This document shows, in pieces, positions 1 to 64,000 of a stretch of DNA of 64,000 nt. Below the pieces are notes generated by a model. It did not search any database and was not told the origin of the DNA. It was given only the letters and a program-made list of their open reading frames with translations. Origin of the DNA: Tausonia pullulans (lineage: Eukaryota > Basidiomycota > Tremellomycetes > Cystofilobasidiales > Mrakiaceae); contig OX637627.1 in the NCBI GenBank assembly GCA_951802195.1, forward strand, positions 372,001-436,000. Reading direction: 5' to 3'. How positions within the stretch are numbered: position 1 is the first letter of the stretch; every line of letters starts with the position of its first letter. The translations under genes were made by a program, and so were the position numbers.

Positions 1-36
1 TGTCGCTGACCACTCTTCTGTGGCTTGCTCGTGCAG

Positions 37-4481
<4,445 letters not shown>

Positions 4482-5314
4482 TGTAGGATATGGGTTGGGG
4501 TTTTTCTGTGAGGAGGGGGAAAAGGGGGAGGGGAGGGGCAAAACGCGCGCGCATCAGTCAGGAGGGAGGATGTATCTCTCTCTGCCTGCGCGTCGATCGA
4601 CCAAGAGACTTTGTTCCTCTTTCGCTTTATGCCCCACTGGATACCATTATGATCTTACGACCGATTTGATCGACCGACCGCTTCAGGACCACGGCCAGCC
4701 ACCCGCGTCGCTCGCTCGGCTGACTTCTTTTTGTGACGCGTCATCCCCCCTGCGCCGTCCTGTCCTCCTGCCTCTCTCACCCTCTCCTCCATACCTCTAG
4801 CCGCTCAGTTGGCATTGCTTCACCGAGAAAAGTGTCTGGCTGTCAGGGAGAAGACAGGCAGATGATGTCTAGCTGACAGCTCAAGGAAGATGATAGGGGG
4901 CGAGGCGCGCGCGGCTCGACGCCAGGGTGACTGACAGCCAGCCCATACGCGCGGGCCCTTCGAGACCCTCGCCTCTCCACCTCTATCACGCCCTTCCTTC
5001 CCTCGAACGACCCTGGCTCCACGCCCATTTCCTCTCGACACCCATTCATCCATCCATCCATTCCTCTCAGGCGCGAGCTTTCTCTGTCCTTCCCCCCTTA
5101 TCCCTTCCCTCCGTCTATCCGCTCCCTCCTCTCTCTTCTACCCTTCACGCCAGCTCTTGGATCCGAGAGAGCTTTCCTCGACGCCTCTTCCTCTCCCTCC
5201 ACCTCTCCCCCAGTCGACATACCACCCTCCTTCTCCCTGAGGCGCTTGCTCAACCTCTAGCCTCTCTCCAATCCAACCCCCTCCTCTCCTACTCTCTTTA
5301 CAAACACCACCATT
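4482..5314. promoter_or_regulatory. Intergenic region and pyrimidine-rich 5' leader of the chitin synthase gene
   Basis: No credible gene here. The last 350 bases (about 4960-5310) are strongly C/T-rich on the + strand, as is common in promoters and 5' leaders of highly expressed fungal genes. The first part holds the RPC1 3' end. I see no clear TATA box or RNA gene. Confidence 0.45.
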
Positions 5315-8300
5315 ATGGCGACCCTCTCGTCCAAGGAGGCCGCCGCCATCCACCAACTCGAGCACCTTGCCCAAGAATCCGGTGGCGTCGTCGTCCACCC
5401 GTCCGAGGAGCAGCTCGCCGGGTGTCTGCTCGCCCGCTTCCGAGCTGACCTCCCCTATACTCGGATCGGGTCTTCGACGCTCGTTGTCGTCAACCCGCTC
5501 AAGGCGCTTGCGAACCTCAACGACGCCTCGGCGTCGGACTACGTCCAGAGGGAGTACGCCGACTCGAGTCCGGGCGCGGGAGGAACGATGCAGCCCCACC
5601 TTTACGAGCTCGCAGGCAGAGTCTACCTTGTCATGCGGAGGAGGGTCGAGAGCCAGGCCGTCATCTTTAGGTATGTCCCGAGCGAGCGAGAATAGTTTGG
5701 GTTCGAGCTAGCGGGCGTAGAGAGCGGACTGGACGGACGACGCGCGCGTTCTCAGCCAAGGGTGCCTTGCCCATTTGAGGAAGGAGTTATGGTTTGGCCT
5801 TTCCCTCCTTCTCCGCCCTTCCCTCAGACATCGGTCATACGCTCAGTGATCTGCTGCTCTGTGTAATGGGACGGGAGCGGGCTTAGAAGAGGGCGCGACG
5901 GAAGGCTAAGGAGCCGCCTGGCTGTCCTCGATCACACCCTGGTCCCGAACAGGCGGGGGAGAGGAGGCTGAGGCTAACCACCCCTGCTTGGTGGCGCGCG
6001 TCCTTTCTCTTGTTGGTACTCTTCTGTGGCGCGTCGTCACTTCTGCTGGACTCCGCGGACCTCTCTGGCTTCATCTCTTACTGTCTCTCGCAAGCTAGGG
6101 CAGCATCAGCTTGCGCATGCTCGCGCTCCCGGACGGGCCTTTCCTTCAGCCCCGCCTCCTCTCTCCCTCTCCCAGCTTCCCCTTTCTCGTCTATTCCCCC
6201 CCCCTCATTACTCGAATCAGCGCTGACCGCGGATTCTCCCCTGTCCTAGCGGGATCTCGGGGTCTGGCAAGACCTTTAGCTCGGAGCTCTTTGTTTCCCA
6301 GGTTCTTCGGCTCTCCTCGCACTCGCGTAAGGAGATCCGCGTCGCCGACCAGATCCGCGCCCTCTCGACACTCCTTGAATCGTTTGGCTCGGCCAAGACG
6401 GCAAGCAATCCGGCGGCGTCGCGGTTCGGCAAGCTCCTCGAGCTCCACTTCACAGACAAGGGTCGGATAGCGGGCGCTCAGGTCCTCCCTTTTGGGCTCG
6501 ACAAGTCACGTGTTACCAAGCTCTCGAGGGAAGAGCGGACGTACAACGTCTTCTACCAGCTCCTTGCCGGAGCGAGCCCGGACGAGCGGGACGCGCTCGA
6601 TCTTGACGAGCCCTCGGCATACACGCTCCTTGCCTCATCGGGTTGCTATCTTCTCCCTGGAGGCCCGCTTTCGGACGACCACGCCCAGATGGGCGAGCTT
6701 CGGGCAGCCATGGCTGCTCTTGGCTTCAAGCCGAAGCACGTCTCATCTATCTTCTCGCTGCTCGTCGCGATTCTTCTTCTCGGCAACCTCACATTCGAGA
6801 ATGACATCGATGGGCTTTCGTATCAGTCGGCGACGGTCACGAACCGGCTCGTGCTCAACGAGGCCGCGAACTTGCTCGGCCTTGCTGCCGAGGAGCTTGA
6901 GGAGGCGCTGACGAATAAGACCAAGTATGTCCGCAAGGAGCTCGCCTCAGGCTTCCTCACCGCCGAAGGAGCCGCCCTTCAGCGGGATGGCCTTGTTCGG
7001 GACCTCTACGCGATCCTCTTCGCGTACGTCGTGGAGCTCGCCAACCAGAAGCTCTACTCGACGTCACACACGATGCAGATCACAGTCTTTGATCAGCCGG
7101 GCTTTCAGAGTCGGACGCCGTCCGGGTCGACGCCGGCCTCTCTTATCGCAGCTCACGGCGAGAACGGGTTCGAGGAGCTCTGCTTCAACTTCTCCGCCGA
7201 GGTCCTTCACTCGACGTTCCTCCAGCGGGCATTCGATGACTCTGCTGGTTACTCAGCCGCCATCATCTCGGACAAGGTCTCCCTTCCCGCGGTCCTCGCG
7301 ATGGACAACTCGGCCTGCCTTGAGCTTCTACGCGGTGGCGCCGTCGGCTCGCGGGCGGACCGCAAACCCGGAGGCATCTTTGGCGCCATGGCCAAGGGTT
7401 GCTCTCGCTTCCAGCAGGGCAAGGCGAGCGAGGACAAGGATGAGGAGCTTCTCGATGACCTCACTCACAAGTTTGGCGCCCACCCGCTCTTCGTCACTGA
7501 GCCCAACGCCGGTGCTCCTGGCCATGCCGGCTCGTCGTCGCGGACTCTCTTTGGCGTGAAGCACTACTCCGGAGTGTGCTCGTATGACGTCAAGGGCTTC
7601 CTCGACAAGGATCTTGATGTCCTCGACTCGTCGCTTGTCACCCTTCTCCGGAAGTCGGCGGACCCCTTCGTCGGCAAGCTCGTCTCGGGCCCGAGCCTCG
7701 CCACCGAGGTTCACCCACAGGACCAGCGGACGGTTGTCCAGGCCCAGGTCTCCATCACGCCCTTCCGCCGGCCGACGCCCGTCACCCCCCTTCCGAGCGC
7801 ATCGTCCATCGCGCCGGCTCTCCCCGAGCCCATCCTCGAACAAGGAGAGATTTACCCGGTTTCGACCCAGCTCAACGCGACGCTCGCCGAGCTTCTTACC
7901 TCGCTCCAATTGAGCCGGACCTGGGATGTCCTCTGCATCCGGCCGAACGACAACAGCCTGCCCAACTCGTTCGACAAGCGGCGCGTGAGGGAACAGATCC
8001 GGAGCTATCTCCTCCCGGACCTCGTCAAGCGTCGAGCGAGCGAGTTCATTGCCGACCTCGAGTTTGCGGACTTTGTCACGAGGTACGGGATCGAGCCTGC
8101 CTCAGATTCGGACGGCGTTGAGGCAACCGTCAAGGCCTTTGCCACCGGCCGGTCGTGGACGGAAGGTCTCGACTTTGCTGTTGGGGAGCATCGCGTCTGG
8201 CTCAGCTATGACACGTGGCGCGAGGTGGAGGATGATCTTCGGGAGGAGGAGAAGCGTCTAGGTGGAGGCAACGGGACCATCGAGGACGACCACGAGGTTC

Positions 8301-11300
8301 TCCTTCCCGAGCGCGGCGAAGGCGTCCCGAACTCGCCTACGACACCCTGGACGGGCCGGTCGGGCGGTGGAGGAGTGAATGAAGTGGGCGAGAGCACGGA
8401 CGATCTACTGCTCAAGAGGACGACAACCACTGGAACGGGCTACCATGAGGCCTCCGGTGATCAGGGGGGGTACAAGCAGGCGGGGTACGCCTCCAGCTGG
8501 TGCGTGTCAACTCCTCTGTCTCTCTCCTGCTTCTCGACTAACAACGCCTCATCCTTGTTCTCTCTCCCAGGGTCGAACCGGAGAGGTGGAACAACAATCG
8601 GCCGTCGAGCCCGCTCGGCTCGTTCGCCCCGCCCCAGGTCGTTGATGCTACCGACGGCACCTTCGGCGATAAGTCAAAGTCGGACCCGACGAACGACGGT
8701 CTCCTCGTCAAGGAGAAGGGCAACATTGAGATCGAGGAGATCAACGGCTCGCGCCGTTGGTGGGTCCGCTTCGTCTGGTTCCTTACTTTCTGGGTGCCCA
8801 ACTTTGCACTCATCAAATTTGGCCGGATGAAGCGACCGGACGTGCGAATGGCGTGGCGCGAGAAGCTCGCCATTTGCATGCTCATCTTTTTCCTCTGCGG
8901 TGTCGTCATCTTCTACGTCGTCATCTTTGGCCGCCTCCTCTGTCCGCGATTTGACGATGCCTGGAACACGTCTGAGCTTACTGAGCACGCCCAGTCGAAC
9001 ACGTACTATTCGGCGATTGCAGGTGCGTCGCGGGCCTTGTCATTTCTCTCTTTCTTAACAAGTACTGACGACACAATCATTTTCTAGGCAAGGTCTACGA
9101 CTTCACCAATTTCTGGCAGGGACAGCACTCGGACGTGTCTGCCTATCCAGTCACGCACGAGATGATGCTCGAGCTCGCAGGCACGGACCTCACCAACTAT
9201 TTCCCGATTCCCTTCAATATTGCCTGCCCTGGTCTCGTCACGGACGAGACGCTCACACTCACAAAGAACTTCACCGCCGTTGCGGACTACGCCGTTCACT
9301 ACTCGGGCAAGCAGCAACCCTACGGTTCGGCCGCGCTCCAGGACGATCAATGGTACCCGAACAAGTTTCTCCCTTATATCAAGGACTATTACAAGGGAAC
9401 ATTCGTCTTCTCCAAGAAGGATATTCGCGGTCAGGCGGACTCTGGAGCCAAGTGAGACCGAGATCTTCCTTCTTCGTTCGTTCTCGCACCTCAGGGACTA
9501 ATCATCTTTTTTCTCGTCCAGGACCTGGGCGATCTACAAAGAAGGCGTCTACGATCTCTCCGACTATTTTGCGACCATTACGGCGCAAGGCTCGTCGTCG
9601 GACGGTGCCGCGGCGTACTCATTCCTTGACGATACTGTCACCTCGCTCTGGCAGAACACGCCCGGCCAGGACATCACGAAAGGCGTGGAGAAAGCGCTCG
9701 CCAAGATGAACGAGACGTACGCCGACCAGCAATATACGTGTCTCCGGAACGCATTCTATCTCGGCGATGTCGACTTCCGCGAGAGCCCACGGTGCACGGC
9801 CAACAACTACATCCTCCTCAGCTTCTCGATCCTCATTATGCTCACCATTCTCGTCAAGTGTGAGTTCGAGCGGGAGCGGGGCGCATCTTGTCTTCTCTTG
9901 CCAGCAGCAGCAGTTCTGACACGCGATCTTCTTCTACCAGTCCTCGCTGCCCTCCAGCTCACAGGGAAGCGTAATCCGGAGATGCTCGACAAGTTCGTCA
10001 TCTGCCAGATCCCTTGCTACACCGAGGGCGAGGAATCGCTCCGCAAGACAATCGACTCTCTCGCCGCGCTCAACTACGACGACAAGCGCAAACTCCTCTT
10101 TGTCATCTGCGACGGCAACATCATCGGATCCGGCAACGACAAGACGACCCCGCGGATCGTCCTTGACATTCTTGGCGTTGACCCCAAGCTTGACCCAGAG
10201 CCGTTACTCTTCAAGTCCGTGGGCGAGGGCTCCAAGCAGCTTAACTACGGCAAGATCTACTCGGGTCTCTATGAGTTCGAGGGCCACATCGTCCCTTACA
10301 TGGTCGCCGTCAAGGTCGGTCGGCCGAGTGAGCGGTCCAAGCCAGGCAACCGAGGAAAGCGCGACTCGCAGATCCTCCTCCTCCGGTATCTTAACCGTGT
10401 CCACTTCGACGCCCCGATGGCTCCGCTCGAGCTCGAGATCTACCACCAAATGCGGAACGTCATCGGCATTGACCCAGCATTCTACGAGTACCTCTTCCAG
10501 GTCGACGCTGATACCGTGGGTGCCCCCACTTTCCCTGCTTGCCTCTGATGCGGATTGCTAACTTATGTTCCCTTTCCCCCAGTGCGTTGCCCCCGACTCG
10601 CTCAACCGCATGATTGCCTGCACGATCGATGATCAGAGCATCATCGGCATATGCGGAGAGACCAAGCTTCAGAACGAGACCCAGTCTTTCACGACGATGA
10701 TCCAGGTTGGTCGATTTCTCTCTTTGCTGTCCTCTCTACTCGGGCCTGTCTCAATGATCGTTCTCCTCTCCCTTTCCTCAGGTGTACGAGTACTTCATCT
10801 CGCACCACCTCGCCAAAGCCTTTGAGTCCCTCTTCGGCTCCGTCACATGTCTCCCTGGATGCTTCTCCGTGTACCGTCTTCGCACGGCCGACAAGGGTCG
10901 CCCCATCATCATTTCTCAACGGATCATTGATGACTACTCCGAGAACAACGTCGACACGCTCCACAAAAAGAATCTCTTCTCCCTCGGAGAGGACCGATAC
11001 TTGACGACGCTCATGATGAAGTACTTCCCTTCGTACAAGATGAAGTTCACGCCCGACGCCATCGCCTACACGGTCGCTCCTGAGTCGTGGTCGGTCCTGC
11101 TTTCGCAGCGCCGGCGATGGATTAACTCAACGATCCACAATCTCGCCGAGCTCTACTTCCTCCCGGACCTCTGCGGCTTCTGTATTTTCTCCATGCGGTT
11201 CATCGTCATGCTTGATCTTGTCGGAACGCTCGTACGTCGTCGTTCATTTTCACGCCGCCTCCGGCTTGTCTGACATTCCGCGCTCTCTCCCTCGTAGATC

Positions 11301-12768
11301 CTTCCGGCCACTTGCGTCTATGTAAGCGACCAGCAACTAGGAACCACCGCCTCGACCCTGAGTCTGGTGCTGATCTCTCGCTCCCGCCTGCCAGCTCTTC
11401 TACCTCATTATCACCGTCGCCATCGGCCAGGCGCCCGTCCCCATCATCGCGCTCGCCATGATTGGTGCCGTCTACGGACTCCAGGCAATCATCTTCCTCG
11501 TTAAGCGCGAGTTCATGCTCATCGGTTGGATGGTTATCTACATCCTCGCGTGCGTCGCTCTTTTCGATCAGTCAGCCGGGACGCTCAAAGCTTATTATTG
11601 GCTCTTCTTCTCTTCTCAAGCTTCCCGATCTACTCGTTCTTCCTCCCAGTCTACTCCTTTTGGTCGATGGACGACTTTTCGTGGGGTAACACGCGTGTTG
11701 TCCTCGGCGAGGGCAAGGACAAGAAGGTTATTACGAGCGAGGGCGAGCACTTTGACGACTCGATGATCCCGCTCAAGAAGTTCAGCGGTGAGTCACCGCC
11801 ATCAGCTGCTTCCGATACTCGACGTCGTTTGCTGATTAGCCTCGTCCTCCAGACTACGAGGCTGAGGCGTGGGAATACAACTCGAGACACGACAGCGGCT
11901 CCATCGCTGGCACTGACTACGGCTCGCGACCCGTCTCGATCCGCGACGAGAAGCGCTCCATGATGAACAGGAGTCCAAGGCCTCCTCCGAGCAACTACGG
12001 TGGTTCTCAGGCCGGCGAGTTCTCTTATTAGTGAGTGGTCGGACGTGATTATTCCCCTTCAAGTCTTTCCTTTTAATGACCTCCGATCTCCTTTCAGCCG
12101 CGACACCTCCCCACTCCACCACCACAACTCGAGCTCCAACCTCCGCCAGAGCAACCTCATTAACAGCCGGATGCCCTCAATGGCCTCGGGCTTCGGCCAG
12201 GTCCCGCCTTACGGAGCTCCCCCCGGCTTCAACCCCATGGCTGCTGGAGGGTTCGGTGCCTCGTCCGAGTACTCGCCGCCGCTCTATCCGCCTCAGTTCC
12301 CTGGCCTCGGCCCGAGGTTGTCAATGATGAGTGGGGGAGGACCTCCCTCGCTCTTTGGCGGCGCCAACTCGATGCTGAGTGGATTCCCTGACATGTCAGC
12401 TCCTGCTCCCGGAGGAGGTCTTCATGACCCGAGGATGAGCGCCTTCTCGCTCGCGACGACGGCCAACCCGTTTGCGTCAGCAGCGCCAAGTGAAAGCACG
12501 AACCCGACAGATGAGGAGGTCCTCGATGAGCTCCGGCACTACCTTTCGTCCCAGGATCTGATGAATGTCACGAAGAAGTGAGAGTGTCCGCCGTTGTCTG
12601 TCGTCCTCTGGTGCTGCCAATGATTGCTGACCTGCTTGATTTCCCTCTCTCTTACTTTCCAGGACTACTCGGACGGCTCTCTTTGCTCGCTTCCCCAAGG
12701 CCGATCTCACCGGCCGGATCCCTTGGATCAACTCGAGCATTGATGGCATCCTCCAGGGCTCGCTCTAG
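5315..12768 (+). CDS. Chitin synthase with N-terminal myosin-like motor (class V/VII type)
   Basis: Membrane enzyme that polymerises UDP-GlcNAc into cell-wall chitin. The start ATG at 5315 opens a 119-codon exon. A 579-nt intron (5671-6249), long for this window, then splits the motor just before its P-loop (GISGSGKT). A switch-I-like [10 protein letters not shown] and a switch-II-like FDQPGFQ follow. After the motor come a basic stretch, membrane segments (around 8760-8950), a cytochrome b5-like domain ([11 protein letters not shown], near 9090), and the glycosyltransferase core. The core has the expected signatures: CDGN, VDADT, GEDRYLT and SQRRRW (about 10110-11130), followed by several transmembrane helices. 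The C-terminus is Ser/Gly/Pro-rich and ends in a DEK_C-like segment ([20 protein letters not shown], then the final exon). The stop is TAG at 12766-12768. The domain order matches fungal motor-containing chitin synthases. Which numbered class it belongs to is uncertain. Confidence 0.95.
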
Positions 12769-13405
12769 TCTAGCGCGCGCCGGTGCCCGCCCGATAACTT
12801 CCTTATCTCTTGCTTTTTTTCCTCGCTGTATCTCCCCTCAGGCACCCTCTTAGATTCAACTCCGATTCTCTTCCTTACGGACTCTCTTTCCCCGTCGTTC
12901 CAGGACACTTCCTTTTTCCTTTTTTTTTCTTTCTTTCTTTTTTACTTGCTTTCTCCCAGTGCGCGCTGATTTTTGCCCGCCCCCTCATTCACTGTCTCTC
13001 CCTCACTCTTTTTCTCGCCGTCTGAACCCACACACTATCCGCATGCAACATTTTTCTTCTCTAATTGTGCCAAGAGGGTGTTCTTGAATCGTTGCAGCTT
13101 CCGATCATCGAGTGTGCAGGAACCATCTTAGCTCACGTCCCGGCCCACCTCCATCTTCTATCCTGTTCTCTGCTGCATGACCTGTACAGGCTGCTCTCTC
13201 CCAGTTCGATGGGACGAGCGAGAGATGCAAACTCCGGCCGAGGTGGAGGTCGACATCCCGGGGATGACGGGATTCGCCCAGCTAGGGCGAGCGCTAACGA
13301 CGGCCCTTTTTCCAAAGGCATGACTCGTGACACTCCTCCCGGGAAGCCATTGACTCCACTCTTCACCTTTAACCATCAACGATCCCCCCGCTCCCCGCCC
13401 TCACG
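12769..13405. other. Intergenic region between chitin synthase and HIS4
   Basis: No gene seen. Contains a T/C-rich low-complexity stretch around 12911-12950 (runs of t interrupted by c) in the probable 3' UTR of the chitin synthase gene. The last 300 bases before 13406 are the HIS4 promoter and leader. Confidence 0.4.
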
Positions 13406-16369
13406 ATGGCCCCCCTCCACTTTTTGCCCGAGCTCATTCCCTCGGATGCCAGCGAGGGCCTCCTCAGTGCCCTTACCCTCCTGGGCCCGATCCTTGTCCC
13501 ATTTGCGTCGCTCTCGGTGCTCCCTCGCTTCGTGCGGTCCTATTACGTTGCCTTCCCACCCTCGACGCCCTCGAGCGAGATCTTCGAGGTTCTCAACAAT
13601 GGTGCCCTCAAGGTCGTCGTCTCTCAGCCGCAGCTCGCCGAGCTCGAGGGCGTCGACCGCTCTCGGCTCGTCCTTGATCTCGAGCTCACCCAAGCGGCGT
13701 CCGTCAGCGACTCGATCCGCTCGCTTGTTGGTGGTGTGCTCGTCCGGTCCAACGACAAGGCCGATGAGGACTTGAGCCTGTTCAAGACCCTTGTTGCAGC
13801 CTTCCCGCCGTCCAAGAACGACGTCTTTGTACTAGGCCCGACTTCGGCGCCTCCTCCGACAGCCGCGACGCTCAAGGCGCTCGTGGTCCAGGGCGTCTCG
13901 CCTGTCATTCCGACTAAGTTCCTGACCACCTCGGCTGCCTCCTCGGCCGCCCAGATTTCCATTGCCGATGCCTTCCTTGCCCCGCTCACGTCGGACCGTC
14001 CTGACGGCCTCTTCCCTACGATCGTCACCTCGTCGAACCACTCGTCACGGCCGCTCGGTCTGGTCTACTCGTCTCGTGAGTCGGTAGCCGAGTCCATCAA
14101 CACCGCTCGGGGCGTCTACCAGTCCCGCAAGCATGGTCTCTGGCGCAAGGGCGAGACCTCGGGCTCGACCCAGGAGGTCGTCGCCATCCGCGCGGACTGC
14201 GACTCGGACGCCCTCGAGTTTGAGGTTGTCCAAAGCGGATCGGGCTTCTGCCACCTCGGCACGACCCGCTGCTTCGGCTCGGGCGAACTCGAGGGTGTCG
14301 CCAAGCTCGAGGACACGCTCCTCGCCCGGCAGAAGGACGCCCCGGTTGGCTCCTACACGGCGCGTCTCTTTGGTGACGACGCGCTTCTTTCGTCCAAGAT
14401 CATGGAGGAGGCCGAGGAGCTCTGCGAGGCCAAGACCCCGGAGGAGGTGGCGTTCGAGGCGGCCGACCTCGTCTACTTTGCCATGGTCCGGTGCGCCAAG
14501 GCGGGCGTTAGGTGGAAGGACGTCGAGGCGGCGCTCGATAAGAAGTCGCAGAAGGTCAAGCGGAGGAAGGGCGATGCGAAGCCGAAGTGGGACAAGTCAG
14601 CCGCTGCCGCTGCTGCTCTCCCTGCCTCGACGACCAAGACGCCCACGGAGCCCTCGTCTGAGCCTCCCGCTGCTACACCCGCTCCCCCACTGCCCAAGGC
14701 CGAGGTTCTCGACCCGGCGTCGCTCATCAAAATGAGGACGGTTCCCGAGCTCTCGACGCTTTCGGCCGAGGAGCGTGCCGCCCTCCTTCTTCGTCCCGTC
14801 CTTGACTCTACTTCGATGATCGCTAAGGTCCAGCCGATCATCTCCAAGGTCCGCACCGGAGGCGACAAGGCCCTCGCTGAGCTCACCGCCGTGTACGACC
14901 GCCAGCCGCTCGCGGCCGAGCCCGAGTGGTCTAACGTCCTCCTTCCGCCGTTTGCGCCCGAGGCGATGGCTCTTCCGGCGGATCTCAAGGCTGCCATCGA
15001 CACCGCGTACGCCAACGTCCGCAAGTTCCACGCCGCTCAGGCCGAGACTGAGCCTCTCGTCGTCGAGACGCAACCCGGTGTCGTCTGCTCGCGGTTTGCG
15101 CGGCCCATCACCCGTGTCGGTCTCTACGTTCCCGGCGGGACTGCCATTCTCCCCTCCTCGGCCATCATGCTCGGTGCTCCTGCTCAGGTCGCTGGCTGCG
15201 AGACCGTCGTCCTCGCGACCCCGCCGCGGGCCGACGGCACGATCTCGCCCGAGGTGCTCTACGTCGCGAGCCTCGTCGGAGTGACGTGTGTCGTCAAGGC
15301 CGGTGGCGCTCAGGCTGTCGCCGCCATGGCGTATGGAACGGAGACGATCCCTAAGGTCGATAAGATCTTTGGCCCGGGTAACCAGTGGGTTACGGCGGCC
15401 AAGATGGTTGTCCAGAACGATATTTCGGCCCTTGTTGGCATTGACATGCCTGCCGGTCCCTCTGAGGTCCTCGTGCGTGGCCTGTCTCTCCCTCGTCGGC
15501 ACCGCGACTCGACTGACGTTCTCCCTCTTCCCCCCCGCTTGCTCAGGTCATCGCCGACTCGACAGCGACGCCGGCATTCGTCGCCTCGGATCTCCTCTCC
15601 CAGGCCGAGCACGGCGTCGACTCTCAAGTCGTCCTCCTCGGCATCGACCTCACCCCCGCCGAGCTCGCCGCGATTGAGGATGCCGTCGACGCCCAGGCTC
15701 GGGCTCTCCCGCGGTGCGACATTGCCCGGCAGGCTATTGCCAAGAGCATCATCGTCCAGGTCAAGACCCGCGACGAGGCGCTTGCCTTCTCGAACGACTA
15801 TGCTCCCGAGCACCTCATTATGCAGGTCAAGGACGCTGCTGCGCTTGTCCCGGGAGTTGTGAACGCCGGATCCGTCTTTGTCGGCATGTACACACCGGAG
15901 TCGTGAGTTCCCTTGCTGGCTGGCTACATCTGTGACGTGGATGGCTTATTGACCACCGATCCATGCGACCTGCAGCTTTGGAGACTACGCTTCGGGCTCT
16001 AACCACACCCTTCCGACCTAGTGCGTCGCCCGCTCGCTTGTCGCTGTGCTTGCTATACATCCCAGATCATCCCTGACCTCCCCCCCCGTTCTTTTTTACA
16101 TAGCGGCTTCGCCCGCCAGTTCTCCGGCGTCAACACCGTCTCATTCCAGAAGCACATCACTTCGCAGGAAGTCACCGAGGAGGGCATGCTCGGCCTTGGC
16201 CCGACGGTCATTCGGCTCGCCGAGTGCGAGGGCCTCGAGGCTCACGCGTACGTCCCTTCATTCGCTCGTTGGGACACATAGCAGTACAATCACTGACGTT
16301 CCTTCTTCTTCTGTCCCCTCTAGCAACGCCGTCCGCGTTCGGCTCGCCAAGCTCGCGACGAGGGCTTAG
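13406..16369 (+). CDS. HIS4: Trifunctional histidine biosynthesis protein (PR-AMP cyclohydrolase / PR-ATP pyrophosphohydrolase / histidinol dehydrogenase)
   Basis: Catalyses the second, third and last two steps of histidine synthesis in the cytosol. The first exon (13406 to about 15474) is very long. It encodes a divergent N-terminal segment and then the cyclohydrolase signature ([14 protein letters not shown] and [13 protein letters not shown], about 14185-14275). The pyrophosphohydrolase follows, with [23 protein letters not shown] cut here to its core EEAEELCEA near 14405, then an Ala/Pro/Thr-rich linker. Histidinol dehydrogenase begins near 14730 ([40 protein letters not shown]). Four or so introns cluster in the 3' part. 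Later exons carry [22 protein letters not shown] and the end LAKLATRA, with TAG at 16367-16369. All three activities look intact. This fused layout is normal for fungi. Confidence 0.96.
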
Positions 16370-16451
16370 ATTTTGGTTGGCTAGATGATCTTACTGGAAT
16401 TGCTTTAGAGACGCAAGTCATGCTACAAAGCTCGCTCGTGAAAAAGCTGTC

Positions 16452-18869
16452 CTACTCCTCCATCTTGACATCGAACGAGTCAGGCGCCGCTGGTGCAGGT
16501 GTGGACACTCCAGCCTCGCCACCTATCCCGCCGCCCTTACCAGCCACCTCCCCCTCCGCCCCCATCGTCCCTGTTGCTGCTGTTGCTGCTCCTCCTCCTC
16601 CTAGTGTGGCTGCCGCCGCTCCCCCGTCCCCAGCAACAGGCGGCACAGGCTGCTGCTGCTTCGCCGCCACGGCCGCATCTCTCGCCGCCTGCTGTCGCTC
16701 GGCCTGCGCGCGGGCGTTGTTGAGCGCGATGAGCCGTTGGGCGTGCCGTCCTATTCCAGTTGCACGGCGGGCGAGAATCGCCTGGGGCGGCTGTGCATCG
16801 GAGAACATGCCTGGCACCTAGAGGGGGAAGCGACGTCAGCGTAGGCAAGAGGCAAAGGAGAGAGAAAGAGAGAGAAAGAAAGAGAGAAATAAAGAGAGAA
16901 AGAAAGAGAGAAAGAAAGAGAGAAAGAGAATAAGACGCACTCGGATGTGGTGGTTCCGCTCCATGTGTAGCTGAAGATCCTTAAGTTCGAGTGTGGATGT
17001 CGTTGACTTGCGGTGCTTGGCGAGTCGGGCGGCGAAGTGCGTTGATTCGGAAACCATGCTGTCGACGAGCTCGAGAAGAAGCTTGAAGGGTGGCAGTGGG
17101 TAATACGTCAGCCCACGCACACACGCAAGCGCACACACACGTAGCGAGGAACGGGTCGACTGGCCACTCACATCCTCCACATCCGGCTCCAACACCTCCC
17201 CAGGTCCAACACTCTCCACTACCTCCCTTAACCGCTTCTTCCGATTCGCCAAAATCACTTCCGGCCTCCTCGCCTCTGCCAGAGCCTTCTCCTTCCTCTC
17301 CTTTTCCTCTCTCTCTTCCTTCTCCTTCCTCTCCTTCTCCCTCAGCGCCTCGGCAGCCAAACGAGCTGCCTCTGCCTGGGCCGCGCGTGCGCGCGCGGCC
17401 GCGGCGGACTGCTGCTGGGCTTGCTGTCGGAGCGCCTCGAGCTGCGCGGGCGTTCGGATCGCTGGACCGGGAGTAGACGCGGAGGTGGTCGTCCCAGATG
17501 CCGAGGGGGTCCCTGGTCCTCCCGCCGTCGTCGTAGGCGTCGCTGACCCCGACCCCCCCGCTCCACCAGGCGTCGCCGATCTCACCGCCGTCGCCGCCGC
17601 CGACGCCAACTGCTGGGGTGTCATAGGCATACCCGGCCTCGGTGGTCGGAACGGCATCGTCGGCCTCATCTGCTGCTGCTGGGGCGTCCCGAAACCCCCT
17701 GCAGCGCCCGCGCCCGCCGCGCCTGGTCCTCCTCCTTGGGACATGGCGGGCCTCCGATTCGCAGGGATAGCGAGGTTCGGGAGTGGCGTGCCACCCCCTC
17801 CCACCGCTGCAGTAGACGGCGTGCCTGGGGCAGAGGACCCAGCGGACGACGTCGAGCCCGCTGGAGTGGGCGTTGCGGCGGCTGCTGAAGAGGACGCGGC
17901 GGGTCGGGCGGGTGTGGTGGAGACGGGAGTGCCTTTGGCTGTGGAGGTCCCCGCCATCCCTCCGGGGACTGTCTGCATGTATCTGTTCCAGAGGGCTTCC
18001 AATTGCGGTTGCTAAATTCCCGCCCCGAAGTCGAAGAGTGAGCGCGTCAGTCTGCCCGTCTCCCCTCACGCGTCGCGTCCCTCCCGTCTCTCGATACGCG
18101 CTTACGCACCTTTGCGAACGTCTCGGCCCTGCCAGCCTCCGGCATCGATTTCAACTGGTTGATCAGCTGGATGATCTTCTGATGCTGCGCCTGCGAGGCC
18201 GCCTTCTGCTGAGGCGTCATCTGCGCGGGGTTGAGTGGCGTCGCGGGTCGGACGGGGGGGCCGCCAGCGCCGGCGCCTCCTGGTAGTGGAGGTCGGGCTG
18301 GGGTAGAAGGACCGCCGACGGCGGATGTCGGCTGTTGAGGGGGAGGGCCGCCCTGCCTCATGGGTGGCCCTGGACCCGGGAGGCGGCCGACCTGAGGATG
18401 GGTCGTCGGCACCGGGGTGGCGACTGGTTTCGTCGGACCGGGCGCCGCGACGGGTTGAGGTGGAGGTTGAGAAGCGGGAGCGGAGGTAGGGGCGGTGCTG
18501 AGAGGAACAAAGAAGGGGGCGAGTTGGGGGTACTGGGTGAGGAGACCGGTCCTCTGCGAAAGGGGGCGAAGACGTCAGTCGAGAGCGACGCGAAACCGGA
18601 GCGAGCGCGATGACAGACCTGCGCCTCCGTCAGCTTGCCTTGCCGATGCATAGCAACAATCGCCTGAAGGTTCGGCTGGGCAGCCAGCATGGCTTGCTGA
18701 GCGGCGGAAGGACCAGTGGCGGCGGCCTTTGGATGAATGAGAGGACGGGGACGCGAAGTCAGAAAGAGGTCACCACCGGGAGAAGCGACAGAGGTAGCAG
18801 CGGGCCCACCTGGCGGTTGGCCATGAAGGCGTTAGCGGCCGCCTGCTGCTGGCTCGGATTCTGAGACAT
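16452..18869 (-). CDS. TAF12: Transcription initiation factor TFIID/SAGA subunit TAF12
   Basis: Histone-fold subunit that pairs with TAF4 in TFIID and with Ada1 in SAGA. Reading on the - strand, the start ATG is 18869 (MSQNPSQQQAAANAFM). The N-terminal two thirds is Gln/Pro/Ala/Thr-rich and disordered, with a charged E/K/R helix near 17250-17390. The histone fold spans two exons near 16945-17230: NRKKRLREVVESVGPG, then LLLELVDSMVSESTHFAARL and AKHRKSTTSTLELKDLQLHM. It closes with ERNHHIRVPGMF across a further intron. The tail is Ala/Gly-rich and ends EE at 16452. About seven exons. The histone fold with its LAKHRKS and ELKDLQLHMER elements is diagnostic. The 5' exons are short, so an additional upstream exon cannot be excluded. 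Convergent with HIS4, only 82 bp between stop codons. Confidence 0.93.
16850..16936 (-). repeat. Polypurine tract inside a TAF12 intron (pyrimidine tract in the sense strand)
   Basis: About 85 bases of almost pure a/g on the + strand, built from gaaa and gaga units with occasional variation. In the TAF12 sense direction this is a very long C/T tract within the intron separating the histone-fold exon from the VPGMF exon. It could act as an extended polypyrimidine tract for the 3' splice site, or simply be a microsatellite. Confidence 0.8.
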
Positions 18870-19852
18870 CAGACGGAAGGCGAGCGGGCGGGCGGTGAAG
18901 GGATGCCCGGCGGCGGGGCGAAAGAGGGACAAGTGAGATTGGTGGTGGTTGAGCGAAACTAAGAGAACGCGCCGCGTTTGGACATGATGCGTACGGGCGA
19001 GAGGCGAGAGTCAAAAGCATGAAGTCCATGATCTTATCTTAGCGGTTGGCCTCGTACGCTCTCGAGACACACCAAGGTAGTGGGGAGACATTGAATTATA
19101 CCCGTCGTCGAGTAAAAAGATGATTGATCTCCCATCCGCACAGCGGACAAGAGAGATCGAGGAGAGGGAGTAGGGAGTGTGCGAGCTCTTGTAGGAAAAG
19201 CAAAGAAATCTACTCTGCAAACGGGGTCATAAGCAGGACGACGCTAAACTAGTCGCTAGGGTCTTGTCGTAGCATCGTAGGTAGGTGATTGCATAAAGAT
19301 CGCACATGAGGAGTGGGTGCTTCGCAGAGACCCGGGGTGGGGTGGGGGGGGGGGGGGGGGACATCGAGGGATAAGTCAACGTGAAGGAAGAGAAAAGAAA
19401 ATGAGCCCGAGATAGGGGAGACGAGATTTGAGACTGTCACATTGGGATGGGGGACCGTCACGCGCAGCGCGACGTGTCCTAGAGTGGGGGTGGGGATGGA
19501 TGCGCTAGGCAGAAGGCTAGCTTCCGAGGCGATGGGCGAGACGAGCGGTGGACGACACGAATAGAGAGGTTCCTCGCAGGCTGGCTGGAGGGATCCGTTG
19601 TGTTGAAGGGGTGGGGGTGGGTGGCGCGTCATCAAGACGTCAAAGGGGGGGTGGGGGGGTTCGCTCGGTCCAACCGCCGCAAAGGTGGTGGGGGTGGTGG
19701 TTGGGGATGGGATGTTGGATTGAAGATGTCGTGTGATCCGTCGAGACACGACGGAGTGCAGGAGGATTATAGTGAGGGTCGTTTCCGAATGGAGTGTAAG
19801 GAGAGGCGAGGAGGAGGAGAGAAGAGAAGAGACGAGCTAAAACGGGGTGGCT
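18870..19852. other. Intergenic region between TAF12 5' end and the glucanase 3' end
   Basis: No gene supported. G-rich on the + strand between about 19330 and 19720, with a 17-nt G run and several ggggtgggg motifs. The part next to 18870 is the presumed TAF12 promoter, and the part next to 19852 is the 3' flank of the glucanase. Confidence 0.4.
19334..19360. repeat. Homopolymeric G run
   Basis: The sequence ggggtggggt is followed by 17 consecutive g. Further g-runs lie at about 19485-19495 and 19605-19660. The tract is able to form G-quadruplex structures in principle. The true length may differ because such runs are error-prone in sequencing. Confidence 0.85.
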
Positions 19853-22372
19853 TATTTGCCGCAGATGTTCGAGTTCTTGTAGCTCTTCGCGTCCTTGGGG
19901 ATGATGCCGAGCTTGAGACCGGACTTGTACGACCAGGATGAGATATCGTACTCGACCTTCCAAGACCAGTAGCTGGAGAAGAGAAGATAAGAGAAAGAGA
20001 GCTGTCAGGAGCTGCGGAGGGAGATGAAAAGGGAAAGGTCGCCACTCACATCCAGCCGTTGCCGGCAGACTCATAGATTTGGGCCTGTGCCTCCCAGAAC
20101 TTCGTGACCCAGGCAACGTAGTCCTGGTTCTTGTACCAATCCCCGGAGTTTTCGGTGCCGAGCTTGTTGGTCGTGGCCCACTCGCCAAAGACGATTGAGT
20201 GCTTAGCTCCCGCGACCTTGTTGGCGATATCGCAGACATTGTTGATGTAGTCCTGGCGGTTCCAGCTCTGCTCGTTACCGAAGGCGAAGTACGAGTGCTG
20301 AAAGAGGGGGAGCAAGGTCAGTCAAGCGATCTCGTGGAAAGGAGGAAGGCGAGGGGACGACGCACGTAGTCGAGCATAACGTCGGTGTGCATCTCGCCCG
20401 AGAGAGTCTGATCCCAGTACTGGGCGCCCTGCCAACCGTCGTGGAAGACGACGGCGATGTCAGACTTGCGCCTCTGCCCCTGGGTCCAGGTCTCGACGCT
20501 GGTCTGCGACGGAGCGGGGGCGGAGGCAGAGGCCGAGGCGCTGGTCGTGGCGTTGGCCGGGGCGATGGTGCCGGTGGCAGAAACCTCGGGGACGGTCGCG
20601 TTGGGGGAAGCAGAAACGGCAGGGCAGCCGGCCTGGGAGGCGCGTCGGAGACGACGGTGGTGGGGGTTGACGAACGAGGTCGAGCGACGAGCATGCGCCT
20701 TAAGGGCAGGGGCCACGGCGCGCTTGTCGGGGATCTGCTCGCCCTTGGTCGAGGCGCGGACCTGTTCGTAGGCAGCGGGATAAAAGACCTTGAGGGCGTC
20801 GAGGACGGCGCCGTTCCATCCGTTGGGCTAGAGAACCGCTGCGTCAGTTACAAAGCCAGCGGACAGACAAAACGCGAGAGCGCGCACCTCATTGGCGATG
20901 CCGATCGAGGTAACGGTTCCCTCGTACTCGGCGGCGGAAAGGATGTCGACGACCTTGGCGAGGGAAGAGTACGAGCGAGCGATGCTGGAGTGAGAGCCCA
21001 GGTGGTCAGCATCCGCGATGGGGTTTCAGTCGCCAGCGAGTATGACTCACTTGGTAGCCGTCTGCCACTGGGTCGCGCCCGAGTGCCCAGAGTGGTCCTG
21101 ACCATTCTGGGATCCGGGGAGGCCGTGCATCGAGATCATGACCTTGAGGCCGTTGTTTTTGGACCACTGGATGGCCTTCTTGACGTAATCCATCGAGCCC
21201 TAGGGGTGGGGTGGGGTAGTCACAAAGTCAGGTGCATTGCTCGGTAACAGAGATACAGCGTGAGGAGGGACTGCGGGCGATGAGATGAAGCGTGCGCGTG
21301 GACGGGCTTTGGCTTCGGCACGCGGAGAGTGAAGTGAGGCTGGGAGGGAGACACGACGGCACACACCTGCTTGTACGGCTCGCTGCCATAGTTGCCGACG
21401 GCCCAGTAGCCAATGGGAAGCTTTGAGGGGGCACGTCGCGTGGGTCAGCAAGGGAGAACAGAGATGACGAGGGCGAGAGAGAGGAACGAAGAAGCATGGA
21501 AGGACAGAGATGGGGGCGGGAGGAAGAGGGAAACAAAGTGCTGTCACTCACGCGGACGCTAATTCACACAAGGAGGGCGGAGGCGGAGCGATAGAGTTTA
21601 GGCCAACACGAGACGCGGGCGCGAGAAAGGGCAGCGGGGCTTGGCTTTAGTGCGATGCTCCTCCCCTTTCACCGGGCGCATCTCAGCACTCACTGGTTGA
21701 GACCGGCCTCCGCCATTTGGCGGAAGTCGTCCTCGACGATCCAGCTGTGGGAGAGCGAAGGAAGAGGGAGGAAGGGAGGGAGGAAAGGGAGGAGCCGGGA
21801 GATGGGTGCATTGTCAGAACTCAGCTACTGGAGACAAAGACTGCAGATCGACGAGTGACGCCTCGCCCGCCCCCCGTCTCGCCTGGATACAGACTCACGT
21901 CGCCCAGTGCTGCTCGAGCGCGGCCTGAGCATCGGAGGCCTGCTCAGAGAAGGTCCACTCGCAGGCAGCGCCGGCTGCAGAGAGAGGGTGAGAGCAAGGG
22001 CGTGGGCAAGAGTCAGGAATTATGTCAACGGGGGAGATATGTGAGGTTTCAGCGATGCAGGCCGTGCTGCTGGCGTGGGAATGGGGAGGTTGAAAGGACT
22101 GGAACGAACGAGCGTTGTTGCTGAAGAGCGTGGGCGACATCCACTTCTCGAGGACGAGCCATCCACCTGGAGGGAGGAGAGAGCGTCAACACGTGTGTCT
22201 CAAGGCGGAACTGAAAGTCGAGGACGAGGGAAAGGAAATCGATGAACGAACCGAGGTTGACACCACGGATCTTCTGGGATGAGCCCTTGGAGTAGTCCCA
22301 GCCGTCGACGGTGGCGGAGACGAAGGAGGTGAGGGAAAGGAGGAGGATGAGGAGAGAGGAAACGATGGACAT
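19853..22372 (-). CDS. Secreted glycoside hydrolase family 5 glucan exo-1,3-beta-glucosidase
   Basis: Hydrolyses beta-1,3-glucan outside the cell for wall remodelling. The start at 22372 gives a hydrophobic signal peptide (VSSLLILLLSLTSFVSA). Family signatures follow in order on the - strand: KIRGVNLGGWLVLEKWM (split by an intron), AACEWTFSEQ, IVEDDFRQMAEAGLNQ, RLPIGYWAVG, then SMHGLPGSQNGQDHSG. The acid/base region is GIANEPNGWNG, followed by VVFHDGWQG, LDYHSYFAFG and the nucleophile region FGEWATTNKLG. The end is WMYWSWKVEYDIS and the stop TAA is 19853-19855. About ten exons. Odd feature: about 100 residues rich in Arg, Ser, Thr and Ala are inserted between YEQVRAST and IAVVFHDG. Catalytic Glu residues appear present, so it should be active. 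Substrate class is inferred from similarity to EXG1-type enzymes. Confidence 0.92.
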
Positions 22373-23340
22373 CTTTCAAAGAGTGGTAAGCAGCCGTGGG
22401 CTGAGGTGAGGGTGGTGGGAAGGTGAGGGGGAGGTGCAGGAGAGGAGGGGGCTTCGCTAGGAAGGCTAGGAGTGTGGATGGAGAAGGGAAAGTGACAGCC
22501 GGCTCGCGGTGTAAGGGGAGAGGGGAAGGGGAGGGCAAGGACAGGAAGTGGAAAGAGAGACGACGAGAAGATGAACGTTAGAGTGAGGGAGAGGGCGACC
22601 AAGCACCTGTGAAGAGGGAACGCCGTCGGTTCCGCTCCGCCAAGGAAAGTCAACCGCGACAGCTCTCTCTCGCTCGGGCCCTCCCGCCACTCTCACACCC
22701 TGCAAAAGACCGATCCAGCTCCGCCAGCAGGGCATGGCTTCTGATCGCTTCCCGTTGTTCCCATGCACAGAGACGGAGGGCATGCCATCCATGGACGGCG
22801 CAGCTGCTGGCTCGTCCTTGCCGACGTCGCCGTGTTCGGCGAGTGTTTATGTCTCAACACGCAGCTCGCTCCCCCGGATCAAGCGTCCCCCGCGTCACTG
22901 GCAACGACATCGACCGATGCAGTCCAAGCCAAGGTCAATCCAATCAACGAGCCGGCCCGTCGGGGACCCTCATTAGCCCTGTTCTCGCTTTGGTAGGAAT
23001 GACCTGGCTCAGTCAACAAAGTGCATCGCCTCCTTCATGCAAGCGCCCCAGGGATGCGTGCTTGTCTCAACGCTCAAGCGCGCGCACGCACACCCGGCGA
23101 ACCCCCCGACGGGGACTGTGACGCGCTTGATTTTTTCGTTTGCAAGCCACCTCCTTGGCGGCGATGCGTCTCACGCGGCTTGTCGATAGTTCTGTGAGCA
23201 GGCCTCGATCTGTCTTTCAAGTGTGCAGGAGCGCCGATTCTCTTTGACGCAGCAAGAAGTGAAGGAGGGTGGGCCATGCGCGAGGCTTTCCCTCTGGCTC
23301 CTTCGACGCGTCTTCTCTTCGCGTCTAACAACCTTCAACC
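22373..23340. promoter_or_regulatory. Divergent intergenic region between the glucanase and coilin-like genes
   Basis: Almost 1 kb with no supported gene. Open frames here have no protein character. It must hold the promoters of both the - strand glucanase and the + strand coilin-like gene. The 200 bases next to 22372 are A/G-rich on + (C/T-rich in the glucanase sense direction). Confidence 0.4.
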
Positions 23341-25848
23341 ATGCGCATCCGGATCTCACTCCTCCCACCCCTCGAGCCTCTCAAGGCATGGACAGCCCTG
23401 CCCCAGCAAGCGTTGCCTACACCGGCGGCCACGATCGCCGACCTCAAGAGCCAGCTGGTGCGCGAGGTACCCGCGCTCGCCGACTTTGGCCCGGAACACC
23501 TCGCGCTGGAGGTCGATGGATACGAGATGCTCGATGGAAGTGGACTGGCAGTGCTCGACGGAGAGAAGGATGTGCTCGAGTGAGTCGAGGAGTCCTGCTG
23601 GATCGAGGGAGAGACGTCGAACCTGATTTTCTGGGTTGGGCCTCGTTCGCTTCTTCTTAGGGTCAAGCTTCGCGCCGGTGCTAAGACGAGCTCAGGCAAA
23701 GTCAAAACCTCCTCATCTCAGTTTACAGGTCACTCCGGTTTCTGCTCTTTCTGCGCGTTCTCAAGTGCGCGCGTGTCTTGTCGACGCGTCCGGGCTGACA
23801 GGTTGGATTTATGCTGTCCAGCTCCATCGCCAGTCGCTCTTTCGGCTGCTTCCCAGTCCAAGGCTTCCTCTTCCTCCGCGCGGAAGAAGCGCAAGCTCTC
23901 GCCTCCCCCTGCTCTTTCATCCATCCTTCCCAACATCGAAGCGCCGCGAGCCAAGAAGAAGCCTCGCACAAAGACGACAGGGGCTCCCGCTCCAGTTGCG
24001 TCGGCTGTCATCCCTCCTTTTACTGCTGCTTCCCAGGCAGCTACCCTCCCTCTTGCTGCACCGTTGAGGCCGAAGCAGCAGCTGGGTCAATCTAAGGCCC
24101 TCGCGAGCCTGCCGAAGCTCGAACAGGTGGTCAGCCAGACCGGAGGTCGGATGGCTGCCCCGACAAATGACGAGGACAGTTCGTCAGATTCAGATTCCAT
24201 CTCGAGCTCGAACTCTAGCAGTGAGTTTTCATTTTGATTCCTCGCGACCGAATCAATTCTGACGAATTCGCACATGCCTTCCTCCTCAGGCAGCAGCGAC
24301 AGCGCCTCGTCCGCCTCCTTGTTCTCGTCCTCGGCGCCCTCCTCATCATCCTCAAACTCATCTTCCTCGGACTCAGACTCGGATTCAGACTCGGACTCGG
24401 ACTCAGACTCGGACTCGGACTCGCACGACGGCCCCGAGGTCGCCTCTTCCAAGAAATCCCCAGCCCTGATCCCCTCGATCACCAAACTCAACGGCCATGG
24501 CAGCAAATCAACGACTATCCGCCTAACTCCTATGTTCGTTGTTCTCCCCTTTTTTCTCTCAATTGCCTGATTGAAAAACAACTGAATAGGCTCACCGTCT
24601 TTTTCTCTCCAGTATCCCAGCGAATCCCCCCGTTCCACCTGGCCAAGGTCTCGCCTCAACGCATGACCGTAACGTTCGTCGACGGAAGAAGAAGGCCGAC
24701 CTCAAGACGAAGGCGAAGCTTGCTGCCCAAGCCCTAGCCTCTTCCACGCTCCCTCTCTCTCTCTCAACATCCGCTCCGCCTCCGGAAGCGAGCCACCTCA
24801 TCTCGACCCAACGTCCCGCTCCAACACCCGAGTTCATCGTGCCGTTCTCGGGGCGAGCGAACAAGAGTAAAGCACCTGGGTTCGGGAGCAACAACGTCGA
24901 CGCGGCGGCGACCAAGACTGTCTTCACCGCCGTTGCACCCTCTACGCCGTCCTCTTCTCCCGCGACGGCAAGGAAAGCGGCGGCGGGAGTTTCGCCAGCT
25001 CAGATTCCTCTCCCCACTAGCCCTGCTGCTAACGGAGCAGGGTTCACCACCCCACGGAACGGCCGGCCACCACGGCCGATGTTCCTTCCTCCTCCATCGC
25101 AGAGGACGGATCTTCCACAGGGGATGTTTGTCACCAGCGTGGATGTGGAGGCGCCTGGGTGGGAGGAGACGGTCGGGGGTGGTGCTTGGGCGGGCTCGAA
25201 TGGAGGAGGGGGGTGCGTTGGAGGGCAGGAGGAAGAGGGGAAGGACGAGGATGGGACGAAGGGATGGGCCGCTTGGGCTAGAGAAGAGGAGGAGGAAGCC
25301 GCACTGAAGAGTGCTAAAGTGCAGGCAGTGGCTGCTATAGAGGCTGCGACGAAGGAAACGGCGGCGACGGTCGCGGCTTCTCTAGCGGCAGCAGGGGAAA
25401 AGGAGCAGCAGCAGGTGATGGTGGCCAAGGCGACTCCTACTGGACCCATCGATTGGGACGCGCTCGAAGAAGGGTTTGATGGGATGCCCCTGGCGGCGTG
25501 GGAGCAACTTGCCGTCGTTGGGAAACTCATCGGTTGGAAGGTCAGTCGTTGCGATTCCCATCTGTCCTTGCTTGAGACTGAGGCTGATTCACGGTACCTC
25601 AGGAGCTCATCCTCAACGCCGAGACGTTCCGACCCGAGCTCGCGCTCCATGTTGCACGGGTCAAGACTGCCCGGGCCGACAGCATAACGGTCGTGCTGGA
25701 GCGGCGACTGGCGGTTGTAGAAGACGACAGATACGAGGATGGGGAGGAAGAGATGATGGACGTCGATGATGGCGCCGATGAGGAGGCGGAGGAGAGGGAG
25801 TTGACCCTAGTTGCTGCGAGCGGTGGTGGGTTCAAGGTGCTTGAATGA
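23341..25848 (+). CDS. Coilin-like nuclear protein
   Basis: Likely fungal relative of coilin, the scaffold of Cajal bodies. Starts with a short ubiquitin-like-looking N-terminus (MRIRISLLPPLEPLKAW, then ADLKSQLVREVPALADFG), as in coilin N-terminal domains. A disordered, basic and Ser-rich middle follows, with KKRKLSPPP and KKKPRTKT nuclear signals and a long Ser-Asp repeat near 24367-24423, then the basic RRRKKKADLKTKAKLAAQAL. The C-terminus has a compact domain (IDWDALEEGFDGMPLAAW, VVGKLIGWKELILNAETF, RPELALHVARVK) resembling the coilin Tudor-like tail, with a Asp/Glu-rich end. The stop is TGA 25846-25848. About six exons. The assignment rests on domain order and C-terminal resemblance, and I cannot run a profile search. 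It could be another nuclear RNP protein. Confidence 0.6.
24367..24423 (+). repeat. Ser-Asp dipeptide-encoding hexamer repeat
   Basis: About nine copies of tcggac/tcagac in frame, encoding an (SD)n tract inside the coilin-like protein. Such tracts are typical CK2 phosphorylation targets and are prone to length change. Confidence 0.9.
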
Positions 25849-26207
25849 GGACACTTTTGATATTATGAAGGAAAGTGTTTGACTGGGGAGATAGGGAAAA
25901 TACTCACAGGCTGGCAGAGGCGGATGTGACGATGTGCCGGCAGGCCGCCTCTGCCGCGCTGGACCGCCAAGTTGAAGCATCAGCGCGCGTCTCTTTCACC
26001 AACCTCTAAGTCCAACGACCAGCCGCCATCTTCCATCATACCCAGCCTCGATTAACCATATCTCATCAACTATATCCCTCCCCCACTCATCTTCAGCTCC
26101 ACCATTCACGTGGCTAGTACACTCCTCCCCACTGTTGTGTCGCCAGGAAGGGTCCCCTTCCCTCCGCGTCTCCTCCTGCTCCCCATCCTCCTCATTCTCG
26201 TACCAAC
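25849..26207. promoter_or_regulatory. Intergenic region upstream of the SET9-APSES gene
   Basis: 358 bases without a gene. The 3' half is C/T-rich on the + strand, consistent with a promoter and 5' leader for the ATG at 26208. No specific element recognised. Confidence 0.4.
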
Positions 26208-29200
26208 ATGGTCCGGACTACGATCAAAGGTCGTGGCGAATGGCGAGCCGGCTGGCCAGCATCAGCTGTCGCTCCTGTAGCGGTCAAGCACCAGTACGGC
26301 GGCTACCGGTTGCTCGACTATGATGACGAGTCGGTCCTCGCCGCGGATGACGACTTCCTCAACGACGTGCTTCTTGTACGACTGTCTCTCTCTTCTACTC
26401 AAATCGTCACCCGAGTTGGCTCGGGCCGCTGAATTTTTGTGGGTATGCCTCTCAGGACACCTTGGCTCAGACGATGGGAAGGCCTCGTGAGTCTCAAGGG
26501 CGCGTGAGCGAGTGAGGAGCGCGACGGGAGGGGACGCGACGAGCCAGAGGACGCGACGAGCCTGGGGAAAGACACTGACCGAACGACCGTCCTCTTACAA
26601 TTCCAGTCGGCGTGCACAAGAACCTTCCAAATTACCAGCGGGTTCCTCACGATGAGAACCAGTTGCTGACGCTTGTCAAGGAGGTGAGAGCCTTGACCCT
26701 TCTCACGCGTCGGTTCGTCGGAAGGTTGACCGAGACGCGCCGCGTCCGCTGTTCTCAGCTCATTGTGCTACGAGGCAGCGTCCATCTTGCCGTCGACTAT
26801 TTCACACAGTATGTCTTCCCACTTATGCACCTTCAACAGAATAAATTTGCTCATATCAGGCCCTAGACTGCCCTATGTCCGGGCTTACATTGAGGGCAAG
26901 ACGGAGAAGGAGCTGCTGGCTTTCAAGGGGTCAGTCTCGACGAGCCGGGTGTGGTAAGACTCATAGACTTACGAAGAATCCCTCCACAGCCTGGCGACGA
27001 CCTATTTCAACCTTTATACCCAGCAAAAGTCCGTTCCACTCATCCGCACACCAAGTGCTATGCGCAGGCTGACTGACCTGACTGTTCAACCTCATCCAGT
27101 CCCTTTGAGATTGGCAAAACGGACCGCTACTCGTCCAAGACGGGCAAGGTAGAACTTGCTGTCTATGCGACTCGCTCTGTTGAGCGCGGGTCGCTCATTC
27201 AGCTCATCGAGGGCGCCCTTGCCCGGCTCAGCCCGCAGGAGGAGGCTCGGCTCACTGGCGAGGACCCTGTCGGTCCATCTCCACTGGAACACTCTCAGAA
27301 AGGGATGCAAAGCATGAGTCCGGAGTCGTCAGGCTCAGTGGCGGCGGGCAGATCTGTCAAGGGCAAGGAGAAGGCCGGCTCGTCTGAGCCTCGAGCGGCC
27401 GGAGCGATGAATGTCGTTGCCGCCCTCGACTTTTCCCTCGTACTCTCGTCGAGTAAACAGTGCTGGATGCGCTTCAACGGGCCTGGGAGATTCCTCAACG
27501 TAAGTGGGCGCTGTGCTTGGGTCGGCTATCGGCCGCCTGTCTCTGACGGCCCATAATGACAGCACGACTGCGACGCCAACGCCCGGCTGAGAGGCCTCAA
27601 AAATGGGATAACTTTTGACGTTATTCGCAAGCTCAACCCTGGGGAGGAGCTCACCTGTGACTAGTGAGCTGCTCTGGAGTCCATAGCCACGTTGTCGACA
27701 GGACCAGACGAACTAAGAAGTCGACTTTACTATAGTGGAACCAACTACTTTGGCCCTGATAATCGCGTTCGTTCTTTGCTCTCTCTTACTCTTCTCTTGT
27801 TCCAATTTACCCGGGACTCCAGCTGACCGTGCCATGGTTTTCGTCGACAGGACTGCATGTGCGCCACTTGCGAGCGCCGCGGCGAGGGTTACTGGAAGCT
27901 CTCTCCCTCACCCCCGCTCGTGGCAGCGGATTTCGTCAAGGCCGAGTCGCTCGCTGAGAACAGTCCCAGTCCCTCATCGACGACCGGGGGCGTGGACGAT
28001 GCCCCTTCACTCCGGACTTCAAGACGCGGTCCTGTCCGAGCCCAGGTGAACCTCGAGACACACTGCGAAAAGTGTCTGGGACGGCGAGATCCGCCGATCA
28101 AGATCAAGCTCTGCCCGTCTGAACCCCCGGCGCGGGGGTTGTGTCCTCGGTCAGTCCTGCTTGGCACTCCCACGGCCTCTCACGTCTGACCAGACCTCTC
28201 CGCTTGCTCCGGTCCAACCCACAGATGCGCGCGCCACTGGATTATCTACGGACAGAAATGGCCTTACCGACCGCAGCCAGTTAAGGGCCTCCCCCCCTGG
28301 ACGATGCGGATCAAGAAACCCAGAGTTCGAGGTCTGCCTGGCAACTCTACTGCTGCCTCCTCCGCCAATCCTCTTTCAGCCTCGATGAAACGCCCATGCC
28401 CAACAAAGGGCAACGATGCGGTGCTCAAAGCTAGCGAGGACCGCAAGCCTTTGACTGGCAATCCGGGCGACGATGAGAATGACGAGTCAGACGAGTCAGA
28501 CGAGTCAGATGATCCGACGCTGCTCGTTGGCACGGCGACGGCCCGATCTCTGGCCAAGATGGATGCCGCGGACAGGGCTGGCGCGCATGGGCTCATGCGA
28601 GTGGACAAGGCGTCGTCAAGGAGAACGAGGCTTGGGGCGGAGGCGGCGGAGAAGACGACCGGTGGTGGCAAGAAGAGGCGCAGGGAGGATCGCCGGAGTT
28701 ATTCGATTGATCAGGTGCCGTCGAGCGATGTACGTGGTGCTCTCATCTGGAAGCTCTGCTGACTCAAAATGGAGGCTGACCGAGCTTTGCTTTCTTCCAG
28801 CCCAACATGATCGCGCTAGAATGCCGAATAGCTGGAGTCAGGCTTATACGAGTCAGCTGCTCTGGCGGACTAACGTGAGTGTCGATGGGCTGTGTCATGG
28901 CCCGGGCCGAACGCTGATGCAACTGTCTTCGTTCCTTCAGATACGTCAACGCCCTTCCGCTCAAAATCGTATGTCTCGATCGCATTTATGGGAGACAACA
29001 TTGATTGACCCCGTCTCTGCAGCTCGGCGACGGTTGGAGCCCCTACAGGCTCAGCTTTGATAGACTCGAGATTGAAGGTGTTCCGCTCCTTTACGCACAG
29101 CTTCTCCCGGGGGCGATGGAGGGCATCTGGTGGGTCTTGGCTTGGCTTCCCTGACCCTTAAAGGCGACCCTGATTGCCCCATTGTAACATTATTCAGGGT

Positions 29201-31313
29201 GCCTCTGGATGTGGCTATCTCTATCACCAAGAACTGTGAGAAGGATCATTAAGGTAGCAATGCACCTCGCTGATGCCTCGTTCTCCTATCTCAGACGGAA
29301 TATATCCCCTTCTCGAGCGCTTTCTCGCTACCAAGCCCATTCTGGGAGCTCCCCCTGCGCCGACAGATGCGCCCTCCCTCAAACAGCGGGCTCCGTCGAC
29401 AACTCAGCACACGCCTGACTCAGACAATGACGAGATTGACCCGATGCTGCCACCTCCGACAGGCATCAACGAGAAGCCGATCGTTGTGCCCCCGCATACG
29501 TTCGTGCCGCCCAAGCCTGTCTATAGTACGAAGAAGTATAGCCTACCACCCCCCATCCCCAAGAGCGTCTGGGCAGGCCAGCGGCCGCTCCTGCCGGAGC
29601 TTGTGGAGTACGAGACAGATTATGGTGATGAATCACCTGCATCGGTTAGTTGGCTTTCTCCCTGCTCTCATCTCTATCACGGCACTGATCCGACTCCTCC
29701 AACCGAACAGCTTTTGTGCTATCGGGCCGAGGTCATGCACAACGGCACATTGATCACGCTTCTGCGTAGAACCGACGGGTGCGTCTTGGATTCTCCGACA
29801 AGTGCCAGCTGCATGTGCTGATCAGCGAACTATCGTCGTTCCACAGCTGGCTCCACCTGAGCTCCCTCTTGCAGTAAGCCCACCGTTTTGTCATAAGGCT
29901 TGTTCTCAGCTGGCGCACCGTACTGACCCTTATGTCGCCCTAATCCTAGTCTTGCCGGCCTAAGCGAGCGCCAAAAGGCCAAAGTCTACCACACGCTCAA
30001 GGGAAAACCGACGAACGTCTGGCAATGTAAGTGTCGCTCTTGAATATTCAAGGTCTGGGTGAATGACGAGACTAAGTGGAGCTTTCTCTTAGACAATGTT
30101 CCATGGGGAGCCGACCCCCAGCCGTGGGCGGGCATCTGGTTAGCATTGAGCGTGAAACACGACTGGGAGCGATGGATTTGATAAAGCTCGCTCTTTCTGC
30201 ACTTCCCCCTTGCAGGTGTCCCCGGACGCGTGCCATGGCACTATGCGAACACTTTGGCCTTTCTGGTAAAGCGTGTTGCTATGTGCGATCTTGTTTCGGG
30301 CTGACTCTCTGTCTAATGCTCCACTAGATCTCGTAAAGAACCTGCTCCTCCCACAGTCGGACCTCCAGAAACTGGTACCCATCGATGGGGACAGCTCGTC
30401 CGACGTCAATGTCAGTCCAAGGACCAAGTTTCCCGACGCACTGTCTTCCCCCTTGGAAATGCCTCTGGCAGCAGACTTGGTGGACTTGGAGACGAAGACA
30501 GAGACGCCCGAAGACACCGAAGTCGACCAGTTCGTTGGCGGCACAAAAGACGCCTCGTTCCAGGCCCCCGCCGCAAATCAACGCGACAACTCGGAGTCGG
30601 AATCGGACATTCAAGTGGTCGAGATTCTTGAACCAGATGGCTCATCCCCTAACAAGCACCAGCTGCGGCAGGCCATCAGTCGAGGAGAGCGAATCCGTCC
30701 CGAGGAGCTCGACGATCTTGACGTGGACCCTTTCGACTGCTGGGACAGCGCGCTTCCATTATTGGAGAATCAGGACAAGCAAGCCGTCTTCCAGCAGGGC
30801 GACTGGAGCCCCTCCAAGCCTCAGGCGTATTCCCATCACGACGTCAAAAGTGAAAATGGCGATGGTACATGGGATGGTTTGTCGCACATGGACGTCGACC
30901 ATCCATGCTCATCTGGGGCAGCAGCGCCTCTACCGCCTCTCACATCCGATCCTTGGTCCAGACCGACGCCGTCCAAGGCTTCCGCCACCCACCCTTCGTC
31001 CTCCTCTCGCAAGATCCGAACGTATGATATCAACGCCAAAGACGACGAGGAGGATGTCGAGATGGAGATCTCATTCGACGAGGACATCACCATTCTCGAG
31101 ACGACGGCAAGCCTATCAAACCTCGCAGCGGCGAACGCGCGCCAATCCATGCCGCCGGCGATAATGAGGCAGAACTTTGACCAGCTCGTCGTCCAGAAGA
31201 AGCTAGCGCTTCCGGAGACGTTGCACCTCGCAAAGAAGGATCACAACGATGGTGAGGATGAAGTGAAGCGCATTAAGGCGAAGGAGAATTTTGTCGATCT
31301 CGTCTCGGACTAA
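26208..31313 (+). CDS. SET9: SET9/KMT5-type histone H4-K20 methyltransferase fused to two tandem APSES-like DNA-binding domains
   Basis: Predicted to methylate histone H4 Lys20. Residues from the ATG at 26208 show the SET9 helical N-region (YVRAYIEGKTEKELLAFKG). The SET domain follows: TDRYSSKTGKVELAVYATR, RFLNHDCDANARL, GEELTCDYGTNYFG. The post-SET cysteines are DCMCATCERRGEGYW, then HCEKC and a second zinc-like CPRCARHWIIYGQKWPYRP, both typical of fungal SET9. After a basic acidic linker the frame is spliced (28729 to 28801, phase 0) into two APSES-like modules at about 28801-29340 and 29711-30370. An acidic tail then runs to TAA at 31311-31313. About 20 exons and roughly 1,200 residues. 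SET9 of other fungi normally stops after the second zinc region, so the APSES part is unusual. SET9 identity is firm. The fusion is strongly suggested by splice sites but needs transcript proof. Confidence 0.85.
28801..29340 (+). other. APSES-like domain, repeat 1 (within the SET9 gene)
   Basis: Spliced from five exons: 28801-28873, 28941-28968, 29022-29129, 29198-29235 and the start of 29295-29645. It reads IALECRIAGVRLIR, TYVNALPLKILGDGW, a beta-rich wing, then GIWVPLDVAISITKN and YGIYPLLERFL. The pattern matches Mbp1/Swi4/StuA-type APSES domains. There, a YVNAT-like helix is followed by a G-T-W-V-P-L segment and an amphipathic helix ending in ..LKPLF. DNA binding is inferred from the fold, and the usual basic helix residues are weaker here than in Mbp1. 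Confidence 0.7.
29711..30370 (+). other. APSES-like domain, repeat 2 (within the SET9 gene)
   Basis: Spliced from exons 29711-29778, 29847-29873, 29950-30026, 30093-30138, 30216-30265 and the start of the exon at 30328. It reads LLCYRAEVMHNGTLITLLRR, TDGWLHLSSLLHLAGLSE, RQKAKVYHTLKGKPTNVWQ, then PWAGIWCPRTRAMALCEHFG and LSDLVKNLLL. This is closer to canonical APSES than repeat 1: the RR-x-DGW-L plus the K/R-rich recognition-helix region are both present. It has one extra intron (after WQ) compared with repeat 1. Confidence 0.75.
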
Positions 31314-32138
31314 GGGGAGGTTCACCTTGATGGATGATGAGTTCATTCCGAGGGCGCTTATCGAAGACGAGGTGGGGCAAAGTAGGAGAAGGACTATAAA
31401 AAGATCGATCACGACCAGTCCATAGGCGAGAACTGCTCGTCAGTCTCGGAGTTGAATGGCGCAGGAGGAGGCTATGATGTTGACTGGAAGTTGACAGTCA
31501 AGAAGAAAAGCAAACGAACGCATGACACGTAGCATCGCTGCTGGCCTCCTTTCAGCGATCACCCGTCAGTAACGATCAACGCGAGTATCCCTCGCAGGGG
31601 TATGTGTCTAATTCCTCGCTGGTTTGCCTTCAGCGAAGTGTCGTATGCGCCTGAATCACGCGCGTAAATGTCATGGGCAGCTTCCAGATCATCATGCAGA
31701 TCAAGGGCCAGTGGCGTGCGTCGCAAGAAGATGAGTCTGAGGGGTCTCTAAAAGAAGAGTTTCATTGAAAGGAAATTTATGTCACATCACTTGATGGACC
31801 GCAAAAACGATCAGTCAACTGTGGACTTGGCATCACTCAGGGGCAATGACGCGCAATAGTCGTTACGAATGATGTGCCGCTTTCAGCGGCCAGAAACCCT
31901 GATGAGGCGTTCGGCAAAAATGGGGCCCCGCACCAGAAGTTTCAACCCAACGACGACACTTCATTGCCTTCCCCCTCGAACGACCACCTTCTTTGCACGA
32001 CAGCCGTCCTCTCTTCGGCGATTCTCTACAACGACGAAGTCCTCCCTCCTTCTTCCCGTCCATCGACCTCTCGCAGCCCGTGCTCTCCCTCCCGTGGATC
32101 TCCTTCAACGCACACGATCATCTCGCTGCCCCTCCATC
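31314..32138. other. Intergenic region between SET9-APSES and the sulfotransferase-like gene
   Basis: No gene supported in the first 550 bases, which are more A/T-rich than coding DNA nearby. From 31869 the frame of the downstream gene is open without a stop and could encode an N-terminal extension; I treat it as leader or alternative start. Confidence 0.4.
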
Positions 32139-33518
32139 ATGACGCCCGACGCCGCCCACAACCCATCGACACCGCCGCCGACGGTCATCCTATGGGTCCA
32201 TCCTCGCTCGACGTCAACAATGTTCGAGTGCATTCTCGTCAGTCTTTTACAACGCTTCCGCTCCGAAGTTCTCAATGCTGATAGAGATTTCCGCCGGCTC
32301 TTGGGTCGATCTAGCTCAACAAGCAGGATGAGTTTCGAGTGGTTCGTCATCTTGTCCTGTTCTCGTTTTCTTCAACAACATGCTGACGTTTGCTCCGACA
32401 CTTTAGTTGCACGAGCCTATGGGAGATGCCTGGTGAGTGCTCTCTGCTCCTGCCCCCTCCCTTCCTTTTTTCGGAACCTGATCAACGTGCTATCGCCTAT
32501 CCAAGGTACTTCGGCCCAGGTCCGTCCGCCCATTGTCTCATCCCCGTTCTTCAGAACTTGGACTCTGATGCTGTCACTCAGAGCGTGTCTCACCGCGCTA
32601 CTCGGCTGAGGAGTGTGAAAAGGCCTACCCTCAGTACGCCGAGTCTACGTTTGCGAAGGTCAATCCTAGGTGCCTTAGCTCGACAGGTTTCCTTCCAGAG
32701 TGCTGATCCTTCTTTCTAGACCTGGCACAACATTGTCACTCGCCCAGAGGGAGAGGGTCCCGCCCGGACGTTCTCCAAGGGTGAGGATCTTCTATTATAT
32801 TCCATACGACCATAGCGACCGCTGATCTCCCTCCTCAGACATGGCGCAATACATACTCCCCCTCGCCTCGCAGAAACCTTACATCCCCGCCTCCTTCTCG
32901 TCGTCATCCTCAGATCCCGATGCTGTCAGCAATCCGACGCTCATTCCAGACGCCCTCCTCCGAGACCCCTCGATCCACCACACCTTCCTCATTCGCAAGC
33001 CTGAGAAGGCCATCCCCTCGTACCACAAGCTCTGCTTCCCCGGCTCCGAGACGGGCTTCGAGTACTTCGACCCAGCCGAGGCCGGTTATCGCGAGCTTCG
33101 ACTGCTGTTCGACTATCTGAGAGAAGCAAATGGGAAGACGCCATTGGTGCTCGAGTCAGAGGCACTCCTGGCGGATCCGAAGACGATCATGGAGCTGTGG
33201 TGTACAGATTCGGGGATTGAGTTCGAAGAGTCGATGCTGGAGTGGAACGAGGGAACTCGCGAGCACTTGTGAGCGTTTCTCGTCTCTTCCTCTTGTCTGC
33301 TACATCAATCCTCCGCTGACGGACATTCGATCGACAGCGCCAAGTGGCCCGGCTTCCACACTTCGGCTGAACAGAGCAAAGGCGTCGGGAAGACAAACGA
33401 TCAGCACATCACCGAGCCCAAGAAGGCCCACGAGTCCCATCCGGAGGAAGTCACCAGGTGCATCGAGGCGTGCAAGGACGACTGGAGGTATCTCCAGAAA
33501 TTTGCGCGGACGTCGTAG
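32139..33518 (+). CDS. Sulfotransferase-like P-loop protein
   Basis: Member of the fungal and bacterial sulfotransferase-family proteins with a PAPS-binding-like loop. Start ATG 32139. Exons at 32139-32237, 32315-32341, 32407-32432 and onward splice cleanly to VILWVHPRSTSTMFECIL, NKQDEFRVLHEPMGDAWYFG, PERVSPRYSAEE, TWHNIVTRPEGEG and DMAQYILPL. They continue into a large exon (32841-33271) with LRDPSIHHTFLIRKPEKAIP and a last exon ending FARTS, TAG 33516-33518. The HPRSTST loop and the HEP..DAWYFGPERVS block are the hallmarks of this family. The substrate is unknown. Related proteins are sometimes mis-annotated as aminotransferases. The in-frame upstream open region (31869-32138) is Arg/Ser/Thr-rich (RRFSTTTKSS) and might be a mitochondrial presequence. 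Confidence 0.8.
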
Positions 33519-33592
33519 GAAGGAAGGGGTTGGTTGTGGGTGAGAAATCATTGAAGACGAACATCTATTTATGCAAAGCGATGACGCTGTCC

Positions 33593-35258
33593 TTATGGAG
33601 GAGTCATGAGAGCCATGCTCTTTCTCCGGATTTCCAGCCGTTCGAGTTCCCTTTGTGCGATCAGAGTCCGCCGAACGTGGACCAGCGTCTCGCGCCAGTC
33701 GCCCGTCTCCTCGATAAGACGCTTCAACACGACCTGGAGAGGAGGCTCATATACCGGTGGCAGCTTCGCGAGAGAGCCGAGAATGTCGGCTGTGGCAAAG
33801 GGTTGGGATAAGTAGCTGTGGACTGAAGAATGAATGGGGTGCGCTGTAACTCACCCAGCTCCACTTGAAGCGCCTGAACTTTCGGCAGCAACTTGTGCCA
33901 CACCCTCGGTCTTTCTTCCTTCGTTTCCACCAGGATACCCTCAAATACCTTGCGGGTGCTCGCGACGGCCGCCAAGACGGGGACGAAGGGATGTGCGAAC
34001 TGTCAATGCGCATTGAGTGGTCAGTTGCACCCGACCGGGTGGGCATAAATCTCGACTCACCTTCGTGTTTGTGAGACCCCGAAAAGCCAACAATCGCCAA
34101 CTGAGCCTTTCTCGCTCAAGATCCTCATGGATCGCCGCCTCGGCTTCTACGAGCTCCTCGGATGCAAGGTCGAACATCCCCTGATACAAGCCGGAGAATA
34201 ATTAGGCAGTTACAGAGGGCGGAGCACTGAGTAAACTGACATACCTTAACTGCTGCCTCAGTTGCGCGGAGAGTTGACTGAAGGCGCTTGTGGGCGGCGG
34301 TCAAGTAGAGCGTTTGCGCGCGGGCGAGAAAGGGATCTGACGAAGGGATGGAAAGGGGCGGGAGGGCAGCGAGCTGCAGGGCGGACGAGTTGAGTTTCGT
34401 AGACGAAAATGAATCGTGATGAGGGCGCAGGTACGGACCAGTGAAGACCAGTCGGCCGTTGTTTCGGCTCTTGAAGGCGAAGTATCCTTGAAGCTGGATG
34501 ACGACGGCGTCGGCTCGGGGACGGTCAACGATGATGCAACGCGTGCGGCTTTGCGTGCTCCTGATTGACCAGAGCTGAGATGTGAGGACGATCGAGAGCG
34601 AGCGGCTTTGTTCGCCGTTGTTGATGGGGGCGGTGGTGGTCGTGGTGCTTTCACGTCGGACTGAGCCATGGACGAGGAGGACGGCCGACATATAGACCCG
34701 CTCATCACTGAGCCAGCCTTCGATTGTGTCGTCAACAAAGTTGATCGAGGGAGTACTGATTTAGGACACTCGGGTTCGATCCATCAGCATCAAGGCAGAG
34801 CGACACTGGGCTGGGACTTGAGGACTGACGAGCTGACGCGGACGACCCCTCCCTGCTCTTTCCCATATCAACAGACGAGGACGCCAAACGCTTCCCCGGC
34901 CGTTCTGGCAGACCTATGCGAGTTATTTTCAAGAGTCAGTCTAGACGTAGTAATCGTATCAATCGAAGTAGGTCGCACCCCTTGAACTCGCACTCCTAGA
35001 CTGAGAGGACGAAGCGGTCGGCTGTTGTTGCTGTCTGGCGCCCGTTGCCAAGGCATTGAGATAACACGATGGAACTGCCTTGCCTGGGTAAGAAAGAAGT
35101 GTATATATGGGTTTATGAGCGGGAAAAGCGTCGGGGTGGAGCGGAGTACGCATCGACTCGACGCGGCGTGCTCTCTGTCTCTTACCTCTCGTTTTGGAAG
35201 GTACAGTTGGTTGGACAGGGTCCTTCGAATAATCAGATGGCTTGGCTAGAGGCGGCAT
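33593..35258 (-). CDS. Unrecognised protein with a beta-rich segment and a helical C-terminus
   Basis: I do not recognise this gene. The downstream part is well supported on the - strand. A GC3-rich exon runs from about 34740 to 34245 (FVDDTIEGWLSDERVYMSAV, CIIVDRPRADAVVIQLQGYF, then LAALPPLSIPSSDPFLARAQ). Further exons are 34180-34061 (MFDLASEELVEAEAAIHEDL), about 33997-33853 (VFEGILVETKEERPRVWHKL) and the last, ending MALMTPP with TAA at 33593. The first segment has alternating hydrophobics like a small beta barrel, possibly OB-like; the rest is helical. The 5' end is uncertain: an ATG at 35258 (MPPLAKPSDYSKDP) and a Gln/Ser-rich exon near 35070-34990 could belong to it, but I cannot make the join to the 34740 exon in frame with confidence. 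Stop codon is only 74 bp from that of the convergent sulfotransferase-like gene. Confidence 0.6.
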
Positions 35259-35935
35259 GGTGACGTGGTGGACACAGTGAACAAAGAGACGTTGGGGGTT
35301 GGAGCGAGAGTCGACTCGAGTCGACGCGTCGCAAGTGAAGATAGTCGCGACTTTAAAGGGCGCGCACGGTCGCCAACCTTCTTCCAACAACACCCATATC
35401 TAGTCTTCTCACTACGCTGCATATGGAGAGATGACCTGGGAGAAAGAGCGACTGTGCCGCTGGAAAGGAAGCAGAGACAGATAGCACTGATCTATCATTC
35501 TGAGCCCGGTAACTTATTGAACACTTGGAGATGACTCAGAGACGGCAAGAATCTTCAATGCGAGCATCTCTTCTGAACCCCAGACAGTTCCTTGATGTCT
35601 ACCTTCTCTGCTTGGATGGAAAAGAGCAAGAGAGAGCGCTCACTGCCAGCCAGTAACCGTTCCTTCCTAGCCAATCCGCGTCGGTCCGAAGCCGGTCCCT
35701 CTACTGTTCCTTCGACCCTATCCTGCGTCCGTCCCTAACCCCGAGGCAATGAGATCTTGAAGCCATACAGAATGCGAGCAATCTTAAAAACGCCCTTCCC
35801 TAAGCCCCTACACCATCTAAGGAGGCCAGTCCTCCTATCCCCGGTCATCCATTCGCGCTCGCCGCGACGAGGAGGAAGCCGCCCAACCGGTCCGCTCGCC
35901 CGACCTGCCTCTCAGTCCAGCCGGTCTCAGCACTC
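35259..35935. other. Intergenic region between the unknown gene and NDUFB7
   Basis: 676 bases holding no supported gene. It lies between two - strand genes, so it contains the NDUFB7 3' flank and the promoter of the unknown gene. More A/T-rich than its neighbours; no element recognised. Confidence 0.4.
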
Positions 35936-36571
35936 TCACAGAGGGTCCTGCGGCTGTTGAGCCTGGATCGCTGCTGCCTCGGTGACATTCTTGAGCTTCT
36001 GGTCGATTCGCCTGACGGGGCCGGTGCCCTCGGCCTTTGCTTCGGCGCGCAGACGGGTCGCCTTGCGCATCCGTCGGAGGAAGCTGAAAGGGATGAAGAG
36101 GGGGCGAGGGTGTCAGCGACGGGCTGGGATCGCTCTACATAAGTTGAAAGAAGACGTGAAGGGGGAAACACGCACTCCTTGTACTGGCAGACCTCCCAGT
36201 TGTGCCTGGATATTATGGAGAGCAACTGGTCAGCAATGGAGGAGGCTGAGAGGCGAGGAGGAGAGGAGGGGGCGCGCCCGACGCACTTCTCCGGGTGACA
36301 CTTCCAGGGCAAGTACATCTCAGTCTGCTTGCACTGATTGAGCTTGATAAGATGGCTGCCGTGTCGGTGGAAGAGAAAGGCTCTTAGCATGGTTGGACGA
36401 CTGCAGCAAGGACGGCGACAGCGACCCCGGGACGTACGCCGAGCAGAGATCCCGGTAGCCGAGCGGAACGCGGTGGCGCTTGAGGTCCTCGAGGGAGGCG
36501 ATGGCCGGGTACTCGACGCGGTGCTCGTGCTCGGTGAGCTCGTGGTGGTCCTGGAAGTGAGGAGGCGACAT
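35936..36571 (-). CDS. NDUFB7: NADH-ubiquinone oxidoreductase subunit B18 / NDUFB7
   Basis: Accessory subunit of mitochondrial complex I on the intermembrane-space side. Start ATG 36571 (MSPPHFQDHHELTEHEH), giving a compact protein in four exons. The first exon ends VPLGYRDLCSA and joins HLIKLNQCKQTEMYLPWKCH, then HNWEVCQYKD, then FLRRMRKATRLRAEAKAEG, ending QPQDPL with TGA at 35936-35938. The spliced sequence contains a perfect twin CX9C motif (C-SAHLIKLNQ-C and C-HPEKHNWEV-C), as in all NDUFB7 proteins imported by Mia40. The YLPWKC block is also typical. Only splicing reveals both cysteine pairs, which supports the exon model. Presence of complex I argues against Saccharomyces-like yeasts. 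An upstream in-frame ATG at about 36748 is less likely as the start. Confidence 0.93.
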
Positions 36572-36918
36572 GATGACGGGAGGGGGAGGAGGAGTACGGC
36601 CTGGTTGGTGGTCGTTGAACGCGAAGCCCAGCTGAGTCCTTCGCTTCTCGGGTTCGGCCCGGGTGGGAGTTTCGTCGTCGTCAGGGGGGGAGAGAGTCAC
36701 CCTCATCTCATTGCAAGATTGAGGGGAACAAGAAAAACCGAGATCCAATCAAAATGTCTCATGGGATCTGCTTTTGCTTCATCCGCTGAGAGTTCGGTGG
36801 CACAACCCCTCGACAACGGGAGCCGCCGCTGCCTGCGCGTTTCTCAGCACGGTAGCTCCCAACCGCCATCGTCATCGATATTCGCTCGCACCATCTTCCC
36901 TCAAGAAGTTAGCCTACC
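36572..36918. promoter_or_regulatory. Bidirectional promoter region, NDUFB7 (-) and FG nucleoporin (+)
   Basis: 346 bp separates the two divergent start codons. No TATA box is evident. Both promoters must fit here. Confidence 0.5.
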
Positions 36919-39900
36919 ATGTCCATCGACGATGACCAGCGCGTGCCCCTCGCCAAGCGACCACCGCCCACATCGTCCTTCAGCTGGGCCGCGTCCCTCC
37001 CCAGCTGGGTCTGGCTCGTCCTCGCCGTTGCCGTCGTTTACTGGACGCACCGAGCATGGCGAGCGCTCCGGCTGAGGGGCAAGGTCGGCAAATACAAGAT
37101 GTCAGTCAATCTCACCCCTTCCGTCTTTGCTTCGAGTGACATTGCAGCAGTGGAAGGGTCGAAGACCGATCCTTCTCACCGAGACGGCGCTGACGTCGTC
37201 CATGTATGGCTTCTCTCTCATGTGCGCGCAGTGAGAAACGGCGACGAGCCGGGTACGTCAATTCCATTGGTTCCTCCTCCGATCGATCTATTGCTGACCC
37301 ACTGACCTCTATCAGTATCCCGGACTCGGACAAGAGGTGAGCCGGACTCTGACGACGACGACGCGTCTTCACGCTGACCTTTCCAAAAATCCGACGGCCC
37401 TCACCAGACCCTTCAAAGAGGCTCTCCTTGCCGTCATTGCCAAGCGGAAGGAGGAAGAGGCCGCCCAAGAAGCAGAGAACAAAGCCCAGGAAGTCAAGGG
37501 GGCCCAAGACTGGGCTGCTTGGGGTGAGAAGACAGGCATGCGTCGGCGGGAGTGTAAGTTGCTTCTCCGTGCTTTAACCTGTCTGTCTCCTTTTTCTCTC
37601 TCACGGGACTGATAATGAACGCCCCATCTCCTCCCAAAGTGACCCCCAACCCCATGAACGGCCTCTCCAAGGCCTCTCAGCCACCGAGTTCGCCTTTGGG
37701 CATCCTGCACCCTTATCAGCGGCGCTCAAGCTCAGCCAGCCCAGTGCCTTCCTCGGACGGCGGCGACGCGTCCGACGGGGAAGAGGACTTCAACGATCGC
37801 TCACGCCAGGCTACTCCGAGAGCGGCGTATGAGTACGGATCGTGAGTAACGAATCTGCTACTTGAATTCGCAATGATCAAGCTAAGGTATCTCTTCCTAT
37901 CATCAGCGGCTCCATCCTCTCCTCCAAGCCGACCCCCGGCCGGTTCCGCCGTGCCCCCTCCCCACCTTCGACGCGCAAGCCCCAGTTGCGCAAGTCGTCT
38001 GGCGCCTCTCGCAAGACTTCTTCCTCCTCTCGCAAGGTTTCCCAGCCAGGCAGCATCGTGCGTCCGCCCACCGGACCTCGGCGCGCATCAGGGCAGAAGA
38101 CTGTCGTCCAGCAGAGCAAGAAGCGCGCCTTCGAGGAGGAGAGCGATGGAGAGTTGGATGTGGAGATGGACGGCGGAGAGGCAAGCTTCGAGAGCAGTGA
38201 GGACGAAGCAGCCGCGAGTGATAGGAAGAGGAGGCGCAAGGCTGCGGCTGTTGAGGAAGAGAATGAGGGTATGGACTTTGAGGAAGTCGAAACCGGCAGT
38301 GCAACGGAGGACGAGATGACCATCGACGACTCGGTGAGACTTCCCCATGCTTTCGCTGCCTATAGCCTAACCACGCGTGGAACTGACGTACCGTCCGAGT
38401 TCTTCACAGCCTCCTCGCCGCGCCACCGGCTCCGTCCTCTCCCCCGTGTCCATCTCTCCCGAGCCAGAGGAAGATATCTCTTCTAAATCCAAAACCAAGC
38501 GTCCACCTTCGTCCATCGCGTCCATCTCGCGCGCCCCCAAGCGCCGCAAGTCTATCTTTGACTCTGCTGGCTCAGCTGAAGATGCCCAGGGCCGGCAGGA
38601 GGGCGAGGAATGGAACGACCCGAACGGGCTGCGGTTCAGGATTGGCAAGGATGGGAGGGGGAGGGAAAGGCTAGTGCTCGTGAGGAAGATGTTGAGGAAG
38701 TTTGACATGGTGAACACGCGCTCTTATCTCTCTTCCTCAAGCAGTGGATAGGGACGAGACTGATGTGTGGTCGGTAATTCACAGCCCGTTGACAGTCAGC
38801 ACCCGGACAGGGACGTCATGATCATGAGTGCGATCCCTCAGTGGGTGAACGAGGCAGAATTCAAGGCTGTAAGTCTGCACCTTGCATCTTCCAAGGAACA
38901 CCTCAGCTGATCTTGATTGTATACTATCACAGCTGAAGACCCAGAAGGCACTATCCTGGCAGGACGACGAGGACGACGAGGCCTCATCGAAGAAGGAGGG
39001 CAAGCCTACCGATACCGAGTCTGAGTCAGGCTTTGACCGTGCTACTCCACCGGCGACGTCCCGCCACAAGGGACTTTACCACATAACTTCTCGCTCGACG
39101 ACACCACTTCGGCCTTCGTCATCCCTCGCCTCGTCTCTCAATGGAGGTAGTCCAGCTCGCTTGTCGCCTTCGGGTGGCAGGCTCCGTATGGCCAGCCTGT
39201 CTCACTCGAGGCTTGGCAACTCGACGGGCATGCAGCGTGCCGTCGGCGAGGAGGAGAAGCGTCGGAGGGAGGAGACGATGCTCAAGCGGCTTAGAAGCGA
39301 AGTCGAGAAAGGCAAGGCTGCGTCTGCTTCGGCATCCGTCTCCAAGCCGCCGGCCACATCGACTTGTGGCGCATCGGTCGCCGTTCCGGCTCTTGCTTCG
39401 TCGACGACAACGACCGCCGCCGAGTCGGCCAAACCGGTCGCAGCTACCAACCCCTTTTCGTTCGGAGCTGCCCCGGCTGCTGCCAGTACGACGACAACGA
39501 CCTCGGCGACCAAGGCTCCCGAGCCCTCGAAACCAGCGGCGTCTAACCCTTTCGCCGCGCTCGGCGGAAGCAGCACGCCTACCTCAATTCCGGCCGCGTC
39601 TACGCTCTCAGACAAGCCTACGGAGGCTTCTAAGCCTGCTGGCTTGAACTCGTTCTCGCTCGGTGCCCCCGCTGCCTTGATGCCGGCTGCCCCTGCCGGC
39701 CTTGCTACCCCCACCTTGGCCTCGAACCCATTCGCCAAGAAGGACGAACCTGCCAAAGCTCCAGCTCCCTCTTTGGCCCCGTCCTTCAGCTTTGGTGCGC
39801 CTTCCGCCGCTCCCGCAACCTCGTCAAAGGAGGAGCCCGCGAAGACCACAGCTGTGGCTGCCTCGACGCCTTCTTTCAACTTTGGGGCTCCTGCAAAGCC

Positions 39901-40873
39901 GACCGAGCCTGCGAAGGCCCCTGACGTTCCTTCGTCTACGTCCTCATTTGGCTTTGGCGCTCCGGCTAAGAACACGTCGGCTGCTGCTCCGGTGAAGCCC
40001 GCCTCGTCCGCTCCGTCCTTCAGTTTTGGAGCCAGTGCTCCTTCAGCGTCGTCGCCTGCCGCAGCCGCCCCGCCTGTTAGCGGCTCTCCGGCGCCCTTTT
40101 CCTTCGGCGGGCCCACGGCTTCTCAGCCTTCAGCCTCGCCCGCTCCGTTCTCATTTGGCTCCGCCGCCGGTCCCACAGTCGCGGCACCCAAGGAGTCTTC
40201 CCCGGCTCCACCCTCCTTCTCCTTTGGATCGGCGTCCTCTTCCGCCTCTGCTCCCAGCAAGCCTGCTCTGCCTTCCACTCCGTCGTTTTCCTTCGGTGCG
40301 ACGCCGGTGGCTCCGGCTGCTGCCTCCCCACCCTCATCGAACCCCTTCTCCTTCGGAGCCTCCTCCGCTGCGCCATTCACCTCCAGCGGCACGTCGACAC
40401 CCACAGCAGGTGCTCCTCCCTCGACCACGCCGTCGTTCTCCTTCGGTGTGTCGTCGTCGGCCCCCAAGCCGGCTTCGCCTGCTCCTTTCTCTTTCGGCGC
40501 CTCGTCGTCCTCGTCCGCTCCCGCTGCGGCAGCGGCGGCTGCTCCCAAGCCCTCGTTCTCCTTTGGCGCTGCTTCCAACACGGCCCCGGTCGGCGCCGGT
40601 GCTTCGGCGCCCTCGTTCTCATTCAATACATCCTCATCTACGCCATCAACTGCTCCGACCGCAGGAGGCTTCAACTTTGGCGCACCTGGAGCGGGTGCTG
40701 CTCCCTCTGCCTCCGGCTCCACGACCTCGTCGTTCTCGTTCGGTGCTCCGGCGGGGGGTGCTCCGGGTGCGGCTGGGACGCCGCCTACTGCTCCTGGAAG
40801 CGGCTTTGCGTTTGGCAGTGGTGGGTCGACGACGCCTGGTGGTGGAGGGATGTTCACGTTCGGGAAGAAGTGA
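36919..40873 (+). CDS. FG-repeat nucleoporin with an N-terminal membrane segment (POM121-like layout)
   Basis: Component of the nuclear pore. Start ATG 36919. About residues 22-45 form one hydrophobic helix (SWVWLVLAVAVVYW) flanked by Arg/Lys-rich sequence (THRAWRALRLRGKVGKYK). A helical charged stretch follows (EALLAVIAKRKEEEAAQEAE), then long disordered, basic and Ser-rich sequence with acidic clusters and likely NLSs (KKRAFEEE, DRKRRRKAA, APKRRKS). The last exon, about 2 kb (38934-40873), encodes some 18 FxFG-type repeats (PSFSFGA, APFSFGS, NPFSFGA) separated by Ala/Ser/Pro/Thr linkers and ends MFTFGKK with TGA at 40871-40873. About nine exons, roughly 1,100 residues. The FG nature is certain. 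The exact splicing between the membrane exon and the next one (around 37096-37320) is less certain. Confidence 0.85.
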
Positions 40874-42449
40874 AAGTGGCGTACGCGTACATTGGCCCTT
40901 GTGTGTATCGATGGAGATCTCTGTGGTTCGCCGTGTCTCGTCAAGGAAAATGGGTGCGATGTGGAACCGATGAGAGAAGAGGGAGTGACGTCGTCTCTCT
41001 TCAGCTCAGCTTAAGAGCCGAAGGTCGCCGGATGCAAAAAGCAGACCAAGATCTCACTCGATCTGTATAGATTCGATGTTCGTCCAACGACAACCTGCTC
41101 TCCAAAGCTCCCCGACCCCCCTTTCCCTATTTCGACACCATAGTGACCAAGGCCAACGACATTGAAAATGGAGACACTGTCAGGTTTGTGGTCGTTTTGA
41201 TCGTGCATGCATCCAGGAGTTCGAAGTTGACCTGACGTTTTACACATCTCTCGATCTCGATCTCTACTCGCCTTCGGCTCCTCTCCTCTCTCTTTCAAAC
41301 TAAAATTGAGGCTTGTTTCACGAGCTCACCCGTCTGGCAAGATCTGGCTTCGCACTCTCACGGTCTGTCTCGCACGCGAGCGAACATGGCGGACGGGCAA
41401 GCTGGATCGAGATCGAGAGTCATCGAATGACTTGTCCCGTCTCCATTCTACTTTGCTTCGACTAGAGTTCAGGTCAAAAAGATTTACCGGAGAGGCCTCA
41501 ATCGAGACGAAGAATTACAACGAGGATACTGACAACAATGCATGCATTGGTAGAAGAGTCGCCCCCAGTCCCTGTCCACGGATGGCGCTTGCCACCCTCC
41601 TCTTTCTTCTTTCTTGCATTCGTCGCCGTCGTCGTCCTGCTGATTGATCTGAAGATCATTGCGCGGCCTTGTGAGGAATATGTTGTTGTATTAAAGAGTT
41701 TTCAGATTGTAGGCAATGAATATGATCTCACTTTTTTTCTTCAAAATAGAAGGAGGATGACAAGAATGAGAAGACACAGTCCAAAAAGATTGCCCCCAAG
41801 GTTAGATTCGTCTATCGGGGCTGTGTGTGCTGAGGGCGATATTGATTCTTGATCTCGTGCACGCGCACTGCAGAAGGGACAAGCTGGGTTCAACGGTATG
41901 ACGAGCAAGACGAGCAAGACCGACAAAGGAAGACGAGGCCGAATATGAGGACGAAGATGTAGATGGGGACGAGGACGAGTAAGAGAATGCCATCGAGGAG
42001 GAAAAGGGCGAGCATGATGGCGACAGTGCGTCCGACCCATATCTCCGGACGCCACAGATGCTGACCCCGCGGCCTTGCACAGACGTGACGAGGACGACAC
42101 CGCGAAGCATAACAGCATCAATTTGATTGAAGAATCAAGTCAAGAAGGATCAGGATGAAGAGAACGAAGACGAAGTCGAGATCGACAGTGCTCCGGCCAG
42201 ATTCACATGGGCTAAGGATACGAATGCCAAATGAGTTGAGGCTATAGCTTTCAGACGAGAGATGGTCCGAGCTAACTGCAACAGGAGGAGGTCAAGAAGG
42301 AATAGCCTGCAGAAAGAAGCAGAAGACCTCGGCCGAAGATGACTTCACGTAAACCCAAGCAAAGTAGACTCCTTGCTCTGGAAATCTGCTTCTTTTTATA
42401 TGGTTCTCTGCATTCGTGCTTCATGTCTCTTAGCAACAAAACTTGCTTA
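40874..42449. other. Gene-poor region with short acidic open fragments
   Basis: 1.6 kb between two convergent genes. I see no gene I can support. An AT-richer open frame at 41538-41852 (+) includes a hydrophobic stretch (FFFLAFVAVVVLLIDLKII). Between 41750 and 42240 there are short acidic or basic fragments on + (for example EDEAEYEDEDVDGDEDE and QDEENEDEVEIDSAPARF) separated by stops. They could be exons of a small fast-evolving gene, a decayed gene, or chance. Confidence 0.35.
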
Positions 42450-43987
42450 TCAATCCCAGTTGTACCGTAGAAGCGTCGTCTCTACCACCACCGGCCGATC
42501 CTCCTCATCCTCGTCCTCCTCGTCATCATTATCGGCCGTATTCATCCCAGAAACAGCCGCATCACCAGTGTCCTCTAAACCAGACACACCCTCTACTGCA
42601 CTTGCCTCCAGATCCCACCCAAACCGTCTCTGGACGAGCTCGCGGACCTGGTCGTATCGCTCCGCCGCCTCCGCGCCCCGCCAGGCACTTGTCCCGAGCT
42701 CCTCTACGGCGTCGCGCCACCAATTCTCTGATTCGGGGAAATGCGCGGAGAAAAAATCCTCTGGCAGCCATGCGAGCTGAGCATGTACGAGTGCGAGGAG
42801 CTGGCCGTAGAGCGACGGGAGACTGTCGGAGAGCGTGGTGGCGATGGAGGGGAGTGGGAGGATTGCCGGAGAGAGATGAGCGCGAGCGAAAATTTCAATG
42901 ATGCGGCGGTAAGTTTGGAGAAGAAGGGAGGGCGCCTGGAAGAGGATCGCTAGGGGAAGGAGGAGGGCGAGTTGGACGAGGAGATGTTCCGGGTCTTGTT
43001 GGGAGGTAGCAGGCAGCAAGTCAGCGTAATTCAACTCTGTACGCATTCAGTCAGACGCAAGGAACAACACACCTCCTCCGCATTGCCGCTCAACAATATC
43101 CCAGAACAGCCACGACTTGTTGCGAGCCCACTCCGACCTTTCCTGCCCAATCGCGCCCTCACGCCACGACTTCCTCAGATCGAACCGCGCCCATCCGACG
43201 GCGGCACCCTCTCCCTCTCTTTTTGCCTCTCCCTCTCCCTGTACTCGCTCACCGCCAAGCGAGGTCCCCTTCATCGCTCGCTCGACGTCACCCGTGTCGA
43301 CATGGCCGTCCCTCTCGCGCCGGTGTCTAAGGACCCGCTCGGCCGCGAGTGTGTCGCCCACAGCGCCATCCAGATCCTCACCCTGGCTGAGGGTTAGGCC
43401 ATCGAGATCCCAAAACCGACCGCTTGCATCAGCGGCGCCTTCTTCGACGGACGCGGGCCCGAGAACGCGCTCGAGCGTGGCGTCGGTGATTTTGAGGGTG
43501 GGAGGGAAGAGCGACTGCCACGCCTGGAAGCCCGCGTACGGGTAGGGCGCGAGCGTTGGATCAAGCGTCTTGAGGACGTCAGGTGAAATGATTTCAGAGA
43601 CTCTTGGAGAAGGAACAAGTGACTCGGCGTGAGTGTCGAAGGTCCTGTTAAGCACTCGAGGCTCTGCTGGGGGGGGCGGCACGTAGAAGACGGTCCCGCG
43701 ACGCGGTATCGGGATGCCCGAGGATCCAGAGGCTGTCGACGGGGCCTCAACGGTGAGGATATGAATTCCGGGAGGAAGCATCTTGAAGCCCGAGCACTGC
43801 TTGACCTTGTTGAATCTAAAAAGCAGTCAGACGAGATCTCGATACACGCCCGGTCGCTCACTTACGTCCCGTCGAGGCCGAGCACCGAGCCATGAGGCAG
43901 GTCAGCTATGAGGAGAAAGCTCGTCTGGGCGTGGAGCGCTGCCAACTGCTCGGGCGTAAGGGACGAGAGAGGGTCGCATGAGGCCAT
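42450..43987 (-). CDS. AAR2: AAR2 splicing factor family protein (U5 snRNP assembly)
   Basis: AAR2 binds Prp8 in the cytoplasm and guides U5 snRNP maturation before Brr2 joins. The start ATG at 43987 gives MASCDPLSSLTPEQLAALHA. The N-terminal beta domain has FLLIADLPHGSVLGLDGT, an intron, then FNKVKQCSGFKMLPPGIHIL, which is the family signature (fold entry G-x-D ... F-x-G-x-K-M-x-P-x-G-x-H). A middle region (YAGFQAWQSLFPPTLKITDA) follows, and after a second intron near 43040 comes the helical C-terminal domain: ELNYADLLPATSQQDPEHLL, TYRRIIEIFARAHLSPAIL, WLPEDFFSAHFPESENWW. The end is acidic, finishing RYNWD with TGA at 42450-42452. Three exons. All expected parts are present. Confidence 0.92.
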
Positions 43988-44289
43988 GTTGAATGAGGGA
44001 GGGGCTGGTAGGAGTTGGAAGGAGGCGACAGCTGACATGTTGGTCAACGTGGGTCGCGCTCTTTGGACGGTCACCAATAACGTAAGCCGCCATCGTCTCT
44101 GACATCGAGGCTCTTCATGCCATTAATAGAATCCCTCCTAGTCGCCCGTCCACAATGAGCCATGTGATGTGTCGTGGGACAGAGGTGCGGCTGTCGTGAA
44201 GACAGCCGGAAGCAGGAAGCATGGACGCGTCATGAACGAGATCGATCGGTCCTCCTCTCCCTTCCCTCAACCATCACACGATCGCCAAG
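43988..44289. promoter_or_regulatory. Bidirectional promoter region, AAR2 (-) and F-box gene (+)
   Basis: 302 bp between divergent start codons. I see no gene and no recognisable TATA box. Confidence 0.5.
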
Positions 44290-46318
44290 ATGGCGCGCCT
44301 CAGCCCCCTTCTCTCGCTCCCGCCAGAGCTGCTCACCGAAATCCTATCGTACCTCGACATTCCGGGAATCCTCATCGTCGCTCGCGTCCATCCAGCGCTC
44401 CTCGCCGTTGTCTCATCACCCTCCCTCCACCCGTTCCGCCTGGTCTTTGCGACCGCCCTTGCGGGGAAGAGCGACCTCTCAGAGCTCTCCCGGCTCGGAT
44501 GCTACTCTTTCGTGCCCAGATCAGCTTGGGTTGATGTGCTTGTCCGTGCTCCGGCGAAATTCATCGTCGAGGAGTTCGAGGTTCCCGTCGGGCTCGGCGA
44601 GACCTTGTGGGAAGAGGCAGTCCGGAGACGCTTCCTCCCTGGCTGGACGGGGTCCGATTGGCGGCGGGAAGGCCAGACATGGAGGAGCATCTTCTTCAAG
44701 TGAGTTAAGCTGCCAGAAAGCATTATGGGAAGTGAAGGATCAATTAGAAATACCCGCCACGACAACACCGGTGACGTTCGCCATGTTCCGGCCGGACAAC
44801 CGAGTCTGAGAACTTCGGCTGGCCTGCTGACGATACCCTGCTCCTTCATCATCACCGTCCGACCTCCTTCCGCTCGCTCTCTTAGGACGATTTATCGGGT
44901 GAATCACCGGAGCTGGACGACATGCACGAGCGAAGAGGCATACACTCGTTGGATCACGCTCGATCGTCGTGGGACGGCAACGATCAATCGCATCCGTGCG
45001 CAGAACTACAGTCCTCTGGACGTATTCCAATCAGTCAAGCAGCAAAACAACCTCCACGCCTACCCGACAACCGTCCGGCTGCTGTGCTCGCTCGCCGACG
45101 CCGACATCTTCGTCCTCGGCGTCCTCCATCACCCGAATTCGCTCTTTCTTAACCCAAATGCTCACAAGCTCCTCCACCCGCCCGCCGAGTGGCCTGACGT
45201 GATCGAGCGGTACAAGGCGCGCCCACGCGAGAGGACTATGTCTGAGGGAGCAGGAGGGGGCGGAGGAGGCAGTAATAGAGACTCTGAGTCGAGTTGGTGG
45301 AAGAGGAAGAAGGCCATCTCGCCGACAGCAACGCAGTCGGTGGGTGCTGTTGCTTCATCAGCAGGGGGAAACCAGGAGCCAGTCGGCTTTGCCCCAGCGA
45401 GCGGAGTCGGGACCGGTGGCGGTTTGGGTCTTCCTCTCTCGCGAACGCTCAGCGGTGGCAGCCAGACGGGCGGGAGCAGCAAGAGCGTCGCTACTGTGAC
45501 GGCTTCTCTCGTAGGCCTGCTTCGACCGAGGTCGCACCCAAGGACGTCAGCATTCTCGATGGGCACGAGTAGCTCGCATGCCTCACGGCCACTTATCTCA
45601 TCCACCTCCACCCTGTCCGCTGGTGGTCTCCCTCTCCTCAACCCCTTCTCCCCGAACCCTTCCGCCGAGCTTCCTCTGACGGCCGCACCGGCTGCTGCTT
45701 CGGTCTCTTTTGCCAACGGGACTATCAAAGACAGCAGTCGGCCGCCGGAGCACGCTCGACGTGCCTCCAGTGGCGCTACATCATCCTCCAGGCCCTTCAA
45801 CAGCGACCGCCCTCATCGCCCCGACGGCCGGATGCCGTACCACGTCATGCATCATCCGACGCCTCTACCTTCGCACCGACTCTACCCGAACTACACGCCA
45901 GGTGGAGGCGACACCCGGCGGCGTCCCTCCGGTCGTCTGGTAGGTGATGTGTCGGCGCCGAGCGACTCTGACAGTTGGCTCGTGGATGAGGAGCCCGAGT
46001 GGCCAGAGGTCGAGGGAAGTGCGCACTTTGTTGGACCCGTAATGTATGTTCTCTATCATCCTTTTTTCCTGCTCGCCAACTGCGCGCAAGCCTAACTCGC
46101 ACACCGCCCGCACCAGGATCATCGCAGCTCTTCGGTCGCCCTGGCCGACGACGAGTGCGGCGGCGGAGCCCTCCCCCGACGGCACGCACCTTATCTTCAA
46201 GGCGGCAGCGTTTGCAAGCTTTGGGTGGGAGGATTTGTGGGCGGTGGCGCCGTGGCTGAAGGAGGAGCTGGCGGGGAAGACGGGAGGTGGGATCGGGTAT
46301 CTACGTGAGGGGGAATGA
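44290..46318 (+). CDS. F-box protein
   Basis: Probable substrate receptor of an SCF ubiquitin ligase. The start ATG at 44290 begins directly with an F-box: LLSLPPELLTEILSYLDIPG, then ILIVARVHPALLAVVSSPSL. The first exon ends at SIFFK near 44702 and splices (tctcttag acceptor at about 44886) to TIYRVNHRSWTTCTSEEAY, with YRVNHRSW completing a conserved-looking block. The middle (about 45240-45900) is a Gly/Ser-rich disordered region with many potential phosphosites. The last exon starts near 46118 and ends GYLREGE, TGA 46316-46318. Three exons. No WD40 or LRR repeats are visible, so the substrate cannot be guessed. A similar arrangement (F-box followed by one uncharacterised domain) is common in basidiomycetes. 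Confidence 0.8.
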
Positions 46319-46590
46319 GAGCAGATATATGCATTTAATCTTGTTTGTCTTCGACACAGACTCGTAGATTTAAGCACCTGCGTCTTCCTCTCTTCTTTGT
46401 ATTTTCCCCTAAAACAAAATAGCCATGGCGTTGGCTTGCTTGCTTTTGGTCCCTGGACAGCGAGCGTTCGTTGCCGTTTGCTCTGGATGGATGGGGCTCA
46501 TGGAGCAAGGAGACGCGACGCGCCGTTATCCTATCGTATCACTTGAACCACCACTGCCACCCACCCTGGCACGTTTTACCTTCTCGTTGC

Positions 46591-48269
46591 ATGTCTCTCC
46601 AAACTCTTCTCTCTCAGCCCACCTCTCGCCCAGTGAGTGATCTCAGGGCCCGCATCATCGCCTCGAAAGTCGGCGGAATCTCTAATCTTCATGCCTTCTC
46701 TCGCCCGATGTAGGTTGTCCTCGATGGAGGAATGGGTAAGCACAGCACGTGGCCTTTGTCTGGATTTGAAGTATACTGAATCAAGTTTGTCTCAACCAAA
46801 GGCACTGCCCTTCGTGAGGTCGGTTGAGCACGAGAGAGCCCCAGGGACGATCAAGCGCGCTGCTGTCATCGACTTACTTTTGCCCTCCTCTCCTAGGTCT
46901 TCGGCGGCGAAACCTCTGGTGCCGTCTGGGGCTCGCGGCTTCTATATGAAGCTCCCGAGGTTGTCTACGACGCCCACAAATCGTTTCTCGAGGCCGGCGC
47001 CGAGATTCTCCTCACTAACACGTACGTTGTCCTCGGGTCCTGTTCTGGTCGCCTTCCCACTCCTCTCCTCCCTCTCGTCTAATGTACACAAGCACGACAT
47101 GCAAGCGCTCGATCGCCTCGCTCTCACCCGTGGCCGATCTTTAATGACTCACTCGCCTTCTCCTACCTTTTCTCATTTGACAGGTACCAGACGTCTGTCG
47201 ACGGCTTCGTCTCAGTCGGCAAGACGCACGAGGAGGCGGAGCAGGTCATGCGAATCGCTGTCGAGCTCGCCCTTCGTGCAAGAGACGACTACGTTCAGAC
47301 AGAGGCCTTCAAGGAGTCCGGTCGGACTGCACCGCTCGTTGTCCTTAGCTTGGGAAGCTACGGCGCGATGCTCTGCAAGGGGGAGGAGTACAGCGGTGGG
47401 TTCACTTCATGGCGCCGCCACACCGTCACAGCTGTTGAGGCTCGATGCCCTCTCCTATGCATAGGTCGCTTCCCGGAGGAGCAAAAGACGGTTCCCTTCT
47501 TGACCAAGTTTCACTCGGACCGACTCGCTGTTTTCAGTCCGCTCCTTTCTCAGATCGACGCAGTGGCGTTTGAGACTATACCACTCGCTGTTGAGATCGC
47601 TGCGATCCGGCGAACGATGACCGGCATCGATGTGCCATTCTGGATTGGAATGAGCTGCCCCAGCGGGAAGTGGGCTGACGAGACCGACGGAGGGCTCGTG
47701 GCTGGAGCGGCGTCAAGAGCAATCTGGGAGGGCGAGGACAGTCCTCGGCCGTTTGGGTGGGTTGCCGTGCTCGTTGCGCTCGCATGTCAAATTATCTGCT
47801 CATCTTGCTGATTCTGATTCCTTCCTTTTATGCCTTTAGCGTTGCTCTCAATTGCACCGACACCCCCTCGCTCGCGACGCTCATTCCCCACCTCCTTCCC
47901 TTGGGTTCCTCTTCAACGATCCAGCCGACGCTCATCCTCTATCCGAATCACAACTGCCACGACCTCCACACAGCCGATTACTGGTGAGCTGCCTTGCTCT
48001 CTCGCTCTCTATCTCTCTCTCCCGGCTTCTCTCTCTGACTCTGCGCCTCTGCGTCTTTCTATTCCCTTCTTCGCCTCAGGGACGCCTTCCCAGACGCGCG
48101 CGCGCTCTCCTCTTCCGAGTGGGCAGATGAGCTCCTCGCTGTCACCCGTGACGCCGCCAAATACGATGGAGGTCATCGCTGGGCGCAACGCATGATCATC
48201 GGCGGGTGCTGTGGGACGGCCGGGGAGGAGATCAAGGCTCTCCGGCGGGGGGTGGATGCTTGGGAGTAA
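46591..48269 (+). CDS. Homocysteine S-methyltransferase
   Basis: Zinc enzyme that methylates homocysteine to methionine using S-methylmethionine or AdoMet (yeast Mht1/Sam4 family). The start ATG at 46591 opens a 14-codon exon (MSLQTLLSQPTSRP) that splices in frame to VVLDGGMGTALREVFGGETS, the expected N-terminus of the barrel. Further signatures: AGAEILLTNTYQTSVDGF, VVLSLGSYGAMLCKGEEYSG, then an intron at about 47397-47463 and RFPEEQKTVPFL. FETIPLAVEIAAIRRTM follows, then the zinc cysteines in GVALNCTDTPS and MIIGGCCGT near 48195-48215. Stop TAA 48267-48269. Around nine exons. All three zinc-ligand cysteines are present, so it should be active. Confidence 0.93.
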
Positions 48270-48558
48270 CGGCCCATTGCGTTCATGTTGAACAGAGGGA
48301 GAAACTTGATTCGATCGTTCGAGCCTGAAATCTAGATGAGCCTGTATTGTGCGAGAGCGAGCGGCAGACCTTACGGACAAAACTGTTGGACCAGGCTCGC
48401 CACACGAGGGCTGATGCGTCGCGGCGGCAACCGAAGGCGGCAGGGGCGCGGCGCGGCGATACGCCTCTCGGCTCTGGTCGGTCCGCACGCAACCCTCTCC
48501 TCCACCCAACGGCCACCTCCAAAAATCGCGTCTCCGCCTCTCCTCCGGCTTCAGCAGC

Positions 48559-49450
48559 ATGTCTCTCCACCCTCTCCTCCCGCCATTGTTTCCGCTCGGC
48601 AAGGGTGCGTTCTTATATGGGCGTATTTGCGACCTACGCTCGGCCCACCTGCCCGCACACACTTGCTCATTCACGCGCGCGCGTTCTTACACCAGAGCCC
48701 ATGCCTCCCGGTACGACGCCTGAGGAGCGGGCCGAGGCCCTGAAGATGGTGCAGATGCAGAAGTACTTCGGCTACGGTATGGAGTCCTGCGTGTTCAAGT
48801 CGACCATGGCTGGAGTTGTTGGGTGCGTCTTCTTTCCCTCCTTGCTCCCTTTCCTCCTCCGGACCACTTGATTGCTCTCAATCCAGCTGTCGATCAAGAG
48901 CTGAAAGAACTAATATTTCGCACAGTTTCGGTCTCGGAGCGTTCATCTCGCTCATGTCGACGTCATTCCAGTACGAGGACCCCATGAATCGTGCCAACGT
49001 CAACATCGGCACCATGGCTCAGACGCGGCTCGCGATGAAGGATATGGGCAAGAAGATGGTCTCCTCGGGCAAGGGTTTTGGTAAAGTCGGAGCTATCTAT
49101 AGTGGAGTCGAGTGCTGCGTCGAGGGCGTGAGTGCCTGTCTATCCTTCGCTCCTTACGCATATGGCTTTCTGACGCATTTCCGCCTCAATTTATTCGCCC
49201 TCCCAGTACCGGGCAAAGAACGACATTTACAACTCGCTCTACGGAGGTTTCATCGCGGGAGGCATCCTTGCCTTCCAGGCCGGTGGTGGCCCTCGCGCCG
49301 TCGTCGGCGGTGGCGCGGCCTTTGCCGCGTTCTCGGGGGTCATCGACCTCTACATTCGCAAGGAGACTCCGTGGGTTCTTCTTCGCTGTTCATTTCTTTG
49401 AGAGAATCGCATGCTGACGCTTGACCCCTTTCTGCAGGGATGAGGACTAA
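48559..49450 (+). CDS. TIM22: Mitochondrial import inner membrane translocase subunit TIM22
   Basis: Channel-forming subunit of the carrier translocase, inserting multispanning proteins into the mitochondrial inner membrane. The ATG at 48559 ([15 protein letters not shown]) is chosen because its exon splices in frame to [20 protein letters not shown], reproducing the N-terminus usual for fungal TIM22. The Tim17/22/23 core follows: [37 protein letters not shown], then [39 protein letters not shown], and a glycine-rich last helix. It ends PDED with TAA 49448-49450. Five exons. Cysteines equivalent to the structural disulfide of yeast Tim22 (one in MESC, one in ECC) are present. Confidence 0.95.
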
Positions 49451-49953
49451 GCCGTTCTAGGAACGACGACGTCGAACCAGTATATGGGCAGCCCCGTACC
49501 GGTCGTTCGGACTTGATTAGAGGAGAGTAGCAGGGGAGGGAAGTTGCCTAGTTCTGTTGTAATAACCGGCTCTTTAGATAACGATCTCACATCTCAGCTT
49601 GCTTGGAGAGGGTAGAGGGGCATGGCATACAAGCTCCTCGCTGGAGTGGTCAACTCCGTGGCCCTTTTTCGAGTCTCGAGGTGGACGAGAGATAGAGCTG
49701 GATAATGCCTGCGTCTCACGCTCGAAGATAATGGCGGCGACATAGCCGTTGGCGCCTTGTTCGAGCAGAGACGACCACCTTTCCTCCCTTTAACGCGACT
49801 CAGCGTGGGAGCCTGCTGTAGACCTCTGTATTAGCCTCTGGTTGACCTCTCATATAGACGAGCGCTTGACAGCTTACCCTGCGGCCGTACTTCCAGTGAA
49901 AACGGCGCGCGCGTGTCGAACCTTTTCGCATGATCCGGCGTAGCCCAACAAGT
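49451..49953. other. Convergent intergenic region between TIM22 and the NFKBIL1-like gene
   Basis: 502 bases holding both 3' ends. No gene supported; no element recognised. Confidence 0.4.
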
Positions 49954-51384
49954 TCATCTCTCTGCCATAAGCTCCATGAGCACACGCGAGACCTGGGCGA
50001 CAGCCTCCTTGACGCGCCCCCTCTCGCCGTGCTTCTCCGAGACGCGATCGATGTGGCGGCCGAACTTGTCGCTGGGATGGTCACACGCAAGGAGCAGGTC
50101 AGTCTATGCCAGTCTCGAGTTATAAGACGCCCGTGCGAAACTTACGGGTGATATCTGGAATTAGCGACCGGCGACACTCGAAGTCAGTCAGGAGCGTTGC
50201 GCGGACCTTCGGTGAGAAAGACGCACCTTTTGATCGCCTCTCTCAGAACTTCCTTCCGTTTCTTCGCCCCCTCCTCAACCCCTAGCCCCATTAGCTCGTC
50301 TGCTGGGAGGAGGAACGCCCCTACCCGTCCCTTTGTAAGGTCGGAACCCTTGACCTCTTGTCCGTCAATTCGATGCACCGGCCATGGGATTGACCGGAAC
50401 TTGAGGCGCCCTTCCGCGCTGTCATCGCCACCACCAACAGTAGCCAGCAGCTTCGCCCACGCCTCCTCAAACGCCACCCTCTCCTCCCTGAACGCCTTCT
50501 CATGTTTCGCAGATCTTTGTGCAGCGAGTGCAGCGATCCGCTTAGCTTCAAGTTCCTCGGCAGCGGCTTTGGACGCAGCGAGACGGGCGGCCGTCGCTTC
50601 CGCTTCGGCGGCAAGACGCTCGGCGTGGGCGATTGAGGAGGCGTTCTTGCGACGGTACATCCCCTGACGGATGGTCTCTGCAAGGTGGGCAAGGGAGAGA
50701 AGGGGAATCAGCCCCAGAAGCGATGGATAGGGTAGTAAGATGTGTATCCGGGACCACTGACCTGCATATGAATCGTCATCGAGCCCTCCAAGCTCTTCGC
50801 CAGGTTCTTTCCAAACGTTACCCTCCCTAAAATAAAAAACGAAAGGTACGTCAACATTCCCACAGTAACATAAGTGTAAGCGGTACGGCATGCACCTCTC
50901 TCTCCATCGTTTCGGTATCGTCCCCGCGTATGGTTCGTCTCCCCATCCCAACCCAGTTCTATCGTCCCCCCCGTTCTCCCACAGATCAAACTCGGCGTAC
51001 CGCCCTTCATCCTGAGCAGCCAGATCCCTCAACTTCTGCTCAAATCGTTCGGCCTCGTACCGTGCGTCCTCGTCGAAAAGTCGGCTTGACGGTGGGTGTG
51101 GGCCCGGGGAGCGACTGCCCTCTCTCTCATGATGCCGACGCCGCCGGTCAGAGGAGTGACCGATATAATCGGAAGGGGATCCACCATGCTTGACGGATTT
51201 TCGTCTTGCTTTGGCGGCCTTGCGATAAGCCTTCTCCTCTCGCCGGGCGCGTTCTGAGGTGGTCTCCTTACTGAAGTGCGAGGAGGGCGGGTCAGGTCAG
51301 ATAATCTGAGTCGCCAGCGAAACCGGGTAACGTACGATGTGCGACGTACAGGTTGAGCTTAGACTTGGGGGAAGATGAAGGCAT
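49954..51384 (-). CDS. NF-kappa-B inhibitor-like protein 1 (NFKBIL1) family protein
   Basis: Relative of NFKBIL1, a nuclear protein linked to splicing; its role in fungi is unknown. The start ATG is 51384 (MPSSSPKSKLNLY). The body is rich in charged helices (RARREEKAYRKAAKARR, then EDARYEAERFEQKLRDLAAQ). A coiled-coil-like Ala/Glu/Lys region lies near 50480-50650 (HEKAFREERVAFEEAWAKLL). The conserved C-terminus has the block FRSIPWPVH, REAIKRYHPDKFGRHIDRVS, then VKEAVAQVSRVLMELMAER with TGA at 49954-49956. The IPWP...HPD-x-F arrangement is the NFKBIL1 hallmark and resembles half of a J-domain. The YHP part is carried by a 9-nt micro-exon (50146-50154). Splicing of the first intron (near 51340-51255) has two possible donors. 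Ankyrin repeats of the animal protein are not seen. Confidence 0.75.
50146..50154 (-). other. 9-nt micro-exon in the NFKBIL1-like gene
   Basis: On the - strand the sequence ATATCACCC is bounded by ttccag upstream and gtaag downstream. With the flanking exons (ending at 50227 and starting at 50071) it restores the frame AAAAG+ATATCACCC+CGACAAG, giving KRYHPDK. Skipping it would delete the HPD-like signature residues and leave the frame intact. Confidence 0.8.
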
Positions 51385-51733
51385 GCGGGCTAGCGTCCGT
51401 GGCCGCTGCTGACGGTGGGACCGAAGACACGAGATAGTGGAGGTTGGAAGAGAGAGTGTTCGAGACACATGACGCGTCGAGGGCTTGGTGTCGCCCTTGA
51501 CGACCACAGTCCAGCTGAAGATGCACAGAATCTTGATCAGACGTCATCTACAAGTGTGCAACAGATTAAGGAGAGCGAGAAAGTGTCGGACTTTGAGCGC
51601 AGTCGACGTCACTCCACGCGCAACGGAGACATTGTAGTCGTCGCGTCCAACCTGTCTGTCTCTTTCTCTTTCTGTCCTTTGACCGTCAGCCTCCCTTCAT
51701 CCTTGTCTGCCTTCCTGGACAAGGCTCTGCCCG
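51385..51733. promoter_or_regulatory. Bidirectional promoter region, NFKBIL1-like (-) and AlkB-like (+)
   Basis: 349 bp between divergent start codons. No gene and no clear TATA box. Confidence 0.5.
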
Positions 51734-52665
51734 ATGTCCTCTCCGGCTTCGTCGTCATCTCTTTTCGGGTCCTCCCCGCCGCCATCGCCCTCGCCCGATC
51801 CCCTTTTCAGTGACGATGCAGTTCCTGTCGCTTCCCTCTCCCCGCCCTCGATCTCAGGGCTCACCCTCCTCCCCTTCCGCCTGCCTGAGACGTTCTCCTC
51901 CTCACTCCTTCGCTCCGCCGGGCAGGCTGGCCTCTTCAGCGCCGGCGACCAGAGCATGCTTTTCTTTGGCTCTGGTCAGCCCGCCCCGTTTCTCGCCAGC
52001 TTCATCGAGGCACTCGGCGAGTGGTCCAAGCCTCAAATGGACGAAGACCTTTGGAGTAGGGCTTTTAGTAGCTTCGAGAAGGACGGGACTACACCAAGAA
52101 GAAGACAGTGTATATGGAACCGTTATAGACCAGGAGTGAGTTCTCTTCGTTTAGGTTCGCTCGGATGCGTCTCACCATGGCCCCATTCTAATCTCGTCTG
52201 CCTTTTCTTCATAAGGAAGGCATCAGCCCACACGTAGATCTCCCCCATAGGTATGGCTCGCCCATTGTATCAGTCTCCTTTCTGTCGGGGACGACCTTCC
52301 TCCTCCGACGTGCGGCGAGTGCGCGGACGGCAAGCTCCGATGAGTCTTCAAGGGAGGAGAGACGGTTTTGGCTCGAAGCGGGAAGCATACTCGTGATGGA
52401 CGGTGAGAGCAGGTGGGAATGGGAGCATGGGATTGAGGCAAGTGGCGAAACCGAAGGGGACAGCTTGAGTCGCCGTCGACGTATTGATTATCGCTGACAG
52501 ATGTTCTATCGATTGCAGCCCAGACAGGGCGACTTTGTCGAGGATCCTGACGCTGACGAGGGCAAGTCATGGAGAGGCCGTGGGCCCAGGATCAGCTTGA
52601 CGCTTCGGTGGATGAAGGAGGGCGGCGACGTTGTCGGTGATACCACCGGCGAAGCGGGGCCGTGA
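51734..52665 (+). CDS. AlkB-family Fe(II)/2-oxoglutarate dioxygenase
   Basis: Predicted oxidative demethylase of nucleic acids or protein. The start ATG at 51734 is followed by a Ser/Pro-rich leader, then LPETFSSSLLRSAGQAGLF. After the first intron (about 52137-52215) the catalytic core appears: YRPGEGISPHVDLPHRYGSP holds the iron-binding H-x-D, IVSVSFLSGTTFLLRR is the next strand, GSILVMDGESRWEWEHGI carries the distal His, and RISLTLRWM carries the 2-oxoglutarate-binding Arg. A short intron (about 52477-52523) before PRQGDFVEDPDADEG is needed to avoid a stop. TGA is 52663-52665. About 260 residues, three exons. All catalytic residues are present. The PGEGI..H-x-D spacing is nearest to ALKBH8-type domains, but the substrate cannot be deduced. 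Confidence 0.87.
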
Positions 52666-53148
52666 ACGCGTGAGTGTGTTGCTGTGCCGTGGATGCATCA
52701 TCGTTCCGTTCAGTGGGCGCTGACTCATAGAAACGTCTACGTCGTCTCTGCATATCCTTTCGGCAGGATGGGATGGCGGAGCATTATGGCGAGGCGAGAG
52801 AAACACGCAGGCAGAGCAGCGGGGCGGCGGCGGCACTGAACTCAAGCCAGCCGGCCGGCGACGCGTGGCCTCCCCTCTTGTGCTCCCGCATCGGTCGCTT
52901 GATTTCGCTTCCTTGCGCAGCGTCCCGCCGCCGACGTCTTATGAACACATCGCTGCCGAGCTGTCGCGTCCCTCGGTCTCGTATGTGTTCGGCAGACGGC
53001 CGTCTATCCCTCTTGCCGTCTCCGGTTCGGTGCAACGTCCCGTTAAAACAGATCAACAGCGACTGCCTGTCTCCGTCCAACCAACACATCTACATCAACA
53101 ACAAACCTTTGCACCTTATCAAACCTCCCCCCAATCCCCTGCCTTCCA
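52666..53148. other. Intergenic region between AlkB-like and the Pro-rich membrane protein
   Basis: 482 bases with open frames of no protein character. Contains the promoter of the gene at 53149, C-rich near its 3' end. Confidence 0.4.
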
Positions 53149-53976
53149 ATGATCCCGACCCGCCCTTCCACTTACTGGGGCCACCCCTACCCCTACGGCC
53201 CTCCCCCTCCCCCTCCTCCGCCTGCCGCCGCCCCCGTTCCTCCTCCCATCTACCACCACACCTACGAGCGGGGCTTCTCTCGAGGCCGCCGTGGCGGAGG
53301 CTCTCGCCTTGTCTGGGTCAGTGGCCGCCGTCGTCGTCAAATTCTTCCACCTCTCTCCTGTCGCTCCTTGTTCGGTACTGACATCCGTTTCTCCGTTGTA
53401 GTTCGGCCTCGGCTCGCTCTTTACCCTATGGTGGATCAAGAGCAAGTCTGACCACCACGGCCGCCCTCGTCAAATCGGCTGGACGTGCTCCACTTCCGAG
53501 ATGAACTCGGCGTCCGCTCACAACGACGCCAACAAGGAAGTGGAGCAGGAGCCCAAGTCTCGCGAACTCAAGTTCAGTGATTGGAAGCGTGCGCACTTCG
53601 GCCGCTCCGCGGTCGGTGAGAAGGACCAGGAGAGGCAGCAGCGCGAGCAACCGCAGTCCTCGTCTGCGCCCTCCGTTGCTACGGCGCCCGACGACGTTCG
53701 TTCCCTCGCCCTACTGTGCTTCTCTTTGAATCAATGCTGATGGGGTTTCCCAACTCCTCCCAGAAGAGGCGAGTCCACGACGAGCACGAAGAGCTCAAGC
53801 AGAAGGCCTGGGAACTCGCCGGTGAGGGCCTCGATGGCCTCCTTCGCGGCCTCGAGACCCTCCGGGGCGAGCTCCGGCGCGCCAACCCCGACGGCTCTGG
53901 CCAGCAGGAGACGGAGACGGAGGAGATGCGGAAAAAGAGGAGGGACCAGGCGACGCCGGCGAGCTACTTCGGTTGA
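53149..53976 (+). CDS. Uncharacterised single-pass membrane protein with Pro-rich N-terminus
   Basis: Not recognised. The ATG at 53149 starts MIPTRPSTYWGHPYPYG, followed by an eight-proline run, a Gly/Arg-rich stretch (RGFSRGRRGGGSR) and one hydrophobic segment created by splicing (LVW joined to FGLGSLFTLWWIK after an intron at about 53317-53400). The remainder is hydrophilic and helical: SRELKFSDWKRAHFGR, then KRRVHDEHEELKQKAWELAG, LLRGLETLRGELRRANP, ending ATPASYFG with TGA 53974-53976. Three exons, about 210 residues. The single membrane pass followed by a coiled-coil-like tail suggests an anchored protein, perhaps mitochondrial, but nothing proves location. Confidence 0.75.
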
Positions 53977-54296
53977 AAGGCTCTCTCGATTCTCTGATGT
54001 TTGTTTACTTGTCTCCTCACTTTTGACTACTTCAATCAAATCTTCTGTTGCCCATTGGAAATCATCTGACTGTCGACGAGGGAAGCATGCAAGGTCATGG
54101 ATGACAAGGCCGAAAGCGAGCGGCGGGATGCGTAAAGCGAAACAACAGCGAGAGGAGGGAAAGTGGACGAAAGCACGACAAGCAGCGAATGAGTGGACCA
54201 AGAAAGATGCAAAAGGAGAAGCAAAGCACAAAGCGATGAGAAATAGAAGGGGAGGAGAGAGGTACACGAGGAACAGGGGAGGTGGGGGTGTGGCAA
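53977..54296. other. Convergent intergenic region
   Basis: 319 bases between the stop codons of the Pro-rich membrane protein and the deubiquitinase. A/G-rich on +. No gene supported. Confidence 0.4.
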
Positions 54297-56600
54297 CTAG
54301 AACTTCCTGCCGTGCTTGCCCCCTTTCCCTCCCTTGCCAGTCGTCACCAACCCGTAAGGGTCGTTCCTCGAATGGTTCTTCTTGTGCTTTTTCCCACTCT
54401 TGTGCAGGCCGTGCTTTTGATGCTGGTGGTGGGCGGCGCCGTTCATGGAGCGATTCGAAGTGTAGAGCGGGAAGGCCGCGGCAGCCGTTGCAGTCGAGGG
54501 CACCGTCGGGAGGGCGACGGTCGAGGGACGGATCGGGAGCGCAGGTGGACCAGCATCGTCGTCGTTGCTGTCCTCCTCCTCAGATGAATTGGCGTCCGAG
54601 AGCTTGCGCTTGCCGAGGGCCTTGGGCGAGAGAGCCGGCTGCTGCGTTTCTCCGATGGCGGCGGGCGCAGTCGGGAACATCGGCTCGACGAAGTGCTTCT
54701 GGGGCGACGAGGGCCCGGTGGCAGAGGACTTGACTGCAGGAAGCGACGAGTGGCCGTTTAGGCCGTTCACGACGTTAGGGAGCGTCGGCGGCGTGAAGGG
54801 GTTCTTGACCTTGTTGCTGCCGCTTGAACCGGCGATGGCGGACGCAAGATTGGCCTTGGCGTCACGTTGGTAGAAGAGGACGTAGGCATCCTTGAGGCCG
54901 AGAGGCGCCCGCTGGCCATTGCCGATCATGGCGACGTAATTGTCGTCGAACGAGTGCCAACGGCCGTCAGTCGAAACTGACCGAGCAGTGTAGTGGCCTG
55001 AGTGGGGTCCCCCACCAGAGTGGCAGACGACAGCGTAGAGCTTGTACTTGGCGCCGCCCTGACTCGGGGACATGTACGGCGAGATGTCGAACTTTTCTTC
55101 GTAGTGAATTTCACCGCCGATCTTGCCACCCATGGGCGTGAACCGCTTGAGGTGAATGACGAGCGTCTTGGGCGCCTCATGGACCGACATCTGCTTAGTG
55201 GCGTTGACGAGCGTCTTGCACCTGAAGTAGTCGGGCGTGAACATCAGTTTGAGTGCTGCCTCCGCCGCCACCGCAGACTAGAGACCGACAAACAACGAAC
55301 TTTTCACACTTGTACTTGTTTTGACCCTCAAGCTTGTCCACGGCGATAAACTTCTCAAACGCATTCCGGACGCTCTTGCAGCCGCGAACTTCGACGCTGA
55401 TGTCGAGGATGGCGTCGAACGTATCGCTAGGGTGGCCGCACTTGAGGCACGTCACACGCGAGCGGAGCTGACCGCCGAAGAGCTGGTGAATTGAGGTCGT
55501 GTACTTGAGCTCGGCGGGGATCTTGCTGTGAATGCGTGGAGGGTTCAGCGTTGGACGATGGTCAAGGGAGGGGGAATACGTACGCGATTGGACCGAACGG
55601 GTGCAGTTCGGCGTTCTGCATGGCGTCCGTGAGGAAGCGGAGGAACTCATGCGAATCCTCCTGGCGGCCTATCCGGAAGTGCTTGGCGATCTCTGAGGGG
55701 AGGCGCGTAGAGAGTGGGAGCAGAGGTCAGTTCAGCAGCCCTCTGCACGTCATCCTGTGCGTATGCGTCCTCCTAGACGCGTTTTCGACGATGGACTCAC
55801 TCCTCAGTGGGTTCGTGATGACTGAGGGCGTGTAAGACGCGTTCTGTTGTTCCCTGTCAAAGTGCCAGTGCCCGATGGCCCGCATGGCGCAGAGAGCGCA
55901 GAAGCCGCCATTCTTCGGGTCCGCCTTCACCGTGCCTGATGAAGATGGCAGTCAGCTACCAGCAGGCAACCTCAATGAACCAAGGCAGATGTAGGGACAA
56001 CCCACAGGCTGGTCCGTTGATATGGCTTTTGAGCAACGTCCAGAGGCCCGGAGTGTGAATGACCGCCTGGAGGACCGAGTTGAGATAGCACGTGTTGCCG
56101 ACGTTGTTGAAGCCGAGGCCAACCTTGCGTCGCGTCGGTGGGAAGCCGAGGGTGAGGGGGCCTTTGTAAAGAGCCTTGCTGTTGCCGGAGGCAGCGATGG
56201 AGGCATCCGGTCGTTGAGACTTCGGAGGCGTAGGAAGCGCCGAAGTCGACGCGACAGCCTGCTTCGCCTGGAAAGAGGAGCGATGAGGGAAGATGTCAAT
56301 ATATGGTCCGCCTCTACATCTAGGCTAACGACGCCTCCCGGACTGTCCCCAAAGAGCAGGGCAGCGGACGGGTCGTAACACAGGCGGGAAACTCACCGAG
56401 GGAGGAGGCGGGTTAACCTCAAGCCAGCCCTCTTTCGCGACGAGGCCGCTCCCGCCGAGCATGGACGTCTCCTGAAATTCGAGTGGCTCGGCGAGAAGTG
56501 TTCGGAGGGCATTGCTGTCCATGGAGGCGTTCCGGGAGAGAGAGAACGTCCCAGGCATGGTCGGACCAAACGTCGACGACGAGGTGACAGCGGCGGTCAT
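54297..56600 (-). CDS. Ubiquitin carboxyl-terminal hydrolase (USP36/USP42-like)
   Basis: Cysteine protease that removes ubiquitin. On the - strand the start ATG is 56600 ([17 protein letters not shown]). After a disordered leader the catalytic Cys box is [20 protein letters not shown] (near 56080-56140). Then come [15 protein letters not shown], the [16 protein letters not shown] box, a zinc ribbon ([12 protein letters not shown] ... NKYKCEKC) and [17 protein letters not shown]. The catalytic His box is [17 protein letters not shown], with HSFDDNYV and AYVLFYQRD. The C-terminal tail carries acidic ([19 protein letters not shown]) and very basic clusters ([14 protein letters not shown]) ending KHGRKF at 54297, suggesting nucleolar targeting. 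Around seven exons. Catalytic residues are complete. The USP36-like label rests on the core and basic tail. Confidence 0.92.
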
Positions 56601-57026
56601 CCGGGCGGGGTCCGAGAGTGTAAGAGGCGAGAGTGAAGACGGGTCTCTATGGACGTGGGCGAGGAGAGATGCTTTGGGCCAGCTCGAGAGCAAAAGGGAA
56701 CGTGTGGGGATTCGCCTGGGGATAATGCCGCTGACAATAGGGCGAGGTAAGCTCGGTGGTCGATGAGAGAAGGTCGCAAAGTTCAGGTCGAAAGGCGCGA
56801 ACTTGGAACGGCTCAGACAAAATCTCGCGCGCCAGACCTAACCGGGAGCTGCGGGGCCTGTCTCTTCACGCGCCGCCGCCCGTTCCGTTGCACGTATACA
56901 CATGAAGGCAGGGGTCATTCTTCGTCACGAGCGAGGCCATCAAACGTTCAATATTTTGAGGATGGAAGGAAGCGAACGACGCGCAAGCAGTTCACTCTCA
57001 AGCCACTTTCAAGGCAAGGGACCGCA
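56601..57026. other. Intergenic region between the deubiquitinase 5' end and COQ10 3' end
   Basis: 425 bases, no gene supported. Contains the deubiquitinase promoter. Confidence 0.4.
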
Positions 57027-57957
57027 TCATAATGATCGCTCCCCGTACAACTCCTGACACCGCTTCTCAAACGCCCGCACCATGAGCGGCGAGACCGTAC
57101 CAAAGAACATACCGGACGCCATGGCATACGCCGGGTTGTTGAACGAGTACCGAAGGTCGAGCGTGACCATCGTTGGCCGAGAGTCCTCCGCCGAGGGGGC
57201 ATTCGGGGAGGACGTCACTCGGGCGGGCGGACGGAAGGTCCCTGTTGCGCAAGAACACGACGAGAAAAGGGTTCAAGTTGTGATTATACGATGGAAGCAG
57301 ATCTAGGCGGACTTACAGGTTGTGACCAGGGTTTTGAAGAGAGGCGTCGATGACGCGGTCGCCTGTGGTGGTGGCAGGTCGTTATTCGTCAGCGACGCAG
57401 TCCACGAGGTCCTGCTCAAGCCAATGAACTTACCTCGACACTCTCAAATGGCCGGCCTTTGACCCGACTGACGTAGCCCTCGGAAAAGTTCATGAACGCG
57501 ACCTTGAGCTCGGCGTCGACCTCGAACGCCTCGTCGGGCCTGATTTTGGCAGCTGAGACGACGGAGGAGGACGTGCAAAAGGGGAGAAAGGCCGAATATG
57601 AAGGGACATTGGCAACGACGGAGTAAAGCTCTCGGGGCGAGTAGCTGGTCGAGGAGACCATCATGACAAGTGACAGGTAGGGACAAGGCAACGCGACATG
57701 AGTTAGAAGGTCGATCAGCTTGGATGCCGTGCTCTCTTCGCTCGCCCGCGAACTCACGGGAGGATTTTCTCCTCCGTATATATCTCCTCTTCTCCATCGC
57801 TCCCACCGCTTCCACCACTCCCGCCCAAGAGGTTCGGGATGTTGAAGAAGGCGCGACGCGATAGCGCAGTGGTTGAGCTTGACGGGCGAAGAACAGGGAG
57901 GGAGGTGGAGGCCGCCCGGATAGCAGGGGCCATCAGGAGATTAACGCGAGGAGACAT
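57027..57957 (-). CDS. COQ10: Coenzyme Q-binding protein COQ10, mitochondrial
   Basis: START-like lipid-binding protein needed for coenzyme Q function in the respiratory chain. The start ATG at 57957 gives a mitochondrial-type leader rich in Arg, Ser and Ala (APAIRAAS, ALSRRAFFNIPNLLGG). A glycine linker and EEEIYTEEKILP follow. After an intron near 57760-57690 come YSPRELYSVVANVPSYSAFL and PFCTSSSVVSA, which is the family signature near the N-terminus of the domain. The later exons give VDAELKVAFMNFSEGYVSRV, VTLDLRYSFNNPAYAMASGM, and FEKRCQELYGERSL with TGA at 57027-57029. About five exons. The pattern FxYxFxNPxY near the end is typical of COQ10. Complete. Confidence 0.93.
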
Positions 57958-58275
57958 GGCGGTTTTGGTGCTGCTGATGAGCTGGAAGTGGTAGATGGCC
58001 GCAAGAGCGGGCAAGAGAGGGGCAAGGGCGTGGGAGTTGGGCGCAAGGAAGGCCAGAGCGCGGACGCGCTTTCACGCGATTGGAGCTGCCAGACAGCAAC
58101 ATGCCTGTCCAAGCCTATCGCTAGGGAAAGGTCGTGGGCTTCCTCTATTCAGACATCTATCGGGAGTAGCACCAAGGATTTGAAGTGTCCAACATTTGTC
58201 CCCTGCCCATCCCGGTACGCCCCCCCCAGTCATTGGGGCGTAAGAAGGAAGTCGTTCGAGAGTCACGCAGACTCT
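57958..58275. other. Intergenic region between COQ10 and TBCD
   Basis: 317 bases between two tandem - strand genes, holding the COQ10 promoter and the TBCD 3' flank. No gene supported. Confidence 0.4.
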
Positions 58276-61200
58276 TTATGTCCCACCACCGACACTCTCC
58301 AAAAGTAGCCGAACCACTTCGCTCGCCTCTGTCTCAGTGCCATCGGATGTCCTGAAAATAAGAGGAAACGATGTCGGCAGAAAGAAGGAAAGACAACAGC
58401 TCATGCTGGTCAATGACTGACCAGTTCGTTGAGAGAAGGACATCCTCGATCTCGTCAGTGTTTGGGAAGTCTACGGTTTGTAGGACCATGTAGAGCTGCT
58501 CAGCCGTCGCGGATCGGACCTGAGAGAGGGATAACATAGTCAGAAATCCTTCATAAGGATTCCAAAGGAGAAGGAGAACGCGAAGGAGACGGACAGTAGG
58601 GAATCGGTGGTTAAGCAGATCCGGAAGTCGGCTTGTTGCTTCCACTGCGCACGAAGGAAGGCTGATCATCCCGGTGATGCTGCGACGAGGCGGGGCCATC
58701 TTCAGTCCAGAAGATAGCATGCACACGAGATACCGACCGGGAGGCTCACATCTTCATTGAGCTAGTCACTCGCTGAACGTTGCGGATCCGGGCGAGGTCT
58801 TTACAGGCCGTCGCAAAGACCGCACGAACGCTGGGCGCGAAAAGGCGAAAAGGGGTCAGAGGAAGATCAGCGATCTATATAGACAAGCAGAGAGGCTAGA
58901 AGAGACGACGACGACTTACGCCGCTTTCCCGCTCGCCGTCGCGTTGAGCCTCGCCAGGTCACCATCCTCGAAAAGAAGGACAAGCGTGTCGAGAACGGGG
59001 ATAAATACTCGGTTAAGCGTAACATTTGTTGTGGCGATATCAACGAGAGTCCGGACGATCGTCAGGAGGGATGCCTCGTTGGGGGAAAGGGACGTCGCGG
59101 GGAGGGAGGAGAGGTAGGCGAGGAAGGATCGAGCTGCGATTCGGGTCTGTGAAGAGTGGAAAGAACCACGCTGTCAGTACTTCCCAACAAGACGGATAGT
59201 TAAATACGAACCGAGCCTTCTGAGCCGCTCCCGATTCGAAGCGTCAGTCCCTCGAGGACGGGCCGTCGGAGGAGAGGATGGCCTATGAGGGGGACGATGC
59301 GAGGGAAGACGCTTGCGGCCTCCTGCCATCGAACTGGCTCCGGTCTGCCAAACCGATGAAACAGAATCAGCGGACCTGAAAGCGTCTCAAAGTATGTCCT
59401 CAACTTACTCCTCAAACAGTGCTTCGAGTAACAGCCGACCCGGCAGTTCCCACTGTCCGCCAGCCGACTTTTCCGCGACCAGTCTCCCCAACGCCTCACC
59501 CGCGACCTTCCTCACACCGTCGATCCTCTCCGCAGCAAGTTTGACAACCTTACTGAGAATACCATGATAAGTCTGGACGTTGAGCCACTTCTGCGGCTCC
59601 GGCTCGGCGAGGATGGATCTGACGAGCGAGGTGGAGCCTCGGATGACGGCCATGCGGACCCACGAACCGACGTCGCCACGCTGGTCTGTTGTGTAGTCAT
59701 CAAGGCCGCGGGAGAGAGCGGCGAATATGCGGATGAAGAGGGGCGGATCAAACGCTACAGGCATGGGTGGGTCAGTCATCGCGCGTCTTTGTGCAATTAA
59801 AACGGGCTAAGACGCACCAGGAAGCAGTCGGACCTCGGGACGGGAGACGATGGAGCAAATGGCCTCGAAAGCGTTACGGCGGACCTCGACGTCTAGCACA
59901 TAGTCTTTGCCCTAGAGTGAGGATAGAATAGCGAGTCAGTCAAAAATCTGCTGTGTCTGTTGCGTTGCCCAACAAGGGACGTACTCCAGGCTCAACAATG
60001 TCGAGAAGACGACGAACGGCCTCGTCCGATCCCTGGGTCTTGGAGTAGTTTATTGAGCCAAGAACCCTTGCAATCGTTTGCTGAAGAACTGTGTTGAACG
60101 TCTTGAGCTGAGACAACAGAGTGCTAAGCCGAAAGAGAGCGAAGGTCAGCTCAGAGATCAGCCCAAATGTAGACTGACCGCAAACTCATCTGTTGACATC
60201 CTCTCCGGCATCCACAACGGAGCTAACACTCGCCCAGAGCCTCGCGACGGCCTCTTGGGTCTCCTCCGCGCGGCTCTTTAGGGAAAGATCGGCGATGTTA
60301 CGCCACACGGGCTCGAGCTCTGGGTCCGCAAGCGAGCTCAGGGTCGCCGAGTGGGCGATGAGCTGACAAGCGGCCGCGAGATGCTGATCGGCGGAGAAGG
60401 ACTTGAACGTCGCGGGTCGTACACAAGTGACAGAGGCGAAGATCTGGAGGCAAGGAGGGTCAGTTGCCTGAAATCGATGAGACGAAATGACGAGGAGCAA
60501 GCCGGGACTCACCCTGGCGCGCAGGTCTCGCTCGGGAGATGAGGGCGTCGCAACATAGGACGCTGCGAGCTGGCCTAGAGCGATGAGAATGCCGTGGGTC
60601 CACGTCGAGTCCATTGTTCCGAGATCGCCAATCTGTTCGTTCAAGCGACGGTTTAGAGTCAGCGAGCTGGGCGACGCTCAGCCGTACCATGACTGACCAG
60701 CTGATCGACCATGTTCGGTCCCAAGGTTTCATCCCTATTTATCTCGACGAGAGCCCGAAGCGAAGCGGCGCCGAGGACGCGCATCTCCTTGTCCCAATGG
60801 CGGAGCGTCGTCCGGCTGTAGTGCTCGAGGAGGAAAGAGCGGTAGACGTCGTGCCTTAGAGATCATATGTCAACCTCTGTGGCCGAAAGGAGAGCTGTCC
60901 GCGGCAGACTTACTGGGCGACTGCGGGAGCAGAGGAGAGGAAGGCGACCCGCCTCACGCTAACGGCATAAAAGTCAGTGAGGACGAGGACATCGATGCCA
61001 TGTGGGAAGAGGCCCTATAGTGGGATAGGTGGTCAGAAACGCCTCGTTAACACTAGCCGACCCGCCAACCAACCCAAGTGAACGTACCATCCGTCCGACG
61101 TTCTCCTGGAACGCTGCACTGCCTGCCCGTCGAATGCTGACCTCCCTGTCCGCGACAGCGAGAGCGACACTCTGCCTTGCCAAGGCTAGTGCGTGAGGGG

Positions 61201-63027
61201 CCATGTCTTCCTTGGTGAAGGCTCGGGCGAGGGACCAAAGGACGTAGCAAGCGGCGTCTCGAACGGAGGTGCCCGTCGAGTGGGAGGACGTTCGAGGGTC
61301 GAAGGTCATCGCCTGAGCACGAAAAGCATCGTCAGTGCTTGATCACCTCTTGACCCAATATGGCTAAGAACCCACCCTCAGAAGCCACGGCACAAGTTCG
61401 TCGAGCCGTTCCCGAGTGAGTACCCCCCTGCGAGCGAGTTCAGCAACGGCGAGGCACGCGCCATGCCACGCTCCCTCCTTCACAGCCGTCAAGTCAACGG
61501 CAGTGGTCGACCCAGGAATCGGTAAGACGTCTCGGCTGAAGATGGCGATGACGGCCTCGGCGATCTGGTCTGCGAAGGCGAGCGGAAGATGGGACGAGAG
61601 CCTCGAAATGCATTTGGCCGCCGACCAGCGAACAATCGTGTCCTGCCCAGGATGACGAAACAGGTCAGTCTTGTTGAGCTGCTGTGTCATAGTTTAAGCA
61701 GGCCTTACCTTGTCCTCGAGAGCGCCAATGAGATCGTCCACCATCTCCTCGACTTCTTCCGGCACGTCGACCTCGTTCTCTTCAAGTAGAACATCCGCCC
61801 CCTCAGCAGCTCCATCCAGAGCCCTGCGACCACGTCGCACACCTCCCGCTAATCCTCCGGCCCCCTTGCTGCCGAGTCTCCGAAGCGCGCAGCGACCGAG
61901 GACCTTGAGCCGCAGCTTGCGGATGAGACCGCTTGTCTCGCTTTTGAGCGGTAAGTTGGCGAGTACCCAAGGCCGGATGAGATCTAGGTGTTCTGGCGAT
62001 GCGGAGGGTGTGAGGTGGGCCAGTGTCTTGAGGAGGGAGGACTTGAGCGATGGGTTTGTTCGTGCGGACGACGTAGGGGAGAGCAGCGGCGTTGAGGCAA
62101 TGAGGAAATCGGCGAGGAGAGAGGAGCAGTCGGACCTGGAATACAAATGTCAATCGATGGTTAATCGACGCAAACTGCGAGAACAGGTGCGTCTACTCAC
62201 CGGACGTAGATCCGCCCGAGGAGAACAGCGCCACCCTCGCCCTCCTTCCCCCTTCCATCCCAGACGGCGCGCCGTCCAATGCTATCCAGCTTGGCAATGG
62301 TTCCCTCGCCACCGGCGCTCTCGAGACCGAATGGGATCATCGAGACGAGCGAGAGCCAGACGAGGAGAATATAGCGGAGTTCCCAGGATGTCGGCGGGAG
62401 GATCGTCGCATGCGGTGTCGGATGAAAGAGGGAGAGCAGGAGCGGAAGGGAGGGGAGAGATGGGGGAAAGAAGGATACTAAGAACCACAAGGGTTCAGAT
62501 AAGCAAAGCAAAATCAGAAAACGAGGTGAAGAAGAAGGGAGACACTCACGGCAGCCCTTCCAGCCTCGGACCTTGAGCACCCACCAGATCACTTTGCCCA
62601 GGCGCGCAAGGCGCTTCGTTCGATCGCTCAGATCCGGGGCGTCACCTCCAAAAGAGATTGAGGTATCATCAATGGTCGAGACGGCAGCCAGTGACTCTGG
62701 GTCGGCGAGCGCCTCGACGAGCAGGCCGCGGACGGTCGAGACGAGCGGCGGGAGGATGAGGTGCAGGTGCGGGTCAAGCAGGGGCGGGGCAGGGAGATAG
62801 ATGTCGAGCTGTCGAACACGAGGGGCCCATCCTCAGCCGGCCGAGCGCATGCACACACGCAAGCGTGAGTCCACACTCACAATGGCGCCGAGGTCCCGGA
62901 CAAGCCTGTCGTCCACGTCGTCTGTGCGCCCCGGGCTGGAGTCGAGGAAGGTGGCAAGGAGGGCAAGAAATGCGTCCCGATGGGAGAAGGAGGTGAACAG
63001 CTGGTCGTCCTCCTCGGCGGCGTCCAT
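58276..63027 (-). CDS. TBCD: Tubulin-specific chaperone D (tubulin folding cofactor D)
   Basis: Large HEAT-repeat chaperone that takes beta-tubulin from cofactor A and assembles the tubulin dimer with cofactors E and C. The ATG at 63027 gives MDAAEEDDQLFTSF. The exons read continuously as helical repeats. The best-conserved block is DTIVRWSAAKCISRLSSHLP, then GAWHGACLAVAELARRGVL, SVRDAACYVLWSLARAF and RAGSAAFQENVGRMGLFPHG (about 61640-61020). After it comes TLRHWDKEMRVLGAAALRAL. The C-terminal exons include RSATAEQLYMVLQTVDF and EIEDVLLSTNW, and the last exon ends LLLESVGGGT with TAA at 58276-58278, which requires the intron ending ttttcag near 58352. Roughly 18 exons. Complete; the central block is diagnostic. 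Confidence 0.93.
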
Positions 63028-63366
63028 GGCGAGAGGGTGTTGTGCCGTTGATGGTCGTCGTCGTTGTCTTTGGACGCGTCGGGGTCGGTCTTCCGAGGTC
63101 TAACGCGCGTTGTCTCCTCTGACGGTGCCGGCGCCAAAGAGCGAGAGAGGGACGACAGAGAAGGCCCTCGCGTCGTTGTCTCTTCGACGCCCACCACTTC
63201 CCCTCCCGCCCTCTCCTCCCTCGCCCTCTTCCTAGCTTGAAATGTCGTTCCTTGGGTAAGCAGAACCGCCTATGACAGGTCTCGACCCTCAGAGGCTAAG
63301 TGCCTCGCCTGCAGCCGACTCCGCGCCCCGAAGAAGTCGCCGGCGACGACGCCGACACCTGAGGCC
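63028..63366. promoter_or_regulatory. Bidirectional promoter region, TBCD (-) and MOB2 (+)
   Basis: 339 bp between divergent start codons. No TATA box recognised. Confidence 0.5.
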
Positions 63367-64000
63367 ATGTCGTCCGGTCATTCGCTGCCCTCTCGGCCTC
63401 AGCAGCAGCACGGCTATCCCCAGCAGCAGCAACAATACCACCAGCAGCAGCAGCAGCAGCAGTACCAGCAGCCGGCTCAGCGCGAGCCGCTCCCGCTGTA
63501 CCTTAGCCAGCCCTTCATCCGAAGCACGATCGTCACGGGCAACTACAAGACGCTCGTCACGCTCCCCAAGTATGTCAACCCAAACGAGTGGGTCGGTGTC
63601 AATAGTGAGTATCCATCTGCTTGACCTCTGTCGCCCAGAACGGTGCTTGGGGGTTATGACGACTCTCTCGAGATGGATCGGCGACCCGCGCTCTGACCCT
63701 GAACCCGCCTCGCCTCGTCTCGTCATGCGTCGCCCCACCCTGGCCCTGCCCTTCTGCCTGCCGCCAGTCTTTGACTTTTTCAACAACCTCAACCAATTTT
63801 ATGGCGTCGTCATCGAGCACGACACCCCCGAGGCATGCCCGACCATGTCGGCTGGCCACGGGTAAGTGAGACGCGTCGTCGCGCGATGCCGTTCCTTGAG
63901 TACTCCTGCGCGTCGTCTGATGCCGGCGTCCTCACTCTTCCAGCCTCGACTTTACCTGGATTGACACCAACAAGCGGCAGGTTCGCCTCCCGGCGCCGAC
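63367..64000 (+). CDS. MOB2: MOB kinase activator, MOB2 type (partial, 3' end outside window)
   Basis: Activator of the NDR/LATS-type kinase Cbk1/Orb6 that controls polarity and cell separation. The ATG at 63367 begins a Gln/His/Pro-rich leader with runs of Q, then LYLSQPFIRSTIVTGNYKTL and VTLPKYVNPNEWVGVN. An intron (63604-63767) joins to IFDFFNNLNQFYGVVIEHDT and PEACPTMSAGHG. A second intron joins to LDFTWIDTNKRQVRLPAP, and the window ends there. The FFNNLNQFYGV block and LPKYV fit MOB2 rather than MOB1, which has FFNQINMLYG. The remaining C-terminal half is outside the window. Confidence 0.93.
63402..63480 (+). repeat. Imperfect CAG repeat coding for polyglutamine in MOB2
   Basis: Mostly cag/caa codons, including seven consecutive cag codons near 63440-63463, giving Q-rich runs separated by Y, H and P in the disordered N-terminus of MOB2. 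Length is likely variable between strains. Confidence 0.85.

Follow-up and report, generated by a model that had tools for sequence, protein, structure and literature searches.

A single spliced reading frame in Tausonia pullulans contains a KMT5-like core with its motifs, followed by two APSES-like modules. The gene is located at 26208..31313 of the analysed window, a stretch of 64,000 nt (contig OX637627.1 of assembly GCA_951802195.1, positions 372,001-436,000, forward strand); this gene and all features described below lie on the plus strand and are given in window coordinates. It comprises 22 exons encoding 1204 aa, and the manual splice model and the gene-finder model have the same 21 introns. 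The product would be an H4 lysine-20 methyltransferase of the KMT5 type that carries two APSES-like winged-helix modules C-terminally and ends in a long acidic tail. The best reading, to which we give an even chance, is that the fused KMT5 is docked on chromatin by its pair of winged-helix modules, via proteins or non-specific DNA contact.

The N-terminal half (26208..28729, exons 1-11, aa 1-588) is a predicted KMT5-type histone H4 lysine-20 methyltransferase. In a PDB search, ten KMT5B/SUV420H1/SUV420H2 sequences were matched with E-values of 3e-24 to 1.2e-21, KMT5B being the best, and the next family was SETD2 (E=0.0055). The Pfam SET domain was matched with E=7e-10. The SET domain (aa 163-311) and the post-SET cysteine cluster CMCATC (aa 322-327), located by Pfam, the PDB match and the sequence, span 27158..27871, and the CPRCARHW zinc region (28142..28240, aa 418-425), seen in the sequence, is interrupted by intron 10. 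The complete SET9 core of the original prediction is thereby borne out: NHDC from the RFLNHDC region (aa 276), GEELTCDYG, the post-SET cysteines (aa 322) and CPRCARH (aa 418) are all present in the spliced protein. Its closest relatives, KMT5B/C, together with NHDC and the post-SET cysteine cluster, place this half in the SET9/KMT5 family, and the SET and post-SET core with both motifs is common to fungal SET9/Kmt5 and animal KMT5B/C (SUV4-20). A basic run KKRRR (28670..28684, aa 569-573) close to the end of this half is a putative nuclear localisation signal. According to a fungal survey, KMT5 family members have only one SET domain, located N-terminally (PMC9692433), whereas in this protein the SET domain is followed by some 600 residues that include two APSES-like modules. 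A single H4K20 methyltransferase is described for fungi in another study (PMC10553808), and no second SET9 copy was found among the best candidates scored in the T. pullulans genome.

The remainder of the protein consists of the APSES-like domains d1 (28807..29338, aa 591-685, exons 12-16) and d2 (29711..30359, aa 788-887, exons 17-22) and an acidic C-terminal tail (30360..31313, aa 888-1204) with 63 D+E and 30 K+R. Judged by profile comparison, both domains are APSES-like beyond chance. Against an APSES profile built without the tail, d1 reaches 19.1 bits and d2 27.4 bits, compared to 10.9 and 10.4 bits for the best shuffles; neither score was attained by any of 20,000 shuffles per domain, of which HMMER scored 13,391 (d1) and 15,287 (d2), the rest being scoreless. 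The corresponding hhalign P-values are 1.9e-7 and 3.6e-8. The best single match of d2 is SBF-A, an SBF-type domain from the same genome, at 25.3 bits, a score that none of 5000 shuffles attained. Other single-sequence scores are less clear-cut: the ungapped score of d2 against Mbp1 was attained by 2 of 2000 shuffles, and for d1 against d2, and for each against the sequence L012, one to three of 5000 shuffles did as well. The domain is colinear with that of Mbp1, Swi4 and PCG2 (SBF/MBF), with which it has the G-x-W-x-P core in common; the core reads G-I-W-x-P in both modules, at a distance of 44 (d1) and 49 (d2) residues from the helix-A aromatic, and the d1 spacing is the same in Mbp1, PCG2 and SBF-A. 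The original prediction had proposed two such modules and had itself set a strict criterion, a KilA-N match. The modules stand by the profile built without them, but Pfam KilA-N gave no match up to E 10, either with the whole protein or with either domain alone. Ankyrin repeats were likewise not detected by Pfam in the fused protein. No second copy of the tail was found in the same genome among the best candidates scored.

The two halves are joined by intron 11 (28730-28800), which is as originally described: 71 nt, phase 0, with the junction running from 28729/28730 to 28800/28801. It contains a TGA at 28760-28762 and two CTGAC sites, 21 and 38 nt ahead of the acceptor, and ranks fifth among the 21 introns of the gene by leave-one-out score. 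Introns of equal quality were absent from all of 15,960 dinucleotide-shuffled 110-nt stretches; of 399 plus-strand stretches sampled from the window, three had one, and each of these is a predicted intron; the matrices used for both counts take in the introns of this gene, and the scores of intron 11 hardly differ without them. With 12 other predicted genes of the window (101 introns) as its training set, a gene finder returned the identical fused model with 21 introns. This gene finder is simple and home-made with penalties set by hand, and its training genes are uncurated and stem from an earlier run seeded with the gene under study. In that earlier run, the gene was fused in all three rounds but had 20 introns, intron 29645-29710 being read through in the last round. 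Banning intron 11 costs 14.2 nats, about 11 of which are the hand-set start cost. Splice signals, gene finding and profile comparison all support a SET9 fused to tandem APSES-like modules.

The main doubt concerns ATG 28807 (28807..28809, M591), at which d1 begins and which has a good start context; the tail therefore probably originated as a gene of its own, and it may still be one. This start codon is likely a relic or an alternative start of the tail. An unlikely alternative to the fusion is that two genes are present: SET9, terminated by TGA 28762, and a gene for an APSES-like protein with ATG 28807 as its start codon. Their transcripts would overlap, or the second gene would have its promoter in the last SET9 exon, and intron 11 would be a 5'UTR intron of this second gene or a chance match. 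In its favour, the start context of ATG 28807 (CCCAACATG) is as good as that of SET9 itself (ACCAACATG), an in-frame stop at 28777 precedes this ATG in the unspliced sequence, and d1 begins exactly at its Met, just as the APSES domain of Mbp1 lies at the extreme N-terminus. Moreover, gene callers are known for merging neighbouring genes. The spacing speaks against two genes, however: only 44 nt separate the unspliced SET9 stop (28762) from the ATG, while ten same-strand pairs of predicted neighbouring genes in the window are 219-1069 nt apart. Splice signals of the quality of intron 11 were not seen by chance, and every SET9 transcript spliced there would be fused. The original statement that there is no room for a second promoter holds for the 44-nt gap but leaves room for a promoter within the SET9 coding region, and the ATG is in good context. 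It is very unlikely that the fusion is real and the tail a decaying passenger whose modules have no function, leaving SET9 to act alone. The divergence of d1 and d2 below Pfam detection and the loss of DNA-contact residues would fit such decay, but 616 codons have stayed open over 11 exons, the G-I-W-x-P core is kept at its distance from the helix-A aromatic in both modules, and the tail, when forced apart as a separate gene, is not inferior to the SET9 half in score (53.4 and 45.5).

The part of the original prediction that was not upheld is the tethering of a chromatin writer to specific DNA. Seven DNA contacts of PCG2 were scored, all with the same letters in Mbp1; two further contacts that the PCG2 paper names, S23 and T51, are not among the seven. 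Six of the seven are kept in SBF-A, compared to two in d1 and none in d2. The wing motif QxGxGxxQ of Mbp1, Swi4 and PCG2 is absent throughout the fused protein, and the position of Q89 is occupied by E in d1 and by A in d2. By eye, the 20-loop region of d1 seems shortened; in Swi6, an APSES-type fold without DNA binding, 20-loop loss and a shorter wing go along with the loss of DNA binding (PMC4333399). In Bqt4, the same fold is used for protein binding (PMC6379675). A specific-DNA tether is therefore unsupported, since most PCG2 contact residues are lost from both modules and the fold has non-DNA roles in Bqt4 and Swi6. That the modules nevertheless read specific DNA and target promoters carrying a defined motif for H4K20 methylation is distinctly unlikely, even though they resemble Mbp1 and the SBF-type domains of the same genome and d1 retains the equivalents of Q82 and R65. 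DNA binding is still conceivable for d2, which is net basic (11 K+R versus 6 D+E) and, as seen in the sequence, has LLRRTDGWL at the place of VMRRRSDGWL in SBF-A. The missing wing is itself indecisive, since StuA-type APSES domains read DNA without QxGxGxxQ.

In the preferred reading, ATG 28807 would formerly have been the start of a stand-alone tail gene, and the halves would have been joined once a short spacer and the SET9 stop codon turned into intron 11. The modules would dock the enzyme on chromatin, mainly by protein partners as in Bqt4 or by non-specific DNA contact, and not by base reading of the Mbp1 type. This is suggested because the DNA contacts are mostly lost and Bqt4 chains are the top three PDB matches of the two-domain profile (E 0.035-0.064), followed by a capsid protein (0.07) and Mbp1 (0.073), all of these being weak, with the Mbp1 and Bqt4 matches interspersed with unrelated proteins. 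Bqt4 is an inner nuclear membrane protein of S. pombe whose N-terminal APSES-type domain mediates protein interactions at telomeres and at heterochromatin, with F46, R48 and F61 as partner-binding residues (PMC6379675). These align to L, R and L in d1 in a weak alignment, so that R48 alone is kept. The C-terminal transmembrane helix of Bqt4 also has no counterpart here, as no transmembrane-like stretch was found in aa 888-1204 (best 19-residue Kyte-Doolittle mean 0.62). The fused protein has no Bqt4-binding motif, and a clear Bqt4 was not found in the T. pullulans genome, the one match having E=0.36. According to one study, S. pombe Set9 forms a complex with the PWWP partner Pdp1, which is needed for all H4K20me (PMC10553808). 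In that complex Pdp1 is a protein of its own, whereas here the docking module would be built in, a counterpart of the recruitment that Set9 may get from Pdp1. Retention of intron 11 would yield a SET9-only form ending 10 residues past the donor.

A protein-database search with the tail (8000 candidates sharing most words scored) gave a sole match, P0001, a 346-aa frame over the last exon with 99% identity. No match was obtained for region 1-900 of the fused protein (8000 candidates) or for the SET-core region (73 candidates); because neither matched anything, the collection seems to be without spliced fungal proteins. The viral and prokaryote contigs scanned contained no relative. Among the matches listed, no SET9-APSES/KilA-N fusion is described in the open-licence literature.

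What guides fungal Kmt5/Set9 to its target sites is an open question. In a Zymoseptoria study, it is proposed that de novo methylation by Kmt5 requires a signal other than the marks examined there, and little is said to be known of Kmt5 partners other than Pdp1 (PMC10553808). Tentatively, and with less than even confidence, the gene may encode a self-recruiting H4K20 methyltransferase, in which the two APSES-like modules in tandem select particular chromatin sites, by a DNA motif or by a partner at the telomere or nuclear envelope, and thereby supply in cis the signal for new H4K20 methylation. A fused docking module, if true, would make the question directly testable. As Pfam is blind to this tail, such fusions may be commoner in fungi and have so far gone unnoticed.

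Manual splicing of the gene at 26208-31313 (+) gives 22 exons and 21 GT-AG introns, each 54-120 nt long, with an open frame of 1204 codons that ends at 31313. Exons 1-11 encode the SET9 half (residues 1-588) and exons 12-22 the tail (residues 589-1204). The SET domain is the sole Pfam match in the whole protein (E=1.9e-9; 7e-10 when the SET9 half is searched alone). Among solved structures, the ten best-matching sequences for this half all belong to KMT5B/SUV420H1 or SUV420H2, with E from 3e-24 to 1.2e-21, and SETD2 follows as the next family (E=0.0055); the KMT5B alignment covers the NHDC and CxCxxC segments. Among the best candidates scored in the 23.9-Mb genome, no second copy of SET9 or of the tail was found, all eight and all seven matches, respectively, being located at this locus.

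The halves are joined by intron 11 (28730-28800), whose donor is GTACGT and whose acceptor is TTTCTTCCAG; two CTGAC sites precede this acceptor, by 21 and 38 nt. The intron ranks fifth of 21 with matrices from the gene's other 20 introns. With matrices from the predicted introns of the window, including the fused gene's own, intron 11 itself was recovered, and none of 15,960 shuffled stretches held an intron scoring at least as high plus a branch-point-like motif. Matches of this quality occur in 3 of 399 sampled plus-strand stretches of the window, all three being predicted introns; among 2000 random real stretches scanned beforehand, with true introns left in, the count was 33. A simple gene finder, with 12 further predicted genes of the window (101 introns) as its training set, returned exactly the 22-exon fused gene. 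When donor 28730 was forbidden, it split the gene at 28762/28807 and the score fell from 113.1 to 98.9, a margin of 14.2 nats that is to be read with care since about eleven are a start cost set by hand.

The beginning of the tail counts against fusion. ATG 28807, 6 nt past the intron 11 acceptor, has the context CCCAACATG (ACCAACATG at the start of SET9), and the first APSES-like domain, d1 (aa 591-685), starts at this ATG. In Mbp1, the APSES domain is likewise located at the very start of the protein. The tail is most naturally read as a formerly separate gene, in which case the spacer and the SET9 stop codon would have become intron 11. It may even now, or additionally, be produced alone. 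The original prediction of a SET9 with an APSES-like tail stands as an observation, given the open frame, splice scores, gene finder and profile scores, and fusion is likely.

An APSES profile was built from Mbp1, two SBF-type domains and L012, a third APSES-like domain of this genome, with the tail left out. Its scores are 19.1 bits for d1 and 27.4 bits for the second domain, d2 (aa 788-887), compared with at most 10.9 and 10.4 bits, respectively, among 20,000 shuffles of each. Hhalign gives P=1.9e-7 for d1 (32 of 95 residues) and P=3.6e-8 for d2 (78 columns). The best single relative of d2 is the fungus's own SBF-type domain, SBF-A (25.3 bits), and d1 is identical to Mbp1 at 15 of 72 ungapped residues. 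The aromatic of x-V-N-A (or like) and the G-x-W tryptophan are 44 residues apart in d1, Mbp1, PCG2 and SBF-A, and 49 in d2. In searches of solved structures, Mbp1 is a weak match for the whole tail and for each domain (E=0.028 to 1.8), and for d2 it is outscored by an immunoglobulin-binding protein (0.0053). The joint d1+d2 profile is led by three chains of Bqt4, an S. pombe inner nuclear membrane protein (E=0.035-0.064), followed by a capsid protein (0.07) and Mbp1 (0.073). The case for APSES homology therefore depends on the profile tests rather than on E-values from database searches.

L012 (G000:C1:1765550-1765792) has a non-standard wing (DWCNAS ... GTWVPL) and matches Mbp1 with 28% identity over the match (E=0.0066). 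Two SBF/MBF-type domains with a KVQGGYGKYQG wing (G000:C8:502018-502197 and G000:C6:452402-452491) are apparently this fungus's Mbp1/Swi4 set; only the former was listed by the genome's Pfam KilA-N search.

The DNA contacts described for PCG2 include H53, K56, K62, R65, Q82, Q89 and T91, and its recognition motif is QxGxGxxQ (PMC4333399). By position, SBF-A keeps six of these seven contacts, whereas d1 keeps two (R65, Q82) and d2 none, with K at the R65 position; a motif search found QxGxGxxQ nowhere in the fused protein. The proposed tether to specific DNA is thus unsupported. The Swi6 N-terminal domain, described as lacking DNA binding, has a shorter wing, no 20-loop and an altered charge pattern (PMC4333399). 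The N-terminal domain of Bqt4 is reported to mediate protein interactions with Rap1, Lem2 and Sad1 (PMC6379675), and elsewhere to bind DNA moderately and unspecifically (PMC10375492). Because of this precedent, the mostly lost contacts and the absent motif, we prefer a reading in which the modules would dock the enzyme by protein or non-specific DNA contact. A Zymoseptoria study proposes that de novo H4K20 methylation depends on a signal other than the marks it examined, and describes knowledge of Kmt5 partners beyond Pdp1 as scarce (PMC10553808).

Among the matches listed, no described SET9-APSES fusion was found in the literature. According to a SET survey of 229 fungal genomes, Suv4-20 group genes carry one SET domain only, at the N-terminus, for which it refers to a figure showing 20 representative species; neither KilA nor Pucciniomycotina is named in its main text (PMC9692433). 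Since Pfam misses these modules, tails like this could have been overlooked.

The acidic tail also contains SESESDIQVVEIL (30591-30629, aa 965-977) and DEDITIL (31077-31097, aa 1127-1133), which are putative SUMO-interaction-like stretches; the pattern is loose and matched 12 places in the protein. Elsewhere in the window, a HIS4-like single-frame exon (13406-15472) encodes PRA-CH, PRA-PH and histidinol dehydrogenase domains. Neighboring predicted genes include an exon resembling the RNA polymerase largest subunit (Rpb1 domain 3, 1245-1796) and a myosin motor exon (6434-8497), and the minus strand carries AAR2 (43074-43814) and ubiquitin carboxyl-terminal hydrolase (54297-55220) exons.
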